Shown one piece after another: positions 1 to 64,000 of a stretch of DNA of 64,000 bases (position 1 is the first letter of the stretch; each line of letters begins with the position of its first letter). The stretch comes from Bacteroidota bacterium (lineage in GTDB: Bacteria; Bacteroidota; Ignavibacteria; Palsa-1295). The DNA is taken from contig JAJPIO010000005.1 in NCBI GenBank assembly GCA_021324735.1, positions 1 to 64,000 of the forward strand, given 5' to 3'. Made by a program: the position numbers and the translations under genes. The notes under the pieces were generated by a model. That model was not told the DNA's origin and ran no database searches. It worked only from the letters and a program-made list of their open reading frames with translations.

Positions 1-163
1 AGCACTGATGAATGCCTTCCACGATCTCAGCGCCCCAATGCTCCGCACCTGCGATATTACGTTGATCGAGCCAGATGCTAAGACCGTGAGAGCGGAGTCG
101 TTCAACCAAATGAAGCGCTTGCTCCGAATCCTGCCGAGAGTATGATATAAAAATGTCAGACAT
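1..163 (-). CDS. TIR-domain protein, N-terminal part (runs off the window)
   Basis: The ATG complement lies at 161-163 and the frame stays open to the window edge, giving 54 residues that begin MSDIFISYSRQDSEQ and continue with WLDQ and WGAEIVEGI motifs. These match the beta-A strand, BB-loop and alpha-C region of the two complete TIR proteins upstream, so this is a third paralog. The start overlaps the stop of the preceding gene by 8 bases (ATGTCTGA), which fixes both the start codon and operon membership. The C-terminal part, expected to hold a TolB/FlgO-like domain and TPRs by analogy, is outside the window. Confidence 0.85.
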   Translation of the reverse strand, partial: MSDIFISYSRQDSEQALHLVERLRSHGLSIWLDQRNIAGAEHWGAEIVEGIHQC

Positions 164-1844
164 GAGCGCCTTCTAATTCCTCTATCATGGTTTGAAAATC
201 CTCTCGTTCTCGCAGCGAGTCGAGATCGGGATCGTTGCGAAAGGCTTCAACGTAGACGAATCCACGGGCGCGTGCATTCATAAGGTATTGCATCGCAAGA
301 TCGAGCTTCCCTGCTTTAGCAGCAAGGCATCCCAAATTATAGTGGGAGTCGGCATCCTTAACATTCTTCAGCGATTCGAGCAACTCCAAGACCTTCTCAC
401 TCCTGCCATCAAAAAAATAGATATTGGCAAGCCAGACACTCGCATGTTCGTCGTCCGGAAATAGTTTTAACCGCTTCTCAAAGAGAGGTATGGCTTGTCC
501 CGCAGCGGCCTTCGCGGCCACGTGATCGCCTAATCGATTATAGGCGGCGATGAGATTCCAATGAGCGGTTAAATAGTTGGGGCGGAAATGAATGCACTCC
601 TGGTAGGCTGCAGCCGCTTCGATAGCCCTGCCTGTTTGATAGTAAAAATACCCAAGGGCAAAATAACTATTGCCATCCGGAGAGACCACAACACACTTTT
701 TAGCCAGTTTTTCTGCTTCCTCTGTTCTACCCTGAAACATCCGTAAACGAGAGAGAATAGAGAGGCTTTCAAAATCATTTGGATCGGCACGCTGTCCGGT
801 TTCGATCAAACGCTCCGCTTCCTCGAGGTGCATTACGTTGCGATCGTACGAGCGATAGAGAGCAAGATGAGCATTAGCACCCCAAATGAACGCGGAAGCA
901 AAGCTAACATCTAATCGACCGGCTTCGAGATAGTGATATAATGCCCGTTCGAATCCTTGCTTTGTATTTCGCTCGATCTCTTCTCCGGCTTTAAGGAAAT
1001 GCTCGTAAGCAAGCGGATTTTCTGTTCGTTTGGCAATAACTTTCTGCTCTTCGCTGCTTGTCAAATGAAGCTCGAGCCCATGAACGACTTCTCGCGCGAG
1101 CGTTTCCTGAATTTCAAAAATGTCTTTGAACTGACCCCGATACGAATGCTGCCACAAATAATCGCCGGTATCGATGTCGAGCAGTTCGACGCTGATCTTT
1201 ATCTGATCGCTAAACTTGCGGACATTTCCTTCGATAAAATACCGGACATTAAGATCGCGCGCGATCTCGGTCGTTTTGCCCCTGAAGCCTTTGAACTCCA
1301 TCGAAGTTCGGCGGTCGGGAATGCGAAGGCTTTTAATATTCGACAAGGCACTAATAAGCTCGACCGTCAGTCCATCTGCGAACCACGTATTATCTTCACT
1401 GGCTGGTGAAAGATCTTCAAACGGTAAGATCATAAGAGACTTACGCGAGTCTTTCCGCAGAACCTTGGATATGCCATGCTTATGAGCACGTAGAATGGCC
1501 GGGAAATCAGAAATGGCCACGCGCTGCAATCCTGCAAGTGGATATTCGAACGAAGAAGGAAGTGATACGGACTGTAACTCGACTGGCAGTATTCGCTTTT
1601 GTTTTTCAAAGGCAAGCGTCAGCTCTTTAAGAACATTTTCGGACTCGGTCGAAGATGGAGATAGAAGAACGAGAAACGTGGAACACGAACTGATACCTTC
1701 AACGATCTCGGTGGCCCAGTGCTCGGCGCCGAAAATGCCGTGCTGGTCAACCCAAACGGTAAGCCCGTTCGTGCGTAGCTGATCCGCAAGCATCAGGGCC
1801 TGGTCCGAATCTTTTCGAGAATATGAGATGAAGATATCAGCCAC
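156..1844 (-). CDS. TIR domain / TolB-FlgO-like domain / TPR protein
   Basis: About 562 residues. An N-terminal TIR domain (DIFISYSRKDS at the start, WVDQHG, WATEIVEGI) spans roughly residues 1-125. A middle domain at about 135-270 (SLMILPFEDLSP, WFADGL, IEGNVRK, DIDTGDYLWQ) is the TolB/FlgO-like module usually found behind adenylate cyclase or CadC-type domains. TPR-like helices fill about 280-560. The Glu of the LKEL motif (about residue 74) sits where NADase-type TIR domains carry their catalytic Glu; enzymatic activity is inference. I chose the GTG at 1842-1844 rather than the open-frame start at 1886, because it aligns with the paralogs' N termini and gives an 8-base overlap (GTGGCTGA) with the preceding gene, the same arrangement as at the other end. 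No signal peptide, so probably cytoplasmic. Confidence 0.85.
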   Translation of the reverse strand: MADIFISYSRKDSDQALMLADQLRTNGLTVWVDQHGIFGAEHWATEIVEGISSCSTFLVLLSPSSTESENVLKELTLAFEKQKRILPVELQSVSLPSSFEYPLAGLQRVAISDFPAILRAHKHGISKVLRKDSRKSLMILPFEDLSPASEDNTWFADGLTVELISALSNIKSLRIPDRRTSMEFKGFRGKTTEIARDLNVRYFIEGNVRKFSDQIKISVELLDIDTGDYLWQHSYRGQFKDIFEIQETLAREVVHGLELHLTSSEEQKVIAKRTENPLAYEHFLKAGEEIERNTKQGFERALYHYLEAGRLDVSFASAFIWGANAHLALYRSYDRNVMHLEEAERLIETGQRADPNDFESLSILSRLRMFQGRTEEAEKLAKKCVVVSPDGNSYFALGYFYYQTGRAIEAAAAYQECIHFRPNYLTAHWNLIAAYNRLGDHVAAKAAAGQAIPLFEKRLKLFPDDEHASVWLANIYFFDGRSEKVLELLESLKNVKDADSHYNLGCLAAKAGKLDLAMQYLMNARARGFVYVEAFRNDPDLDSLREREDFQTMIEELEGAHV

Positions 1845-3561
1845 GCTGCAATGCCTCGACTCGTTTAAGCAACGCGTGAAACTCATCCATGGAGCGCAAA
1901 GGGCTTAGGTCCGGGTCATTGTGAAATAACTCAAAGTTCGAGAAGCCTACATCCAGTGCTCGTCCTAAGACCTGGAATGCCGTGGCAAAATCACCCAACC
2001 TGGAATAAATGCAGCCAACGTTATAGAGTGACACTCCATCGAGATCTGCCTTCTTTGTAAGTGGTGCAAGAGCTTCCAAGGCACGATCGCGTTCCTTCAA
2101 ATACTCGAGCAGGGTTGCATAGGCGACCGCCGCGTGCTCATCATCCGGTGAAAGCCGGAGACGTTTTTCAAAATGAGGAAGAGCCGCGCGAGCCCATTTC
2201 AATAGACGTTCGCGATCTCCTGCTCGATCCGCAGAGATGACGAGATTGAAGTACGACGAAAGATTCTCATCATTAACCTTGATAGCTTGCTCATACGGTT
2301 CGAGAGAAAGCGCCGGCTGACCAATCTCATCATAAAAAAAAGCAAGGGAAAAATGGCTGGCGGCGTTCTCCGGATCCAGGCGGATATATTCTTTCGCAGC
2401 GGCTTCTGCTTCAGCAAACTTCCCTTGCATGCGATAGACCGATGAAAGCGGTTGAAATGCGGAAGCGAATTCCGGTCGAATTTCGAGAGCCCGCTTTGAA
2501 AGCGACTCTGCTTCTTCCAATAATTTCGGATCACGCTCGTATAACCGGTAAAGCTCGGTTAAAAGATATGCTTTGAAACGTAGCGCCCCGGTATAATTCG
2601 GATCCAGTTCAATTGCTTGTGAAAGCAAGCGTATTCCAAGGGCATATCCTTCCCGTGTCTGACGTCCCTGATATTGGTCTGCCTTCAGGTAAAGCTCATA
2701 TGCCTCGCTATTTTCAGTATCCCGTTCGTGGAGCTTTTTCTTTTCACGTGTTCCAAGGTGGACTTTTAAACCTTGCACAACCTTTTCGGCTACCTTTTCC
2801 TGGATATCGAAGATGTCATTCATCGTCCCTTTCATCGAGTCCTGCCAAAGGCTATCTCCGCTTTCGATATCAAGCAAGCGTACGCTGATCTTAATGTTGT
2901 CACCGAACTTTCGCACATCGCCTTGTACGAAATAGCGAATCCGCATTTCCCGGGCGTATGCAGTAAGTTGCCCTTGATATCGTTTATACTCCTTTGTCGC
3001 TTGGTTATGTGCAACGCGGAGCGCCTTCACATTGGAAAGAGCGCTGATGAGTTCGGAGACCATGCCATCGACAAACCACTCATTATCCCGCGTCGGCGAT
3101 AGGTCTTCGAAGGGCAAGACCATCAAGCTCTTTTTACCATCCTCTTCACGAACGATCTTTGGCGCCTGTGGCGTAGTCGTCGGGGCCAGGCCCAGCTTTT
3201 CAAGTGCCCGGATGATCGCATCGATATTCGTCATCGGTGCTCGTTGCACCCCTGCTAAGTGATACTGCAAATCTTCACTAAGCTGTACCGGCTCTATATC
3301 CAGTGGCAGTATCTTCTTTTTCTTTTCCGATGCCAGAGCGACTTCTTTGTGTACGTTCGTCGAGTTATTCGATGCATGCGAGAGCAGCACGACCATAGCC
3401 CGGCACTGGTCTATCGCTTGTACGATCTCACGAGACCAGCTGGTGGCGACCTCTATTCCCTGCTGGTCGATCCAACAGGAGAGACCGGCCGACTGCAATA
3501 GCTCCGCCAACTCGCTGGCATAAGCGGTATCCGTTCGGGAATATGAAATAAAGACGTCCAA
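1837..3561 (-). CDS. TIR domain / TolB-FlgO-like domain / TPR protein, first gene of the array
   Basis: 574 residues and the promoter-proximal member of the array. The TIR domain is at 1-130 (MDVFISYSRTD, CWIDQQG, SWSREIVQAI, with HKEV Glu73 at the expected catalytic position). The TolB/FlgO-like domain is at about 143-290 (SLMVLPFEDLSP, WFVDGM, FVQGDVRKFGD, DIESGDSLWQ). Long TPR repeats follow (AIELDPNY, RPEFASAFQPL, LDPENAASHFSLA). The domain order equals that of many class III adenylate cyclases with the cyclase swapped for TIR. It lies 80 bases after murQ on the same strand. TIR proteins in bacteria act as NAD-cleaving immune effectors or as scaffolds; which applies here cannot be seen. 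Confidence 0.85.
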   Translation of the reverse strand: MDVFISYSRTDTAYASELAELLQSAGLSCWIDQQGIEVATSWSREIVQAIDQCRAMVVLLSHASNNSTNVHKEVALASEKKKKILPLDIEPVQLSEDLQYHLAGVQRAPMTNIDAIIRALEKLGLAPTTTPQAPKIVREEDGKKSLMVLPFEDLSPTRDNEWFVDGMVSELISALSNVKALRVAHNQATKEYKRYQGQLTAYAREMRIRYFVQGDVRKFGDNIKISVRLLDIESGDSLWQDSMKGTMNDIFDIQEKVAEKVVQGLKVHLGTREKKKLHERDTENSEAYELYLKADQYQGRQTREGYALGIRLLSQAIELDPNYTGALRFKAYLLTELYRLYERDPKLLEEAESLSKRALEIRPEFASAFQPLSSVYRMQGKFAEAEAAAKEYIRLDPENAASHFSLAFFYDEIGQPALSLEPYEQAIKVNDENLSSYFNLVISADRAGDRERLLKWARAALPHFEKRLRLSPDDEHAAVAYATLLEYLKERDRALEALAPLTKKADLDGVSLYNVGCIYSRLGDFATAFQVLGRALDVGFSNFELFHNDPDLSPLRSMDEFHALLKRVEALQRG

Positions 3562-3641
3562 AAGCGATCGACCGAAGTAGGCGAAGGAAGAAGTGCAAAT
3601 ATAAGCGAACTTCCTTTATGTAACTGTTAATGCGCTTAGAA

Positions 3642-4568
3642 TTATTGTTTGTCTAAACGTTGAATGGCGCGCTTCACAAAACCATCACTCTCGTTAAGCA
3701 TTGCCTGTGCTGCTCGCTTATCACAGTGTGCCCGTTCCATCACGATCGCAGTTTTGACATGTCCCCCGCTCTCATGCAGCAGTTCTTCCGCGCGCCTATA
3801 GTCACAACTGGTCGCGATCATTATGATCCGCTTTGCACGTTCTTCCAGCTTCTTATTCGTAAGTTGAAGGTCGACCATCATGTTCTCGTATACCTTGCCA
3901 AGGCGGATCATGGCTGTCGTCGTGATCATGGTGAGCACCATCTTCTGGGCGACGGCGGATTTCATTCGCGTTGAACCCATCAGTACTTCCGGTCCTACGA
4001 CGGGACAGATCGATTCGTGTAAATACTCGTGCGATACGGATTCTCGGGGATTCGTGGTGAGAAGCACGGTATAGGCTCCAGCCTGATAAGCACGTTCGAG
4101 AGCACCGAGCACGAAGGGCGTTCGCTTACTGGCCGCAATGCCGATCACCATATCTTTTTTTGACACTGCACACAGGCTGATCGCTTTCGCGCCCTCCTCC
4201 GGTTTATCTTCGGCCCCTTCCTGCGCCTTGAATACGGCTTCTTTACCACCGGCGATAAGTGCCTGTATCATCGCCGGCTTTGTGCCGAATGTCGGCGGAC
4301 ACTCCGCAGCATCGACCACTCCCATTCTGCCACTCGTCCCGGCACCGACGTAAAACAGCCGTCCCCCATTCTTAAACTTTGTTACCAGCTCATCAACCAC
4401 CGTTGCGATGTGAGGGATTTCGGCTTTTACCGCTTCCGCCACTTTTGCATCCTCTTCATTGATGAGGGTAAGTACTTCGGTCGTACTCATCTCGTCCATC
4501 GTATAGGAACGCGGGTTTCGCTGCTCGGTAGCAAGCGATTTTACTTCATCAAAGAGAGTATTGCTCAT
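3642..4568 (-). CDS. murQ: N-acetylmuramic acid 6-phosphate etherase
   Basis: 308 residues, the usual length of MurQ. The enzyme cleaves the D-lactyl ether of MurNAc-6-phosphate to give GlcNAc-6-phosphate in cell-wall recycling. The SIS sugar-isomerase domain shows the phosphate-binding loop GAGTSGRMG (75-83) followed by DAAECPPTFG, whose Glu89 corresponds to a catalytic Glu of the family. A second conserved acidic stretch, EGAED, lies at about 117-121. The C terminus has the helical UBA-like tail (LHESGGHVK, LNESDGFVKRAI). ATG start. The gene sits between the TIR array and mnmG on the same strand, with 50 bases to mnmG. No anmK or transporter is adjacent. Confidence 0.96.
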   Translation of the reverse strand: MSNTLFDEVKSLATEQRNPRSYTMDEMSTTEVLTLINEEDAKVAEAVKAEIPHIATVVDELVTKFKNGGRLFYVGAGTSGRMGVVDAAECPPTFGTKPAMIQALIAGGKEAVFKAQEGAEDKPEEGAKAISLCAVSKKDMVIGIAASKRTPFVLGALERAYQAGAYTVLLTTNPRESVSHEYLHESICPVVGPEVLMGSTRMKSAVAQKMVLTMITTTAMIRLGKVYENMMVDLQLTNKKLEERAKRIIMIATSCDYRRAEELLHESGGHVKTAIVMERAHCDKRAAQAMLNESDGFVKRAIQRLDKQ

Positions 4569-4618
4569 TTATTAGGGCGAAATAGTGATAGAATATATAA
4601 TAAATTTCTATAATATAA

Positions 4619-6481
4619 CTAAATATCGTGTTCCACGTGGAACGTGGAATGCCGGTGCACAGCGACCATCAAAATGGCAGCATCGGATGGTGTCACACCT
4701 GGAAGCCTTGAGGCCTGCCCTATCGTGCGCGGTTGGACTTTGGCTAGTACCTCTCGAGATTCCTTACTGATGGTAGTTAACCCATGAAAGTTGAAGTTTA
4801 ATGGAATAACCCTTTCCTCACTATCCCTTAGCCGAGCGATCTGCTGCTTATGCTGCTTAACATACCCTTCGTAAGCTATCTCGGTATCGATAAGGGTAAG
4901 CAAGTCTTCTCGAGGCAATAGCTGCGCTTTTAGTCCCTCATTTGCTGAGTCCTGAAGATATTGCCTGAATGACCCGCGCTTTGCCTTGATCTGGCTTTTT
5001 ACCGTATCCCTTACTAATGGATCGGTCGAAACTTTAATTTTCTCTGTCTCTGTCCATTCCATGGCTTTGGCAATGAGATCTCGCTTTTCTCTAACAGATT
5101 GCCATTCGGGATCAGAGGTCAATCCATAGGAATGCGCACGCTCGGATAAACGGAGATCAGCATTATCCTGCCTAAGTAAGAGACGATGCTCCGCACTCGA
5201 GGTAAACAGGCGATACGGCTCTTCCTGAATTTTATTTATCAGGTCGTCGATCAGTACGCCTATATATGCTTCGTCCCGACCGAGAATAAATTCAGGCTTT
5301 CCAGATAGCTTAGCAGCAGCGTTAATTCCGGCCACTAATCCCTGACCGGCCGCCTCTTCATAGCCGGAAGTGCCATTTACCTGACCCGCGAAATACAGTC
5401 CTTCAATGTGTTTGCTTTCCAGTGTGTGATGGAGCTGATAAGCAGGGAAGTAATCATATTCTACCGCGTAGCCTGGGCGGAGCATGTCGACGTTCTCCAA
5501 TCCCGGCAATGTCCGTAATGCTTCAAGTTGGATATCGGCGGGTAGGCTGGTAGAGAAGCCGTTTACATACACCACATCACCGTCGGCTTCTTCTGGCTCG
5601 AGAAAAATGTGATGTTGTGACTTATCTGCAAAACGGACGATCTTATCTTCTATTGACGGGCAATATCGCGGTCCTTTACCCTGAATGACGCCACGAAACA
5701 TTGGGGATTGCTCGAATCCATTTGCCAGGATTTCGTGGGTCTTCGTGGATGTATAGGTAAGGTAGCAGGAGATGGAGTTTGTAAGACTACTTCTCGTTCG
5801 GGAGGAGAAGGGAATGGTCTTCTCATCGCCGGGCTGCACCTCGAGGCCCGAAAGATCGATCGATTTAAGCGAAATACGTGGGGGAGTACCGGTTTTAAGC
5901 CTGGCAGTCTGCAGTTTTAAGGCTCCCTCAGGCTCGGTACTTAAGGATGCCGCTCTTTCTCCATATCTACCGCCAACAGACTGCCGGAGGCCAGTATGCA
6001 TCACCCCGTTAAGGAAAGTACCTGCACATACAATAACCGCCTGGGATAGCAGGCGATCTCCATTAGCCAAAACAACACCTACCGCTTTGCCGTCCTCGAT
6101 CCAGATCCTGGAAACTGAAGCCTCGCAGATGATATCCGGATCAAGTTCTCGAAGTCGACGTTGGGCCACAATAGGGTAGAGGCTGCGGCTAACCTGGCTA
6201 CGGGGCGACCACACTGCTGGCCCTTTGGATCGATTAAGCATCCGAAATTGCAATGAGCACTCATCGGTGATCTCGCCCATTAAACCGCCAAGTGCATCGA
6301 TCTCCTTTACGACCTGCCCCTTCGCCGTGCCGCCTACCGCCGGATTACAGGATAATTCTCCTACCTTGCTCGCAGACATAGAAAGTAAGCGAACCATCAG
6401 CCCCATTTTATGAGCTGCATTCGCTGCCTCTATACCGGCGTGGCCGCCTCCGATGACTATGATGTCTGCAAACTGTTCCAC
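4619..6481 (-). CDS. mnmG: tRNA uridine-5-carboxymethylaminomethyl modification enzyme MnmG
   Basis: 620 residues. FAD-dependent subunit of the MnmE-MnmG complex, which installs cmnm5 groups on U34 of tRNAs. The Rossmann motif GGGHAG lies at residues 12-17, followed by the family signatures [28 protein letters not shown] and [17 protein letters not shown]. The start is GTG at 6479-6481: an in-frame TAG lies nine bases upstream, so no earlier start is possible. That GTG is the centre of a palindrome matching parS, and a second copy lies in the last codons before the stop (Phe-His-Val-Glu). It follows mnmE on the same strand with a 43-base gap, a classic adjacency near replication origins. Confidence 0.97.
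4629..4644. other. parS-like palindrome at the 3' end of mnmG
   Basis: TGTTCCACGTGGAACG holds a perfect 14-base palindrome, GTTCCACGTGGAAC. It differs by one base from TGTTCCACGTGGAACA, known as a parS site in Pseudomonas and close to the general bacterial parS. It lies inside the last codons of mnmG and an extra half-site (TTCCACG on the minus strand) abuts it. ParB binding is inferred; no parA or parB gene is in the window. Confidence 0.7.
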
Positions 6482-6489
6482 GTGGAACT
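6474..6489. other. parS-like palindrome over the mnmG start codon
   Basis: TGTTCCACGTGGAACT contains the same 14-base palindrome as the site at 4629-4644, about 1.85 kb away. The GTG start codon of mnmG forms its centre. Two copies within 2 kb, next to mnmE/mnmG, fit the clustering of parS sites near oriC seen in many bacteria. Confidence 0.7.
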
Positions 6490-6524
6490 ACAATAATTAG
6501 AAATTAGCAATTAATAAATAATAG

Positions 6525-7919
6525 TCACTTGCCTATGCACATTTTAGAGAATATATAGTCGAGGCTTTCTTGCCCAACGTTTATTCCTAAGAGTTGTGAC
6601 AATCTAGAAGCGGCAAGACGTAGTTCCTCGGATAAGATCGCCGGCTCTGCATCGCTTCGTACTTCCCGTAAAGAGACTAAGACCGATTCCAACACCGATC
6701 GCTCCGACTCACTAAGGCTAATTTGATTGAGCGTTTCCGAACGCTGTTCGAATTCGTGCAAAAGCCATGCGTGAAATAGCTCGATCCCATCGCCGGTCAG
6801 TGCCGATAGCGACAAGCCTTCATTCCAAGAATCGAGATCGATCTTATTGTGAAGAAGAATTTCTCCATCGGAAAGAATAGGGGAGCGGCCGCCAGGCTCG
6901 GTTACTCGCAGAGAAATATCGGCATGGCGAGCGGCTTCCGAACCGAGCGAAATACCTCGCGCCTCGAGCGACTCATCGGCTTCGCGCAAGCCGGCCGTAT
7001 CCACAAGCTTTACACGAAAGCCGCCGACATTGATAAACGCTTCAACATAATCGCGCGTGGTGCCGGGAATATCGCTGACAATGCTACGCTCGAAATTCAG
7101 CAGTGCATTAAAGACGCTGCTCTTGCCAACATTCGGCGGACCTACGAGCGCAACCGTAAAATAGCCCGTATTTTCGCGGCGATTCGCGCTATTCCGCACA
7201 AGCAGTTCGATCTCACTCGTCACTTCTGCAATGCGAGAATCGAAGTCGTAGATCTCGATCTGGTCGCTATCACCGAAGTCTATTTCTGCATCGACCTGAG
7301 CGATAAGGCTAATAAGCTTGTCATGCGCTGACCGAAGGTGCACATATTTCTCAGCGAGTGCAAGCTCCGCTCCTCGCAGCTCGCGCTCGCTTTCGGCATT
7401 AGCTTTAACGGAAATAAGCTCTGCTTCTTCGAGTCCGATCTTACCATTAAAGAAGGCGCGCCGCGAAAACTCTCCAGGCTCGGCGTGGCGTGCACCGTTC
7501 GCTACTAGCAATGCGACAATTTCCCGCGCTATTACAGGCGAACCGTGGCATGTGATCTCACACAGGTCCTCGCCGGTATAGGATCGGCGAGCGCGGTACA
7601 CATGTATCACGACATCATCAATTGTGCGTCCCACCGTACCGCGTACCACCTCTTCAGAACCGCGTACCCCCTCCTCAGGAGTGAAACGGATGAGAAGGGG
7701 GCTAGCATCGCCCACGATGCGCGGGGGTGGCGGCGTGGAGCCTACAACACTGGTGTAAATAGCCCCGCCTCCTCGTGCCGCAAACACCGACGCCGAATCG
7801 CCCACAATTTTCCCCAACATGCCGATCGCATCCGGACCCGAAATGCGCACGATAGCCAGCGCACTCCGGCTCTCCGGTGTGGCTATCGCGACAATAGTAT
7901 CATGGAATAGGCCCAGCAT
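6525..7919 (-). CDS. mnmE: tRNA modification GTPase MnmE
   Basis: 464 residues. Partner of MnmG in wobble-uridine modification. N-terminal folate-binding domain with SYTGEDLCEITCHG (about 113-126), then a helical domain interrupted by a G domain: GPPNVGKSS (260-268), DIPGTTRD (283-290), DTAG (307-310), HNKID (357-361). It ends in CIGK, the C-terminal Cys motif of the family. Unusual is an insertion at about residues 40-98, where most MnmE proteins are shorter; it contains a seven-residue tandem repeat (EEGVRGS then EEVVRGT), visible in the DNA at 7635-7676 as an imperfect 21-base duplication. ATG start at 7919; mnmG follows downstream. Confidence 0.96.
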   Translation of the reverse strand: MLGLFHDTIVAIATPESRSALAIVRISGPDAIGMLGKIVGDSASVFAARGGGAIYTSVVGSTPPPPRIVGDASPLLIRFTPEEGVRGSEEVVRGTVGRTIDDVVIHVYRARRSYTGEDLCEITCHGSPVIAREIVALLVANGARHAEPGEFSRRAFFNGKIGLEEAELISVKANAESERELRGAELALAEKYVHLRSAHDKLISLIAQVDAEIDFGDSDQIEIYDFDSRIAEVTSEIELLVRNSANRRENTGYFTVALVGPPNVGKSSVFNALLNFERSIVSDIPGTTRDYVEAFINVGGFRVKLVDTAGLREADESLEARGISLGSEAARHADISLRVTEPGGRSPILSDGEILLHNKIDLDSWNEGLSLSALTGDGIELFHAWLLHEFEQRSETLNQISLSESERSVLESVLVSLREVRSDAEPAILSEELRLAASRLSQLLGINVGQESLDYIFSKMCIGK

Positions 7920-8064
7920 GGTGTAGTGCTGAGTGCTAAGTGTTGAGTGCTGAGAATCAATCCCAAAAGCGACCGGTTGGGGTGTAACAATTCATTCTCC
8001 CAGGGATTGTTACCTTAGAGCAATTCCCGGTCGAATTGCCCTCACCAAAAATTGTGGTTGTGGT

Positions 8065-9933
8065 ATGAAGACACGAGTTCTCATTCCGGTTATCCTCGCC
8101 GTCCTTAGTGCACACGTTGCAACGGCCCAGTCGTGGAAGTACATCGCGCCGATGAAGCATGCAAGGGGAGAACACCGGGCAGTTCTTTTGCAGAACGGAA
8201 AAATCCTGGTTATCGGAGGACAGGATGGTAATTCCGCGCTTCAATCTTGTGAATTGTATGATCCAAACTCTGATACGTGGACCGAAGCGGCATCCCTGAA
8301 CGTAGCAAGATATAGATTCCAAGCTTTTGTTCTTAACGACGGGCGTGTTTTCGTTGCGGGTGGACTCTCAGCAATCGGCATTAATCCACCAACACTCACA
8401 ACGGCCACCTGCGAAATTTATGACCCAAATAAAAATGAATGGAGTCTTGCAGCATCGATGAGTGCACCTCGCGAAGGATTTGCCGCCTGCAAGATCTCAG
8501 ACGGTCGAATTGCAGTGTTTGCTGGATTAAACGCGAATGACGGCTCCTACCCAAGTTCATGTGAAGTTTACGATCCAAAGACAGGTCAGTTCAGCTCGCT
8601 CCCTCCAATTCCTACACCTGCTGCCTTTATGTCTGCGGTGTATGATCCCGTTACAAATACGGCCTTTATTCCGGGAGGTACTTATGGTTTTTTAAGTAGG
8701 ATACATAAACTTACGCAAGCATTCGGCTTCTCAACAGGGACGTGGTCCTCCAAAGATACGATGCTCGAACTTCAGGGAGGAATGTACAGTACGATTTTAG
8801 CCCCGACAAATGATTGCGTAATTGTGTCTGGAGGGAACGACTATCTTGGACATCAGATCGGAAATATTGAAGAATTCGATGTCAAGACCCAAGTGTGGAG
8901 GTTTACCGATTCAATCGATTCTCGATGGAATCACAATGCAACGCTTGTCGATGATTCAATCCTCATAACGGGAGGAGTCTATACACTTCCAAGTTCTTTA
9001 GAAGCATTTCGGACGGCTTGTTGGTGGTATAACCCGACCACAGGTCGGGCTCGACTCGCACCTCCATTGCTGGAAGGTGAGACGAATGAGGCTCCGATTT
9101 ACTACGGCTACCATAAAGCTGCAGGCTCGTGCATCCTGACCAAGAGCTTTTACGTTTTCGGCGGCCGTATTGGCGATAACTTGTTTCACAATCGATGCGA
9201 AGTACTAGAACTGGCCGATTCAATGCCTATCTCCTCGGATTTGTCTTTGCATAGATCAATCGCCGCATCCTACTATGGCTTGCCTGACTCACTTCCTATG
9301 CTGCTCGATGTGAATGCGTCGATAAATCTAGACTCAATCTGGCCAACCATAAAGCAAATTTCTGGCACCTACAGCTGGGATTCCTCCGTCGTGAGATTCG
9401 CCGGTTACATTCCACCGAACGGATGGACTACAACAGGACTTGTCTCCCACGGTAATTCAGAAGACTTTACGATTCAAAACCTCGCGTCTTCCCCCACACA
9501 TCCACTTGATCTTGGGACCGCCCTATTTCTGCCCAAAGTGCAAACACTTACGGCGAGCAACGTTGATCTTCAGAATTTGACACTGCAGGCTGGAAGCAAG
9601 TTGCTGACTCCGTGCCTTAGTAGCAACGAAGATCAGCACTGGGCGGTAAAAGTGCTAGGATTGGAAGGGGTAGAGTCATCGAGCGAAGTGTCCGGCTTTT
9701 CAATTGATTGGACGAGGATTGAAAACGGAGTGCTCACCGTCGGTTACCATTCACCCGAATATTCTCGTGATATTCGATTCGAGCTATACGACATCGTTGG
9801 TCGCAAGGTAAGAGTAATCGAGTCTATCGGCACAAACCCGCTCTCGATAAACATCCAGGATTTATCAGAGGGTACATATCTCCTTCGTGCTTCCGATCGG
9901 TCAAGTGTGATCTCAAGAATGATCATAAAATGA
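8065..9933 (+). CDS. Secreted Kelch-repeat protein with T9SS sorting domain (copy 1)
   Basis: 622 residues. Signal peptide at 1-21 (ending ATAQ). At least five Kelch-type repeats at about 25-385, seen as ILVIGGQDG, VFVAGGLS, IAVFAGLN, FIPGGTYG and FYVFGGR with paired CEIYDP or CEVYDP strands, predict a beta-propeller. A second domain (about 385-530, LDVNASINLDSIWP, YSWDSSVVRF) resembles cohesin-like or big beta-sandwich modules. The last 80 residues (FELYDIVGRKV, LSEGTYLLRAS, ending RMIIK) form a type A T9SS sorting domain, so export to the surface by T9SS is likely. The stop overlaps the start of the next gene (ATGA). The two Kelch genes lie between mnmE and yidC on the opposite strand, apparently inserted into an otherwise conserved cluster. 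Ligand unknown. Confidence 0.88.
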   Translation: MKTRVLIPVILAVLSAHVATAQSWKYIAPMKHARGEHRAVLLQNGKILVIGGQDGNSALQSCELYDPNSDTWTEAASLNVARYRFQAFVLNDGRVFVAGGLSAIGINPPTLTTATCEIYDPNKNEWSLAASMSAPREGFAACKISDGRIAVFAGLNANDGSYPSSCEVYDPKTGQFSSLPPIPTPAAFMSAVYDPVTNTAFIPGGTYGFLSRIHKLTQAFGFSTGTWSSKDTMLELQGGMYSTILAPTNDCVIVSGGNDYLGHQIGNIEEFDVKTQVWRFTDSIDSRWNHNATLVDDSILITGGVYTLPSSLEAFRTACWWYNPTTGRARLAPPLLEGETNEAPIYYGYHKAAGSCILTKSFYVFGGRIGDNLFHNRCEVLELADSMPISSDLSLHRSIAASYYGLPDSLPMLLDVNASINLDSIWPTIKQISGTYSWDSSVVRFAGYIPPNGWTTTGLVSHGNSEDFTIQNLASSPTHPLDLGTALFLPKVQTLTASNVDLQNLTLQAGSKLLTPCLSSNEDQHWAVKVLGLEGVESSSEVSGFSIDWTRIENGVLTVGYHSPEYSRDIRFELYDIVGRKVRVIESIGTNPLSINIQDLSEGTYLLRASDRSSVISRMIIK

Positions 9934-11813
9934 AAACTCGAATTCTTCTCACAATCAGTCTCGCCATCCTTAGTGCGCAGATTGCAGCGGCCCAGTCGTG
10001 GAAGTACATCGCGCCGATGAAGCACGCAAGGGCACAGCATAAAGCCGTATTGCTAAAGAACGGCCGTATTATGGTAATGGGTGGAGAGAATGGTACGGAT
10101 GTTCTTAGTTCTTGTGAAATTTATGATCCGCGCACGGATACTTGGCAAGATGTGGCGTCAATGCATGAGCCGCGGCTTCGCTTTACTGCGTTCGTTCTGG
10201 ATGATGGCCGAGTCTTCGTTGCCGGAGGACTTACGGTTCTTGGCGTCAACATCACTCCCACATCGAAGACCTGCGAAATATATGATCCCAGCATCGACAA
10301 ATGGACTTACACCGCCTCCATGAGTGTACCGCGCGAAATACAGGAAGATTGCATGATCGACTCCGGACGTATCGCGCTGATTGGAGGTCTCGATGCCAAT
10401 ACAGCAGATTATGTAAATTCTGCCGACCTATATAGTCCTTCAACAGGGACAATGATAGCGTTATCTAACATGCCAGCAAGTGTCGCATTTAGTTCTTGTG
10501 TTTACTCACCGGAGGCAAAGGCGATTTTTGTATTAGGAGGAAATCAAGCTGGGTATGGCGGGTTCAAGTCAAAGACAACACAAAAATTTTCAATAGCAGA
10601 AATGAAATGGTCTCTCGTCGATTCCATGATCGATAGACAAGGAGCACATTTCAATTCTCTACGCTATCCAAAATCCGGGGACATTTTTGTGTTTACAAAT
10701 GATACGGGATATAAGCTGAAACTGACTCATCGGGTAGAAGCTCTTAACCCTATGACGGGCCATTGGCGTGATGCGGGTGTGATCATCCCTCGTTCGGATC
10801 CGCATGCGACGTTAATCGAGGATTCAGTTATCCTAATTGGTGGCGTCGATTCCAATGGGAACGGCATGCAGAGTACAACGTGGTATTCATTTTTGAATGA
10901 GAAATCCTATGAAGGACCACCGCTGCTTGAACCTGTAATGGCTAATATTACGATCTATGCAAAGACTCAATTGCCAGGCTCATGTGTAACTTCTCGAAAA
11001 ATCTATGTACTAGGTGGTAAAGCTACCGGATATCCGTACCAAAATTCTAATTATGCATTAAATGATTGTGAGATTCTTGACTTGGGAGATCTGTCTTCCC
11101 CCTCATCTCTAGCCTGCTCACTTCATCGCTCTATAGCTTCTTCATACTTCGTTCGGCCCGATTCTTTATCTATGCTGGTCGACGTCAATTCTTCGATCAA
11201 TCTCGATTCCCTGTGGCCGGACTTGCAGCAAATGGCCGGTACCTATAGTTGGGACTCATCCGTCGTCCGATTTGATGGTTACGTCGCTCCGGCCGGATGG
11301 ATCACATCGAGCATGACATCGCATGGTAACTCCGTGAACTTCACTATAGATAATATCTCATCTACTGCCACACAACCACTGAGCCTTGGTACCGCAATAT
11401 TTTTGCCCAAGGCCCAAACACTAACTGCCACGGAGGTAAAGTTACAGGACTTGACATTACAAGTAGGGAATCAGGTACTTTCGCCGTGTGTCAACTCCAA
11501 CGAAGATCAGCACTGGGCCGTGAAGGTGTTAGGGCTGGAGGGAGTAGAATCATCAAGCGAAGAGTCCGGCTTTTCCATTGATTGGACAAGGATTGAAAAT
11601 GGAAAACTCTCGATAGGTTATCATTCACCCGAATATTCTCCTGATATTCGGTTCGAGCTATACGACGAACTTGGGCGATGCCTTAAAACATCGTTCGCAT
11701 CAACTTCCAATGTTTCTACGATCGATCTTGTCACGCTTTGCTCCGGAAATTATTTCCTTCGAGTAGTTGCAGATGGAATTTCAGCCTCAAGATTAATTAC
11801 TCTTAAAAGATAA
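9930..11813 (+). CDS. Secreted Kelch-repeat protein with T9SS sorting domain (copy 2)
   Basis: 627 residues and a tandem paralog of the preceding gene with the same order: signal peptide (1-21), Kelch propeller (IMVMGGENG, VFVAGGLTV, IALIGGLDA, IFVLGGNQ, IYVLGGK), beta-sandwich module (LVDVNSSINLDSLWP) and T9SS sorting domain (FELYDELGRCL, LCSGNYFLRVV). Start ATG is inside the ATGA overlap at 9930-9933, indicating translational coupling. The first 70 and last 130 codons are nearly identical at DNA level to copy 1 while the propeller core has diverged, suggesting duplication followed by diversification of the core or conversion of the ends. Confidence 0.88.
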   Translation: MKTRILLTISLAILSAQIAAAQSWKYIAPMKHARAQHKAVLLKNGRIMVMGGENGTDVLSSCEIYDPRTDTWQDVASMHEPRLRFTAFVLDDGRVFVAGGLTVLGVNITPTSKTCEIYDPSIDKWTYTASMSVPREIQEDCMIDSGRIALIGGLDANTADYVNSADLYSPSTGTMIALSNMPASVAFSSCVYSPEAKAIFVLGGNQAGYGGFKSKTTQKFSIAEMKWSLVDSMIDRQGAHFNSLRYPKSGDIFVFTNDTGYKLKLTHRVEALNPMTGHWRDAGVIIPRSDPHATLIEDSVILIGGVDSNGNGMQSTTWYSFLNEKSYEGPPLLEPVMANITIYAKTQLPGSCVTSRKIYVLGGKATGYPYQNSNYALNDCEILDLGDLSSPSSLACSLHRSIASSYFVRPDSLSMLVDVNSSINLDSLWPDLQQMAGTYSWDSSVVRFDGYVAPAGWITSSMTSHGNSVNFTIDNISSTATQPLSLGTAIFLPKAQTLTATEVKLQDLTLQVGNQVLSPCVNSNEDQHWAVKVLGLEGVESSSEESGFSIDWTRIENGKLSIGYHSPEYSPDIRFELYDELGRCLKTSFASTSNVSTIDLVTLCSGNYFLRVVADGISASRLITLKR

Positions 11814-12685
11814 CGCTCGTTTAACCGCACGCATGTAGAGTGGAGAGAAGGAAAGATGTTTTAGAATCCGCTCCGTTAGGAGCGAAATAGTTGTAGCCCC
11901 CGATTTCAATCGGGGGGTTAAAAAGTGAAAGATTATTTCAAGCTCCGGTAAGATCGCAATATTTCGGGATCGTCAACAACCTGTTCGATACGCGACTTCC
12001 TTGGACAAGGGACCGCGTGGTGTCCGGCGACTCTGCCGGATCCCCTCTCGATCGAGAGAGATTGCATCGTCCCTTCATAGCTTTTGAAAAAAATATACTT
12101 GCATCCAGGGGTTGCGCTTCGCTCCACCCCTGGCTAATAACCGATGCCCCTTCGGGGCGATTAGCGCGTAGGTCGAGCATCCACGCTCGACACTCCCCAC
12201 CAAAATATATAATTGTCAAAATATTACCTATTCTTGGAAACTTTTTGACATTATTCTATGTTCTATTATTTCGTTGCTCGGTATGTGTGCTTGAGAAAGT
12301 GAGTTACTGCTGGACAGCTAAGCGGTCCCGATCCTACCTGGTGATACACGCCTCTGTCAGTACAGACATCTAGAGATTAGAGTTACGCGTGATCCCTCCC
12401 GTTTAGAAGATAGATCGTCGCTTACGTTCGTGCGTTACGCGAAGTCCTACAAGGAGACAGTAAGGCACCGGGCCCCACCACCCCAACCCCACGGATGTCG
12501 AGCGAGACGCTCGACCTACGCGCGCGGTGCGCGTGCTCCCTCAGGTGGCCGTCGTTCGTTGGAAATAGATTGAGTCCTGTTGCAGTGTACTATGCGATGG
12601 GACTTTTTGCTCGGTCCGCACGGCTGGCGATCCGGAGATCGCCAGTACACGAGACCCAACTCGTAATTATTAATTACAAAGAGGC
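11814..12685. repeat. Gene-free region with a cluster of REP-like palindromes
   Basis: No convincing gene in 870 bases. Perfect inverted repeats, each with a short loop, lie at 11897-11916 (CCCCCGATT arms), 12105-12133 (CCAGGGGT), 12133-12165 (GCTAAT outside, GCCCC inside), 12172-12191 (GTCGAGC), 12497-12515 (GTCGAGCG) and 12624-12645 (CTGGCGATC). The 12172 and 12497 elements are inverted copies of one unit: stem GTCGAGC followed by CCTACGCGC. None has a U-tract, so they look like REP/BIME-type elements rather than terminators. Confidence 0.75.
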
Positions 12686-14512
12686 TTAGCGTTTCTTGCC
12701 AGCGTACTGTTGCTGGCGGACCTGACGCTGTTGCTTCTCCATCTCTTGCAAGCGACCCATGATTCCGCCGCCTTTTTTCGGATTGGCTTTCATCTCTTCG
12801 ATCGAGGGAGGCGTAGCGATCTTTGTGAGGTAAAGCTGCTGAAGGAGTCCGAAGATGTTGAACATGAAGTAGTACAACGCGACGCCACTCGGCAGATTAT
12901 TGAACATGAAGATGAAAACGATCGGCATGATATACGCCATCGACTTCTGCCTCGGATCCGTCACCGTAAAAAGCTGCTGAACGAACATCGTAACGACGAG
13001 CAGCAATGTGAGTCCGCTGATCTGATCGCCGATGAGCGGGAGCTTCGTACCAAAATGGAAAAGAGCGTCCGGTATAGAAAGGTCGTTGATCCACAATCCG
13101 AACGGTGCCTGTCGAAGCTGAATAACATTCTTAAGCACTTGGTAAAGCGCGAAGAGGATCGGCATCTGAAGCACGAGAGGTAAGCAACCTCCTGCCGGAT
13201 TCACACCGTACGTGCGATAGACCTTCAGCAACTCTTCGTTCATTTTCTTCGGGTCGTCCTTGTACTTATCGCGGACCTCCGTCACCTTCGGCTGCAGGAC
13301 CTGCATCTTACGCATAGAGCGCATTTGTCCGGTCGAGAGCGGTATCGTTACAAGTTTAATAACGATCGAGAAGACGATAATGACGACGCCCCAATTTGAG
13401 AAGAAGCCGTGAAGCCAAAGGAAGAAGGGAAGTAGCAGATGGATCGAGATCGGGCGAACAAGAAATGTCCATCCAAAGTACATCGATTGTTCGAGTCCGA
13501 CGCCGAGTGCTTCGATGCGGTCATATTCTAACGGACCAAAATACATTGCGAAGCCGAGCGTTTGGTCGTGCGTTCTTCCGATCGGAATATTCATCGAAGC
13601 CGAATACTTCGCGATCACTCCGCCGTCGGGTGCCTGAAATGCGCGTCCGCTAAGGTCCGCACTGATGGCCTTTTGCCCAACCGGTATCATCGCTTGCTCG
13701 AAGTACTGGTTACGCATGCCAGCGTAACTGATGTCGCCATTGAGCGGCTTGTTCTGCTCGGTACCCGCTTTTGTAACGGTGAGATCTTCCATCTCGCCTG
13801 CAATTCCCGCGAACACTTTTGCATTCGACGATTCGTCCTGACTACGGCGTTCCACGTACGGAATAGGATCATCGAGCGAAGCAGTATAATGGTATCCGCT
13901 AACCGTATTCTCCAAACCGTGTAACTTATACTCGATGCCGATCAGATACCCTTTGCCAGAAAAGTGAAATACTTTTTCGATCGAGCGGCCGCTATCGAGG
14001 CGGTAAATAGCGGAGAAGCCCATGCTATCGCCTGCACCAAGCGAGAGCGGCTTTGGATCGAGAATGAACGGCAGCGAATTCGTCTCGACCGTTTTACCAT
14101 CCGAAACGACAAACTTCAAGTTGATGTCGCCGCCGTGATAATCCTCGTGATTGATAAGATCAACCGGCTTCTTGTCCCACGTTTTATACTGCTTGAGTTG
14201 AAAATCGGAGATCGCGGCACCGTTGGAGCTCACAACAGCAGTAAAAAGTGGAGTCTCGATCGTCTTGGTAACTTCGGGCACAGTAGAAGTTGTCGAGAAT
14301 ACAGACGAGTGTTGAACGGTATCTCGTGTCGGCGGCGTCACTTCAGCCGTTGTGGCTGGTGGGGGAGTTGCAGCCTTAGCAGTATCGGTCGCGACCGGTT
14401 TCGCGGTTTTCGGCGAAGGCTTCGGCGTCTGGCCGTTCATATAGATGAACCAGCCAATAAAGACCACGAAAATGAGTATGATCCCGATCGTCGTAGTCTT
14501 GTTGTCGTTCAT
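12686..14512 (-). CDS. yidC: Membrane protein insertase YidC
   Basis: 608 residues. Inserts inner-membrane proteins with or without SecYEG. First transmembrane segment at about 6-26 (IGIILIFVVFIGWFIYM), a Pro/Thr-rich linker, a large periplasmic beta domain at about 65-340 as in Gram-negative YidC, and the five-helix insertase core at about 350-575 containing MRSMRKMQVLQPK, YGVNPAGGCLPLVLQMPI and NLPSGVALYY. The tail is basic (QQRQVRQQQYAGKKR), suited to ribosome contact. In many bacteria yidC is followed by mnmE; here two Kelch genes and a repeat cluster lie between. No rnpA or rpmH is found upstream, where tRNA-Pro and rodA lie instead. Confidence 0.96.
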   Translation of the reverse strand: MNDNKTTTIGIILIFVVFIGWFIYMNGQTPKPSPKTAKPVATDTAKAATPPPATTAEVTPPTRDTVQHSSVFSTTSTVPEVTKTIETPLFTAVVSSNGAAISDFQLKQYKTWDKKPVDLINHEDYHGGDINLKFVVSDGKTVETNSLPFILDPKPLSLGAGDSMGFSAIYRLDSGRSIEKVFHFSGKGYLIGIEYKLHGLENTVSGYHYTASLDDPIPYVERRSQDESSNAKVFAGIAGEMEDLTVTKAGTEQNKPLNGDISYAGMRNQYFEQAMIPVGQKAISADLSGRAFQAPDGGVIAKYSASMNIPIGRTHDQTLGFAMYFGPLEYDRIEALGVGLEQSMYFGWTFLVRPISIHLLLPFFLWLHGFFSNWGVVIIVFSIVIKLVTIPLSTGQMRSMRKMQVLQPKVTEVRDKYKDDPKKMNEELLKVYRTYGVNPAGGCLPLVLQMPILFALYQVLKNVIQLRQAPFGLWINDLSIPDALFHFGTKLPLIGDQISGLTLLLVVTMFVQQLFTVTDPRQKSMAYIMPIVFIFMFNNLPSGVALYYFMFNIFGLLQQLYLTKIATPPSIEEMKANPKKGGGIMGRLQEMEKQQRQVRQQQYAGKKR

Positions 14513-14613
14513 GTGGCTTAAAAGTGCGAGTTGCGGCGGCTAAAACGGAAATGACGCAGTAGCACCGCGCCTATTGTAATTCGCGGCCCCAAACGCCTTT
14601 GGCCCATAGAAGG

Positions 14614-14681
14614 TTTTAGACCGAAACTACCGGGTCGCGGAACGGCCCACGAAAGGGCACCGTTACCCGCGATATCTAAAA
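14614..14681. other. Structured intergenic element with two AC bulges
   Basis: Outer arms TTTTAGA (14614-14620) and TCTAAAA (14675-14681) enclose a long stem: TCGCGG, AACG, GCCC (14635-14648), loop ACGAAA, then GGGC, CGTT, CCGCGA (14655-14672). Two identical AC dinucleotides bulge on the 3' side (14659-14660 and 14665-14666). A smaller hairpin follows (CTAAG/CTTAG, 14683-14709). It could be a tRNA-Pro leader, a yidC 5' untranslated structure on the minus strand, or a free RNA. I do not recognise the family. Confidence 0.5.
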
Positions 14682-14716
14682 CTAAGCACCTGTCCGTCGG
14701 GACTTAGCACTTAAAA

Positions 14717-14790
14717 CGGCGTGTAGCGCAGCCTGGTAGCGCACTACTTTGGGGTAGTAGGGGTCGTGGGTTCAAATCCCGCCACGCCGA
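14717..14790 (+). tRNA. tRNA-Pro (anticodon GGG)
   Basis: Cloverleaf of 74 nt. Acceptor CGGCGTG pairs with CACGCCG, with C1-G72 as in bacterial tRNA-Pro. D-arm GCGC...GCGC contains CCTGGTA. Anticodon stem CTACT/AGTAG closes loop TTGGGGT, giving anticodon GGG with G37. T-arm GTGGG TTCAAAT CCCGC. Discriminator A; the CCA end is not encoded. Confidence 0.95.
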
Positions 14791-14806
14791 CAAAAATCAA
14801 GAACCT

Positions 14807-14845
14807 GGATTTACAGGATTGGAAGGATTTCCAGGATTGATTTTC
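14807..14845 (+). repeat. GGATT 9-bp-period repeat, copy A
   Basis: GGATT begins at 14807, 14816, 14825 and 14834, an exact 9-base period, and the last unit runs on into GATTTT. The first unit is preceded by AACCT and starts 17 bases after the tRNA 3' end. The same architecture recurs at 14955-14998 (inverted) and 27338-27379. Confidence 0.85.
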
Positions 14846-14954
14846 GGGATTTTGAATGATTGAGTCTCATCCTTTTAGATCCTTCCTAGTGCGATAAAGC
14901 GAGCTCCGCATCTCTTAAAAACCATTCCGTAGCGGATAGGCGAGCCCATCCTTA

Positions 14955-14998
14955 AAAAATCAATCCTGTGAATCTTTATAATCCAGAGAATCCTGGTT
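14955..14998 (-). repeat. GGATT 9-bp-period repeat, copy B (inverted)
   Basis: On the minus strand the array reads AACCAGGATT, then units every 9 bases (complements start at 14962, 14971, 14980, 14989) and ends GGATTGATTTTTT. The rodA stop codon TAA is part of the AACCAGGATT head. It faces copy A across about 115 bases, so the pair forms an inverted repeat between tRNA-Pro and rodA. Confidence 0.85.
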
Positions 14999-16247
14999 AG
15001 AAGAGGACCTTTCGATTTCGATACAAATTCATCAGTATCCCAGCCATTAGCAGATTGGTGAGAAGAGCTGAGCCGCCGTAACTCATAAAGGGCAGTGGGA
15101 TACCGATAACGGGCATGAGTCCCAATGCCATGCCGATGTTAACGGTCACATGTAAAAACCAGATCGCCGCAATACCCATTGCAACAACGCTCGAGAACAT
15201 ACTTCGTACGCTGGAGGCTATGGCAACACCTCGGAATATTACAAAGAGATAAAGAAGCAGAATAACGACCGCTCCAATAAATCCGAATTCCTCGGCGGGC
15301 ACGCTAATAATAAAGTCGGTCCATTGCTTAGGTACATACCGCAGTTGCGTTTGTGTGCCTTTTAGATAGCCTTTGCCGGTAATACCACCGGAGCCAATGG
15401 CCATGCGGGTTTGAATGACGTTGTATCCAGCACCGAGTGGGTCGAGCTCCGGATCGAGCAACACCTGCACACGATTTCGCTGGTATTGATGCAAATGCTC
15501 GTAAATAAAATTTGTTGAGAAGGCGACCGCAATTACGACCCCAAAAGCGAGAATCGTTAAAATTATATTTCGGCGAAAAATAAAAAAGAGGATAGCTCCG
15601 CCAGCAAGTACGGAAATGACGGTCGGTGTTTGACCGAACAAAGAGAGCACTGCGACCAGCGCTGGAATAACGACTGCCGCCAAAAGGAATAAGTCGACGC
15701 CGGACCAGAGGAGAAGGATCACCATTAGTCCTGCAAAGATGACTCCTGTTCCGGGGTCAGGCTCTTTCATAATAAGAGCGACTGGTAATACGACCAAGCC
15801 ACAAATAATAAGGACGTTCTTCGCTTTACTAAGGTCTCGTCCTTTATTAAGGAAAGCGCCGATGGTAAAGATGGTGGCGAGCTTCGATATTTCCGAAGGT
15901 TGGAATTGAAAGCTGCCGATCGCGATCCAGCTTCGGTGACCGTAAACCAGCTTGCCTTTTACAGCTACGAAAACGAGTAGCGCCAGACTGATAACATAGA
16001 GGGGATACGCGATCACCTGAAACCACCGGACGGGCAGAAGCGCCATGATGATCATACCGCCGATGCCGCCGGCCGCAAAAAGCAATTGCTGGCCAAAGCG
16101 ATTGTTCATGTTGGCGGCGTACGTGGCGCTGTATATGGCAAGAGAGCCCGCGATAAGCAGGAGGATCACGGAAAAGAACGTCGTTACATCGAAGTTCTTC
16201 CGTTCGAGCATTTCGGGTAACTCGAGCTGTCTGCGTTCGATCGCCAT
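14997..16247 (-). CDS. rodA: Rod-shape peptidoglycan polymerase RodA (SEDS family)
   Basis: 416 residues with about ten hydrophobic segments. SEDS glycosyltransferase that polymerises lipid II for lateral wall growth with a class B PBP. Family signatures are GHRSWIAIGSFQFQPSEISKLA (split here as IAIGSFQFQPSE), KEPDPGTGVIFAGL, MAIGSGGITGKGYLKGTQTQL and IISVPAEEFGFIGA, followed by PFMSYGGSALL near the C terminus. The start is four bases after the preceding 163-residue ORF, so it is probably co-transcribed with that ORF and hutI. The stop codon lies in a GGATT repeat array. No mreBCD or pbp2 gene is in the window. Confidence 0.95.
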   Translation of the reverse strand: MAIERRQLELPEMLERKNFDVTTFFSVILLLIAGSLAIYSATYAANMNNRFGQQLLFAAGGIGGMIIMALLPVRWFQVIAYPLYVISLALLVFVAVKGKLVYGHRSWIAIGSFQFQPSEISKLATIFTIGAFLNKGRDLSKAKNVLIICGLVVLPVALIMKEPDPGTGVIFAGLMVILLLWSGVDLFLLAAVVIPALVAVLSLFGQTPTVISVLAGGAILFFIFRRNIILTILAFGVVIAVAFSTNFIYEHLHQYQRNRVQVLLDPELDPLGAGYNVIQTRMAIGSGGITGKGYLKGTQTQLRYVPKQWTDFIISVPAEEFGFIGAVVILLLYLFVIFRGVAIASSVRSMFSSVVAMGIAAIWFLHVTVNIGMALGLMPVIGIPLPFMSYGGSALLTNLLMAGILMNLYRNRKVLF

Positions 16248-16251
16248 AAAA

Positions 16252-16743
16252 CTATTGATTCTTAACGCCCGGTCGATGTGGTTTCCGCGAGCGAGGCGGA
16301 CCCAGTACTTCTTTGGTCACAAAAAAGGTCCGAAGCGATTCTTTATCGAAGCTAATTCTGCGCCGAACGGTCGTGGTTTCTTCGTAGGCATCGCGCATTA
16401 GTTTCGATTCTTGAGGTACGATCTCGTCGACCCTCTCCGTATCTGCGGTTGCTCGATCGTTATCTACAACAAGAGGCTTTGCATCTTCGGGTTCGGAAGT
16501 CTGAGCTTGCTGCAAGAACTGGCCCGTCTCTCGTCGTAATGCTTCAGCTCGCGAGTACAGGGACGAAGATTCGGCATAGCTCTCCATCCGATTTTGGGCC
16601 GCCGTTACCGGACCTGCAGCACGTCTAACAGGAGGCTGAGGCGATTGACGTCTTTCCTTTCGCTCGGCTTCGCGCATGGCTTTTCTGCGGGCTTGAAAGA
16701 TGCCCCACAGAATAAGGATCAGTAAAAAAAGTACCTGTTTCAC
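16252..16743 (-). CDS. Small membrane-anchored protein of unknown function
   Basis: 163 residues. One N-terminal transmembrane segment (FLLILILWGIFQ, about 5-16) is followed by a highly charged, probably helical region (RRKAMREAERKERR) and a polar tail with no recognised domain. Orientation by the positive-inside rule puts the tail in the cytoplasm. The start overlaps the stop of hutI (ATGA at 16740-16743) and rodA starts four bases after its stop, so it is translationally coupled to both. Its position before rodA hints at an accessory role in wall synthesis, but the sequence does not show one. Confidence 0.75.
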   Translation of the reverse strand: MKQVLFLLILILWGIFQARRKAMREAERKERRQSPQPPVRRAAGPVTAAQNRMESYAESSSLYSRAEALRRETGQFLQQAQTSEPEDAKPLVVDNDRATADTERVDEIVPQESKLMRDAYEETTTVRRRISFDKESLRTFFVTKEVLGPPRSRKPHRPGVKNQ

Positions 16744-18002
16744 GATAAACGCTCGCCGGCAACCACCTCACCATGCTTTATGACCGAGACCACATCGCTC
16801 ATGGCAATATGATACGGCAGATATTCGAGGCGTGGAATATCGTACAACACGAAGTCCGCGACTTTATTCCGTTCGAGCGAACCGTGGGTTTCCGCTCGAT
16901 CGAGCGCAGCAGCGCCGTTCAGCGTCGCTGCCGTCAGCGCTTCTTCTGGAGACATCTGCATGCCGATCACTGCAAGCGTGAACACGAACTGCATATTCTC
17001 ACTCATCGAGCTACCCGGATTGCAATCCGTAGCAATGGCCACAGCACAGCCGCCATCGATGAGTTTCCTCGCCGGTGCATACGGCGTTCGAAGGCTAAGG
17101 GCTGTCATCGGTAATAGTGTTGCGACCGTATGCTCACTTTTGGCAAGAGCTACAATACCAGCATCGCTAACTTTTAGTAAGTGATCTGCACTAAAGGCAC
17201 CCAGCTCGACCGCAGTTTGCGCACCATTGGTTTCCGCAAGCTCATCGGCATGCAACCGGATCTTCATACCGAGTTTTTTTGCAGCAGTACAAATTTCTAT
17301 TGTCTCTTCCTTGGTGAAGTAACCTTCGTCCATAAAAACATCACAGAACTCGGCCATGGAATGAAGCGCTGGCAGTTGGTTGGTGCAGACTTCGCGGACG
17401 TACTCGCTCTGAGAAATTCCATTAGGGACGGCATGCGCGCCGAGATAAGTCGTTACCACTTCCATTGCAGTTTCTTCCGCGATCTGCGAAGCTGCCTGGA
17501 GTAGTTTGCGCTCGTCTTCAGTGGAAAGCCCATAGCCCGATTTAATTTCCATGAGCGTCGTACCTAACGCCAGTGCCCGCTCAACGAAGCGCTTCGAGTG
17601 TTGGAATATCTCTTCTGACGATGCTTCGCGTACCTGCCTGACCGATTCGCGAATGCCGCCGCCCATCCGCGCGATCTCCTGATAGGACCGGCCTTCGGCG
17701 CGCATGGTGAATTCTTTACTGCGCTCGCCCGCAAATACGCAATGCGTATGAGAATCGACAAAACCGGGAAGTGCGACGAGACCGCGACAATCGATCGTCT
17801 CGATGGGAAGTTGCTCTTCTGTCTTAAATGCGGCCAAATGTAGTTCTTCTTCTACGAACGGGCCGATGTTTACGATGCGACCATCGTCGCCAACGAGGAT
17901 AGCCGCATTGTCGATTTCAGCGATTTCGCGCATTTTACCGCCTCGAAGTGCTGTTCGTCCGAGCGGCGTATAGAGTGTTCGAATATTGTAGAAGAGCCTC
18001 AC
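16740..18002 (-). CDS. hutI: Imidazolonepropionase
   Basis: 420 residues. Hydrolyses 4-imidazolone-5-propionate to N-formimino-glutamate, the third step of histidine degradation. Amidohydrolase fold with FVDSHTHCVFAGERSKEF (metal ligands His-x-His), the GGGIRESVR motif, a later metal His in IRLHADEL, and ATDCNPGSSMSENMQ with the catalytic Asp. The start is GTG at 18002, with 53 bases to the divergent hutH. hutU and hutG/hutF are not in the window, so the pathway is split. Confidence 0.95.
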   Translation of the reverse strand: MRLFYNIRTLYTPLGRTALRGGKMREIAEIDNAAILVGDDGRIVNIGPFVEEELHLAAFKTEEQLPIETIDCRGLVALPGFVDSHTHCVFAGERSKEFTMRAEGRSYQEIARMGGGIRESVRQVREASSEEIFQHSKRFVERALALGTTLMEIKSGYGLSTEDERKLLQAASQIAEETAMEVVTTYLGAHAVPNGISQSEYVREVCTNQLPALHSMAEFCDVFMDEGYFTKEETIEICTAAKKLGMKIRLHADELAETNGAQTAVELGAFSADHLLKVSDAGIVALAKSEHTVATLLPMTALSLRTPYAPARKLIDGGCAVAIATDCNPGSSMSENMQFVFTLAVIGMQMSPEEALTAATLNGAAALDRAETHGSLERNKVADFVLYDIPRLEYLPYHIAMSDVVSVIKHGEVVAGERLS

Positions 18003-18034
18003 GGCTACGAAAATACAGCCGTGTCGTATTTTTG
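18000..18034 (+). promoter_or_regulatory. hutI/hutH divergent control region: inverted repeat and -7 element
   Basis: A perfect 7-base inverted repeat, CACGGCT...AGCCGTG (18000-18023, 10-base spacer), is followed by TATTTTTG at 18027-18034. The latter matches the Bacteroidota -7 element TAnnTTTG and lies 21 bases before the hutH start. The repeat would cover the upstream promoter half and the hutI start, so it could be an operator for both genes. Function is inference. Confidence 0.5.
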
Positions 18035-18055
18035 TGGCAAAAGAAAGGCTTTCGA

Positions 18056-19609
18056 TTGCTAGTTCTCGACGGTAACTCCCTTACAACTGCGGATGTCGTG
18101 CATGTATCACGGCGCGAGGAAACGGACGTTCGTATCTCCGATAATGCAAAACCAACCATTCTTGCCTCACGTAAGCTAGTGGACGAATGGGTCGAGCGTG
18201 GTGAAACGATCTACGGCATTACGACCGGCTTCGGAGAATTTGCAAATGTGCGAATTGCGCACGATCAGATCCGCGAGTTGCAGCAAAATCTTCTCCGCTC
18301 CCATAGTGCTGGTGTAGGAGAGCCGCTTTCGCCGGAGGTTGTGCGTGCAATGCTCCTTCTCCGAGCGAATGCTCTTGCTAAAGGATTTTCCGGCGTCCGA
18401 TTGGAAGTGATCGAAAAGCTGCTCGAATTTTTAAAGGCCGATCTACTACCGGTCATTCCATCGCGCGGCAGCGTTGGCTCATCCGGCGATCTTGCACCAT
18501 TGGCGCACCTTGCTCTCGCATTAACTGGTGAAGGGTCGATACGGGTAAAGGGTAACGAACAAAGGGGAGAAGACATCTCTTCAAATATTCTTCCCGCAAA
18601 AGAGGCATTGGATCGTGCCGGTATAAAACCATTGAGGCTGGAGGCCAAAGAAGGTCTTGCTCTCATCAATGGTACGCAGATGATGTCGGCCATCGGTTCG
18701 CTCATGCTCGAACGTGCAAAGCAGCTTGCCGATATCGCCGAGATCGCGGCTTCCATGTCATTCGAAGCCTTGCGGGCAACGGATACCGCATTCGATCCGC
18801 GAGTGCAGGCCGCGCGGCCACATGTCGGACAGCGATTTGTCGCTGAGCGAATGCTTATGTTAGTCGAAGGTAGCGAGATCCGAAAGTCGCACCTCGACGA
18901 TGACCCACGCGTGCAGGACGCATATTCCTTGCGCTGTATTCCGCAGGTGCACGGGGCTGTTCGAGATACTATCGACTTTGTGAGCCGGGTTCTATCAACC
19001 GAGATAAACTCGGCAACTGATAATCCTCTCATTATCCCGGATAAAGAAGGTGCCCACCTTGAGGGTGGTAACTTCCATGGTGAGCCGGTTGCGTTTGCTT
19101 TGGACTATCTCGCAATTGTGCTGAGCGAACTGGCAAATATTTCTGAACGTCGAACCGAACGACTGGTCAACGGCGCCTTATCCTACGGTCTGCCACGATT
19201 CCTCACACCGCGCGGCGGACTCAACTCCGGTTTTATGATCGCGCAATATACGGCCGCTGCTCTTGTGAGCGAGAACAAAGTGCTCGCTCATCCCGCGAGT
19301 GTTGACTCGATCCCAACGAGCGCGAACCAGGAAGATCATAATTCGATGGGATCGATCGCCGCACTGAAGCTGCTTAAAGTGGTGGAGAATGTTCACCGCG
19401 TGCTATCAATAGAACTGCTGTGCGCGGCGCAGGGCATTGATTTCTTAAAGCCGCTTAAACCTGGAAAAGGCAGTGGTAAAGCATATGAGCTTATCCGTGA
19501 ACGCGTACCGTTTCTCGACGAGGATCGCATGCTTGCACCGGACATTGAAGAAGTTGCACAACTCAGTCTGGACGTTACATTTGTCCCCAAGGTCCTAAGC
19601 AACATATAA
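18056..19609 (+). CDS. hutH: Histidine ammonia-lyase
   Basis: 517 residues from the TTG at 18056; the longer open frame from 17948 would overlap hutI. The TTG gives the typical N terminus LVLDGNSLTTADV and has AAGAAAGG 8 bases upstream. The enzyme deaminates L-histidine to urocanate. Motifs: YGITTGFGEF, RGSVGSSGDLAPLAH, LALINGTQMM, QDAYSLRCIPQVHG, TDNPLI and FHGEPVAFALDY. The MIO cofactor normally forms from Ala-Ser-Gly; here the DNA encodes Ser-Ser-Gly, a conservative variant at the first position. Followed with no gap by the HHE gene. Confidence 0.95.
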   Translation: MLVLDGNSLTTADVVHVSRREETDVRISDNAKPTILASRKLVDEWVERGETIYGITTGFGEFANVRIAHDQIRELQQNLLRSHSAGVGEPLSPEVVRAMLLLRANALAKGFSGVRLEVIEKLLEFLKADLLPVIPSRGSVGSSGDLAPLAHLALALTGEGSIRVKGNEQRGEDISSNILPAKEALDRAGIKPLRLEAKEGLALINGTQMMSAIGSLMLERAKQLADIAEIAASMSFEALRATDTAFDPRVQAARPHVGQRFVAERMLMLVEGSEIRKSHLDDDPRVQDAYSLRCIPQVHGAVRDTIDFVSRVLSTEINSATDNPLIIPDKEGAHLEGGNFHGEPVAFALDYLAIVLSELANISERRTERLVNGALSYGLPRFLTPRGGLNSGFMIAQYTAAALVSENKVLAHPASVDSIPTSANQEDHNSMGSIAALKLLKVVENVHRVLSIELLCAAQGIDFLKPLKPGKGSGKAYELIRERVPFLDEDRMLAPDIEEVAQLSLDVTFVPKVLSNI

Positions 19610-20119
19610 GTGGAACACGTACCAACGTTTGGCTCGATCCAGGAGTATATGGAATTGGACCATGCGCGATTGGATGCTCTTCTCCTGAATAGCATTGCTA
19701 GCAACTTCGATCGAACGATATACAACGAATTTCGTAAGGGCCTATTACGTCACATTGCAATAGAAGAAAAGCTGCTATTTCCTACCGCGAAAAGTGAAGC
19801 CAAAACAGCAAAGCTGGTTGCTCGACTTCGCCTTCAGCATGGCGCACTTGCAGCGCTTATTGTGCCTGCACCTAATGAGAAGATCGCAAATGCGCTAAAG
19901 GACATGCTTGCTCTCCACAATCAATTGGAAGAGGGAATAGAGGGAGTATATCACACGATCGAACATCTCAGCGATCATCCGATGACTTTGCTCGATTCCG
20001 TGATCGCTTATCCCAATGTACCGCTATCCTCTGCGATCGACAAACTGATAGACCTTGCACCGGTCTTTCGGGCGATGGAGCGAGCAGGATTTGAGCCCAA
20101 GAAGTATTTTGAACTGTAG
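19610..20119 (+). CDS. Hemerythrin-like HHE cation-binding protein
   Basis: 169 residues, GTG start directly after the hutH stop codon, so translation is probably coupled. A four-helix bundle is suggested by MELDHARLDALL, RHIAIEEKLLFP, LRLQHGALAALI and LHNQLEEGIEGVYHTIEHL; these His and Glu residues are spaced as the iron ligands of HHE domains. Likely soluble and cytoplasmic. The family binds a di-iron centre for oxygen or nitric-oxide sensing or iron repair; the link with histidine breakdown is unexplained. Confidence 0.8.
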   Translation: MEHVPTFGSIQEYMELDHARLDALLLNSIASNFDRTIYNEFRKGLLRHIAIEEKLLFPTAKSEAKTAKLVARLRLQHGALAALIVPAPNEKIANALKDMLALHNQLEEGIEGVYHTIEHLSDHPMTLLDSVIAYPNVPLSSAIDKLIDLAPVFRAMERAGFEPKKYFEL

Positions 20120-20130
20120 ATCAAGCTCGT

Positions 20131-20823
20131 CTACAAATACTCCTTCACCGTCAACCTACCGAGCTGCGGCTCATAAACGGTGGCGATATCAAACAGAATA
20201 TTCGCGATCGTCTCCGGGGTCGGATGCTGCTTCGGATCTTCACTCGGATACGCGCTCGCTCGCATTTCCGTTTGCATAGCGCCCGGATCGAAAGCGTAAA
20301 CTCGAACGCCACTATCGATCACCTCGCTTCGCAACACTTGCGATAGCCCCTCGACGGCGAACTTACTCGCAGCATACGCACCCCATCGTTTCGATCCTTT
20401 CACACCAGCACCACTCGATACATTGACGATCACTCCTTGCTTTTGCTCGAGCATCGATGGAAGTACCTTCTTCACAAAGTAGAATGTACCGTTTACATTG
20501 ACATCCATTACTTTGCGCCATGTCTCTTCGGAATAATTCTCTATCGTTTCGCGCGGTCCAAGTATGCTCGCATTGTTGATCAGCACATCGACCTTTTTCC
20601 AACGCTCCAAAATTCGTTTAACGAAACCCCGAACGGCAACTTCATCCGCAATGTCGACAACCTGGCTCAGTAAATTCGGAGTGTTTACTTCGGCCTCCAG
20701 CTTGGCGATATCCACTTCGTCTCGGGCACAGGTAGCAACCGACCACCCTTCAGCCAGCCATTTTTGAACGGAGGCGCGGCCTAACCCCTTGGTGCCGCCG
20801 GTAATGATTACAACATCTGCCAT
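20131..20823 (-). CDS. Short-chain dehydrogenase/reductase
   Basis: 230 residues, classical SDR. NAD(P)-binding motif TGGTKGLG (8-15), the structural NNAS motif at about 87-90, catalytic Ser in NVSSGAGVKG, and active-site YAASK at about 150-154. The substrate cannot be read from sequence. It converges with the HHE gene, whose stop is 11 bases away, and is divergent from the ABC membrane gene. Confidence 0.9.
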   Translation of the reverse strand: MADVVIITGGTKGLGRASVQKWLAEGWSVATCARDEVDIAKLEAEVNTPNLLSQVVDIADEVAVRGFVKRILERWKKVDVLINNASILGPRETIENYSEETWRKVMDVNVNGTFYFVKKVLPSMLEQKQGVIVNVSSGAGVKGSKRWGAYAASKFAVEGLSQVLRSEVIDSGVRVYAFDPGAMQTEMRASAYPSEDPKQHPTPETIANILFDIATVYEPQLGRLTVKEYL

Positions 20824-20888
20824 ATTTCGGTGAGGAACAGTAAATCGCGAATATTAAACAATAGCAACGAGGGAGGCGTCTCAGGCGT

Positions 20889-22304
20889 TTGAATATCGCT
20901 CGTTACTCATCGCGCTACGTGATTCGTCGGCTATATAGGGAGTACCGTCTCCAGATCATTTTTGCTTTTGCTCTCGTCATTTTCGAGAACATGGCGTACG
21001 TGGCTGAGCCATACGTCTTTGGGAAAGCTATAGACGGTCTTCGTGAGGCTCATCGGATTGAAGAAGAGGTCGATTCGAGTATTACCGGCTATCAACTTCG
21101 CCAGATTGCCGATAGCGTTCGTGCTCATGTCGTCGATTCACTCCGGCTTCTCGATTCTATCCGGCGGTCCGATTCCTTACAGTCCTTTTCAGGATTTGGC
21201 GTTTGGGGAATGGGACACAAGGAGTATTATCTAAAGCCTCTATACTCATCCCATTCGAATATTTTCCTTGCTTCTTATCCCACCGGTGAGGATAGTAAAG
21301 CGAAAGAATTTCAACTTGATTCGGAAATGGTCCCTCTTCCAGAGGAAGGGACCCCCGAGCGAGCAGCGATCGATAGCGTTCGAAGAGCATTAGCTAAGCG
21401 GGACTCGATCCGCAGCCGATCCATTCGCCGGCGATTGCAACATATGACTCGCGAGGCGGCACGCGATTCATTGCGCCGAGTTATTACAGCAGAAAAACCT
21501 CCGGGGCCGGGCAAACCTGCGGGCACCACCACGCCTCCCAAATCGCAGCAACCGTTGTCGTTTTATGTAACACGGGAAGTAGGGCCATTCTTGCCGCCGC
21601 TTATTCCATGGGTGCTGCTGTTTCTTATTAATTCGAGTCTCGGTGCGTTCCGGCGCTTGTATGATACTCGTATCTACACGAAGATGTTTGCGAATCTTTC
21701 GAGCGACGTGGTTGCACGCCAGCTCGCGCAGGGCGAAGAGTTATCCAAAGTTGCAGCGCGCAGTTCGATGGCTTGGCACAATATCGAGTTCTTCCAATAC
21801 AATGTGCCGGAGTTTCTCGAGCAGTTAATAGCGGTTGGCGGAGCCGTTATCGCGCTCGGTCTATTCGATTGGCGTCTGACGGTAGTAGGTGGAATTCTCA
21901 TCGTACTCGTGCTCCTCGGCAGCCGATACTATATGCGTATACTGCAGAAGATCCAGGTGAAGCTGCACGACCGCTATGAAGACGAGTACAACACGTTTGC
22001 TACACGCGAGCCGGGGAAGATCCGTCAGTACTATACGGATATTGCCGATCTCGAGATCAAATACTCGCAGCGTTCGACCGTGAGCTATGCGGTTATCCGC
22101 ACATTTCTGCTCTTCATGTTCCTTTCAACGCTCTACATCTCCATCGACTTAGATCGATTCACCATCGGCTCTCTGTACTCGATCGTGGCTTATGTGTGGA
22201 GCTTTGTAACGGCCACGGAATATATTCCATATCTCTCTGAGAAATGGGTGGAGTTGAAGGACGCCTCCCGCCGCATTACAGAGCCTTTGCCCGATACCGT
22301 ATAA
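20889..22304 (+). CDS. Stand-alone ABC transporter transmembrane-domain protein
   Basis: 471 residues, TTG start. The N terminus (IIFAFALVIFENMAYVAEPYVFGKAIDGL) is the first helix of an ABC exporter fold, and five further segments follow (for example FLPPLIPWVLLFLI, LIAVGGAVIALGLFDWRLTVVGGILIVLVLLGS, FLLFMFLSTLYIS). The nucleotide-binding domain is absent; the protein ends just after the last helix. A polar, Arg/Ser/Pro-rich insertion of about 160 residues (60-220) separates helices 1 and 2. The layout fits the stand-alone ABC_membrane_3-type family. A MarR regulator and a ClC channel follow in the same direction. Role unknown. Confidence 0.75.
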   Translation: MNIARYSSRYVIRRLYREYRLQIIFAFALVIFENMAYVAEPYVFGKAIDGLREAHRIEEEVDSSITGYQLRQIADSVRAHVVDSLRLLDSIRRSDSLQSFSGFGVWGMGHKEYYLKPLYSSHSNIFLASYPTGEDSKAKEFQLDSEMVPLPEEGTPERAAIDSVRRALAKRDSIRSRSIRRRLQHMTREAARDSLRRVITAEKPPGPGKPAGTTTPPKSQQPLSFYVTREVGPFLPPLIPWVLLFLINSSLGAFRRLYDTRIYTKMFANLSSDVVARQLAQGEELSKVAARSSMAWHNIEFFQYNVPEFLEQLIAVGGAVIALGLFDWRLTVVGGILIVLVLLGSRYYMRILQKIQVKLHDRYEDEYNTFATREPGKIRQYYTDIADLEIKYSQRSTVSYAVIRTFLLFMFLSTLYISIDLDRFTIGSLYSIVAYVWSFVTATEYIPYLSEKWVELKDASRRITEPLPDTV

Positions 22305-22358
22305 ATCGCCGGATTTTCACGAGCTTTTTGCGAGCGAAACCAATGTGTCGCCAGGTCG

Positions 22359-22378
22359 TTATATGGGCATCCATATAA
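22359..22378. promoter_or_regulatory. Candidate MarR operator
   Basis: TTATATGGGCATCCATATAA is a perfect inverted repeat with 8-base arms and a 4-base spacer, ending 15 bases before the marR-type start codon. MarR-family dimers bind such 16-20-base palindromes, commonly in their own promoters. Binding is inferred. Confidence 0.65.
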
Positions 22379-22393
22379 TGGGCGTCAATACGA

Positions 22394-22858
22394 ATGGCCG
22401 ATACGACTACTGGCATTCTTAATTCTTTGCGCGTGCTCGTCCATGCGTTGCAAGTGGGTTCACGCACGGCAGAGGAACAAGCAGGTATTACGGGAGCACA
22501 ACTATTTGTGCTCGAAAACCTGGAAGATGCAGGGTCGCTCTCGGTTAACGATCTGGCTCGTCTTACGCATACTCATCAAAGTACGGTATCTGTCGTCATA
22601 TCGAAGCTCGTCAAGAAGGGGTTAGTGGAGCGCGTGCGCTCGGAAAAAGATGCACGCGTCCAAATGATCTCGATCACAAAAAAAGGAGAGCAGCGATTAA
22701 AATCGGCTCGGCGTACCGTGCAGGATAAGCTCATCCGTTCCGTCAAGCAATTATCGGATGCCGATCGTACACGCCTTAATCAAACGCTCCGAAAAGTACT
22801 CGCCGGTGCGGGACTTGCAGAACTGGAGCCACAACTATTCCTCGAGAACAAGCGATAA
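22394..22858 (+). CDS. MarR-family transcriptional regulator
   Basis: 154 residues. Winged helix at about 40-110: SVNDLARLTHTHQSTVSVVISKLVKKGLVER (recognition helix HQSTVSVVISKLVKKG), then the wing with SEKDARVQMISITKKGE. Both flanks are helical, for dimerisation. ATG start 15 bases after a perfect palindrome, so autoregulation is likely. Three bases separate its stop from the ClC gene. It may control the ABC membrane gene, itself and ClC. Confidence 0.92.
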   Translation: MADTTTGILNSLRVLVHALQVGSRTAEEQAGITGAQLFVLENLEDAGSLSVNDLARLTHTHQSTVSVVISKLVKKGLVERVRSEKDARVQMISITKKGEQRLKSARRTVQDKLIRSVKQLSDADRTRLNQTLRKVLAGAGLAELEPQLFLENKR

Positions 22859-22861
22859 GCA

Positions 22862-24706
22862 GTGACTACAACGGAACGCCTTTCCAAAGTAACCGCACCC
22901 AGCAGTGCGGCAATAAAGGACACTCGCCTTCTTTATATGACCGGTCTTGCCATTATTATTGGTGTTGCCGCCGGTTTTATTTCGCAGATCGTTACCACGA
23001 TGATCGGTTTTGTAACGAACCTGTCGTTCTATGGTGAGATATCCGGCCATTTTTCTTCACCGGCCGGTAATCATCTTGGCTTATGGGTCATACTTATTCC
23101 CGTCGTCGGTGGGCTTATCGTCGGAGTTATGGCGCGCTATGGTTCGAAAGCCATTCGCGGTCACGGTATTCCGGAAACGATGGAGCAAGTACTGCTTAAC
23201 CAAAGCCGTATACCCCCGCGCATCACGATCCTTAAACCGGTATCCGCCGCAGTATCGATTGGTACGGGCGGTCCGTTTGGTGCGGAAGGTCCTATCATTG
23301 CGACAGGCGGAGCTCTTGGCTCGCTCATTGGTCAGCTTCTTCGTACGACCGCCGATGAGCGAAAGATCTTGTTAGCAGCCGGTGCTGCGGCCGGTATGTC
23401 CGCGATCTTCGGATCGCCGATCTCTGCCGTACTTCTTGCTATCGAGTTATTGCTCTTTGAATTTCGCAGTCGCTCGTTTATTCCCGTCGCAATAGCCAGC
23501 GTGGCTGCAACGGCGGTGCGAGTATTCTTCGAAGGACTAAAGCCGGTCTTCGCAATGCCGACCCTTTCGACGCCAACAGAAGGCGCCATTGTTACCTACG
23601 TGCTGATCGGTGCAGCAGTGGGGCTCGTCTCCGTGTGGGTAACAAAAGGTGTATACTGGATCGAAGATGCGTTCGAGCGACTTCCGATCCATTGGGCTTG
23701 GTGGCCGGCCATTGGCGGGGTTGCTGTTGGCGTCATCGGCTATTTCGTACCACGCACGATGGGCGTCGGATACGATAACATATCAGGTTTTCTCAATGGC
23801 GATTTCACGACCGAAGCGCTCCTCTTGCTCTGCGTATTCAAATTCCTGAGTTGGTCTATCGCATTGGGAAGTGGAACATCGGGTGGTACGCTGGCACCGC
23901 TCTTTACGATAGGCGGAGCGCTCGGTGCCGCAATGGCTGTCGGTCTCCACATGATCTTTCCAGGCATTCATATCGATCCGCGCATGGCCGGGCTTATCGG
24001 TATGGCTGCTATGTTTACCGGTGCTTCTCGCGCTCTGCTTGCATCCGTAATCTTCGCGTTCGAAACAACGCTACAGTCCTCGGGACTCTTACCACTCCTG
24101 GGTGGATGCGCCGCGGCATATCTCATTTCCACGATGTTCATGCGCCATACGATCATGACCGAAAAGATCGCACGACGCGGACTTCATGTGCCATCGGAAT
24201 ACGCTGCCGATCATCTTAGCCGCACATTAGTAAAAGAAGTTGTGACCCAGCAAGTGGTGACGCTCTCTTCTATACAAACGGTCGGTGAAGTTAAGAAATG
24301 GATGGAGCAGCATGGCGTCGGATCGTATCATCAAGGCTACCCGGTACTCGATGACCACGGTGAGCTTGCAGGTGTCATAACTCGCAAAGAGATCTTTGGT
24401 CCCGATCGTACGAACGACCAAACTGTCGGATCGCTCCTTCACCGTGCTCCGGCAGTTGCCTTCGAAGACAATACACTCCGAGAAGCCGCTGACCTAATGG
24501 TGTTGGAAAAAGTTGGCCGCTTGCCGATCGTTTTGCGCGAGAATCCGCTCCAACTCATTGGCATCATCACTCGCAGCGATCTTTTACACGCACATGCTTC
24601 ACGTTTGGAAGAGGAGCGGAGTGCCTACCAGACCATTCCGGTCAGTTCTCTTCTACAAAAGATACGGGGTGAATCGCAATTACGCGACGGTTCGGGAAAG
24701 CTGTAG
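22862..24706 (+). CDS. ClC-family chloride channel/transporter with CBS domains
   Basis: 614 residues, GTG start. A ClC membrane domain at about 20-440 is followed by two CBS domains (about 455-590; VVTLSSIQTVGEVKKWM, GELAGVITRKEIFG, PIVLRENPLQLIGIITRSDLL). The ion-pathway motifs are GHGIPETM, GTGGPFGAEGP with the gating Glu retained, and GSGTSGGTLAPLF. The position of the proton-transfer Glu of E. coli ClC (second Glu of IIEE) reads IELL here, so H+ coupling may be lost or altered. Follows MarR by three bases. CBS domains usually sense adenine nucleotides. Confidence 0.9.
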   Translation: MTTTERLSKVTAPSSAAIKDTRLLYMTGLAIIIGVAAGFISQIVTTMIGFVTNLSFYGEISGHFSSPAGNHLGLWVILIPVVGGLIVGVMARYGSKAIRGHGIPETMEQVLLNQSRIPPRITILKPVSAAVSIGTGGPFGAEGPIIATGGALGSLIGQLLRTTADERKILLAAGAAAGMSAIFGSPISAVLLAIELLLFEFRSRSFIPVAIASVAATAVRVFFEGLKPVFAMPTLSTPTEGAIVTYVLIGAAVGLVSVWVTKGVYWIEDAFERLPIHWAWWPAIGGVAVGVIGYFVPRTMGVGYDNISGFLNGDFTTEALLLLCVFKFLSWSIALGSGTSGGTLAPLFTIGGALGAAMAVGLHMIFPGIHIDPRMAGLIGMAAMFTGASRALLASVIFAFETTLQSSGLLPLLGGCAAAYLISTMFMRHTIMTEKIARRGLHVPSEYAADHLSRTLVKEVVTQQVVTLSSIQTVGEVKKWMEQHGVGSYHQGYPVLDDHGELAGVITRKEIFGPDRTNDQTVGSLLHRAPAVAFEDNTLREAADLMVLEKVGRLPIVLRENPLQLIGIITRSDLLHAHASRLEEERSAYQTIPVSSLLQKIRGESQLRDGSGKL

Positions 24707-24750
24707 GATTACCTCTTGTTCATCTTTATACAACGGCGCCAGAATTCTCG

Positions 24751-24758
24751 TAATTTTG
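24751..24758 (+). promoter_or_regulatory. Putative -7 promoter element of the peptide-binding lipoprotein gene
   Basis: TAATTTTG matches the Bacteroidota TAnnTTTG consensus and lies 20 bases before the start codon at 24779. A -33 TTTG at the expected distance is not seen. Confidence 0.4.
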
Positions 24759-24778
24759 TAGCTGACTGTACTCTAAAA

Positions 24779-26590
24779 ATGATGAAACTACACAAGAACC
24801 CCCTGAAATTCGCTCCAATCCTTCTTTCGCTGATAGTTCTTGCCATGGGAGGCTGCCATACGGCTGGTGGCCCGGCCAGTGGCCTCTCGACCAAAAATGA
24901 GGTCGTTTGGCACGTGCTCAGCGATATTGAGAGAATGAACCCTTATCTCTCGAATGACGAAGCAGCGACCTACGTGCAGGGATTGATTTGGGAAAATTTA
25001 ACCACTCAAAATCCACGCACCCTTGAATTTATTCCTAATCTCGCTTCACTGCCACAAGAAAGCCCGGATCATTTGACCTGGACTTACTCCTTGAACCGTG
25101 GTGCGTATTGGTCGGATGGTAAACCAGTAACCGCAGCAGACATTATCTTTTCGTATAAGACGGTCTCCAATCCGCTTATTATTAACGCGTCCTCGCTTCG
25201 CGGTTATTTTAATCCTGGTCTGGATAGTGCCTATTATCCAAATGGTGATACAACGAAAGTTGCATTGCATTTCCAGAAGTACCGCTTTGATCTTGCTTAC
25301 ATCATCAACTATGTTAAGATCCTTCCAAAACACATTTTTGATCCTAACAACCTGACAGATAAAATTTCGTGGAGTGATCTTCACAATCCCAATTCAAAAA
25401 ATCAAGCAATGGCTGATTTTGCCAATGCGTTTCAAGACGAGAAGATCGGTCGCGATCCCAAATATCTGATCGGCTCCGGCGCATATAAATTTATGGAATG
25501 GATCACTAACGATCGTATCATCGTCCAAAAAGACACGAATTATTGGGGTCGTAATCTTCCCTGGGGTGAGGCCTATCCTGACCGCATCATTTTTAAGACG
25601 ATCAAGGATCAGAACGCTGCCCTTACAGCCCTCAAAGCGAAAGATATTGATATTACGGAGAACCTGAATGCAAGCCAGTACCTGAACTCACTGGATACAG
25701 CGACGCTCAAAGGAGTTAAGAAGGATACCGTATACATGAATGCCTACGCGTTCCTTGCATGGAATAATTCTCGACCGCTCTTTAAGTCAAAGAACGTCCG
25801 AAAGGCTCTTACGATGTTGGTCAATCGCGACGAGATCATCCACAATGTAATGCATGATCTTGCGAAGAAGATCGAAGGACCGGTAATGCCTACACAGCCT
25901 AACTTTGATCCGAGCGTAAAACAACCCGGATATGATCCGGAGGCTGCAAAGAAATTGCTAGCAGAGGACGGCTGGACACCGGGTCCAGACGGTATTCTTC
26001 AGAAGATGATCAATGGCAAGATGACACCGTTTAAGTTCACCTTCCAAGTCAATAGTGGCAACGAGATGCGCAAGCAGATATTACTTGTTGTTGCAAACCA
26101 GCTTAAGAAAGCCGGAATCGACGCTGAGGTGTCCGCAATTGAATGGTCGGTTTTCCTTGAAAATCAAAAGACCCACAATTACGATGCGTGTTATAGCGCA
26201 TGGGTCGGTAATGCGGGTGTTGAAGAGAGCCTGCATCAACTCTGGCACTCCTCTCAGATTCCCAATAAAGGATCGAACTTCTATTGCTATAGTAATCCAG
26301 AAGCTGACAGGTTAATGGATGCTATTGAAACAGAGCCTGATAAGGCAAAACGCTTTGAGATGAGTCATCAGCTTCAACATATTATTGTTGAGGATCAGCC
26401 TGTCACTTACATGTCTTCTCCACCTTTCTTTTTGGGCTGGGTAGACCGCTTTGACAATTTTGAGCTCATTAATGGTCGCCCACCTTTTGTTGTACCGGAA
26501 TGGATCGTTCGTGGTTCTGGCGTGAAACGTCGCCCGGGAGCAGCGGTGATGAGTATGAACCCTGCCGAGCGAACAGAGCCAAAGCAATAA
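24779..26590 (+). CDS. Oligopeptide ABC transporter substrate-binding lipoprotein (SBP_bac_5)
   Basis: 603 residues from the ATG at 24779. The 21 codons of open frame upstream overlap the promoter region and are not used. Lipoprotein signal peptide with lipobox MGGC (FAPILLSLIVLAMGGC). Family motifs: TWTYSLNRGAYWSDGKPVTAADI, IGSGAYKFMEW, VRKALTMLVNRDEII and YDPEAAKKLLAEDGW. It would deliver peptides or related solutes to an inner-membrane permease, which is not encoded nearby, so it is an orphan binding protein here. A strong terminator follows at 26608-26640. Confidence 0.92.
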   Translation: MMKLHKNPLKFAPILLSLIVLAMGGCHTAGGPASGLSTKNEVVWHVLSDIERMNPYLSNDEAATYVQGLIWENLTTQNPRTLEFIPNLASLPQESPDHLTWTYSLNRGAYWSDGKPVTAADIIFSYKTVSNPLIINASSLRGYFNPGLDSAYYPNGDTTKVALHFQKYRFDLAYIINYVKILPKHIFDPNNLTDKISWSDLHNPNSKNQAMADFANAFQDEKIGRDPKYLIGSGAYKFMEWITNDRIIVQKDTNYWGRNLPWGEAYPDRIIFKTIKDQNAALTALKAKDIDITENLNASQYLNSLDTATLKGVKKDTVYMNAYAFLAWNNSRPLFKSKNVRKALTMLVNRDEIIHNVMHDLAKKIEGPVMPTQPNFDPSVKQPGYDPEAAKKLLAEDGWTPGPDGILQKMINGKMTPFKFTFQVNSGNEMRKQILLVVANQLKKAGIDAEVSAIEWSVFLENQKTHNYDACYSAWVGNAGVEESLHQLWHSSQIPNKGSNFYCYSNPEADRLMDAIETEPDKAKRFEMSHQLQHIIVEDQPVTYMSSPPFFLGWVDRFDNFELINGRPPFVVPEWIVRGSGVKRRPGAAVMSMNPAERTEPKQ

Positions 26591-26607
26591 AATTGTGCTA
26601 GTATTTC

Positions 26608-26640
26608 AAAGGGCTGCCAGAGGAGGGCAGCCCTTTTTTA
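26608..26640. terminator. Bidirectional rho-independent terminator
   Basis: Stem GGGCTGCC (26611-26618) / GGCAGCCC (26626-26633), flanked by AAA and followed by TTTTTTT. It lies 18 bases after the binding-protein stop and just beyond the stop of the minus-strand lipoprotein gene. Confidence 0.92.
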
Positions 26641-26648
26641 TTTTAAGG

Positions 26649-26855
26649 CTATTTCTCTTTTACCCATTTCGGTTTGCGAGCGTTCTTTGTGGTGTCGCCT
26701 AAAATATCGGCTGGTCCACGGAATGTGTGAATCGGTTTGCCCTGCATTTCTTGCACGGTCTTTGCTGTTCGAGCAGAATCAGTCGTTGGTTGCGGAATCG
26801 GTTGTTTCACGCATCCCACAATTGCGAGCATCCCTACAAACCACCATTTCATCAT
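26649..26855 (-). CDS. Small lipoprotein of unknown function
   Basis: 68 residues from the ATG at 26855 (a second ATG follows at once). MMKWWFVGMLAIVGC is a short lipoprotein signal with lipobox IVGC, then a polar tail (VKQPIPQPTTDSART) ending in a basic stretch. The longer open frame to 27131 is antisense to sixA and is not accepted. The start codon overlaps that of sixA head-to-head by two bases. No family recognised. Confidence 0.6.
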   Translation of the reverse strand: MMKWWFVGMLAIVGCVKQPIPQPTTDSARTAKTVQEMQGKPIHTFRGPADILGDTTKNARKPKWVKEK

Positions 26856-27348
26856 GATCTTATATCTTGTACGGCATGGCAACGCGGATACACCCGCAGA
26901 GCGCGATGACGATCGTGAGCTTTCGAAAAAAGGTATTAAGGTCACCACTGCAATGGCCGAGCTACTTCGTAAAGCAGAGTTCGATGTACCTGACGTGATC
27001 GTTACGAGCCCGCTACCACGAGCCGAGCAAACAGCGCGTATTATGGCCGAAGAGTTCGCACCCAAGGCAAAGTTCGAAGTGAACGAGGGACTTCGACCGG
27101 GGCGCGACCTCGAAAGTGCCATGTCGATCATCGCATCGAAAAAGGGAAGTGATACGGTGATGATCGTAGGTCACGATCCACTATTCTCACGGCTTGCCAG
27201 CGCCTTAGCAAGCGGCTCGGATTTTCCCGCCATCGAAATGCAAAAGAGTGCAGTTGCCATATATGAGCTTACACGGTTTGATGTCCCGAGGATGCGCGGA
27301 ATATTGAGAGCGTATTTACCGCCCAAGATCCTAAAGAACCAGGATTAA
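26854..27348 (+). CDS. sixA: Phosphohistidine phosphatase SixA-like
   Basis: 164 residues from the ATG at 26854. Histidine phosphatase superfamily: LVRHGNADTP with the catalytic RHG at the N terminus, the second conserved Arg in VTSPLPRAEQTA, and the catalytic His in MIVGHDPLFSRLAS. The family removes phosphate from phosphohistidine in Hpt domains. Its start overlaps that of the divergent lipoprotein gene (26853-26855), so the promoters must lie inside each other's coding regions. Its last codons (Asn-Gln-Asp-stop) are built from the head of a GGATT repeat. Confidence 0.88.
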   Translation: MILYLVRHGNADTPAERDDDRELSKKGIKVTTAMAELLRKAEFDVPDVIVTSPLPRAEQTARIMAEEFAPKAKFEVNEGLRPGRDLESAMSIIASKKGSDTVMIVGHDPLFSRLASALASGSDFPAIEMQKSAVAIYELTRFDVPRMRGILRAYLPPKILKNQD

Positions 27349-27379
27349 TAGGATTATAAGGATGAAGAGGATTGATTTT
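27338..27379 (+). repeat. GGATT 9-bp-period repeat, copy C
   Basis: AACCAGGATT head, units beginning at 27342, 27351, 27360 (GGATG) and 27369, exact period 9, ending GATTTTT. It overlaps the sixA stop codon, as copy B overlaps the rodA stop. Confidence 0.85.
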
Positions 27380-27865
27380 TAAAGATTAAAAAGTATTGGT
27401 ACTTTGTAGCCGTACCCTTCAGGTACGGCGAATGCGAAACACTCCGGTGAAAAAATGACAATTTTTGTCTGGCCGACATGATGCGCCACAATTTTACTAT
27501 ATCATCTGCATGTATAGAGATCCACTGAGGTAGCTCCTTAACTCAGACACTCTCTTGGTAAAGGGCGATGTGCGGAAAGCGGCGAGCACCACACAACCAT
27601 CCCAGCAATTCCCAAATTATGCATCCATTGTTCAGATCGTTGCCAGCACGCAGGAAAATACCGCGTTGATTATCCCTTTGCGATAACTCCTCGCCGAAAC
27701 TGAGCACCTGCACAATTCTGGAATTTCGGGAACTCGGTTTTTGCCGTTCATGAAATTAAAACGAAAAACAAAAACAAAATTCTATAACATTTCTTTCGCT
27801 AAGAAGGAGAATTATGAAAACAGAACTCAATTCTCTCTCGCGACCGCTTAAAATCGTTAGAGCGC
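27380..27865. other. Gene-free stretch between sixA and the porin
   Basis: No convincing gene. It holds one REP-like hairpin at 27409-27429 (GCCGTACC/GGTACGGC, loop CTTCA) preceded by TTGTA, as is the hairpin at 11897. An open frame at 27814-28179 mostly lies antisense to the porin and is not accepted. Confidence 0.6.
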
Positions 27866-27896
27866 AAAAAAGGGAGATGCTTTCGCATCTCCCTTT
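27866..27896 (-). terminator. Terminator of the porin gene
   Basis: Minus strand reads GGGAGATGC GAAA GCATCTCCC followed by TTTTTT; the GAAA tetraloop closes a 9-bp stem. About 70 bases after the porin stop. Confidence 0.9.
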
Positions 27897-27966
27897 AATA
27901 ACGTGGAGTACCCTTAGTTTAGAAACATCCTCGTTACTGGTTGGATATTCTCATCAAATCCACTTG

Positions 27967-29301
27967 TTAGAAACCGATCGCGGCCTCGATGACCTCGCCG
28001 GAGAACTTGCCTTCGTGACGAATATCGCCGTTCGGGAAGTCCTTATACTGCTGCGAAACGTATTCCGCTTTCATCATCACGTTGTTGGTGATGAACCAGC
28101 CGATCGAACCGACGATACGATTGATCGATACGTCGAGCGCTGCCGGGTTAAGAGCGGTCTTCGGAAGCTGCGCCGCTAAGTTGTTGTAACGGCCTGCTAC
28201 CCAGAATTCTTCGTTCGGACCGAAGCGATAAATAACGTCGGCCGAATATTGTGTCGCTTTACGGGTGGTCGATTCCGTGATCGTACGTCCCGACGCGGTT
28301 TCGAACATACCGAAGAATTCGAGGCCACCGAACTTGACGAACGGGTTGACCATGAACGCTGTCACTGCTTCACTGAATGATGGATTGAAGCGGCCCGAGA
28401 ACGGATTTGCCGTCGTTGTTGCGGCTGTATTCTCCATCACGTAGAAGTAGTGCGAGCCGGTGCGGTCGCCGCCAAAGAGCGTGTTGCTGCTCGTGCTGGA
28501 AACAGTGTAGATCGAGCCGGTCAGGCGGAAGCGGAAGTCTGGGGTGATCTGATTATCATAACCGAGTTTAGCTACGAATGCCGGATTATAGGTATTGACC
28601 GATCCCGTCGCGCTGTCGATCTTGCTTGCTGCTACGACCGTCGAATTGAGCATGCCGCTGGTTACGCCGACCGTTCCGAGGATGCCATTGTCGCCGTGAT
28701 AGAGCACTTCGCCGCCAACTTCGGTCGCGAAATCATCCATGATGTAATTTTCGACGAACGGATTGTACATCTCGTTGCCGCCATCGGTACGACGATAGTG
28801 AGCATCACCGTAGTCCGGCTCGAAATCACCGACCTTAATTGTGACGTTCTTCATCAGGTCATCGAGAGCATCCATGTGAAGGAATGGGAGCTTATCCATC
28901 TGAAGATAACCGCCCTTGACCCATGACTCATTGTGATGACGCGCCGAGAGGTAAACGGTTAAGTTAACGCGAATACCATCTGCCAACTGTCCATCAAGGA
29001 ACATGTTCGCTTCGGCAAGGTTGAAGCCACTGGTCAGCGGCATGAGATTGTAGGAGGTCGAATCGCTCTTAAGGACGCGAACCGGCGTATTGGAATGCGT
29101 CAGGAATTGGTAGTCCTGCGCGAATGCTCCACCAACGCGAAGCTTCATTCCTGTGTACGGCGTCGTGTCCTTCTTCGACGTTTCGAACGTATTGATGCCG
29201 GACTTGTCAATAGGCCGGTAATACTGCAACGCTGGGAACTGCGCGAAAGCGGTACCCGCCGCGAAGCACACCAGTAGTAGAACGCTCAAAAGGGATTTCA
29301 T
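27967..29301 (-). CDS. Outer-membrane porin-like beta-barrel protein
   Basis: 444 residues. Signal peptide 1-21 (SVLLLVCFAAGTAFAQ). The mature part has alternating polar/hydrophobic strands typical of a 16-stranded porin (LRVGGAFAQDYQFL, GIRVNLTVYLSARHH, FRFRLTGSIYTVS, EEFWVAGRYNNLA) and a C-terminal strand ending in Phe (EVIEAAIGF), the outer-membrane assembly signal. MKAEYVSQQYKDFP near the end recalls phosphate-selective porin-like proteins of Bacteroidota. Substrate not identifiable. It follows YceI on the same strand after 48 bases and may be co-transcribed. Confidence 0.75.
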   Translation of the reverse strand: MKSLLSVLLLVCFAAGTAFAQFPALQYYRPIDKSGINTFETSKKDTTPYTGMKLRVGGAFAQDYQFLTHSNTPVRVLKSDSTSYNLMPLTSGFNLAEANMFLDGQLADGIRVNLTVYLSARHHNESWVKGGYLQMDKLPFLHMDALDDLMKNVTIKVGDFEPDYGDAHYRRTDGGNEMYNPFVENYIMDDFATEVGGEVLYHGDNGILGTVGVTSGMLNSTVVAASKIDSATGSVNTYNPAFVAKLGYDNQITPDFRFRLTGSIYTVSSTSSNTLFGGDRTGSHYFYVMENTAATTTANPFSGRFNPSFSEAVTAFMVNPFVKFGGLEFFGMFETASGRTITESTTRKATQYSADVIYRFGPNEEFWVAGRYNNLAAQLPKTALNPAALDVSINRIVGSIGWFITNNVMMKAEYVSQQYKDFPNGDIRHEGKFSGEVIEAAIGF

Positions 29302-29349
29302 AGTAGTAATTGATTGGTGATAAATCCGTGTGTTAAAAAATTACCGATC

Positions 29350-30012
29350 TTATTTTACAAAGACCAGAGAATAGGTGAGTGTCAAAGCATCGCCGGTCTT
29401 CATCGCGCCAAGCATGAAGGACGGACGATCGACGTTGTAGTCGGACATTTTCAGTGCATAAGAGCCCTGGCAGGTTACCGTGCCATTACTTTGTACCTGA
29501 GCATTTACATCCATCGCGATCGGACGCGTTACGCCGGCTATCGTCAAATTACCATTTGCATGGATCACATACTTACCGCTGCCGCTGGGCGTTATTTTCG
29601 AGTTCGTCATCACGAACCGGATGTCTTTGTACTTATCGGCCTTGAGCGCTTCGTACGCGTTATCATTCAAGCCATCCTTTTCGCCTTTAAGGTTATGTAC
29701 CGGCAGAATGAACGTGAGCGCACTGACCGACTCGAGTTCGCCATTATCTGTAAGGTTGAATTGAGCGGTACCCTGTAATTGGTGGGCCGTCATTGTCCAG
29801 TTATGCAACGTAGAGGTGCCGAACAGATTGAGCGTGCCTGTAAAACGCATCGCGACCTGGCCGGTAGCGGAAAGTTTGTACATAGGCTCAGCCTTGTTCA
29901 CCGCATATAGCTGCTGACTATGGACTGTGGGAAGGATCGCAGTCCCCATTGCAAAAGCAAGTGCAAGCAATGGTAACACAATTGAAAGTTTACGTGAGCT
30001 AAGGAATCGCAT
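29350..30012 (-). CDS. YceI-family secreted protein
   Basis: 220 residues. Signal peptide at 1-32 (VLPLLALAFAMGTAI). YceI/lipocalin-like beta-barrel at about 50-220, with STLHNWTMTAHQ (shared with the family's S-x-H-xW region), LTFILPVHNLKGEKDGLNDNAYEALKADKYKDIRF (cited in part: LKADKYKDIRF) and LTIAGVTRPIAMDV. The family binds polyisoprenoid or other amphiphilic ligands in the periplasm. ATG start. Confidence 0.88.
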   Translation of the reverse strand: MRFLSSRKLSIVLPLLALAFAMGTAILPTVHSQQLYAVNKAEPMYKLSATGQVAMRFTGTLNLFGTSTLHNWTMTAHQLQGTAQFNLTDNGELESVSALTFILPVHNLKGEKDGLNDNAYEALKADKYKDIRFVMTNSKITPSGSGKYVIHANGNLTIAGVTRPIAMDVNAQVQSNGTVTCQGSYALKMSDYNVDRPSFMLGAMKTGDALTLTYSLVFVK

Positions 30013-31082
30013 TGTTAGTTATTGGATTTGTGAGATGATGGAAAGTCACGATCCATCGGATGCCAGCGCGCAAGCCAACTTCTGTTCCACCGCTATTCCA
30101 GCGCGATTCTACGCATTCGATCACAAGTCTTTGGAAGATTTCCTAACCGTTCTATATCTGATTTTTACACCGGAAATTTTTATGCATATATCTTCAATTA
30201 ATCTGTTAAATATTTTAAGAAGTGATCGTGAGGATGACAAATCCTTTATTATGTATAGGTAAGATTTTTAAGGATATTGTTCAGCAAACAAGTCGATCTT
30301 CTATTTCTTGATCGTGGATCATTGAGAGGGGCTAGAGAAAGATTGCTTTCAGTAAGGAATCGAGAGATTTGAAGGTGCGTAAAGTGGCTCTCAGTCCCGG
30401 TATATTTTTTTACATCGGGTTACTATTGAGGTAAGTTTTTTGGCGAAGAAAGGGCTTGATGAGAAGCCGCTGATAGAATTTACTACCACATTTACTTTGT
30501 GCGTGCAAAATTTCGAGCGTTAGAGAAGCTTCTTGTGTATACCATTCGTCGACAAAAAAAATTTGAAACGGCTTCTTCACTCTTCATCACACAGAAGCCT
30601 ATTCGTAAGCTTCTCTTACGACCACCTGTATTTTTTACGCACTGGTGTGCTTTCGTAAGACTGCTCTTATGCTGATTTACACGAGGCGAGCGGTGGAACA
30701 AAACTTGGCTGGTGTTAAGACCGGAACGGTATAGTAAGTGATAAAATACATTAGCGAACCATCATTCGCTGTTTGAGACCAACGAAGAAGCACGAAGACG
30801 ATGTGACGGGCGACCGCGTCACATCAAAGGAAAAATCGGGGGCAGCTACGCATCCATGGAAGCAGGCGTAGCGCCCCCGTTCTCGTAAATACCTGACAAT
30901 TAGAATAGTTTACTCCCGTGCTTCCACCGTTAACTCTTTCATCCTTTGAGGTAAGAATTCTTCCTCTCCCTTTGGTCTTAGCGCGAAGATATGCCTCGAA
31001 TACCTTCATTTTTCAAGCGTTTTTGAGCAAATCGGTTCGTGGCACATCGCTTCCTGTATCGTTTCTGCAAAAGGATACAGCA
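30013..31082. other. Long gene-poor region with two strong hairpins
   Basis: AT-rich, with no supported gene in 1.07 kb. Two perfect hairpins lie at 30801-30824 (ATGTGACG/CGTCACAT) and 30837-30879 (CGGGGGC-A-GCTACGC / GCGTAGC-GCCCCCG, 14-nt loop with CCATGG). Neither has a U-tract. They lie 200-280 bases before the receiver gene and could be part of its leader. Confidence 0.55.
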
Positions 31083-31613
31083 ATGGATTCTCATCAAGCC
31101 CTGGAGAGCTTTTATTTAGGTTCGGAGGAGGACTGGCCGATGGCACAAACGACCAGAGACATACGATCTTTTCGAAATCATAAGATACACGATCGGTCCG
31201 TAGAAAATCGTGACCATTCATACACATCCAAAGGTACACTTCTCATCCTGGAAGACTTCGACGCAATACGCGCTTACCTTTCCGAGCATTTTCGCTCGCA
31301 TGGTTACCAGGTGTATTCCGCTTCTGCGTTAGGAGATGCGCTGGCTGTTGCTCGTGAAGAAGATCCCGAGGTCGTTGCGATCGATTACGATCTCGGTACT
31401 GAAAATGCGTATCAAGCAATAGAACATCTACGGTCAGCGCTTCCGGGAAGCTATATCGTACTTATGGGTGGCCCGGGGACCCATGAGATCGAAGAACGCG
31501 CAAAACAGGCTGGCGCCTCACGAGTGCTCGGCAAAGCGTACCATCTCGCAGAATTAGATACCATCGTGAGCGAAGCGGGGACAAACGTCTACTCGATGGT
31601 CAGGCCTTCATAG
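31083..31613 (+). CDS. Receiver-domain response regulator without output domain
   Basis: 176 residues from the ATG at 31083; 55 codons of open frame before it look non-coding. Residues 1-50 are polar with no known motif. The receiver domain at about 52-165 has LILEDFD (acidic pocket), AIDYDLG with the phospho-acceptor Asp, VLMGGPG where the usual Ser/Thr switch is replaced by Gly, and VLGKAY with the conserved Lys. No DNA-binding output, so it would act through protein contacts; the missing switch residue suggests an atypical receiver. No partner kinase is adjacent. Confidence 0.75.
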   Translation: MDSHQALESFYLGSEEDWPMAQTTRDIRSFRNHKIHDRSVENRDHSYTSKGTLLILEDFDAIRAYLSEHFRSHGYQVYSASALGDALAVAREEDPEVVAIDYDLGTENAYQAIEHLRSALPGSYIVLMGGPGTHEIEERAKQAGASRVLGKAYHLAELDTIVSEAGTNVYSMVRPS

Positions 31614-31641
31614 CTCAACGTTAAGAGAATACTTCGATCGG

Positions 31642-31677
31642 CGAATTGTAGGTGAAGCGTTGCTTCACAACAATTCG
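31642..31677. terminator. Hairpin between convergent genes
   Basis: Nested stems CGAATTGT/ACAATTCG and TGAAGC/GCTTCA with loop GTT. It lies between the receiver gene and the convergent T9SS protein. There is only a short T-run (GTTTTA) after it, so termination is likely but not certain. Confidence 0.55.
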
Positions 31678-31695
31678 TCGGTCCGTTTTATGGTG

Positions 31696-34614
31696 CTATC
31701 GTATAAAGAGTAAGCGCTTCGAGGTAACAGTCCCGGTAGCTTCGGCGCGAACGATGAAGGACCCCGAGGATAACTGTACTGGCAGCTGGATCTGCTGTTG
31801 GTTCTTACCCGTCTGACCGCTTATCTGTCCTTGCCAAATAATATGACCTAACGCATCAACGAGCGTCACATCCACTGTTTGCTGTATCGGTGAATGGAAG
31901 GAGATGACCAACGTACCGTCGGGTCCCAGTTCCGCATAGTCGAGTGTGAATCGTTCGCCCAGCATCACGGTGCGGAGAAGCGTGTCGCCACAAAGTCCCT
32001 TACCAAGAAAGACGGTTGACGCTGCTGGCGACGAAAAGATCGTTGGGCAATCACTTTCGACTCCTGACAAAGAACTTCCGATTACGATCGGTGTAAAAGT
32101 AGAATCGGAAACGTATGTTCTAAAAATAAGATAGGCTAGTGTACCATTGGTACCGAGGTCTGCAACGGAAGTGAAATGCAACGTATCGGTATTAACGCCG
32201 GGACTAAGTATCGGCAGCGGCCACGAGCTCGTCAAGGTACTTTGAAGTTCGGCATGATCGTATGTGATCACATTATGATTGTACGTCACATAAAGATCGA
32301 ACTGCTTTACTTTCGAATTCGACGGCAATCCCGATAGTGTTACCGTTGCAGTGGCCTGATTGCCAAAGGAAACAGGAGATGTTGTGACCGAAAGCTGCGT
32401 AAGTGTAGAATCGTAAATATACGAAATCGGATACGACAGCGAAAGATCTTGTTTTACTGTATCACCGCAGCGAAGATAATACACCGTTGCGTGTATAATG
32501 GCGGGTCCAGCTACTGCAGAGGGCGTTAGTTCGAGTGTTAAGAGGGTGTCACTGCCCGAGACCAGTGTTGGTGTCTCTTCTAAAAAGGTGTAGTCTCCTT
32601 TGGTCTGACCGCTCTCCGAGAAGTTGGTTGGAAGAAGCATTACTCCTGGCTGCGAAAGCAGGAAATGCTGGGCAGATGTATCGTATTTGATCTCGATCTT
32701 CGAAAGAATAAGTTCATCTTCCGGCTTAACGATCGCATCGGCCATTACATGGATGGTAACCGGCCTGCAAACTGAAGCCGCCGTATTTGATAATTGGAAT
32801 TTGCGGTCGATATCGGCTGGAGCATGGATCGAGAATGATACGGGAATGAGCGTCATGTGCTCTACGGCATCACCGCAGGCTGTTGGTACATCATTCTTAC
32901 CAACGGTGGTCGAGCTAATACTTTTCCATCCCTGAAAATTGATCTTGAACAGATCGGAGCCGGTCACATACGGTTCTCCGAGCACGGTCACGATCACCGT
33001 ACCGGTAATGGAGGAATCGATGTAATACCTTCCTGCCTGGAGTACATTGTGTGGCTCGATACCAACAAAGTGCAACACCGATGCGTCGTACGATATTGGT
33101 ATGGAAAGTGAAAATATTCCTTCGGATAAAGTGATCGGCGTTGAAAGTGCGACGGTCACTCCAAAATCGGAACAGGTCGTTGCAGAATCGGCGTGGAACA
33201 GGATCGTGTGTTGTGCCGAGTCGTGAACGGCTGGCGGAGCGGTACCGCCCGCCATGTACGAATATGCATCCGCAAGGTCGAAACCTGTTACTAATCCAAA
33301 TATGGGAACAGGAGAAGTGACCGTATGCACACCTGGGAAAACTGAAGGCGTGATCGCACTGTACTCACTATTATGAATGACAATAGGCGCAACCCCTAAT
33401 GATGAAAGCGGCTTTCCATCGAGTTCGATGGCGTTATACGCGGATGTTGGGAATACCAGCGGCGCCCAGTTCTGGAAGGTACCGAAGGAGGGAGTACTCC
33501 AGAGCAATGTGTCGGTGTAGAATGCGGTATCGAGAAGCGTTACAAGTGTAGGATCGCTGACGCCGCCCAAAAATCCTTTGACGGCCACTTCGTTACCCTG
33601 TGCAAGTTGATGCGCTTCGACCAGCGGTGGCGGACCCCCGGTCTGGCTATAAATATTAATTTCAGCGCTACCAGCGGCCAAGGCACGAATCCGATTATTA
33701 ACCGAGCCTACAAATCCATCATTGATCGAAGCAACGAACGGTTGATCGCTGGTTAAGACCACTTCTACAACCGTATCGATAGCTCCAATCGGCGGAGCGA
33801 AAAAGTGAGTACCCCACCACTTTTTACCGACAAGCTCGTCCATCAACTCATTGCATGACTCTGCCTTGAGCGGAACATACGCACACGTAAGACCGGAGAT
33901 CACACTCACCGGTTTGGTAGAATGGATCGTTGAGCCGGAAAGCGAAGGATCGGAAGGATGATCGGATGTATCGGCTTTGACAATGTAGGATTCACCCTGA
34001 TTCAACGTGACCGTGATCGGTACATTCGCTTGCTCACCAGCCATGGTATTGACGGAAGGAGTTATCGTTACGACCGTTCCATCATACGGCGCGGTTACGA
34101 CGAATTCGCAGTTATTATGCTCTACATCGGCCGGATCGTCCCAAATACCCCATCCAAAGGTTACATAGCTGGTGTCCAATGCATCGTCTGGAAGCAATTG
34201 AGTACCGTCTCCGGCATAGGGCACGTAATCGTGCAGAAAGAGATCGACCGGTTCGGTCGTCTTAACCAGAATACCTTTATTGGACTTGCCAAGATCGTGA
34301 ATTTGCAGAAGATTATAGGGCAAATCGATGACAGTTGGCGCACCGGAAATAAAATTGAAATTTTGAATAAAGCCGTTCGGCGATTGAACGACCCCACAAC
34401 CACTATATTGGCTTACGACGGTGAGCGTCAGTTTTGTTGCTGATCGTGCGCTATCGCCCAGAAGATTATCGGGACCTTCGATAATACCGAAGGTAAACGC
34501 TCGTCCGGCTCTGGAAAGAACCGATTGTGCTTTTACGCGTGACGTAGCCGACAGCATGGCGAACGCCAGGACCAAAACGAGAAGAGATCGACGAATTCTG
34601 ACCGACTCCAACAT
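31696..34614 (-). CDS. Large T9SS-exported protein with IgGFc-binding-like N-terminal domain
   Basis: 972 residues. Signal peptide 1-29. Residues of about 30-470 resemble the IgGFc-binding N-terminal domain (PF17517-like): FGIIEGPDNLLG, LTLTVVSQYSGCGVV, CEFVVTAPYDGTVVTITP, STKPVSVISGLTCAYVP and CNELMDELVGKKWWGTHFF. Three cohesin-like beta-sandwich stretches follow at about 480-860 (FSLSIPISYDASVLHFVGIE, IEIKYDTSAQHFLLS, FDLYVTYNHNVITYDHAEL). The last 85 residues are a T9SS sorting domain (VDVTLVDALGHIIW, LSSGSFIVRAEATG, ending KRLLFIR). The IgG-binding name is historical; here it most likely marks an adhesive surface protein. Confidence 0.8.
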   Translation of the reverse strand: MLESVRIRRSLLVLVLAFAMLSATSRVKAQSVLSRAGRAFTFGIIEGPDNLLGDSARSATKLTLTVVSQYSGCGVVQSPNGFIQNFNFISGAPTVIDLPYNLLQIHDLGKSNKGILVKTTEPVDLFLHDYVPYAGDGTQLLPDDALDTSYVTFGWGIWDDPADVEHNNCEFVVTAPYDGTVVTITPSVNTMAGEQANVPITVTLNQGESYIVKADTSDHPSDPSLSGSTIHSTKPVSVISGLTCAYVPLKAESCNELMDELVGKKWWGTHFFAPPIGAIDTVVEVVLTSDQPFVASINDGFVGSVNNRIRALAAGSAEINIYSQTGGPPPLVEAHQLAQGNEVAVKGFLGGVSDPTLVTLLDTAFYTDTLLWSTPSFGTFQNWAPLVFPTSAYNAIELDGKPLSSLGVAPIVIHNSEYSAITPSVFPGVHTVTSPVPIFGLVTGFDLADAYSYMAGGTAPPAVHDSAQHTILFHADSATTCSDFGVTVALSTPITLSEGIFSLSIPISYDASVLHFVGIEPHNVLQAGRYYIDSSITGTVIVTVLGEPYVTGSDLFKINFQGWKSISSTTVGKNDVPTACGDAVEHMTLIPVSFSIHAPADIDRKFQLSNTAASVCRPVTIHVMADAIVKPEDELILSKIEIKYDTSAQHFLLSQPGVMLLPTNFSESGQTKGDYTFLEETPTLVSGSDTLLTLELTPSAVAGPAIIHATVYYLRCGDTVKQDLSLSYPISYIYDSTLTQLSVTTSPVSFGNQATATVTLSGLPSNSKVKQFDLYVTYNHNVITYDHAELQSTLTSSWPLPILSPGVNTDTLHFTSVADLGTNGTLAYLIFRTYVSDSTFTPIVIGSSLSGVESDCPTIFSSPAASTVFLGKGLCGDTLLRTVMLGERFTLDYAELGPDGTLVISFHSPIQQTVDVTLVDALGHIIWQGQISGQTGKNQQQIQLPVQLSSGSFIVRAEATGTVTSKRLLFIR

Positions 34615-34722
34615 TATACCTACGTGAGGCCACTACCTGTGACCTTTTTGCTCCGACTCATCTATAAAACCGTGAAGGATGAGACATCACCCCGTGAGCG
34701 GCTCTTCTTATATAACACACCA

Positions 34723-34767
34723 ACGCCCGAAACGGGTGCAATCGTGCTCCGTTCCGGGCGTGTTTTT
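34723..34767. terminator. Terminator-like hairpin downstream of the 1078-residue protein
   Basis: ACGCCCG-AAACGG (34723-34735) pairs with CCGTT-CGGGCGT (34749-34761), followed on the plus strand by GTTTTTG. It lies 15 bases beyond the stop of the minus-strand gene, where the trailing T-run is weak (TTGGTGTGTT). Orientation is therefore ambiguous. Confidence 0.6.
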
Positions 34768-34781
34768 GCCCAAAAAAAGCC

Positions 34782-37700
34782 CTAATGGATGACTATCACT
34801 CGAATATGGCTTATGGTGCTGCCGGAGCGTGCCAAAAGCCAATACGAGCCCACCGGAAGATCGCGGGTATCTAAAATAGCCTCTGAGTCATTCAAAATAA
34901 AAGATTTTAGGCTTCTGCCGAGTGGATCTACGACCTGAATCTCATTTAGTAAGCTGTTGGCCATAAGCGTTAGTCTGTCACTTGCAGGGTTTGGTGACAC
35001 CTGCAAGGTGAGGGGTTGTAGGTCAGAAACGGAATTTAGCTGGACTTCGCTCAGAATCCGTTTTGAACCATCCTGCATGTAAGCAGTCAGACGATAACGC
35101 TCCGGAGTCGCCGGGGCATTAATATCCGTGAGAGAGTAGTTCGTGCGGCGATCGGCAATAGCAGTACCGACCGTCATTCCATCCTCGGTTCGCTCCACCT
35201 CATATCGTACGATCTCATCCTCACTCGCCATCTTCCACTGGATGACCGCAGAGCCGGTAGAAGTGCGATACGCATCCAGCGATAGCAGTTCGATCGGAAG
35301 ATACGTGGATGCCCCGCTGGTAACGAGTCGGAACATGGGCAGTAAGTAACCACCTTGATCTACTGTGGAAGCCGAAGGCGTTAAGTATGATACTCGACTA
35401 CTAGTAGCAAATAGCCCGAGCACATCAGGACGGAAAAATCCATATCTCGTATTGGATGCTGTTGTTGAATCGATATAGGTATAATATGCTAAGCCATTCG
35501 AGGCATCTCCACCAAGATTCGATCCAGACGACATGACGAAATGAATGCGATAAACAGAATCAGCACGCATAATGTAGGGCGTAGTAAACGAGCCTCGATA
35601 CCAGCCTTTTGCTGTGGGAGACAACGAGACGGTTCGTGTTGCGCTATCGCCATTACCAACGAGCGTAAGCGTCCAATTACTGGTCGGACTTGACCCTCGA
35701 TAGTAAAATGCAACGCCTCGCAATGTATCATTGCCTGAACTCGTCGCCGAGTGAAATGTACAGTAGAAATTGGTTGCGGGAGTAGTGGTTGTTCCTACCG
35801 TATCTGGCTGACCATCATCGAGCGCGTAGGTATCATCAATGTAAAGGGTCTTATAAAAGATGTTAGTATCGTTTGTAGGATAACTTTCGAAATAATTTGC
35901 ACCGATCGTAACATAGACGGTAAACGATGGCCCTTGACTGCCTTGAAGATTCCAGGCCGCCATCGGAAAGATCGAATCGGTAAGACCGGATGGGAAGGTG
36001 AATGGCCGGGTTTGATCGTACACAATGCGTGCAAGCGCATCTACGATCGTAACATGTAAGAGTGAAACGCCCAGATCGACACCATCACCATTGTTTAAGA
36101 TACGCACTTTGGGGATCGTCCAGGCTGCAAGATTGCGCGGCACATGAGTATAAGGCCCATTACCTAAGTCGACATCGATCGGTTCGAACTCTGTTTTATG
36201 TGCCTGAAACGGTTCGAGGTGGACCGCATCGATAACGAAGTTATCTGCATCCTCAAAATAATTTTGTACTGATTCGCCGTTGCGTGCCTTTAAGCGAAAG
36301 CGCACCCTGAAGTGATTGTGAAGATAACTGGTGTCGAGTAAGACTCGGAATGTCTGAGTCGTTGCATCAAAACCACCCGGTATGACGCCTAACAAGCCCC
36401 AATCGGATTCGGTAGGATTCCACTTGGAGCCCGACCGTTTCAGTCCCTCAACAAGCAGGGAATCGCCAGCATGTATTATAACACCTGAAGAGCTGACGAG
36501 CGGCACATCGGGACCAGCCTGTAGGCGATTGATGATGCCTGCAATTGCGCTATCGGTAGATAAACCGCGCTGATAGTGGAAATAAAGATACACGCTCGAA
36601 GACTGGCTCAGATCGAACGGAGCACTCGCCAGTGTATCGCCGCCAACATCGATCGGATATGGATTGCCATTCGCATCCAGGCGGTTTAGAACAACTGCTT
36701 TCCCAGAATGAAATATGGTATTGGGAGCATCGCCGACTCGCATGATCGAACTCAAACTACGAGCATCCGCGCCTGCATTGGACCAGACGCACGATGATAT
36801 GCCTCCATCAAAATCCTCTCGAAAAGGTACTGACTGATTAGAGAGTCCTACGAAGTAACGGGTAACCGTATTATTACCGGCATATTGATCGCTTACATTA
36901 TTGCGATAGGAGATCGTAAAGGTGATCTTATAACTTGCACAACTAAGGTTCGAGGCCAATGGCGCGTTGTATGTCGTAATAGCCTGCCGTGCACAAGAAA
37001 TGCTATCGTATTTATTGTAGATCGTTGTACTGGTTGTGAGGTTGGTGATCGTCGTTTGCACGAATACTAAGATCGCTGTATCGCAAACGTTTTGGATCTT
37101 ACATTGCGGAGTAAGCTGTGTCGTAGTCAATTCATACCGGTCGTTCGGCGGCATCGTTACCGAAGAGATTAAGAACGCCTCGTTCGGCATTCTCCAGAAT
37201 TTGATGCAAAGGTGATTGTGAAGGGGCTGATTATAATTTGGATTGGGATTCGTGGCGAAGTAATATCCTTTGTGAAGATACATTACACCAAACCCATTGC
37301 CGCCATCCGTAAGGCCGATCGTTGCGACTTGCTGTATCAGCGCCGCTGCCGAAACTCCATTGAACGAACCGTCGAACGATTTGTAAGCAAACGTGATCGT
37401 ACTATCGGCCCCGGCAAACGCTACCTGAAATGTAGCACGTACGAGACCATTCGTGCCTTTAAGAGCAAGATTATAGTATGAAACATAGAAGGAGTCATTA
37501 GCAACGCGTACGAAAACTTTCGTGGAATCACCAGTTGTTCGAAATTCCCAATCGGCCCATAAGGGTGCTAAAAGATTCTTTTGCAACGCAGCAGACGGCA
37601 TGACAATATTGACCGGAGAACTATCACGTCCATTCAGTGTGATCGTGCCATTGGTCGAAAGGCCACTGCCGGGAGACATGAATGGCGTACCGGGCGGTGG

Positions 37701-38018
37701 AGGCGTTATCTGTTCCGGCGGTTGAAGTACCCAAACGGGTCGACTATAATAATAGAAGAATATCGAATCGATGGTTGAAGGCAAATTCGCAAATCCATCG
37801 TCGGTATTCGACCATGTTGTAACGCGACCCCAGGTCCCATACGTTGTATCAACGAAGTTATAGGTCGGTGTTAATGGTGAATCATCGTCGGAATCGACGG
37901 GATAGAATTCGCCGCGCGCCTGACCCGTTGTCGGATTCGCGCGCCGTGCAAGACCAGAACCGGCCCAAATGGTAGAGGTGAGAACCGTGAGGAAAGAAAG
38001 GAGTAGATATCGTTTCAT
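34782..38018 (-). CDS. Giant T9SS-exported protein of unknown function
   Basis: 1078 residues. Signal peptide 1-24 (FLTVLTSTIWAGSGLA). Rich in Ser/Thr and beta structure, with repeated stretches of sandwich type, for example FREDFDGGISSCVWSN (start of a MAM/lectin-like module at about 400) and APFDLSQSSSVYLYFHYQRG. The segment ELLSLDAYRTSTGSAVIQWKMASE is an FN3-like strand set typical just before T9SS tails. The C terminus (VSPNPASDRLTLMAN, QVVDPLGRSLKSF, LPVGSYWLLARSG) is a type A sorting domain. A strong AGGAGG lies 6 bases before the ATG at 38018, unusual in a phylum that rarely uses Shine-Dalgarno sites. Likely a cell-surface or secreted structural or adhesive protein. Confidence 0.8.
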   Translation of the reverse strand: MKRYLLLSFLTVLTSTIWAGSGLARRANPTTGQARGEFYPVDSDDDSPLTPTYNFVDTTYGTWGRVTTWSNTDDGFANLPSTIDSIFFYYYSRPVWVLQPPEQITPPPPGTPFMSPGSGLSTNGTITLNGRDSSPVNIVMPSAALQKNLLAPLWADWEFRTTGDSTKVFVRVANDSFYVSYYNLALKGTNGLVRATFQVAFAGADSTITFAYKSFDGSFNGVSAAALIQQVATIGLTDGGNGFGVMYLHKGYYFATNPNPNYNQPLHNHLCIKFWRMPNEAFLISSVTMPPNDRYELTTTQLTPQCKIQNVCDTAILVFVQTTITNLTTSTTIYNKYDSISCARQAITTYNAPLASNLSCASYKITFTISYRNNVSDQYAGNNTVTRYFVGLSNQSVPFREDFDGGISSCVWSNAGADARSLSSIMRVGDAPNTIFHSGKAVVLNRLDANGNPYPIDVGGDTLASAPFDLSQSSSVYLYFHYQRGLSTDSAIAGIINRLQAGPDVPLVSSSGVIIHAGDSLLVEGLKRSGSKWNPTESDWGLLGVIPGGFDATTQTFRVLLDTSYLHNHFRVRFRLKARNGESVQNYFEDADNFVIDAVHLEPFQAHKTEFEPIDVDLGNGPYTHVPRNLAAWTIPKVRILNNGDGVDLGVSLLHVTIVDALARIVYDQTRPFTFPSGLTDSIFPMAAWNLQGSQGPSFTVYVTIGANYFESYPTNDTNIFYKTLYIDDTYALDDGQPDTVGTTTTPATNFYCTFHSATSSGNDTLRGVAFYYRGSSPTSNWTLTLVGNGDSATRTVSLSPTAKGWYRGSFTTPYIMRADSVYRIHFVMSSGSNLGGDASNGLAYYTYIDSTTASNTRYGFFRPDVLGLFATSSRVSYLTPSASTVDQGGYLLPMFRLVTSGASTYLPIELLSLDAYRTSTGSAVIQWKMASEDEIVRYEVERTEDGMTVGTAIADRRTNYSLTDINAPATPERYRLTAYMQDGSKRILSEVQLNSVSDLQPLTLQVSPNPASDRLTLMANSLLNEIQVVDPLGRSLKSFILNDSEAILDTRDLPVGSYWLLARSGSTISHIRVIVIH

Positions 38019-38105
38019 AACCGCCTCCTGAGAGATAGATTAATTTACCACTAATATAAGCAAACTGCGTGACCCAACGATGCTTTGTTTTGGTTAGTAA
38101 CAGCA

Positions 38106-39242
38106 ATGATTAGTCTCGATCAGGCTCTGCGTGATGTATTCGAATGGGCAAAATTGCAGGATTTCGCAGGTCACGATCCGCATGACCTGCTGTCGTCTCC
38201 ACTGTTTAGATCCGTAAATAGCTCATGGCTCAGGCTTATTGCTTTACAACTGGGACGCAAGTCGGTTCTTAACCTACATACTTTATTACACGTCCCCCGC
38301 TCGGAGAATGCGAAAGCATTGGCGCTATTCATTTCCGGACTTTCACGTGCAAAAAAGGCAGCCACTCCGGACTGGGACGAACAAGTTCGCAAATTAGGCG
38401 AGCGTCTCGTACAGGCTATGCACGATTCTGGTGGTTGGGGATATCCATTTCCGTGGCAGTCACGCACTCATTATTTAGAACGGTATACACCGAACATCGT
38501 AACCACGGCGTTTGCTGGCAACGCACTTCTCGATCTTTATGATGAGACGCACAACGATTCCTTACTTGAAATCATCGATAACGTATGTCGCTACATCACT
38601 GAGTGCATACCACGGGTTGAGACTAAACAAGGTATCGCCTTCGGCTATGCCAAGAACGACCCGCAGATCGTTTTCAACGCATCCCTGCTTGGCGGAGAAT
38701 TCCTGGCCTATGCTAGTGAGCGGCTTCACAATTCTAACTATTGTACTATAGCAGAACAAGCAGCGGAGTTCGTAGTACAACATCAGGAGCCCGATGGTAG
38801 TTGGTTTTATGGACTCGAGCCTTCTCAACGCTGGCTCGATTCTTTTCATACCGGCTTCGTGATCGTGTCTTTAAAGAGGATCGGAACAATGACCAATAAT
38901 CCACTCTTGCTTCGATCGGCTGAACAAGGATACGAATACTACCACAACGCATTTTTAGAACCTGACTTTGCAATTGGATATTTCCCACATAAACGGTACC
39001 CGATCGACGCTCACGCACTCGGGCAGGCAATGACCACATTTTGCCAATTCGGAGATATTGAGACGGCGAAAAAGATCGCTGCGTGGTCTATTCAAAACAT
39101 GCGGTCAGCCAACGGATATTTCTATTATCAACGCCATCGCTTGTTTACAAATCGAATTCCATACATGCGCTGGTCTAACGCCTGGATGTTCCGAGGACTT
39201 TCAGAGATCATTTATTCTTTGAATGTAAGTAATGGTCGCTGA
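38106..39242 (+). CDS. Alpha/alpha-toroid protein of unknown function
   Basis: 378 residues from the ATG at 38106; the open frame also has a TTG at 38085. Repeated helix pairs with aromatic-rich inter-helix loops (HDSGGWGYPFPWQ, QHQEPDGSWFYG, HTGFVIVSLKRIG, MRWSNAWMFRGLSE) are typical of (alpha/alpha)6 toroids such as squalene-cyclase-like, AGE epimerase-like or glycoside hydrolase folds. No signal peptide. Overlaps the next gene by 11 bases, so it works with the DUF354 protein. Such pairs occur in polysaccharide loci, so a glycan-modifying role is my inference. Confidence 0.6.
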   Translation: MISLDQALRDVFEWAKLQDFAGHDPHDLLSSPLFRSVNSSWLRLIALQLGRKSVLNLHTLLHVPRSENAKALALFISGLSRAKKAATPDWDEQVRKLGERLVQAMHDSGGWGYPFPWQSRTHYLERYTPNIVTTAFAGNALLDLYDETHNDSLLEIIDNVCRYITECIPRVETKQGIAFGYAKNDPQIVFNASLLGGEFLAYASERLHNSNYCTIAEQAAEFVVQHQEPDGSWFYGLEPSQRWLDSFHTGFVIVSLKRIGTMTNNPLLLRSAEQGYEYYHNAFLEPDFAIGYFPHKRYPIDAHALGQAMTTFCQFGDIETAKKIAAWSIQNMRSANGYFYYQRHRLFTNRIPYMRWSNAWMFRGLSEIIYSLNVSNGR

Positions 39243-40296
39243 ACGCATTACTACAATGGAAAAACATTCAAGGTCCATCGTATGGATAGACCTCGAAAAC
39301 TCGCCCCATGTTCCATTCTTTATTCCGATCATTCTCCAATTGGAGCAAGCCGGGTGCACGACATTTATCACCGCACGAGATTTTGCACAAACACGTGAAC
39401 TGATCGAACAGGCCGGATTGAACGCCCGATTCGTAGGTGGTGAATATGGAAGTGCAACGTTATGGAAAGCCCTCGGCTTAACTACACGCGCACTGCGGCT
39501 TGCGTGGATCGCAAAAGGAAGAAACATAAATCTCGCAATTGGCCATGGATCGCGAGGACTTCTGCTCGCCGCTCGAATGCTCCGCATTCCAACGCTTACA
39601 TTGTACGATTATGAAGGTGCAAGCGTATCGCTTTTTAATAAATGGAGCACCTACGTTATGACTCCCGAAGCGATCCCTCCGGCGACGCTTTATACGTTGG
39701 GATTATCAGCAGAGAGGCACCTTACTTATCCTGGCCTCAAAGAGGACATGTATGTATGCGATTTTACTTCAAACGACTCGATACTTTCAGAGCTCAATAT
39801 CGATCCGAGTAAGATCCTTGTAACGATCAGGCCGCCTTCACGAACCGCTCACTACCGCAGCGAAGCGTCCTTCAGGTTATTCGAGGAGATGATGCGGATG
39901 TTAAAAACAAAAAACAACGTACAGGTTGTCATTACGCCTCGAGATAAAAGCCAAAAAGAAGAACTCCAACAACGATTCTCTAACGAGACCAACATTATTA
40001 TTCCACCGCATGCAGTTAACGGCCTCAATCTATTATACCATTCGGATTTGGTGATCTCCGGCGGAGGCACAATGAACCGCGAGGCCGCAGCGCTTGGCGT
40101 GCCATGCATCACAATCTTCAAAGGACAGATCGGTGCAGTCGATCGCGACCTTATCGATAAAAGGAAAATGATCGAGGTCACAAAAGCTGAAGAAGTGCTT
40201 CCCTATCTTTTTAAACGCACCGCTGCACTGCACCCTGCCTCCACCAAAACTCGGGAAACGATCGTAAACACGATATTACGATTAGCTTCCCAATAG
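39232..40296 (+). CDS. DUF354 family glycosyltransferase-like protein
   Basis: 354 residues; an internal ATG at 39256 is an alternative start. N-terminal motif VWIDLENSPHVPFFIPI, then LAIGHGSRGLLLAARM and, in the C-terminal half, SDLVISGGGTMNREAAALGVPCITIF, which is the nucleotide-sugar-binding signature of GT-B/UDP-GlcNAc 2-epimerase-like folds in DUF354 proteins. Probably cytoplasmic. Its stop codon directly abuts that of the convergent hydrolase gene with no spacer. Substrate unknown. Confidence 0.82.
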   Translation: MVAERITTMEKHSRSIVWIDLENSPHVPFFIPIILQLEQAGCTTFITARDFAQTRELIEQAGLNARFVGGEYGSATLWKALGLTTRALRLAWIAKGRNINLAIGHGSRGLLLAARMLRIPTLTLYDYEGASVSLFNKWSTYVMTPEAIPPATLYTLGLSAERHLTYPGLKEDMYVCDFTSNDSILSELNIDPSKILVTIRPPSRTAHYRSEASFRLFEEMMRMLKTKNNVQVVITPRDKSQKEELQQRFSNETNIIIPPHAVNGLNLLYHSDLVISGGGTMNREAAALGVPCITIFKGQIGAVDRDLIDKRKMIEVTKAEEVLPYLFKRTAALHPASTKTRETIVNTILRLASQ

Positions 40297-42246
40297 CTAC
40301 GGTATATAGAAATTGGCTGCGACTCGAACACCTTCCGGAAGGCTCTGATATAATGGCGGCTTCTTCGCAAAGAGGTCGCGCCACGAAAGGCGCGCAATCC
40401 CAAGAGTAAAATCGGTATGTCCGGCGATCATTGTGAAACCGAGTGTAGACTGCGCATCCCAAGTTAACTCGCCGCTCGGATGCTGCTCCGTTGGAAATGG
40501 CTTAACGGCAATAATTGGATCGCTCGTTATTGCGAGGTCGTATCGTAAATAATAGCGAAGCATATATCCTAATTCCAGTGCCTGACCGTACAGTAATTCA
40601 ACCCCGTTCGCAAACCCGATCCTTCGAACACCGTTGGCATTACGATCCCACAATAATTGAGCGCTTGGGCCAAAGATGGAATTATAATAGGGATTAAAAG
40701 TAAAATTGACGATGGTTGCAGATGCGCTCATTCCTGTACCCAGCCTGCTGTTCATGATCTGATCGTCCGTAGGCACCTCCCACAGGTCTCCTTTTGTCTG
40801 ACGTTCCTTGTACGATATCACTCGTTCTGAAATCCACCGACTTAGATCCCATGGATTTGCATATCCGATGGATATGCCGTAATCATTTGGGATCCAGCCA
40901 TGGGTTGTCCAGTGCGGAGATTCCAGCCGGATCCAGAATGCATGGTCTATGATCGCCTCGGCATCGAGAAAGGAAACTACGAATCGAGAGCGATTCACAT
41001 AGTCCTGCCGCAATAAAAATTCTCGTTCAAGCGGTGTTGTGCGAAGCTCAAAAGAATCACTAAATTGCCAGGCGAGAGTGTAGCCAAGCTTTAGTACCGG
41101 AGTATTGGTGTGATCGGCATACTCTCGCAATCCGTAGGAGATAGCGAGCCCGGTCATCAGCGGAGATATACCAGCGGTGTGAATATCAAGGTTGAAACCC
41201 GCAGTATAATCCACGGCACGCTGTATGTCATTCGTAGAATGTGCGCTCAATCCGAAATGCAACAATGGACGCCATTCGCGTTCATACGGTCGTAAATACC
41301 TCGTCTGGGCAACACCTTTGTACCCGGCAAAGTAATGACTTACATAGGTATTCCATGTTCTATGCTCGTACGCTGTATCATGCCCATGCACACGCTTATT
41401 ACGAAGCACATTATCACAGAGCGTAATAAGTAATTCTTCTGTTGCTTCGACGGCCATCTTGCCGCGATCGGATAAGCACTCATATCCCACTTGCCAAGGA
41501 TTTACGTAGATGTTACAAGTCGAATCCCGTAGGGGATAATCGAAATACTCATTATCACGCTTATCGCCAGCCCGGTGATGCGTTGGACCGGAAAAGAATG
41601 CCCAACCCTGAGGATGAAAAATGTAAGGAATAAATGCTGCGGGTTGCCACACTTTGAGGTAAATGATCTTTCCGTCGATATCACGCTCGCAGTGTGCCGG
41701 TGAATAGGAATCCGCGACCGTATGCATTAAGGCATACACATCATGATCGCCGGTATGTGATCCTTCCACATTGTTCAATACGAGATAGAACATAGAAGTC
41801 ATAAATGCGACAACGCGTGGATAAGCCGAGTCGTATAGCATATGAGGGTAGCCATATTGTGGATCGGTCGTCGTATCCCAATACACATCACTCGGTTCGG
41901 CCATAAAATGGAAACACTGGGAGTTACCTTCGAACTGACGCGAGAGGACCTTATCGAGATTACCCGACCGAACAACTGGCAATGAGGCAAGAAGATCGCT
42001 ACTCATCTTCAATCCCCATCGGTGTGGGCTATCAAGAACACGATAGGCGATCAGTGCATCGAGTACATCTTTGCCAGAAAAATCTTTACCTGTGATCCAT
42101 GAGAGCCGAGGAATAGCCTTCATGTCCAGTAATCGTCGATACGCGATCGCTTCGATAATGTTGTGGCCTTCTGCTGTCCATCCAAAGCATGGCTCGACCG
42201 CCGCAAGGCTAAGAAGGGCAATAACTATTAGGTGCCGAAATCGCAT
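40297..42246 (-). CDS. Secreted S1/P1-nuclease-like zinc hydrolase with C-terminal beta-rich extension
   Basis: 649 residues. Signal peptide 1-22 ending CFG, so the mature protein would begin with Trp: WTAEGHNIIEAIAYRRL. In S1/P1 nucleases Trp1 and His6 bind zinc, and the spacing is exactly kept. A second signature, LMHTVADSYSPAH (His-x3-Asp-x5-His), matches the His116/Asp120/His126 zinc ligands of P1 nuclease, and HHRAGDKRD may supply the last. The catalytic part ends near residue 320. The remaining 330 residues are alternating beta strands (TFNPYYNSIFGPSAQLLWD, LELGYMLRYYLRYDLA, LGFTMIAGHTDFTLGIARL) resembling an outer-membrane barrel. The substrate may be nucleic acid or phospholipid. The length is about twice that of the family. 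Confidence 0.72.
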   Translation of the reverse strand: MRFRHLIVIALLSLAAVEPCFGWTAEGHNIIEAIAYRRLLDMKAIPRLSWITGKDFSGKDVLDALIAYRVLDSPHRWGLKMSSDLLASLPVVRSGNLDKVLSRQFEGNSQCFHFMAEPSDVYWDTTTDPQYGYPHMLYDSAYPRVVAFMTSMFYLVLNNVEGSHTGDHDVYALMHTVADSYSPAHCERDIDGKIIYLKVWQPAAFIPYIFHPQGWAFFSGPTHHRAGDKRDNEYFDYPLRDSTCNIYVNPWQVGYECLSDRGKMAVEATEELLITLCDNVLRNKRVHGHDTAYEHRTWNTYVSHYFAGYKGVAQTRYLRPYEREWRPLLHFGLSAHSTNDIQRAVDYTAGFNLDIHTAGISPLMTGLAISYGLREYADHTNTPVLKLGYTLAWQFSDSFELRTTPLEREFLLRQDYVNRSRFVVSFLDAEAIIDHAFWIRLESPHWTTHGWIPNDYGISIGYANPWDLSRWISERVISYKERQTKGDLWEVPTDDQIMNSRLGTGMSASATIVNFTFNPYYNSIFGPSAQLLWDRNANGVRRIGFANGVELLYGQALELGYMLRYYLRYDLAITSDPIIAVKPFPTEQHPSGELTWDAQSTLGFTMIAGHTDFTLGIARLSWRDLFAKKPPLYQSLPEGVRVAANFYIP

Positions 42247-42313
42247 TCCGAGGCAAGCTCAACAGAAAAATTATGCCGCTTTGTAGAATCGAAGAGTGTC
42301 TATTTTTAAAGTG

Positions 42314-42321
42314 TAAATTTG
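42314..42321 (+). promoter_or_regulatory. Putative -7 promoter element of the PEBP gene
   Basis: TAAATTTG matches TAnnTTTG and lies 43 bases before the start codon at 42364. No clear -33 element at the expected spacing. Confidence 0.4.
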
Positions 42322-42363
42322 CTTATTATTGCGCATTATTCTTGCATTTGTCGGAGGAAGTTT

Positions 42364-42939
42364 ATGCGAATACTCGTGTGCTTTTTACTTTTAGTAAGTG
42401 GAGGTTGTAAAATGAACGCCAAACAGAACGGCCAAGCGGACTCAAACCACCATGACGAGGCTCTGGTAGCGACGGCCCCGATCACCGTAAGCTCATCCGC
42501 TTTTACGAATGGATCTCCAATCCCACAACGCTACTCGTGTCAGGGTGATAATATTTCTCCCGGATTAGCATGGGGAGCTCCTCCATCGGGTACTCAAAGC
42601 TTTGCGCTCGTCTGCGAAGACCCCGATGCACCAAGTGGATTATTCGTGCATTGGGTCCTGTATAATATCCCATCGACCGAACGTGGGCTCGCTGAGAATA
42701 TTCCGACGAAGGACTCTCTCACCAACGGCACACATCAAGGAAAGAACGGTGCAAATAAAACGGGCTATACGGGTCCGTGTCCTCCGCCGGGGAAACCACA
42801 TCGCTATTACTTCAAGGTATTCGCTCTCGATGAAAAGCTTACTTTAACAGGTGATGTCGATCATGATAAACTGATGAGTGCGATACAGGGCCATGTCCTC
42901 GGCGAAGGGGAAGTGATGGGGACATACCAGAGGCAATAA
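42364..42939 (+). CDS. YbhB/YbcL-family (PEBP) lipoprotein
   Basis: 191 residues from the ATG at 42364, which has GGAGGA 5 bases upstream and gives a proper lipoprotein signal (RILVCFLLLVSGGC, lipobox SGGC). PEBP fold: SFALVCEDPDAPSGLFVHWVLYNIP contains the ligand-site DPDAP and HW motifs, and GPCPPPGKPHRYYFKVFALD is the second signature. The family binds small anionic ligands; the physiological role in bacteria is unclear. Likely anchored to a periplasm-facing membrane leaflet. Confidence 0.9.
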   Translation: MRILVCFLLLVSGGCKMNAKQNGQADSNHHDEALVATAPITVSSSAFTNGSPIPQRYSCQGDNISPGLAWGAPPSGTQSFALVCEDPDAPSGLFVHWVLYNIPSTERGLAENIPTKDSLTNGTHQGKNGANKTGYTGPCPPPGKPHRYYFKVFALDEKLTLTGDVDHDKLMSAIQGHVLGEGEVMGTYQRQ

Positions 42940-42975
42940 TTAGGAAGAACAATCAATAGATAGGCCCTCTATTTA

Positions 42976-43070
42976 ACCCTATGTAGTATTATATCCCGAA
43001 TACTGCTTTTTTCTGCTATTCCCTGTTATAGGTGCGACCTTTTTCGCACTCGCTCCTCTTACCCTATGTA
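42976..43070. promoter_or_regulatory. Direct repeats upstream of the sigma-factor gene
   Basis: ACCCTATGTA occurs at 42976-42985 and again at 43061-43070, 85 bases apart, the second one ending 17 bases before the sigma gene start. Between them lies a small hairpin (GTGCGA/TCGCAC). They could be binding sites for an autoregulatory factor; function unproven. Confidence 0.4.
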
Positions 43071-43087
43071 ACCGCGGTACACAACGC

Positions 43088-43762
43088 ATGAACCTAAAAC
43101 GAAACGGTTCGTCCAATACGGGCGAGCTGTCAGTGCAAAGCAATATAGAGGCGAAGCAGCAAGCATTTCTTGCCCTGCTTACCCCGGTATTACCGTCGCT
43201 TTCACGGTTCGCAAGCGCAATGTGCCGCAACCACAATGGGCGCGATCCAGAGCGCGCAAAGGACCTCGTAAGCGAGACGATTCTAAAAGCATTCGAAAGT
43301 TTCGATCGTGTTCGGGAGCATCAGGCATTCCAGAGCTATCTTTTTACGATCGCGGTACGCCTTCAGCGGGACGAGCGATCGAAAAGAAACCGCTGGATGC
43401 CATTCTCGAAAGATCATTACGAAATATCGACCGATTCCGAGAATGCACCGGATGCCAATGCAGACATCGACACACTGTATGCTGCGTTGGCAACTTTGCC
43501 AAAAGAGCAACGAGAAGCAATCGTTATGAGCGAGATCGTTGGACTGAAGCTGCAAGAAGTAGCAGAGATTCAACACTCCTCGCTTTCGGCGGTGAAGTCG
43601 AGAGTATCGAGAGGCAGAATGAAACTCGCTGAGCTGCTGGGGGTGAGTGAAGACGCAGAGAGAGCCTCTGCCGAGAGCACTACCTTACGAAATAACTCAT
43701 CGGCAAACGGCCATAACCTCTTCCACGCGCGCTTTGCGTTCCAGGCAAAGGAGAAATTATGA
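43088..43762 (+). CDS. ECF-type RNA polymerase sigma factor
   Basis: 224 residues. Region 2 at about 35-110 (RFASAMCRNH, AKDLVSETILKAFESFD, FQSYLFTIAVRLQRDERSKRNRW) and region 4 at about 135-190 (LATLPKEQREAIVMSEIVGLKLQEVAEIQHSSLSAVKSRVSRGRMKLAELLG, cited in part: VKSRVSRGRMKLAELLG). Short N- and C-terminal extensions have no known motif. Its stop overlaps the start of the next gene (ATGA at 43759-43762), as is usual for a sigma factor and its membrane anti-sigma partner. Confidence 0.92.
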   Translation: MNLKRNGSSNTGELSVQSNIEAKQQAFLALLTPVLPSLSRFASAMCRNHNGRDPERAKDLVSETILKAFESFDRVREHQAFQSYLFTIAVRLQRDERSKRNRWMPFSKDHYEISTDSENAPDANADIDTLYAALATLPKEQREAIVMSEIVGLKLQEVAEIQHSSLSAVKSRVSRGRMKLAELLGVSEDAERASAESTTLRNNSSANGHNLFHARFAFQAKEKL

Positions 43763-45462
43763 AAAAGACGACGAATACATCTCTTAACAATCTTTTCCGC
43801 GCGGCGCACGGGGAAGCGGAGCCAAATCTCGTCTCAAACGAAGAAGCAAAAGATCTCCTCGCTCGTCAGGTCATGCATAGTGTACCGAGCACACAATCCA
43901 TAGGACAGCAGCTATATAAGCGACTGTTCTCCACACCACTCAAACTCGGAATCACAGCTATGACCACCGCATCCCTAATTACGCTTGGACTATTAATCCT
44001 TCAACCGGGATCATCCAATACACCGAAGCATATTTTTCCAAAGCCCGCTGTCGCATCTTCTGTCGAGGCAAAGCAGGCGACCTCCGCTCATGCGAGACTG
44101 TCGCAGCCTTCCGATGTCGCCACACCACGACGTATAAAAGAACTACCTGCAACACAAAACCTCGTTATAACAAAGTCTACGCCCCCTGTTACTGCTACAC
44201 CCAAACTACCAACCGATAGCCTAAAGCCTTTCGACCTTACAGTCGACCAACTGGCCCAACTGGGTATAACATTAAATGAGTCTGGTGATATCATAGTATT
44301 TGAGAAGACACCCAACGGCCAATCCCTGGAGCGCTATTCTTTCCCTCCAAAATCTGGCGTTCAACTCGCATTGGGCATTCCGGCCAAGAACGTGCAAGGT
44401 CTACAATTTCTGGATCATTTGCCGCGGCTGGTTACCGAAGTCAATGGAACAAAACGCATGTTCGCATTCGAGCGTGGTACCGGTTTTACCAAGCTCAACG
44501 GTGGTTCGCTGGATACCTTTCAGATATACTCGAAAGAAGTCGTCGCTCCGCAAACCGATGAAACGCCCGATTCAAATCGATGGGTCAAGGTCTTTGATGA
44601 TTCCTCCACCGCTCACTACTCGAATGGACAAAAGATCCAATTCAATATCGATACAAGTTTGAAATCGTTGGGTATCGATCGTCAAAAAGTCATGCATGTA
44701 AAAGTAATGGTGCGAGAGGATGCCGTATTAAAGTCAGATTCTAAGGCGTCTTCTTTCTTCGCGGATGAACTGAGCGAGAGCGATTCCGTAGTACCTCCGG
44801 CGATGAAAGCTCATTTGCGTGCTCTGAGCGTCTTGCTGAAACGTCAGGGATCGGATCCTCGCAAAGTCAAATCCGATAATCTCCCGGCTGGGGCTTATCG
44901 TGACAGCGTCATTGCTGTCGGTAACGAAATCTCGAAGCTAAGTGTGTCCAGCGATGGAACTGTAATGCTGAATCTTAAGACCCACACCGATTCCGTAGGA
45001 GATATTCTTAGCACACTTCGATCTTTCCGTAAAGCCAATGAGGAATACACTGAAAACGAGATTCCCCTCGATCACCTCATTCCGATCCGAGTGCGCAACA
45101 ACAATCTCGATCACCCGAACGAGCTTATTTTCTGGTACGAACCCTCGCCCGAACTCACGAACATGCTTCCGAAAGCGAGCTACCCCTATCGGGCACCTGT
45201 ATCGCAGCATCTTGACTTATCGGTTTATCCCAACCCCACGAACGGGCTTTCTAACCTCCATTATGCACTTAAAGATGGGAAGCAGGCGGCTTTTGCCGTG
45301 CATGATCTTCTCGGTAAAAAACTGCTCGATCTCGGATCATCCTCAAATGCAACAGGTGATTTAAAGATCGATCTTTCGTCCCTCGAGGCAGGCGTCTATC
45401 TTCTTATCGCAACATCGGATGATGGCGAGCGCTCTATACAGCGAATTGTCCTCAGTAAATAA
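43759..45462 (+). CDS. Membrane protein with T9SS sorting domain, putative anti-sigma partner
   Basis: 567 residues. A cytoplasmic N-terminal part of about 60 residues (NLFRAAHGEAEPN, SNEEAKDLLARQVM) is followed by one transmembrane segment at about 61-82 (LGITAMTTASLITLGLLIL) and a large periplasmic region. That region holds a Ser/Thr/Pro linker, two related blocks (VDQLAQLGITLNESGDIIVFEKT and a later SLGIDRQKVMHVKVM), and at 490-567 a clear T9SS type A domain (LSVYPNPTNGLSNLHYAL, AVHDLLGKKLLDLG, LEAGVYLLIATSDDG, IVLSK). Overlap with the sigma gene supports a regulatory partnership. The segment is not a cleavable signal peptide, so a sorting tail on an inner-membrane-anchored protein is unusual. 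Followed by a terminator. Confidence 0.75.
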   Translation: MKKTTNTSLNNLFRAAHGEAEPNLVSNEEAKDLLARQVMHSVPSTQSIGQQLYKRLFSTPLKLGITAMTTASLITLGLLILQPGSSNTPKHIFPKPAVASSVEAKQATSAHARLSQPSDVATPRRIKELPATQNLVITKSTPPVTATPKLPTDSLKPFDLTVDQLAQLGITLNESGDIIVFEKTPNGQSLERYSFPPKSGVQLALGIPAKNVQGLQFLDHLPRLVTEVNGTKRMFAFERGTGFTKLNGGSLDTFQIYSKEVVAPQTDETPDSNRWVKVFDDSSTAHYSNGQKIQFNIDTSLKSLGIDRQKVMHVKVMVREDAVLKSDSKASSFFADELSESDSVVPPAMKAHLRALSVLLKRQGSDPRKVKSDNLPAGAYRDSVIAVGNEISKLSVSSDGTVMLNLKTHTDSVGDILSTLRSFRKANEEYTENEIPLDHLIPIRVRNNNLDHPNELIFWYEPSPELTNMLPKASYPYRAPVSQHLDLSVYPNPTNGLSNLHYALKDGKQAAFAVHDLLGKKLLDLGSSSNATGDLKIDLSSLEAGVYLLIATSDDGERSIQRIVLSK

Positions 45463-45486
45463 GCAATATCATCTAAAGAAAAAAAT

Positions 45487-45517
45487 AAAACCCTTCTCCG
45501 TTTAAGAGAAGGGTTTT
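45487..45517. terminator. Bidirectional terminator
   Basis: AAAACCCTTCTC (45487-45498) pairs with GAGAAGGGTTTT (45506-45517). It lies between the convergent anti-sigma-like and tmk genes. Confidence 0.92.
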
Positions 45518-45535
45518 ATCATTTGTAACGTCTCT

Positions 45536-46264
45536 TTAATTTGCCATCGCTTCGACTCTTGAGCTAAACGAATAGGCAAACGATTCAGTCGCTGGAACAG
45601 GAGCGGCATGCGGGCGATCCTCAAGAATAAAGTGTCTCGCATGCCTAAGGTCGTTTCCCAGTTCGTACTCCACTAACCGAGAAATCGTATGGTGAATATC
45701 CTCCATCGAATCGGTACCATCGATCACATGGATTCGGTCGGGGTGCTTCTGTGCCATCGACATATAACCTTGCACCACGTGACTGAAGAAGAGTCGGCTT
45801 TCCGATTCCATTCTATCATCACCCATGTCCTTACGACGATGGATGGCAAGTTCGAGGGGAACGTCGATAAGGAATGTAATATCCGGAATGAGTCCGCCAG
45901 TAGCAAGGTCATTGACACTGCGAATGTAGGCGAGCGGCAAGCCACGTCCGTAACCTTGATATGCGATGGTTGAATCCAAAAACCGATCGCATATTACTAC
46001 GGCGTTTCGCTTGAGTGCCGGCTCGATCACTTCCCGCACCAGTTGCGCGCGCGCGGCAGCAAATAATAGTAGTTCGGCTGAATCGGATATAGGCGATCGA
46101 TGCTTGGCTTCCAATAGTATGGTTCGTACTTGCTCGGAGAGTTCTGTACCACCAGGCTCACGGACTAAGACACATTCTATTCCTTGCTCTCTCAAGCGGT
46201 CCGCGAGCAACTTCGCTTGAGAGGACTTGCCACAGCCATCGATACCTTCAAATGTAATGAGCAT
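45536..46264 (-). CDS. tmk: Thymidylate kinase
   Basis: 242 residues. Phosphorylates dTMP to dTDP. P-loop FEGIDGCGKSSQA (5-17), LVREPGGTELSEQVR with the DRx-type partner at ICDRFLDSTIAYQGYGRGL, and the LID region after TFLIDVPLELAIHRRKD. The enzyme usually ends near residue 205-212; here about 30 extra residues follow (FILEDRPHAAPVPATESF and on), without a known motif. ATG start. Confidence 0.95.
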   Translation of the reverse strand: MLITFEGIDGCGKSSQAKLLADRLREQGIECVLVREPGGTELSEQVRTILLEAKHRSPISDSAELLLFAAARAQLVREVIEPALKRNAVVICDRFLDSTIAYQGYGRGLPLAYIRSVNDLATGGLIPDITFLIDVPLELAIHRRKDMGDDRMESESRLFFSHVVQGYMSMAQKHPDRIHVIDGTDSMEDIHHTISRLVEYELGNDLRHARHFILEDRPHAAPVPATESFAYSFSSRVEAMAN

Positions 46265-46283
46265 AAATCATCTCCTTGTTCTG

Positions 46284-46380
46284 CAGTAACGAGTCGACGA
46301 GTGATAAGTAACGAGCGTTCCTGAAGAATCTGAAAACTCTTTATAGGTGCTCACTACTCGTTGTACGTTACTCGTTACAA
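46284..46380. repeat. TAACGAGT direct and inverted repeats
   Basis: TAACGAG at 46287 and 46309, and its complement CTCGTTA-type units at 46356-46362 and 46370-46377, form an imperfect long inverted repeat just upstream of tmk. Significance unknown. Confidence 0.5.
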
Positions 46381-46386
46381 TTACTT

Positions 46387-46587
46387 TTTTGTCCGGCGTT
46401 GTAGCGTGGTTGAGAGTCGGAATGCCGGTCGGTCAGGATCTGTGCATCCCTGGAAGGGCTCTCATCACCGGGGCAAAGCCGAGGCTGAGAATTTTGGGAC
46501 TAAGCCATCCTGATCTTCCATGATTGCTTATCCCCTAAAAAGAACGACGCTTGGGGGAGCACAGGTTGCATCCCAGCAGGTCAATTC
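46387..46587 (-). ncRNA. Candidate structured non-coding RNA, about 200 nt
   Basis: No open frame. On the minus strand it starts just after a well-formed promoter (46594-46623) and can fold: TCAGGAT/ATCCTGA, GGCT/AGCC and TCTCA/TGAGA stack round a GGC-AAA-GCC hairpin, and CCCC/GGGG closes another loop. GGGATGCA occurs twice near the ends. Size and promoter would suit 6S-like RNA, but I do not recognise the conserved 6S motifs; it may instead be the tmk leader. Boundaries are approximate and no U-tract is seen at the 3' end. Confidence 0.4.
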
Positions 46588-46593
46588 TTAACT

Positions 46594-46623
46594 CAAATAT
46601 AACAATTTTGGGAACAAAGTCAA
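46594..46623 (-). promoter_or_regulatory. Bacteroidota-type promoter
   Basis: Minus strand: TTG (complement 46621-46623), 19-base spacer, then TATATTTG (46594-46601). This fits the -33/N19/-7 TAnnTTTG layout of Bacteroidota housekeeping promoters. It would drive the structured region and possibly tmk. Confidence 0.65.
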
Positions 46624-46671
46624 GTGTTGTCAGAACCTAAATTTTACGCTCATTACTGACTTAAAAATGAG

Positions 46672-47055
46672 TTAAAAAACGAGCATTTTCATCAAACGGT
46701 CGAGCTCTCGTTCGGGATCGGCGGTAATACCCGAATGCACCTCGGAAGTCTGCAGCATCGTACTTTTGGGCGCGACCAGCCAATGCCATCGTTCGTGTTG
46801 ATCGAGCTTGCCAATAGGACCGCTTTCCGATGAACCAATACATATTTTAGGCACGAGTTCGAGATGTTGTTCCACCTCAGCAATATCGACATTCGGATCG
46901 AGCGAGCGCAAACGATCATGGTCGAGCTTGATACGTGCTTCCAAATATTTGAGCGGACGCGAGAAGACGATCACGCCGGCATTAATAAACTCCGATCGCT
47001 CGACACGAGGTACGATCCGAATGACCGCATAATCAAATGGCGCTTGCTCTGGCAC
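46672..47055 (-). CDS. DUF3037 protein
   Basis: 127 residues, GTG start. FDYAVIRIVPRVERSEFINAGVIVF is the DUF3037 N-terminal signature, followed by LEARIKLDHDRLRSLDP and a C-terminal part with TSEVHSGITADPERELDRLM. No membrane segment. Its first 23 bases lie inside the upstream HipA-like gene, so translation is coupled. DUF3037 and HipA-type kinases are a frequent neighbour pair in Bacteroidota; biochemical role unknown. Confidence 0.85.
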   Translation of the reverse strand: MPEQAPFDYAVIRIVPRVERSEFINAGVIVFSRPLKYLEARIKLDHDRLRSLDPNVDIAEVEQHLELVPKICIGSSESGPIGKLDQHERWHWLVAPKSTMLQTSEVHSGITADPERELDRLMKMLVF

Positions 47056-47827
47056 GAATAGCCTCCTTTACAAAAACATGCGACACGTTCAACCTCGATC
47101 GGAAATAATCGGCATAGGCATCCCGATGTTCTTCCACTGTTTTAAAATGAGTTTCAACACTCAACCACTCTTCCGGTACCAGCGCCAGCGTGTCCTCAAT
47201 GACGTGCGATGTCAACTGCGGTTTTAATCTTTCGTCCATCGCTTCTATATCGTTTGCGAACGGCAAGAGCACATGATCTTTTATTGCAGCAAATGGAGAT
47301 TTGTACTTCTCTCCCACCAGCGGCCATTGATGATGGAAAAAGAGCGACGCACCGTGATCGATAAGATAAAGTTTTTTGTGCCACATGAGCATATTCGTAT
47401 TGCGAGCGGTGCGATCGACATTCGTTATGAATGCATCGAACCAGACGATCGCGGATGCTAACTCCGAATCAATTTTATTTACGGCCGGATCGTAAGCAAT
47501 AGAGCCAGGAAGATAATCGATGCCATAATTCAGCCCTACGCTTGTGTTGAGCAAGGTCCGTATTTCATAATCCGGTTCGTTCCGGCCGATAGCAGCGTCG
47601 AGCATCATGAACGCCGTTCGTGGCACCGGCAACCCTAGTGATCGTGCAAGCTCCCCAGCGATGACCTCAGCAATAAGCGCTTTTACTCCTTGCCCTGCAC
47701 CACGAAATTTCAAAACGTAAGTACCGTCGTCATTTGCTTCTACGATCGCCGGCAACGACCCACCTTCTCGAAGTGGTGTTAAATAACGTGTTACGGTAAG
47801 CGTTTCCAGCATGGTAGAAGAGAACAT
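47033..47827 (-). CDS. HipA-like protein kinase
   Basis: 264 residues (259 from the ATG at 47812). Kinase fold without the N-subdomain of classic HipA: ATP-binding strand YVLKFRGAGQGVKALIAE, catalytic loop FDAFITNVDRTARNTN with Asp and Asn, and metal site LYLIDHGAS. HipA kinases phosphorylate seryl residues, for example glutamyl-tRNA synthetase in E. coli. No HipB antitoxin is present; the overlapping DUF3037 gene could take a partner role. No signal peptide. Confidence 0.8.
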   Translation of the reverse strand: MFSSTMLETLTVTRYLTPLREGGSLPAIVEANDDGTYVLKFRGAGQGVKALIAEVIAGELARSLGLPVPRTAFMMLDAAIGRNEPDYEIRTLLNTSVGLNYGIDYLPGSIAYDPAVNKIDSELASAIVWFDAFITNVDRTARNTNMLMWHKKLYLIDHGASLFFHHQWPLVGEKYKSPFAAIKDHVLLPFANDIEAMDERLKPQLTSHVIEDTLALVPEEWLSVETHFKTVEEHRDAYADYFRSRLNVSHVFVKEAIRARASAI

Positions 47828-47913
47828 GCCACCCTAATGGGTGGTGCGAGTGCATGATGATTGTTGTAACAATAATCGCTCTCTGCCGTTCTTGGTTCAA
47901 GAGGAATACTTCA

Positions 47914-48780
47914 ATGAATACGACTGCCGCCACAAAAGCAAGAACATTAGGTAGAGTTGTCAATGCTGAGATTACCATCGAAGGTGGTGGCTTTCAGGTA
48001 AAGCGGCTATTTCCTACGAGAGCATTGAACTATGTTGATCCTTTTTTATTGCTCGATGAAGCTGGACCAATAGAATATGGGCCGGGGCATGAAGGTGGCC
48101 TTCCGGATCACCCTCATCGTGGATTCGAAACCCTCACCTATGTGCTCGAAGGTGAAATGGAGAGCCACGATTCAACCGGCTTCAAGGATATTTTTCATGC
48201 CGGAGATATCGAATGGACGACCGCGGGACGAGGCATCATTCACGGCGGCGGACCAACCGAATTTGCTCGCCAACATGGCGGACGTATGCGAGGATTTCAG
48301 TTATGGGTAAACCTGCCGCGCGACAAAAAGTGGATAGCGCCTCAATCGAAACGCATCGCAGCGGAAACAGTACCGTTTGTCGAGCGAGGTGGCTTTTCGG
48401 TAAAAGTATTAGGCGGCGAAATGGAGGGCGTCCATGGACCAGTTAAGACGACGTGGCCGATCCTCTACTTGCATTATTCGCTTCGACCGGGTGCACAGGT
48501 TACGATCGAATTGCCAGAAGAGAATAATGCAATGCTTTATGTTTTTCGCGGGTCTGTTGCAATCGAAGGTGAAACCCTTGCAACGAATCTATTGGGAATA
48601 TTCTCGGACGGCGATCGCGCAGTTGTAAATAATAATTCTGTAGACACTAGCGAATTTCTTGTACTGGCGGGTCGGCCCATTAAAGAGTCGGTCGCACGCT
48701 ACGGACCGTTTGTGATGAACACTCGCGAAGAGGTCTTCCAGGCATTCGATGACTACAACGCTGGAAAAATTGGCACTTGA
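47914..48780 (+). CDS. Pirin-family protein
   Basis: 288 residues from the ATG at 47914, which has AAGAGGA 10 bases upstream; the longer frame from 47854 overlaps promoter space. Bicupin fold with metal-binding DHPHRGFETLTYVLEGEMESHDS (cited in part: DHPHRGFETLTYVLEGEM) and GIIHGGGP. Pirins bind Fe or other metals and some have quercetinase activity. The gene is divergent from the HipA-like gene and followed by a strong terminator. Confidence 0.9.
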   Translation: MNTTAATKARTLGRVVNAEITIEGGGFQVKRLFPTRALNYVDPFLLLDEAGPIEYGPGHEGGLPDHPHRGFETLTYVLEGEMESHDSTGFKDIFHAGDIEWTTAGRGIIHGGGPTEFARQHGGRMRGFQLWVNLPRDKKWIAPQSKRIAAETVPFVERGGFSVKVLGGEMEGVHGPVKTTWPILYLHYSLRPGAQVTIELPEENNAMLYVFRGSVAIEGETLATNLLGIFSDGDRAVVNNNSVDTSEFLVLAGRPIKESVARYGPFVMNTREEVFQAFDDYNAGKIGT

Positions 48781-48791
48781 TCTTATGAGAA

Positions 48792-48824
48792 ACAAAAAGG
48801 CAGGTTCATCACCTGCCTTTTTGT
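48792..48824. terminator. Bidirectional terminator
   Basis: ACAAAAAGGCAGGT (48792-48805), loop TCATC, ACCTGCCTTTTTGT (48811-48824). It serves pirin and the convergent OmpA gene. Confidence 0.93.
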
Positions 48825-48842
48825 AATTGCTAATGTTTTGCG

Positions 48843-50894
48843 TTACTGGCTCGACTTGTCGATCGTGAATTCAACACGACGGTTGAGCTGACGTCCTTCC
48901 GGAAGATCGTTCGTGAACTTCGGATCGCGCAGGCCATGACCATGGACGGTCACATTTGCGGGAAGCGTGGTCATAGAACGAAGTGCGGTAACAGCTGCAT
49001 TCGCGCGAGCTTCGGAAAGGGTTTGGTTGTACTCCGGCGTACCGGTCGCATCGCAATAACCATCGATCTTTACGCCCGTCGCATCGCGGCTAATGCTCTC
49101 ACTAATAAGCTGAAGCATCTGGCGTGCGCGCTGGTTGATGTCGGCCTTATCAAAATCGAATGATAACATTGCATACTTCTCGAGATTGTCACGATCGACC
49201 GTCTTCGGAGTAATGCGGGTGTAGCCATCGGCATGCGCCGTCTGACCCTGATCGTCGGTCACTGTTAGAGTATAGTGCACCGGCTGGTTAAGATAACGCT
49301 GAGCGTCCGGGATGTTGGCCGTGGTCGAAGTGGGCGGCGCTCCGGTACCGGTGATCGGCGAACCGAGTTGTACGCCATCCTTATCGAGTGTTACCGTCCA
49401 GCTCGTGTAGTTATGGACCGAAGGATCCGGCGTGACGCTCATGTCATAACGGATTTCCGTTTGGCCAACGCTGAGGTCCGAGCGGTTCTCGATACGAATA
49501 GGTGCTGTAAGATCCGGATTCGTTGAAGAAATCTCAACGCGACGGTTCTCTTCAATACCGGCCTTCGTTACCGGGTTGGTCGGAAGCTCTGGCAGGTTAC
49601 GCTGATCGATCATGATGCGGCTACCGTCAATACCCCATGTGCTCTTCAGATAATCAGCAACGGCCGTTGCACGAGCTTTCGAAAGACCGATATTGTTCTT
49701 CTCGTCTTTCGTGTTCGAGTTCGTACCAACAATACGGCATGACATGCTCGGATTGTTCTTCAGGCGTTCACCAACGATGTCCAGCACCTGGTGGTTGGCA
49801 TCCAGAGCATCTTTACCGGCAAGCGCCGTCTGTTCACTATATCCCGTCGCGCCACTGCGGCTGTAGCGGGTGTTGATCACTGCCGATCCATCGTCAAAGA
49901 AGACGTACGGAAGCAGCGGGATCGAAGCGCGTGTATGAAGTGCCTGCTGTGGAGAAACGGGTTCGGCTACGATTGAACCATCCGGCATAACACCATGAGC
50001 GGTGATCGTCGCAGCGATCGGAGTTGCTGGCGGCGGTGCTGGTGGGCCCGCAAGTGCGAACTTCATGCTCGCTCCGCCCGAAAGCGTGACCGGGAACAGC
50101 TCGCGGTTGTTGCTCGGCGGATTCGGGTCCTGTACGTAATCGGTTACCGAATATGTGAAGAAGGCTTCCGGCGTAAGCCAGATCGTATTCCGTGCATTGA
50201 GTGGGATGTCATATCCGACACCACCCTTAAGCCCCGCGATAAACTTGGCAAAGTTTGGAATGACGTTCTTCTGATTGACGGCATCCTCAACGGTCTGGCT
50301 ATGTGCATACCATGGGTCATGGATCGGAGTCGATAAGTTCGCACCGGCCATGACATGGAAATTACTAAAAGCATATTTGAAGAGCAGATCCGCACCGATC
50401 TCCGCCTGTGAGATCACCAGCGGTTGGTTGCCAACGGTTGCATCCGCAGTGCTCGCCTGCTGATCCCAGCGTAAGCTGTAATCATTGTATGCGATTCGCG
50501 GCGCGAACATCAAGTTCTTCGCGATCGGAATTTCCGCTAAGATGTGGAACTCCGGCTGCACAAGAACGTGGCTTTGATCGTAGCCATATTGACCAGCGAT
50601 CGGGCCGAGCGGATCGGCTGTACCATTCGGTGGAGCGGTCACACCGGTCGGCATTGTCGAAAATGTACCCGAACCCTGCCAGTTGGCGTTGGCGGCTGCT
50701 CCGAAGCCAAGCGTAAACGTGGTGGGCCAGGTGACTTCATCATTCATCACACCCGTGCCGCCTTTTTGGGCGTACGAGTTCGGCGCCGAAAGAGCGGTCG
50801 CGAATAAAGCGAGGGCTGCAGCGCCTACGGTCACGAAGCTGGTGCGAGCATATTTGCTCAGGCGACCAGTCCATCGAATTAGTTTAGGTACCAT
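48843..50894 (-). CDS. Outer-membrane beta-barrel protein with two OmpA-like domains (copy 1)
   Basis: 683 residues. Signal peptide 1-42 ending SYAQ. N-terminal barrel at about 45-275 (FTLGFGAAANANWQGSG, EIPIAKNLMFAPRIAYNDYSL, LKGGVGYDIPLNARNTIWLTPEAFFTY, SGGASMKFALAG). A first OmpA-like domain at about 330-455 (CRIVGTNSN, NIGLSKARATAVADYL, NRRVEIS), a beta-sandwich at 460-565, and a second OmpA-like domain at 570-683 (LSFDFDKADINQRARQML, IDGYCDATGTPEYNQTLSEARA, NRRVEFTID). OmpA-like domains bind peptidoglycan, so this would tie the outer membrane to the wall. A barrel with two such domains is unusual. Confidence 0.88.
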   Translation of the reverse strand: MVPKLIRWTGRLSKYARTSFVTVGAAALALFATALSAPNSYAQKGGTGVMNDEVTWPTTFTLGFGAAANANWQGSGTFSTMPTGVTAPPNGTADPLGPIAGQYGYDQSHVLVQPEFHILAEIPIAKNLMFAPRIAYNDYSLRWDQQASTADATVGNQPLVISQAEIGADLLFKYAFSNFHVMAGANLSTPIHDPWYAHSQTVEDAVNQKNVIPNFAKFIAGLKGGVGYDIPLNARNTIWLTPEAFFTYSVTDYVQDPNPPSNNRELFPVTLSGGASMKFALAGPPAPPPATPIAATITAHGVMPDGSIVAEPVSPQQALHTRASIPLLPYVFFDDGSAVINTRYSRSGATGYSEQTALAGKDALDANHQVLDIVGERLKNNPSMSCRIVGTNSNTKDEKNNIGLSKARATAVADYLKSTWGIDGSRIMIDQRNLPELPTNPVTKAGIEENRRVEISSTNPDLTAPIRIENRSDLSVGQTEIRYDMSVTPDPSVHNYTSWTVTLDKDGVQLGSPITGTGAPPTSTTANIPDAQRYLNQPVHYTLTVTDDQGQTAHADGYTRITPKTVDRDNLEKYAMLSFDFDKADINQRARQMLQLISESISRDATGVKIDGYCDATGTPEYNQTLSEARANAAVTALRSMTTLPANVTVHGHGLRDPKFTNDLPEGRQLNRRVEFTIDKSSQ

Positions 50895-51468
50895 GACACA
50901 ATGTCCTACTGTTCAGTTTAAACAAGATTCACGTTGCGGTCTTCGCCGGTCGCGCCACAGTAACACGTTGAAGCGCGGCTGGAGAAGCCAACTCGGTGAG
51001 GTTAATTATCAAACAATCTATTGACGGCTCGAACCGGAAAAGTGCGACTCGTAAGAGCAATCACGCCTTTTACCGCTTCGGCGTTTCCCGATCGTGACCT
51101 GCGACGGTGAGTTCGCAGTTCGATGGAGCACGTTCCGATGACATTCGATGACAAATTCGGATGAACGTGAAACCCATCAATCGAGTAATTTGCGTTTACA
51201 TCAAATTCCTCGCCAATCGAAAACTGCCTCGTTTGATAGTGATTGAGAGATTTTTGGAAGTCACAATAGCGTGCAGAACAGGGTGATATTCCATTCTTAA
51301 TAATAGAAGCAAATCAAACACATCACCTGCACTCTTACTCGAAGCTCAACCGTAAGCAGTCGCTTGAACAATTCTCCGAGACATAACAGACCACAAAATG
51401 AAAGAGGGCAGACTCATCATCTGCCCTCCCAAGAAAAATGCGAACTGCGATATTCAGTTCTTTGGTAA
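50895..51468. other. Leader region between the two double-OmpA genes
   Basis: No gene. About 100 bases before the copy 1 start are recognisably similar to the leader of copy 2 (shared GTTAATTATCAA, TTGACGG and, further out, CGACGGTGAGTTCG), so the duplication carried the regulatory region. A terminator for copy 2 is at 51404-51428. Confidence 0.6.
51404..51428 (-). terminator. Terminator of the second double-OmpA gene
   Basis: Stem GAGGGCAGA/TCTGCCCTC, seven-base loop, followed on the minus strand by TTTCATTTT; 40 bases beyond the stop. Confidence 0.85.
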
Positions 51469-53430
51469 TTACTGGCCCGACTTATCGATCGTGAACTCAA
51501 CGCGACGGTTCAGTTGGCGGCCTTCCGGAAGATCGTTGGAGAACTTTGGATCGCGCAGGCCATGGCCATGAACGGTGACGTTCGCCGGCAAGGATGTCAT
51601 CGAGCGAAGTGCCGTTACTGCGGAGTTCGCGCGCGCTTCTGAAAGCGTTTGATTGTATTCGGCAGAACCGGTAGCATCGCAATATCCATCGATCTTTACG
51701 CCGGTTGCATCACGGCTGATGCTTTCAGAGATGAGCTGCAACATCTGGCGAGCCCGGAGATTGATATCGGCCTTATCGAAATCGAACGACAACATTCCAT
51801 AACGCTCGAGATTGTCGCGTTCAACGGTCTTTGCAGTGATCCGAGTGTATCCCTCGGCGTGCGCCGTCTGACCTTTGTCGTCCGTCACGCTGAGCGTGAA
51901 ATGGATCGGCTGGTTCATAAAACGCTGCGGATTCGGAATATCGGCAGTCGTCGATGCGGGCGGCGCTCCGGTGCCGGAGATTGGCGAACCGAGTTGCATA
52001 CCGTCCTTATCGAGCGTGATCGTCCAATTCGTATACGTATGGACCGAAGGATCTGGAGAGATCGTCATGTCGTAACGGATCTGCGTTTGACCGACACTCA
52101 GGTTCGAGCGATCCTCGATCTTGACCGGTGCTGTCAGATCAGGATCAGAAGACGAGATCTCGACCCGGCGGTTCTCTTCCATTCCTGCCCTTGTAACAGG
52201 ATTCGTGGGAAGTTCAGGAAGATTACGTTGATCGATCGTCAGACGGCTGCCATCGATGCCCCATGTATTCTTAAGGTAATCGGCAACGGCCATCGCGCGA
52301 GCTTTTGAAAGGCCGATATTATTCTTTTCGTCTCTCGCATTGCAATTCGTACCGATGATACGGCATGTCATGCTTGGATCTTTCTTCATTCGCTCACCCA
52401 AAATATCGAGCACCTGATGATTCGCGTCGAGCGCGCTCTTACCAGCAAGGGCCGTTTGCTCGCTGTATCCGGTCGCTCCGCTTCGAGTATATCGTGAACT
52501 GATAACGGCTGAACCATCATCGAAGAAAATGTACGGAAGCAATGGTAGCGAAGCGCGTGTGTGTACCGCTTGCTGAGGCGATACCGGTTCCGCAACCACA
52601 GAGCCATCCGGTAAAATACCATGAGCGGTGATCGTGGCAACGATCGGAGCAGGCGGCGGCGCCGGTGCTTCGCCACCCAAACCGAACTTCAAGCTTGCCC
52701 CGGCGGAGACCGTCGCAACGAGCAGGCTATGCGTTGAACTGGAATTTTGTACGAAGTTGGTTAGTGGATAGGTCAAGAATGCCTCCGGGGTCAGCCAGAT
52801 ATCATGCTTTGAGTTGAGCGGAATGTCATATCCTGCTCCTGCCTTTAACGAAGCAAGGAAAGAGGCTACATTCGGTAACGTCGTGCTTGCATCTGAGATA
52901 TTGGAGCTCGAGTGAGTATACTTTGGTCCGCTGATCGGTGTCGCTACGTTTGCTCCCCCCATGACATGGAAATTATTGAAGGCGTATTTTACCAAAAGGT
53001 CAGCACCTAATTCTGCTTGAGAGATTGCAAGCGGCGGTGTACCGCTCCAACTCAGGCTCAGGTCATTATAGGCAATGCGTGGTGCGAACATCCAGTTGGT
53101 ACCGATCGGAATTTCCGCGAGTAAGTGGAATTCCGGGCGGATCGCCATTGAACTGCCGGTGTATCCAAAATTTTGGTTGGCATCGTTCGTTGCATCGCCG
53201 GTGCTGAACGTCCCGGACGATTGCCAATTTCCATTGGCCGCCGCACCAAAACCGAGTGTAAAGGTGGTCGGCCACGTAGGCTCTTCCACGGTTGCACCAG
53301 TGGCGCTTTGCTGTGCGTAGGAGTTCGGCGCTGAGAATGAGATCGCGAAAAGAGCGAGTGCGGCAACGCCTGCTGTCACGAGAGCTCGATCGCTCAGGCG
53401 GCCACTCCATCGAAGTATGTTTGGTATCAT
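51469..53430 (-). CDS. Outer-membrane beta-barrel protein with two OmpA-like domains (copy 2)
   Basis: 653 residues from the ATG at 53430, which aligns with the N terminus of copy 1; an upstream frame to 53466 exists. Same architecture: signal peptide ending SYAQ, barrel (FTLGFGAAANGNWQSSG, LLAEIPIGTNWMFAPRIAYNDLSL, GAGYDIPLNSKHDIWLTPEAF), OmpA-like domain 1 (CRIIGTNCNARDEKNNIGLSKARA, cited in part: NIGLSKARAMAVADYL), sandwich, OmpA-like domain 2 (LSFDFDKADINLRARQML). The C-terminal two-thirds are nearly identical to copy 1; the barrel loops differ. Own terminator downstream. Confidence 0.88.
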   Translation of the reverse strand: MIPNILRWSGRLSDRALVTAGVAALALFAISFSAPNSYAQQSATGATVEEPTWPTTFTLGFGAAANGNWQSSGTFSTGDATNDANQNFGYTGSSMAIRPEFHLLAEIPIGTNWMFAPRIAYNDLSLSWSGTPPLAISQAELGADLLVKYAFNNFHVMGGANVATPISGPKYTHSSSNISDASTTLPNVASFLASLKAGAGYDIPLNSKHDIWLTPEAFLTYPLTNFVQNSSSTHSLLVATVSAGASLKFGLGGEAPAPPPAPIVATITAHGILPDGSVVAEPVSPQQAVHTRASLPLLPYIFFDDGSAVISSRYTRSGATGYSEQTALAGKSALDANHQVLDILGERMKKDPSMTCRIIGTNCNARDEKNNIGLSKARAMAVADYLKNTWGIDGSRLTIDQRNLPELPTNPVTRAGMEENRRVEISSSDPDLTAPVKIEDRSNLSVGQTQIRYDMTISPDPSVHTYTNWTITLDKDGMQLGSPISGTGAPPASTTADIPNPQRFMNQPIHFTLSVTDDKGQTAHAEGYTRITAKTVERDNLERYGMLSFDFDKADINLRARQMLQLISESISRDATGVKIDGYCDATGSAEYNQTLSEARANSAVTALRSMTSLPANVTVHGHGLRDPKFSNDLPEGRQLNRRVEFTIDKSGQ

Positions 53431-54255
53431 GACACGTGTCGTTTTTTGCAGTGTAACAAGGCTCACGGTGTAGTCTTCGCTGGATGCGCCTCAAAGCACG
53501 CCTGGCGAAGGCTTCGCGTAAGAGTTAATTATCAACCATTGACGGCCCAGAGGCGGCAATGTCGCATCGTTCGTTTCGTTCGACCACTACTTTATTATAC
53601 CCGACGGTGAGTTCGGATATTCGGATTCGATCGGCATCAGCGCAAGATCGATCGCTCAAGCAGCTGTAGGGGGGTCATGTCAAACGTCCGATGCAAAAAA
53701 GGCTGAGAATGCGAATCACTTTCGTGCTACGCTACAACATAATCTGCTACCATTGTTATGATAGCGCATCATTCGCAGTCGATAACTTACGAAGAGTGAA
53801 TTGCCATAGGGGGCTTATTCTTACGGCAGGGATATGGAAGAGTTTCTCCCGGGGTGCACATAAAAAAATCGCTCGTTTTTACAGGAGGTCTCTCAAACAG
53901 GGGGGCGCTGCAGTCCGTCGAGGATAACCATAAGGTCCTTTTGCATTTTGGTATGCCTTACATCATTTTGTTCGGCATAGCAACACATTGTTCATCACTG
54001 TACAGTTTTTATACGCTTATCTTTAGTGCTTGCGCCATTTTGAGACAATCCTCGAATTTGAAGTGATGCCCATCACTACAGATGTATCATTTTGAGATTA
54101 TGGTTTTTGTAAAATCATGTGGATTATCTATAATTATTGTAAATCTCTGAATTTGCAAAGGCTGATTTGTGTCTAAATTAGCAGAGAAGGCTGACCGAAT
54201 TTTATACAACGCTTGATGCCCAAGCTTCCGGTGAGTCTCTAAGTTTAGCACTGCC
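53431..54255. other. Gene-free region upstream of the double-OmpA gene
   Basis: 825 bases without a supported gene. The first ~120 bases are the copy 2 leader (see 50895). Open frames at 53691-53927 and 53854-54066 lack homology and protein-like composition. AT-rich sequence at 54080-54170 may hold the promoter of the next gene. Confidence 0.5.
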
Positions 54256-54795
54256 ATGAAAGCCCCTATCGTCGTATTGACCATGGTGTTACTCGCTGGT
54301 CGCGCAAACGCCCAGATGAATTACCCGACCAATTTGCCAACGGAATCGGGATACACCATTCAGCAAAATGCTCAGCCGATCGGTATGAGCGCCAGTCGTA
54401 TCGAAGAGATTTCCCGGGATGCTCAGAAGCAAAATCTGGCCGACGGCCTCAATGCAACGACCCGTGACATCGTCAGCAAAAATATCCAGGGCGCTACCGA
54501 CCAGCTCATCTCCGGTAAGAACGTCAATATAGCGGCGAGGATCGGTTCTGAAACGAACATTATCGATCAGCACTCGGTCAACGTCCATATCAGCTACGAT
54601 GCCCGCCCGATCGGTGGCATCCTGAACGTTCGAGTAGAGTTACTGCCGGTCTTTAGCGGTATTGGCTCGGCGGTTCGCCCGACCATCAGCCGCGAATTTG
54701 CAGAAGCAGTCGATAATTTCGACGACGAATTTATTGCACAAACGATCCTTCGGCTTACAAAAGAATTAAGCGAAAACTTCGCAGCAAAAAGTTAA
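54256..54795 (+). CDS. Small secreted protein of unknown function
   Basis: 179 residues. Signal peptide 1-20 (APIVVLTMVLLAGRANAQ). The mature part has an Asn/Gln-rich first half (DAQKQNLADGLNATTRDIVSKNIQ) and a beta-rich half (SVNVHISYDARPIGGILNVRVELLPVF) ending in a helix (DDEFIAQTILRLTKELSENF). No family recognised. Monocistronic, with a strong terminator 40 bases downstream. Confidence 0.7.
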   Translation: MKAPIVVLTMVLLAGRANAQMNYPTNLPTESGYTIQQNAQPIGMSASRIEEISRDAQKQNLADGLNATTRDIVSKNIQGATDQLISGKNVNIAARIGSETNIIDQHSVNVHISYDARPIGGILNVRVELLPVFSGIGSAVRPTISREFAEAVDNFDDEFIAQTILRLTKELSENFAAKS

Positions 54796-54835
54796 AAGTT
54801 TTTTTCTCACCACACAACCCTATTTAGGAAGTAGC

Positions 54836-54874
54836 GAAACGCGCCAGGTAACTCCTGAAGCGCGTTTCTTTTTT
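54836..54874 (+). terminator. Rho-independent terminator
   Basis: Stem GAAACGCGC/GCGCGTTTC (54836-54844, 54860-54868) followed by TTTTTT. Confidence 0.92.
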
Positions 54875-54996
54875 GCTACCGTTTGCAACCTGAAGGTTTT
54901 CAATGAGTTAATAGTTATTAAACGGACATTCGGCCCGTATTTTGGGTTGCACCTCTGAAACTGAAACTACCGATCTCAATTTAAGTAGAGGTCAGA

Positions 54997-55797
54997 ATGA
55001 ATAAACAAAGCCACAACTCATTAATGGGGCGCCTTTCGAGCATAATAATGCTCGGCCTTACCTTTTTTATCGCGGCCAGCAGTTACGGTCAAACGCGGCG
55101 CGATGTCTTTCAACCGGGTGAACAACTCGTCTATAAGGTAAAATATGGACCGATCAAGCTGGGAACAGTCGTCATTCAAACCGGGCAACCGACAGCCGAT
55201 GGCACCTTGCCGGCGCACATGGTCCTCTGGAGTGCGGATAATCCGTTCGTTCATACCAAGACGGAAGTCACCGACCAATTCGATCGGCGGGACCTAACCC
55301 TTCGCCGTTTCGAGGAGCATTCACAAAATGGCGACCAGAAATACGATAAGTACATGCAGTACGATCCGAAGGCAAAGACCATCACTTATTCGGATGAGAC
55401 CGTTACCAATAAGGTAACACCGGACGCTAATGCGTATGATGATGCATTAGGCATTTTTATGAACATGCGTGCATGGAATGACGTAGCAATAGGCCACAAG
55501 TATTTATTTCACGTTCGTTCGAAGGATGGCGAGAAACCAGTGACACTCGAATTCACGAATCAAACGTCCAATGAATCAGTCCCTGCACTCGATGATAAGG
55601 AGATTCGTACACGGGTTATCAATGGTATGATGGACCTGGGCGGCTCGGCCCCGCTCGGAGCGGACGGTGCATTCACCGCTTATCTATCCGATGATGCGGC
55701 ATCCGTTCCTGTGCGTATCGATATGAGCATCGCCGTTGGTCATATATCGCTGGTGCTCGATAAGATCAAACGCAACGACTGGACCGCGAATAAGTAA
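54997..55797 (+). CDS. DUF3108 secreted protein
   Basis: 266 residues. Signal peptide about 1-31 (IIMLGLTFFIAASSYGQ). FQPGEQLVYKVKYGPIKLGTVVIQ is the DUF3108 N-terminal signature; later IFMNMRAWNDVAIGHKYLFHV and a C-terminal part that reads AYLSDDAASVPVRIDMSIAVGHISLVL, as in the family. Likely periplasmic; function unknown. A terminator lies 20 bases after the stop. Confidence 0.85.
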   Translation: MNKQSHNSLMGRLSSIIMLGLTFFIAASSYGQTRRDVFQPGEQLVYKVKYGPIKLGTVVIQTGQPTADGTLPAHMVLWSADNPFVHTKTEVTDQFDRRDLTLRRFEEHSQNGDQKYDKYMQYDPKAKTITYSDETVTNKVTPDANAYDDALGIFMNMRAWNDVAIGHKYLFHVRSKDGEKPVTLEFTNQTSNESVPALDDKEIRTRVINGMMDLGGSAPLGADGAFTAYLSDDAASVPVRIDMSIAVGHISLVLDKIKRNDWTANK

Positions 55798-55814
55798 ATT
55801 TTTCAGCAAATAAA

Positions 55815-55845
55815 ATTAAAAGCCCTCATATCGAGGGCTTTTTTA
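55815..55845. terminator. Bidirectional terminator
   Basis: AAAAGCCCTC/GAGGGCTTTT with a short loop (CATATC), then TTTTATT. It lies between the convergent DUF3108 and tsaB genes. Confidence 0.9.
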
Positions 55846-56487
55846 TTAGGCCTTAAAAGCCTTACCTACGTTGAATTCTGTAAGGTACAACGGTTCGAGC
55901 GAATCGATCGCGAAACCACTGATAGGTGTGCTATTCGTCGATGTCATTACGGACATGATCGCGAGAGACGTTGACAAAAACGAGCAATCCTTAAAGGCTG
56001 GGTGAGAATGCTCCTGCAACGATTCGTGAGCGAGAATGAGTGATGCTTTTAAGAGAGACAACTCTTCGCTCGAAATCAGCTTAATGTCTTTCGGCGACCC
56101 AGAATTGGATTGATAAAATAAATCCTCGCGATATCCCGGTACAATAATTTCGCATTCGGCATTGTCAAATTCTTTCGACATCACCTCGTGCGGCGTAAGC
56201 GCTACGATCCCTGCTCCCGTTGCAAATGCTAATCCTTTGGCGAAGGTAAGCCCGATACGAAGGCCCGTAAAACTTCCCGGTCCAATTATAAGACCTATCC
56301 GCTTGATATGGGCGGCGGTTACTCCAGCCTCCGCGAGAAGTCTTGCGCATTCCAACGCGAGCCGTGCATCGTGGATACCTCGTTCACCTGGCGCTGCCGT
56401 AGCATTATACTCACGCAATAGCTCGCCATCATCGGAAGCAAGTCCAATGCTCAAATGCGAGGTAGACGTATCGAAGAGGAGGATCAA
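55846..56487 (-). CDS. tsaB: tRNA threonylcarbamoyladenosine biosynthesis protein TsaB
   Basis: 213 residues. Scaffold partner of TsaD in the t6A37 complex. Motifs: ILLFDTSTSHLSIGL, LIIGPGSFTGLRIGLTFAKGLAF and the ASKHA-type fold; it ends FNVGKAFKA. Six bases after tsaE in the porX-tsaE-tsaB operon. Confidence 0.93.
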   Translation of the reverse strand: MILLFDTSTSHLSIGLASDDGELLREYNATAAPGERGIHDARLALECARLLAEAGVTAAHIKRIGLIIGPGSFTGLRIGLTFAKGLAFATGAGIVALTPHEVMSKEFDNAECEIIVPGYREDLFYQSNSGSPKDIKLISSEELSLLKASLILAHESLQEHSHPAFKDCSFLSTSLAIMSVMTSTNSTPISGFAIDSLEPLYLTEFNVGKAFKA

Positions 56488-56493
56488 ACGCGA

Positions 56494-56943
56494 TTATACT
56501 TGTACTGTTGGTTGCTCTATCGCTATTAGACGTTCTTGTTCGGTTACTACTGTTATTTGCACCCGAATCGCATCCTTTGGGATCAACTCCGCAATTCGCT
56601 CCGGCCATTCAACGATCGTTGCCGCATTCCTGGGATAGAGATAATCCTCCACGCCGAGCTCTAACAATTCTTCCGGCTTCTCGAAACGATAACAATCCAA
56701 ATGGTAGAGTGCAAATGGCACTCCGTTGAGCATGCACTCATATTCGTTTGCAAGTGCAAAGGTTGGAGATGTAAGCTCGCGTTCGTCAATCCCTAAGGCA
56801 CCTGCAATGCCTTTTACAAAATGAGTTTTACCGGCACCAAGCTCGCCATGAACAACGACGACCATCCCTGGTCGTAGATGATCGTCCGCAAAAGCTTTTC
56901 CCGCTCGAACGGTTTCTTCCGGAGATGTAGTACGATATTGCAT
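56494..56943 (-). CDS. tsaE: tRNA threonylcarbamoyladenosine biosynthesis protein TsaE
   Basis: 149 residues from the ATG at 56943 (an upstream ATG at 56970 would give 158). ATPase with Walker A GELGAGKTHFVKG and TSPTFALANEY, ALYHLDCYR and a C-terminal beta part (TIVEWPERIAELIP). Works with TsaB and TsaD in t6A synthesis. Adjacent to porX, a neighbourhood also common in Bacteroidota. Confidence 0.93.
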   Translation of the reverse strand: MQYRTTSPEETVRAGKAFADDHLRPGMVVVVHGELGAGKTHFVKGIAGALGIDERELTSPTFALANEYECMLNGVPFALYHLDCYRFEKPEELLELGVEDYLYPRNAATIVEWPERIAELIPKDAIRVQITVVTEQERLIAIEQPTVQV

Positions 56944-56987
56944 TGGCAGGATATTCTTAAAACAAGCCAAAGCTTATTCTACATCGC

Positions 56988-58565
56988 TCATTTCGCTTCG
57001 AGCGTTATTACCGGCAGTATTACTTCTTCCAGGGAGATTCCGCCATGCTGGAACGAATCCCGATAGTAATTGAGGAATTTATGATAATCAGTCGGATAAA
57101 CGAAGTAATAGTCTTCCTTGGCGATAATATAATTGCTCGCCGATCCACGAACCGGTAATTTATAATCTTCCGGTCGTTTGATGATCATCGCTTGCTTCTC
57201 TTCCGCTTTAACATTTCGGCCATACTTGTAGCGCAGGCTCGTAGAGGTCTCGCGGTCACCGATCACTTTCGCGCCTCGTAAGCTTCGTATGGAGCCGTGG
57301 TCGGTTGAAACGACGATCTTAAGATTCGGCACCGTTGCCAATGCTTTGAACATATCGAATAAGCTCGAATGCAAAAACCATGAACGCGTTAACGAACGAT
57401 ACGCACTTTCATCCGGAGCGATCTCCTTTAAGATGGGGGAATCGCTGCGTGTATGCGCGAGCATATCCACAAAGTTCACGACGATCGCGCTCAAGTGATT
57501 TCTCGCATGCTGTGTAATATTTTGAGCGATCGATGCTCCGTAATCACGATCGATGATCTTGATATATTTAGGCTCTTGTCGCAATTTAATTCGCTTGCGT
57601 TCGAGCAATTTCGAAAGCATGGCTGCTTCATCGCGATTATGCGAATTTTCGTCATCCTCATTGGAAGACCACGTTTGAGGAAACAGCTTGCCGAACTCGC
57701 TCGGAAATAACCCTGAAAAAATAGAATTGCGAGCGTAGGGGGTCGCAGTTGGAAGGATACCGAAATGATAGTCACGCGTGATCTTATACAGATTTCGCAG
57801 CTCCGCCTCCATGATCAGCCATTGATCGAGCCGCATACAATCGATCACGAAGAACACAACGTTCGAACTTGTCTGGAGTTGTGGTAGCACCCATTGTTCG
57901 ATCACATCGGGCGACATCGGCGGCCGGTTGCCAGCATTGGACTCCACATAAATGGTATTGACCCAATTACGATAATTACGCTCGACAAACTTTCCGAATT
58001 CTGCATTCGCTTCACGCTTTTGGTCGAGTAACGTTTGTTTGAGTCCTAATCCGGTATACTGATCGAACTCCAACTCCCATGCAACGATCTTTGCATACAG
58101 CTCCGTCCAATCCTTCGCTGTCGACGCGTTCATAAGGTCGAGCGACATTCGCGCAAAACCTTCCGTATAATCGCGCGAGACCGCCTCACTTACGATCTGT
58201 CTGCCTTCTAAAAATTTCTTGACAGCCAACAACACCTGCGTTGGATTTACCGGCTTTGTAAGATAGTCCGATATTTTTTTCGCGATGGCCTGCTCCATTA
58301 GATCTTCTTCTTCGGATTTTGTAACCATCACGATGGGTGTTTCCGGGCTCTGAGCTTTGAGTGCTTCGAGCGTTTCTAGCCCTCCGATCCCCGGCATATT
58401 CTCATCGAGAAACACCAGATCGACCGGCTCTTCGGGAAACAGGGCGATAGCATCCTCGCCGCTCATTGCTGTGCGAACGGAATAACCACGTTGCTCGAGG
58501 AGCATAATGTGGGGTCGGAGAAGGTCGATCTCATCATCGACCCAGAGAATATTTCCTTTGGCCAT
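56988..58565 (-). CDS. porX: PorX, T9SS two-component regulator with PglZ domain
   Basis: 525 residues. Receiver domain 1-120: ILWVDDE acidic pocket, phospho-acceptor Asp54 in FLDENMPG, Thr82, Lys104 in LTKP. The linker helices (TEGFARMSLDLMNASTAKDWTEL, cited in part: MSLDLMNASTAKDW) lead into an alkaline-phosphatase-like PglZ domain at about 210-525 (VFFVIDCMRLDQW, LPTATPYARNSIFSGLFP, STDHGSIRS, ending GGISLEEVILPVI). In Porphyromonas PorX is phosphorylated by PorY and regulates T9SS, and its PglZ domain is an enzyme with phosphodiesterase activity. Its presence shows a T9SS in this organism. ATG start; the tsaE start lies 45 bases downstream. Confidence 0.94.
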   Translation of the reverse strand: MAKGNILWVDDEIDLLRPHIMLLEQRGYSVRTAMSGEDAIALFPEEPVDLVFLDENMPGIGGLETLEALKAQSPETPIVMVTKSEEEDLMEQAIAKKISDYLTKPVNPTQVLLAVKKFLEGRQIVSEAVSRDYTEGFARMSLDLMNASTAKDWTELYAKIVAWELEFDQYTGLGLKQTLLDQKREANAEFGKFVERNYRNWVNTIYVESNAGNRPPMSPDVIEQWVLPQLQTSSNVVFFVIDCMRLDQWLIMEAELRNLYKITRDYHFGILPTATPYARNSIFSGLFPSEFGKLFPQTWSSNEDDENSHNRDEAAMLSKLLERKRIKLRQEPKYIKIIDRDYGASIAQNITQHARNHLSAIVVNFVDMLAHTRSDSPILKEIAPDESAYRSLTRSWFLHSSLFDMFKALATVPNLKIVVSTDHGSIRSLRGAKVIGDRETSTSLRYKYGRNVKAEEKQAMIIKRPEDYKLPVRGSASNYIIAKEDYYFVYPTDYHKFLNYYRDSFQHGGISLEEVILPVITLEAK

Positions 58566-58668
58566 AATACGTCCTTCGTTGAACGATGATATAGCAAGAG
58601 CGTTTCACGCAAGCAAATATGGTCAATCTATTTTGACCAGAAGCCTTTCCTCTTATAAGATTAATTCG

Positions 58669-58676
58669 TATTTTTG
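58669..58676 (+). promoter_or_regulatory. Putative promoter element and palindrome upstream of peptidase E
   Basis: TATTTTTG matches TAnnTTTG, 39 bases before the peptidase start. A perfect 6-base inverted repeat, GGTCAA...TTGACC, lies upstream at 58621-58638, between the divergent porX and peptidase genes. Confidence 0.45.
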
Positions 58677-58714
58677 TATCATTATACGGCGCTACTTCTT
58701 AACAACCCACACCA

Positions 58715-59422
58715 TTGAGCATTAAACATATTGTTGCTTTTGGAGGCGACAAGATCGCAACAGAGCCCGAAAATAAGTTATCCGCTGAGTATATTGTTGG
58801 GCTTACGGGCAAAAAACATCCCCGCATTGCGTTCATCCCAACAGCGAGTGGGGATTCACCAGCCTACATAGAAGCATTTCAAAAGCGTTATTCAGGGTTT
58901 GGCGAAACGTCGTGGCTGGGGCTATTTGTCCGTGAGATCAAGGATATTCGCAGTTTCCTCTTATCGCAAGACGCTATTTATGTTGGTGGTGGGAATACCG
59001 CCAACATGCTCGCCATTTGGCGCGTACATGGGGTTGATAAAATATTGCGCGAAGCCTACGATGCCGGCATTGTTCTCTGTGGCTCCAGTGCAGGCTCTAT
59101 CTGTTGGTTCGAATGCAGTGTGACCGACTCCTTTGGAATGGATCTTTCTCCGCTGAACGATGGACTTGGATTTATCAAAGGGAGCAATTGCCCTCACTAT
59201 AACAGCGAGCCCAACCGTCAACCTCAGTATCATTCATTCCTCCGAGCCGGATTAGCTGGCGGTTATGCTGCGGATGACGGCGCTGCGTTACATTTCGAGG
59301 ATGGCATCTTTAAAGAAGCGATCGCCTCCTCTCCTGATGCACGAGCGCTAAAAGTTGAGTTGCATGAAAGCGAGATCGTAGAGACACCACTGCTCGTACG
59401 ATTTCTCGGAGATCGATCGTAA
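58715..59422 (+). CDS. pepE: Peptidase E (S51 family)
   Basis: 235 residues, TTG start. Dipeptidase E-like serine peptidase: IAFIPTASGDSPAYIEAF, AIYVGGGNTANMLAIW, and LCGSSAGSICWFE with the nucleophile Ser in GSSAG. Then LGFIKGSNCPHYNSEP and ADDGAALHFEDG. The family cleaves N-terminal Asp dipeptides; some relatives are cyanophycinases. The stop is one base from that of the convergent DinB gene. Confidence 0.88.
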   Translation: MSIKHIVAFGGDKIATEPENKLSAEYIVGLTGKKHPRIAFIPTASGDSPAYIEAFQKRYSGFGETSWLGLFVREIKDIRSFLLSQDAIYVGGGNTANMLAIWRVHGVDKILREAYDAGIVLCGSSAGSICWFECSVTDSFGMDLSPLNDGLGFIKGSNCPHYNSEPNRQPQYHSFLRAGLAGGYAADDGAALHFEDGIFKEAIASSPDARALKVELHESEIVETPLLVRFLGDRS

Positions 59423-59423
59423 T

Positions 59424-60074
59424 TTACGCTTCTTCGACGTCGAGCTTTGCTCGAATTTTTCTAAGATAGTGGGAATCGTGCGCCACCAACAGTTGCACGA
59501 TCTTTAAGATCGAAAGCTCTCCTAACGAGGGATGTATTCCTGTTCTCAGAAAAACATCGGCGGAGAGACCATTTAACTCTATGGCGTATGACCATCGCAC
59601 GCGCATCAGTTGGGCAAGGATATCATCAAGGGGGAGGGTTTGCCAGCGATGACGTTCAAGAAGATTGAGATGATCGACATCCTGGAATTGTGGCGTATCC
59701 TCGTGTAATATTCGTTCGATGCGAGGCCACCAAATGTCACGATCGGTATCGATCATGTGACCTAAGATCTCTTTGATCGACTCTGCACCTTCCTGTTCGC
59801 TATGGCGTAGATCGGCCGTAACCAGGTTGCCTCGAAGGCGATCAAGTTGAATAATTAACCCAGCATAATTTCGGCGCAGATCATCCAGCTCCTCCAACGA
59901 GATCGGAGCAAGCATTTCTCCAAACTCCGAGATCAGCACTGCACTGAGCGACTCTCCGGAAGATATCGAAACAGGTCCGAACGTCGCGGGACGCTCTCCG
60001 TCATGGAATGACGACAGATGGTGCAATTTCGTGCTCATTAGAAAGGGCGCAACCGTAGGATTAGCAAATGACAT
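59424..60074 (-). CDS. DinB-family protein
   Basis: 216 residues (an internal ATG at 60038 may be the start). Four-helix DinB/YfiT-like fold: IQLDRLRGNLVTADLRHSEQEGAESIKEILGHMIDTDRDIWWPR (cited in part: ESIKEILGHMIDTDRDIW) and C-terminal ILKIVQLLVAHDSHYLRKI; the His residues at ILGH and VAHDSH are the usual metal ligands. Function of this subgroup unknown; perhaps a thiol-dependent transferase. Confidence 0.75.
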   Translation of the reverse strand: MSFANPTVAPFLMSTKLHHLSSFHDGERPATFGPVSISSGESLSAVLISEFGEMLAPISLEELDDLRRNYAGLIIQLDRLRGNLVTADLRHSEQEGAESIKEILGHMIDTDRDIWWPRIERILHEDTPQFQDVDHLNLLERHRWQTLPLDDILAQLMRVRWSYAIELNGLSADVFLRTGIHPSLGELSILKIVQLLVAHDSHYLRKIRAKLDVEEA

Positions 60075-60149
60075 CCCGGCCCAAATTCACCGGTAATCAA
60101 GAAAAGGGGCTAATCGAAGCAGCAACCAACGCAAATATAATGAAAATAT

Positions 60150-60935
60150 TTACCTCAAGTCAAGAATCATCATGGCAAGAATAGCCCCAATGGCCGATGC
60201 GACGAAATTTACAGTATTATTTTTGACATTCTTATAGCCACTTATAAGAATAGTAGGTCGACTACAATGTTCCGGGACTTCCACGATGGCGCCGCATTCA
60301 CCGCATCGAAATCGTGCCTGAAAAGAAGCGCCAAGAATACTGTCGGACACTGCTCCCATGAATCCGGCGATCGCAATGGCCGCAAATACTGATGCCTCAG
60401 CCCGCGATTCCAATAGCGAAGTTACAGCTATGACCATCGCCCCGCAGATCGATGCGAGGAATCCGACAGAACTGACGCCGCCAGAAACACCGCTTACTTC
60501 TGGTTTGCCGGTCAAAATATTTCGGGAGTGCCTCCCAAAGCGAGTGCCCAATTCCGTTGCCCATGAATCGGAACAGGCGGCAGCGACCGAACCGAAAAAG
60601 GCGTGTAGGAACAGAGAGTGATAGCCCGGAAAAAGCCGAGCACCAACTACCACGAGTGCCGGAAATAATCCATTTGCAGCAACTTGCCGCCACGACCTGC
60701 CGCGCGGCTCATCAGCGGATACATCGAGCGCTCGCTTGCGCGGTAATTTCGATAATATTGAACCGGTAAGAAAAAATGCGATGAGCGCAACGCTCGGCAT
60801 CCACCCGCCCATACCGAAGATGATCGCCCCGACGAATACCGCGGCAATCGCCCCCGAGAGATCGAGCGCTTTGAACCTCCAGGCCGGTACTGCGATCGCA
60901 GTTGCAGCGGCGAATCCTAAAAAGAAATTTCCCAC
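60150..60935 (-). CDS. DUF92 membrane protein
   Basis: 261 residues, GTG start. About six to seven membrane segments (FFLGFAAATAIAVPAW, MGGWMPSVALIAFFLTGSILSKL, HAFFGSVAAACSDSWATELG, FLASICGAMVIAVTSLL). DSWATELGTRFG and AVSDSILGASFQ are DUF92 signatures, and a small CxxC...C motif follows (RCGECGAIVEVPEHC). Relatives include plant phytyl-phosphate kinase VTE6, so a lipid-phosphate kinase role is conceivable. It starts 14 bases after holB, so they form an operon. Confidence 0.88.
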   Translation of the reverse strand: MGNFFLGFAAATAIAVPAWRFKALDLSGAIAAVFVGAIIFGMGGWMPSVALIAFFLTGSILSKLPRKRALDVSADEPRGRSWRQVAANGLFPALVVVGARLFPGYHSLFLHAFFGSVAAACSDSWATELGTRFGRHSRNILTGKPEVSGVSGGVSSVGFLASICGAMVIAVTSLLESRAEASVFAAIAIAGFMGAVSDSILGASFQARFRCGECGAIVEVPEHCSRPTILISGYKNVKNNTVNFVASAIGAILAMMILDLR

Positions 60936-60949
60936 GTCGCTTACTGCAA

Positions 60950-62083
60950 TTAAAGAAGGGCGGCTTCAAGATCGACAATGAGAGAAAGCATAACAGGCCG
61001 AAGCTGTAATTGAAGACGGGTGAGCTGCATCGCACGGTCGATACAGCCGATCGCTACAATAATGCGCTGTGGGTCTCCGAAGCGAGATACGAACCGGACG
61101 AGCGCTTCTTTCTGATCGAGATTGATGATTTCGTGTTCGGCTTTGGTCGCAAGCGCCAACGCATCGCGTAGCCACAGCGTCAGCAGCATAAGGCGCTGCT
61201 CGACCGCCTGCCTTTTTTCCAAATAGGATCCGCCTGCCGAACGTGGTAGAAATCGATCGACCTCTACGGTCGCATTCTTGCGGCTTCGCGATAGACCCAT
61301 TCGCAGAAAGTTAACGATCTCGTCCCGCATTTGCTGCACGTTCTCACCGATCATTTGTCTCGCGCGCGAATAGCTGCCAGCCGCCAGGCGTGCAAGAAAT
61401 GCGGCCTGTGCTTCAGGCAATTCTTCCCGCTCTTGAAGTGCTTGTGCGATCTCGTCTACCAAAAGAGGTTCGAACCGGATCTCCTGACACCGTGAATGAA
61501 CGGTCGGCAGAAGACGAGTGGCATTCGAACTCGTAAGAATGATGAGCGTATCGGCATGAGGCTCCTCCAGTGTTTTGAGGAAAGCATTCTGGGACTGCGC
61601 GTTCATCATATCCGCTTCGCTAATGATAACGACGCGCCGCTTACTTCCGGCAAGGCTTCGTGAGAGCGCCAGACGAAGCTCCCGTACTTGGCCGATCTTT
61701 ATGGAAGTCGCACGTGGTATCTCCAGATTAAAATAAGGATCGGCTGCTTTTGCCGCACGCTGTTCGCGAATTACTGTAAGGTCTTCTTCCTTTTGTTCTG
61801 ATTCTTCACGGTCATTATCTTTGCCGGGCAAGGCATGAACAAAGGTTACGGCAGGAGACGTGAAGGAGGAAATGGCTGAACAACTGGCGCATTCATCGCA
61901 GGCTTCTGTGCCATTATTTCTCGGGTTCAAACAATTGATCGCTTTCGCCAGCTCGATGGCCGCAGCATCTTTACCTGTGCCTTCCGGACCAGCAAAAAGA
62001 TACGCGCTCGGCAACTTGCCATGCTCCAGAGCACTCGTGAGAATGTGCTTTACTCGAGCCTCGCCAATGACATTCGACCACAT
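60950..62083 (-). CDS. holB: DNA polymerase III delta' subunit
   Basis: 377 residues from the ATG at 62083 (a GTG at 62095 would add four). Clamp-loader AAA+ fold: WSNVIGEARVKHILTSAL, P-loop GPEGTGKDAAA with Asp in place of the usual Ser/Thr, a four-Cys zinc module (about residues 56-72, CDECASCSA), LEEPHADTLIILTSSNATRLLPTVHSRCQEI (cited in part: LPTVHSRCQEI). The delta' subunit does not need to hydrolyse ATP, so the P-loop change fits. Followed by DUF92. Confidence 0.9.
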   Translation of the reverse strand: MWSNVIGEARVKHILTSALEHGKLPSAYLFAGPEGTGKDAAAIELAKAINCLNPRNNGTEACDECASCSAISSFTSPAVTFVHALPGKDNDREESEQKEEDLTVIREQRAAKAADPYFNLEIPRATSIKIGQVRELRLALSRSLAGSKRRVVIISEADMMNAQSQNAFLKTLEEPHADTLIILTSSNATRLLPTVHSRCQEIRFEPLLVDEIAQALQEREELPEAQAAFLARLAAGSYSRARQMIGENVQQMRDEIVNFLRMGLSRSRKNATVEVDRFLPRSAGGSYLEKRQAVEQRLMLLTLWLRDALALATKAEHEIINLDQKEALVRFVSRFGDPQRIIVAIGCIDRAMQLTRLQLQLRPVMLSLIVDLEAALL

Positions 62084-62095
62084 AGTGCCCGACAC

Positions 62096-62442
62096 AACTA
62101 CGCATGAGATTCAAAAAGTCCTATTCGGGCCCTGCGTGATTAGAAAGCGTTTCTGATGACTGTTTCCTAACCTTCTTGTAGGCAACACTTTAGGGATAGC
62201 TGGCACGCTCTTCGAACAAACTCCCGACATAACGTTCATTTACAATATTCAAATAACCGCATTAGGAAGTTCGCCGGGATGGCGTTCAAAAAACAAAAGC
62301 TTAAGGAAGAGCTTGAAAGAACGAAATTCTGATGAGCTTCCCGATGTAAGGATGGGCAAGGCATGCTTGAGCTTAGTGCTCGAAGCACAACAGTACGGGG
62401 ATGACTGGCTCGTTCGATTATTTCACAAACTATCAAAACATT
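62096..62442. other. Gene-free region before the barrel gene
   Basis: 347 bases without a supported gene; a small hairpin GTGCT/AGCAC lies at 62371-62384. No clear promoter motif seen. Confidence 0.5.
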
Positions 62443-63162
62443 ATGTCACTCAAATCACTCAAACATCTCATCACAGCTTCCGCGCTTGCCATTTTTGTGA
62501 TGGCTGGAGTTTCGAACCATGCGTACGCGCAAAAGGGTGGCGACGGTCAATTGCATGACGAAGTTACCTGGCCGCAGGGCATTACGGTCACCGTCGGTGG
62601 CGCAGCGAATGCTAACTGGCAGGAATCCGGTACGTTCTCGGTTGGCGACGGCCTCAGCTACGATCAGTCGCATGGCTTAGCAAACCCATCATTCAGTGTC
62701 GGTATGGAAATCCCGATCCTTCAAAACATGATGTTCGTACCGCGCGTGGTTTATAACGATTACAGCGTGCAATTCGACCAGGCGGTCGGTGGTATTCAGC
62801 AGCCGCTTGTTGTCAGCTTGCTCACGGTTGGTGGCGATGCTATGTTCAAGTATAGCTTCAACAACTTCCACGTGCTTGCTGGTGGCGAAATTTCGACGCC
62901 GGTCAATGCTACCTACGCGCACTCCTCGCACATCGAAGATGCAACGCATTCGACGACCGAGATTCCGGACAAGGAGAACATCCTTGGCGCTCTTAAGGGT
63001 GGTGTCGGTTACGATATTCCGCTCAATAGTGGTAACACGATGTGGTTAACGCCGGAAGCATTCTACACGTACCCGCTCAACAGCGCGTCGCGTATTGCGC
63101 AGAACGATCTGAAGGTAACCGCACTTTCGGGTGGTGCCAGCTTGAAGTTCCAACTGCCGTAA
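62443..63162 (+). CDS. Stand-alone beta-barrel paralog of the double-OmpA proteins
   Basis: 239 residues from the ATG at 62443. Signal peptide 1-28 ending AYAQ, then a barrel clearly related to the N-terminal part of the proteins at 48843 and 51469: KGGDGQLHDEVTWP, AANANWQESGTFS, MFVPRVVYNDYSV, FKYSFNNFHVLAGGEISTP, GGVGYDIPLNSGNTMWLTPEAFYTYPLN and SGGASLKFQLP. It stops where the OmpA-like domains begin in the others, so this is the barrel alone. Followed by a terminator. Confidence 0.85.
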   Translation: MSLKSLKHLITASALAIFVMAGVSNHAYAQKGGDGQLHDEVTWPQGITVTVGGAANANWQESGTFSVGDGLSYDQSHGLANPSFSVGMEIPILQNMMFVPRVVYNDYSVQFDQAVGGIQQPLVVSLLTVGGDAMFKYSFNNFHVLAGGEISTPVNATYAHSSHIEDATHSTTEIPDKENILGALKGGVGYDIPLNSGNTMWLTPEAFYTYPLNSASRIAQNDLKVTALSGGASLKFQLP

Positions 63163-63211
63163 CGTATACGTCAGTTAGTTGGAGTTGAGGTTTCAGTACT
63201 TCAAATCCATG

Positions 63212-63245
63212 AGCCCCCTCTCTACAAAAGAGAGGGGGCTTTTTT
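63212..63245 (+). terminator. Rho-independent terminator
   Basis: Stem AGCCCCCTCTC/GAGAGGGGGCT (63212-63222, 63230-63240) followed by TTTTT. Confidence 0.93.
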
Positions 63246-63279
63246 CTATGCTCCTGAGTTAGAATACTGTTTCTTGCCG

Positions 63280-63287
63280 TAAATTTG
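63280..63287 (+). promoter_or_regulatory. Putative -7 element of mltG
   Basis: TAAATTTG matches TAnnTTTG but ends only 4 bases before the ATG; if used, the transcript would be leaderless. Confidence 0.35.
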
Positions 63288-63291
63288 GGTT

Positions 63292-64000
63292 ATGAAGCGT
63301 TCTCTGTATTTTCTGATCGTAGTGGTCCTGCTGGTGGCAATCTACTATACATTCTTTCTGAAAAATCCTAAAACTACGGAGCGTGAAATAATTATTGGCA
63401 TTCCAAAAGGAATGTCTGTTTCTGCCCTGACAGATACTCTCGCCTCCCACAACCTGCTCCGCTCGCGATTAGCCTTTCAGCTTGCGACTCGCACGCTCGG
63501 CGCTGCGAAAAAGCTCCACGCCGGACTCTACCGTATTGAATCAGGGCTTTCAAATTCCGAGATCGTTCGAAGGCTCACCGGCAGTGAGTACGCGCTTATT
63601 CTTAAAGCGACCTTTCCGGAAGGGGTCACTATATATCGCGCAGCCGGTATTGCGAAAGAGAAATTGGGCCTCGACTCCGGCATCTTCATGCGCTTTGCAA
63701 CCGATACAGCCTTCCTGCACTCGCTTGGTGTTCCACGTGAGGCCAAAACTGGAGAGGGTTATCTTTTCCCCGACACCTACGAATTCCTGCTCAGCGCTGA
63801 TCCAAAAGGTTTACTTACAAAGATGATCAAGCGCTGGAAAAAGATATCGGACGATTCCCTGTACGAGAAGTCTGAAGAAGAAGCTCTCACGCTGCATGAA
63901 ATAATGACACTCGCCTCGATCGTTGAAGCCGAAGCGCGAAGACCCGATGAACGCGATACCATTGCGGGGCTTTACCTTAATCGCTTAAACATTGGGATGA
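63292..64000 (+). CDS. mltG: Endolytic transglycosylase MltG (partial, runs off the window)
   Basis: 236 codons from the ATG at 63292, open to the window end. Transmembrane anchor at about 4-23 (YFLIVVVLLVAIYYTFFL), a LysM-like domain (IGIPKGMSVSALTDTL, AGLYRIESG), FPEGVTIYRAAGIA, EGYLFPDTYEF and TLASIVEAEARRPDE, the region that carries the catalytic Glu. The enzyme cleaves nascent glycan strands to end their elongation. C terminus is missing. Confidence 0.93.
   Translation, partial: MKRSLYFLIVVVLLVAIYYTFFLKNPKTTEREIIIGIPKGMSVSALTDTLASHNLLRSRLAFQLATRTLGAAKKLHAGLYRIESGLSNSEIVRRLTGSEYALILKATFPEGVTIYRAAGIAKEKLGLDSGIFMRFATDTAFLHSLGVPREAKTGEGYLFPDTYEFLLSADPKGLLTKMIKRWKKISDDSLYEKSEEEALTLHEIMTLASIVEAEARRPDERDTIAGLYLNRLNIGM

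Follow-up and report, generated by a model that had tools for sequence, protein, structure and literature searches.

An ECF sigma factor and a membrane protein that ends in a T9SS sorting domain are encoded by overlapping genes in the 64,000-nucleotide stretch of Bacteroidota DNA analysed here (hereafter the window). Gene position and overlap, predicted topology, a conserved N-terminal head and the co-diversification of that head with the sigma factor make it very likely, judging from the sequences, that the two proteins form a sigma/anti-sigma pair. The membrane protein is best read as a variant, with a T9SS tail, of the anti-sigma factors that span both membranes (Dma-like). We lean towards the fuller proposal that an ECF sigma factor is paired with a transmembrane anti-sigma factor whose tail docks at the outer-membrane end, and that a change there frees the sigma factor. 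The architecture is solid, conserved and apparently undescribed, as a literature search found no description of a T9SS-tailed anti-sigma factor; the signalling mechanism is what we infer from it. The pair is widespread. Its membrane protein links a putative sigma-binding head with a T9SS signal in a single chain, and gene expression could in this way be coupled directly to conditions at the outer surface or in the secretion machine. The pair also bears on how bacteria gauge T9SS function and outer-surface state, including the input to PorXY-SigP in Porphyromonas gingivalis.

Organization of the operon and of the membrane protein

The first gene (43088..43762, + strand) encodes a 224-aa protein with Pfam matches over cut-off to Sigma70_r2 (PF04542, 6.5e-9) and Sigma70_r4_2 (PF08281, 2.5e-14). 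Regions 2 and 4 are the only sigma regions in this protein, as in an ECF factor, and the assignment is also supported by a 16-partner alignment. By the ORF coordinates, its stop codon and the start codon of the second gene, which encodes a putative membrane anti-sigma factor of 567 aa with a T9SS tail (43759..45462, +), overlap in a shared ATGA, as the first-pass annotation of this DNA had read. A Shine-Dalgarno sequence for the second gene, AAAGGAG (43747..43753, +), lies within the sigma gene and suggests translational coupling. A terminator-like hairpin called on the minus strand (45484..45520) separates the pair from a convergent thymidylate kinase-like gene, so the operon probably consists of the sigma and anti-sigma genes alone. 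Upstream lies a gene judged by eye to be YbhB/PEBP-like (window 42319-42939, +), and the end of a similar coding sequence is also found upstream in two relatives (L036 and L038), so local synteny is kept. In the first of these, a close relative, the sigma gene is apparently frame-broken ahead of an intact anti-sigma gene (L036, 2064-2850). Near the start of the window (156-3561, -), two tandem genes have, by eye, a TIR-like N-terminus and a tetratricopeptide-like C-terminus.

The membrane protein can be divided into seven parts. Residues 1-61 (43759..43941, +) are a predicted cytoplasmic sigma-binding head, recognisable in alignments by the motif LxxLFxxAR.EA..xS..E...LL, and residues 62-82 (43942..44004, +) form a transmembrane helix according to hydropathy and charge bias. 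A variable periplasmic tether rich in Pro, Ser and Thr (residues 83-155; 44005..44223, +) leads to a conserved first part of the ectodomain (residues 156-245; 44224..44493, +; LtpeQLAqLGI ... PRLVT..G.KR), which also occurs in secreted homologues. A fast-evolving middle (residues 246-433; 44494..45057, +) is followed by the LIPIxV...LIFWYEPxPE motif region ahead of the tail (residues 434-480; 45058..45198, +), where W459 is invariant across 34 divergent aligned members, and finally by the T9SS type A C-terminal sorting domain, or CTD (residues 489-567; 45223..45459, +). Among close orthologues, identity is highest at both ends of the protein (head plus transmembrane helix 56%, tail 58%); it is 48% in the LIPI-WYEP region, 39% in ectodomain part 1, 24% in the tether and 18% in the middle, which is 29% gapped.

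A cytoplasmic N terminus and one transmembrane segment had been proposed in the first pass, and this topology is again predicted when 67 relatives are considered. The protein has a single hydrophobic segment, residues 63-81, with a net charge of +3 before it and +2 after it; over the relatives the mean net charges are +2.6 and -0.2, and the inside is the more positive in 59/67. In all 67 the segment begins between residues 37 and 84 (median 54), deeper than an ordinary signal peptide would lie, which makes one unlikely; AxA occurs near the end of the segment in 10/67. A cleaved signal peptide would have marked the protein as ordinary cargo, T9SS type A cargo being expected to have a cleavable Sec signal peptide. 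What precedes the transmembrane helix here is a 61-residue charged head, and the versions with signal peptides are separate, different-looking genes. A cytoplasmic head followed by a single transmembrane helix is the predicted layout, as in transmembrane anti-sigma factors. The head matched no anti-sigma family in a Pfam scan, and outside the tail there was no significant Pfam or NCBIfam match of any kind, the zinc-binding ASD, FecR and RskA included. Named anti-sigma domains are common in transmembrane anti-sigma factors, though not required. A PDB sequence search with the ectodomain gave no match and no binding fold was recognised; the full-length AlphaFold model was poor (pLDDT 41), with the helix/strand pattern alone interpretable.

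The tail, previously described as a canonical type A domain, was confirmed. Residues 489-564 of 567 match Por_Secre_tail (PF18962) in Pfam with an E of 2.7e-10, and the NCBIfam model TIGR04183 matches at 2.4e-11. PF18962 is matched by 38/38 aligned members, and an NP motif stands at the expected position in 61/67 tails. The tail is modelled as a beta sandwich (pLDDT 74-85 across the core). In a comparison with PDB folds the CTD of mirolase, a T9SS cargo (8qb1), ranks first, and the translocon-bound CTDs 8gl6 and 8gl8 are also among the matches. The tail is a genuine CTD under constraint, its conservation being judged against other parts of the same protein.

A CTD fold can serve structurally too, as is indicated by anti-sigma proteins in which the ectodomain-CTD module is repeated in tandem, two or three copies in all (L035, L045, L047 at 5032-8322 on the minus strand, L048 and L049), and in which the internal CTD copies are degenerate and have lost the PNP motif. 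The tail might accordingly be an exapted Ig-like domain of the periplasm, which would serve in folding or dimerisation of the ectodomain and never be recognised by T9SS, and the missing K/R at the end of about half of the tails would fit this as well. Against it, the terminal copy is always last and, unlike the internal copies without PNP, has the PNP...G...GxY...R pattern even where members have diverged, and the tail is no less conserved than the head. We hold exaptation to be improbable.

Recurrence of the gene pair, co-diversification and promoter

The same fusion was sought in related genomes and was found at dozens of loci. A search with a narrow alignment yielded 3 loci, and with profiles that leave out the tail, about ten families of the host's class proved to have the architecture: profile A4 (the N-terminal half) has matches in 36/294 genomes of the class and profile A7 (the whole protein without the tail) in 21 genomes. 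Outside the class, A7 weakly matched four genomes, in linker-like regions where sigma genes were absent. Within the same genus and family, each complete relative consists of a sigma gene, an ATGA or a near overlap, a head-transmembrane unit, an ectodomain and a tail. A second, paralogous pair is encoded on contig C15 of the same genome (L035), where the sigma gene is followed by that of a 778-aa protein with a head, a transmembrane helix and two CTD-like domains, one internal without a PNP motif and the other terminal.

Nearly all head-profile matches lie directly downstream of an ECF sigma gene, with the ATGA overlap in most relatives. In the broader-profile searches, a CTD ends all complete sigma-linked matches examined except L112, L179 and L200, a tally that excludes the frame-broken L199 and the doubtful L203. 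The strictest test was profile A5, which covers the first ~105 residues (head and transmembrane helix), with matches counted to E 1e-4 and the head included. A T9SS CTD was present in 70/78 complete A5 matches and other modules in 8, and 4 more were cut by contig ends; this 90% is not a census, since the profile seeds are themselves CTD-tailed. An ECF sigma gene adjoins the match on the same strand in 34/35 further A5 loci. A profile search counts about 150 PF18962 domains in the 3.55-Mb genome of the host, and even so the order of sigma gene, head-transmembrane unit and tail is beyond chance, because it recurs at dozens of loci in about ten families.

Behind the head and an ECF sigma gene, the non-CTD ends include an SLT transglycosylase (L179), WD40 (L281) and TPR (L284) modules and, by eye, a PD40-like propeller with a degenerate tail (L200). 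In other cases the protein has a terminal Phe and a C-terminus called barrel-like from this C-terminal signature alone (L112, L279 and L283; weaker matches L286, L288, L290-L292 and L297); those that were scanned have no Pfam match. Four further homologues (L186, L187, L190 and L207) have no sigma neighbour and retain an ectodomain of the same kind and the CTD, and an N-terminal Sec-like hydrophobic segment replaces the head and the deep transmembrane helix. The ectodomain-tail unit therefore occurs in two settings: in proteins that look like ordinary cargo and, in anti-sigma proteins, as their outer half. In four members of one family (L103, L109, L110 and L193), a TonB C-terminal domain (TonB_C) lies in the ectodomain between the transmembrane helix and the tail, a possible second outer-membrane contact.

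Sigma and head have also diversified together. Their pairwise distances give a Spearman correlation of 0.35, which was reached in 0/500 shuffles (shuffle mean 0.17), compared with 2/500 for sigma and tail and 40/500 for sigma and ectodomain. The shuffles swapped partners solely within the same genome (65 pairs in all; 22 genomes contributed more than one), so the species effect is removed and the shared inheritance of linked genes is still in play. Read in this way, co-diversification shows a stable putative sigma/head partnership rather than contact. These results also bear on whether the protein is ordinary T9SS cargo that shares an operon with a sigma gene by coincidence. The real CTD, in a genome with so many, would allow for such an accident, to which we give hardly any credence: there is no signal-peptide pattern but a long charged head and a positive-inside bias, in other genomes the same head, again behind a sigma gene, is joined to modules that are not cargo, and the head co-diversifies with sigma.

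A conserved motif just upstream of the sigma gene marks an ECF-type operon promoter, TGCGACCTTTT-N12-CTCTTA (43033..43061, +). The pattern TGC(G/C)AC(C/T)TTT-N13-CTCTTA (TGCSACYTTTN13CTCTTA) has 11 exact matches in 13 family genomes, 10 at sigma/anti-sigma pairs and one at a deletion remnant (L224), and a reversed-pattern control is near zero. Related sites upstream of 24/56 distant sigma genes outscore the best shuffled control. The remnant (L224, 1501-1828), in a genus relative, has the promoter and the sigma start fused to the last CTD residues, possibly through an assembly fault. An inverted-repeat element, TGTAACCGCGGTACA, lies between the promoter and the start codon (43067..43081, +) and occurs at the same place in L037-L039. 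Conserved inverted repeats between promoter and sigma start, present here and upstream of sigma in L035, L045 and L047-L049, vary by sublineage, being of the CCGCGG type or TGACCGGTCA.

The first-pass annotation had suggested looking for a sigma target motif upstream of T9SS genes. In the host genome the sole exact match is at the window pair itself, no T9SS-gene targets of the conserved promoter were found, and a regulon search found no site above control beyond the two pairs, although weaker promoters could be missed. As the conserved promoter marks the operon and nothing else, autoregulation is likely. The earlier reading is supported as to a very likely sigma/anti-sigma pair and the recurrent fusion; its proposed link to T9SS genes through a sigma motif found no support.

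Possible signalling from the outer membrane

We suggest that the N-terminal head would hold the sigma factor at the inner membrane, that the flexible tether and the ectodomain would cross the periplasm, and that the T9SS type A tail would dock at the outer-membrane end, with the SprA-PorV translocon as the simplest candidate site. Anchored in the inner membrane, the protein could not be released as cargo is and would sit between both membranes as a strained or conditional tether. The trigger at the outer-membrane end could be the occupancy of the translocon, a pull by the motor, cleavage of the PorU type or a ligand that the exposed ectodomain binds. The signal would be relayed to the head, probably via regulated proteolysis, and the freed sigma factor would transcribe at least its own operon. 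The host genome encodes SprA, four PorV-family proteins over cut-off and an RseP-type site-2 protease. SprA is found in 291/294 genomes of the class and is so nearly universal that its presence or absence is uninformative on T9SS dependence. A PorX-type response regulator (Response_reg and PglZ; window 56988-58565, -) is encoded about 11.5 kb from the pair and resembles the activator of SigP in P. gingivalis.

What the tail would report can be considered in the light of Flavobacterium johnsoniae, in which T9SS substrates bind PorV in the SprA pore and exit CTD-first, and the motor is required for extraction rather than loading (PMC10994853). Given CTD-first exit and motor-driven extraction, a CTD protein with a membrane anchor could be loaded and then retained without leaving, and the tension or cleavage of its tether could report the state of the translocon. 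That T9SS activity is what the tail reports is a plausible hypothesis. More specifically, the protein may be a secretion-state sensor whose tail loads SprA-PorV and whose anchor resists extraction, with pulling, stalling or cleavage releasing sigma, and we put this forward tentatively. If true, the transcription machinery would read T9SS function directly, in a type IX counterpart of FlgM coupling.

T9SS might instead do no more than bring the ectodomain to the outer membrane or across it, so that the protein would span both membranes and an external ligand or surface contact, and not T9SS activity, would be the signal. The homologues with N-terminal signals and the same ectodomain suggest that an extracellular existence is possible, TonB_C has been added in four members of one family, and both PorA (PMC7712824) and the Dma factors (PMC13088901) are thought to sense at the surface. 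Against such a surface receptor, the ectodomain middle evolves fastest (18% identity), which would be odd for a conserved ligand, and the ectodomain has no recognised binding fold. We regard the receptor as rather unlikely. The preferred reading, a tail docked at the outer-membrane end, leaves room for either kind of trigger.

Comparison with known systems

Two known kinds of anti-sigma factor share parts of this design. FlgM is a small soluble anti-sigma factor that is exported whole by the flagellar T3SS. The protein described here would likewise be tied to the state of a secretion machine, as proposed, but unlike FlgM it is membrane-anchored. Transmembrane anti-sigma factors of the RseA type are released by DegS/RseP proteolysis. 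The predicted N-in single-pass layout resembles that of RseA, and the genome encodes an RseP homologue, whereas RseA lacks a secretion tail.

In P. gingivalis, PorA is signal-peptide cargo with a CTD and acts via PorY-PorX on SigP (PMC7712824). As in that PorXY-SigP pathway, a CTD protein here would feed ECF sigma control; unlike PorA, it is the membrane partner encoded with the sigma factor (PMC7712824).

The closest likeness is to the Dma anti-sigma factors, which span both membranes and insert a C-terminal beta-barrel in the outer membrane (PMC13088901). The shared features are an ECF sigma neighbour, an N-terminal sigma-binding domain (putative here), one transmembrane helix, a long disordered tether and a C-terminal module that reaches the outer membrane (presumptively here). 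The present proteins differ in having a T9SS sorting domain in place of a C-terminal beta-barrel and come from a different class, and the likeness drawn here is one of layout; the partner sigma of Dma factors belongs to ECF21. Some of the relatives found here themselves have Dma-like, barrel-like ends (L283, L288, L291, L292, L297 and L112). One anti-sigma head combined with several envelope modules would extend the Dma idea beyond beta-barrels, and, if true, the beta-barrel (Dma-like) and T9SS-tail versions would amount to a single kind of anti-sigma head fitted with either of two outer-membrane plugs.
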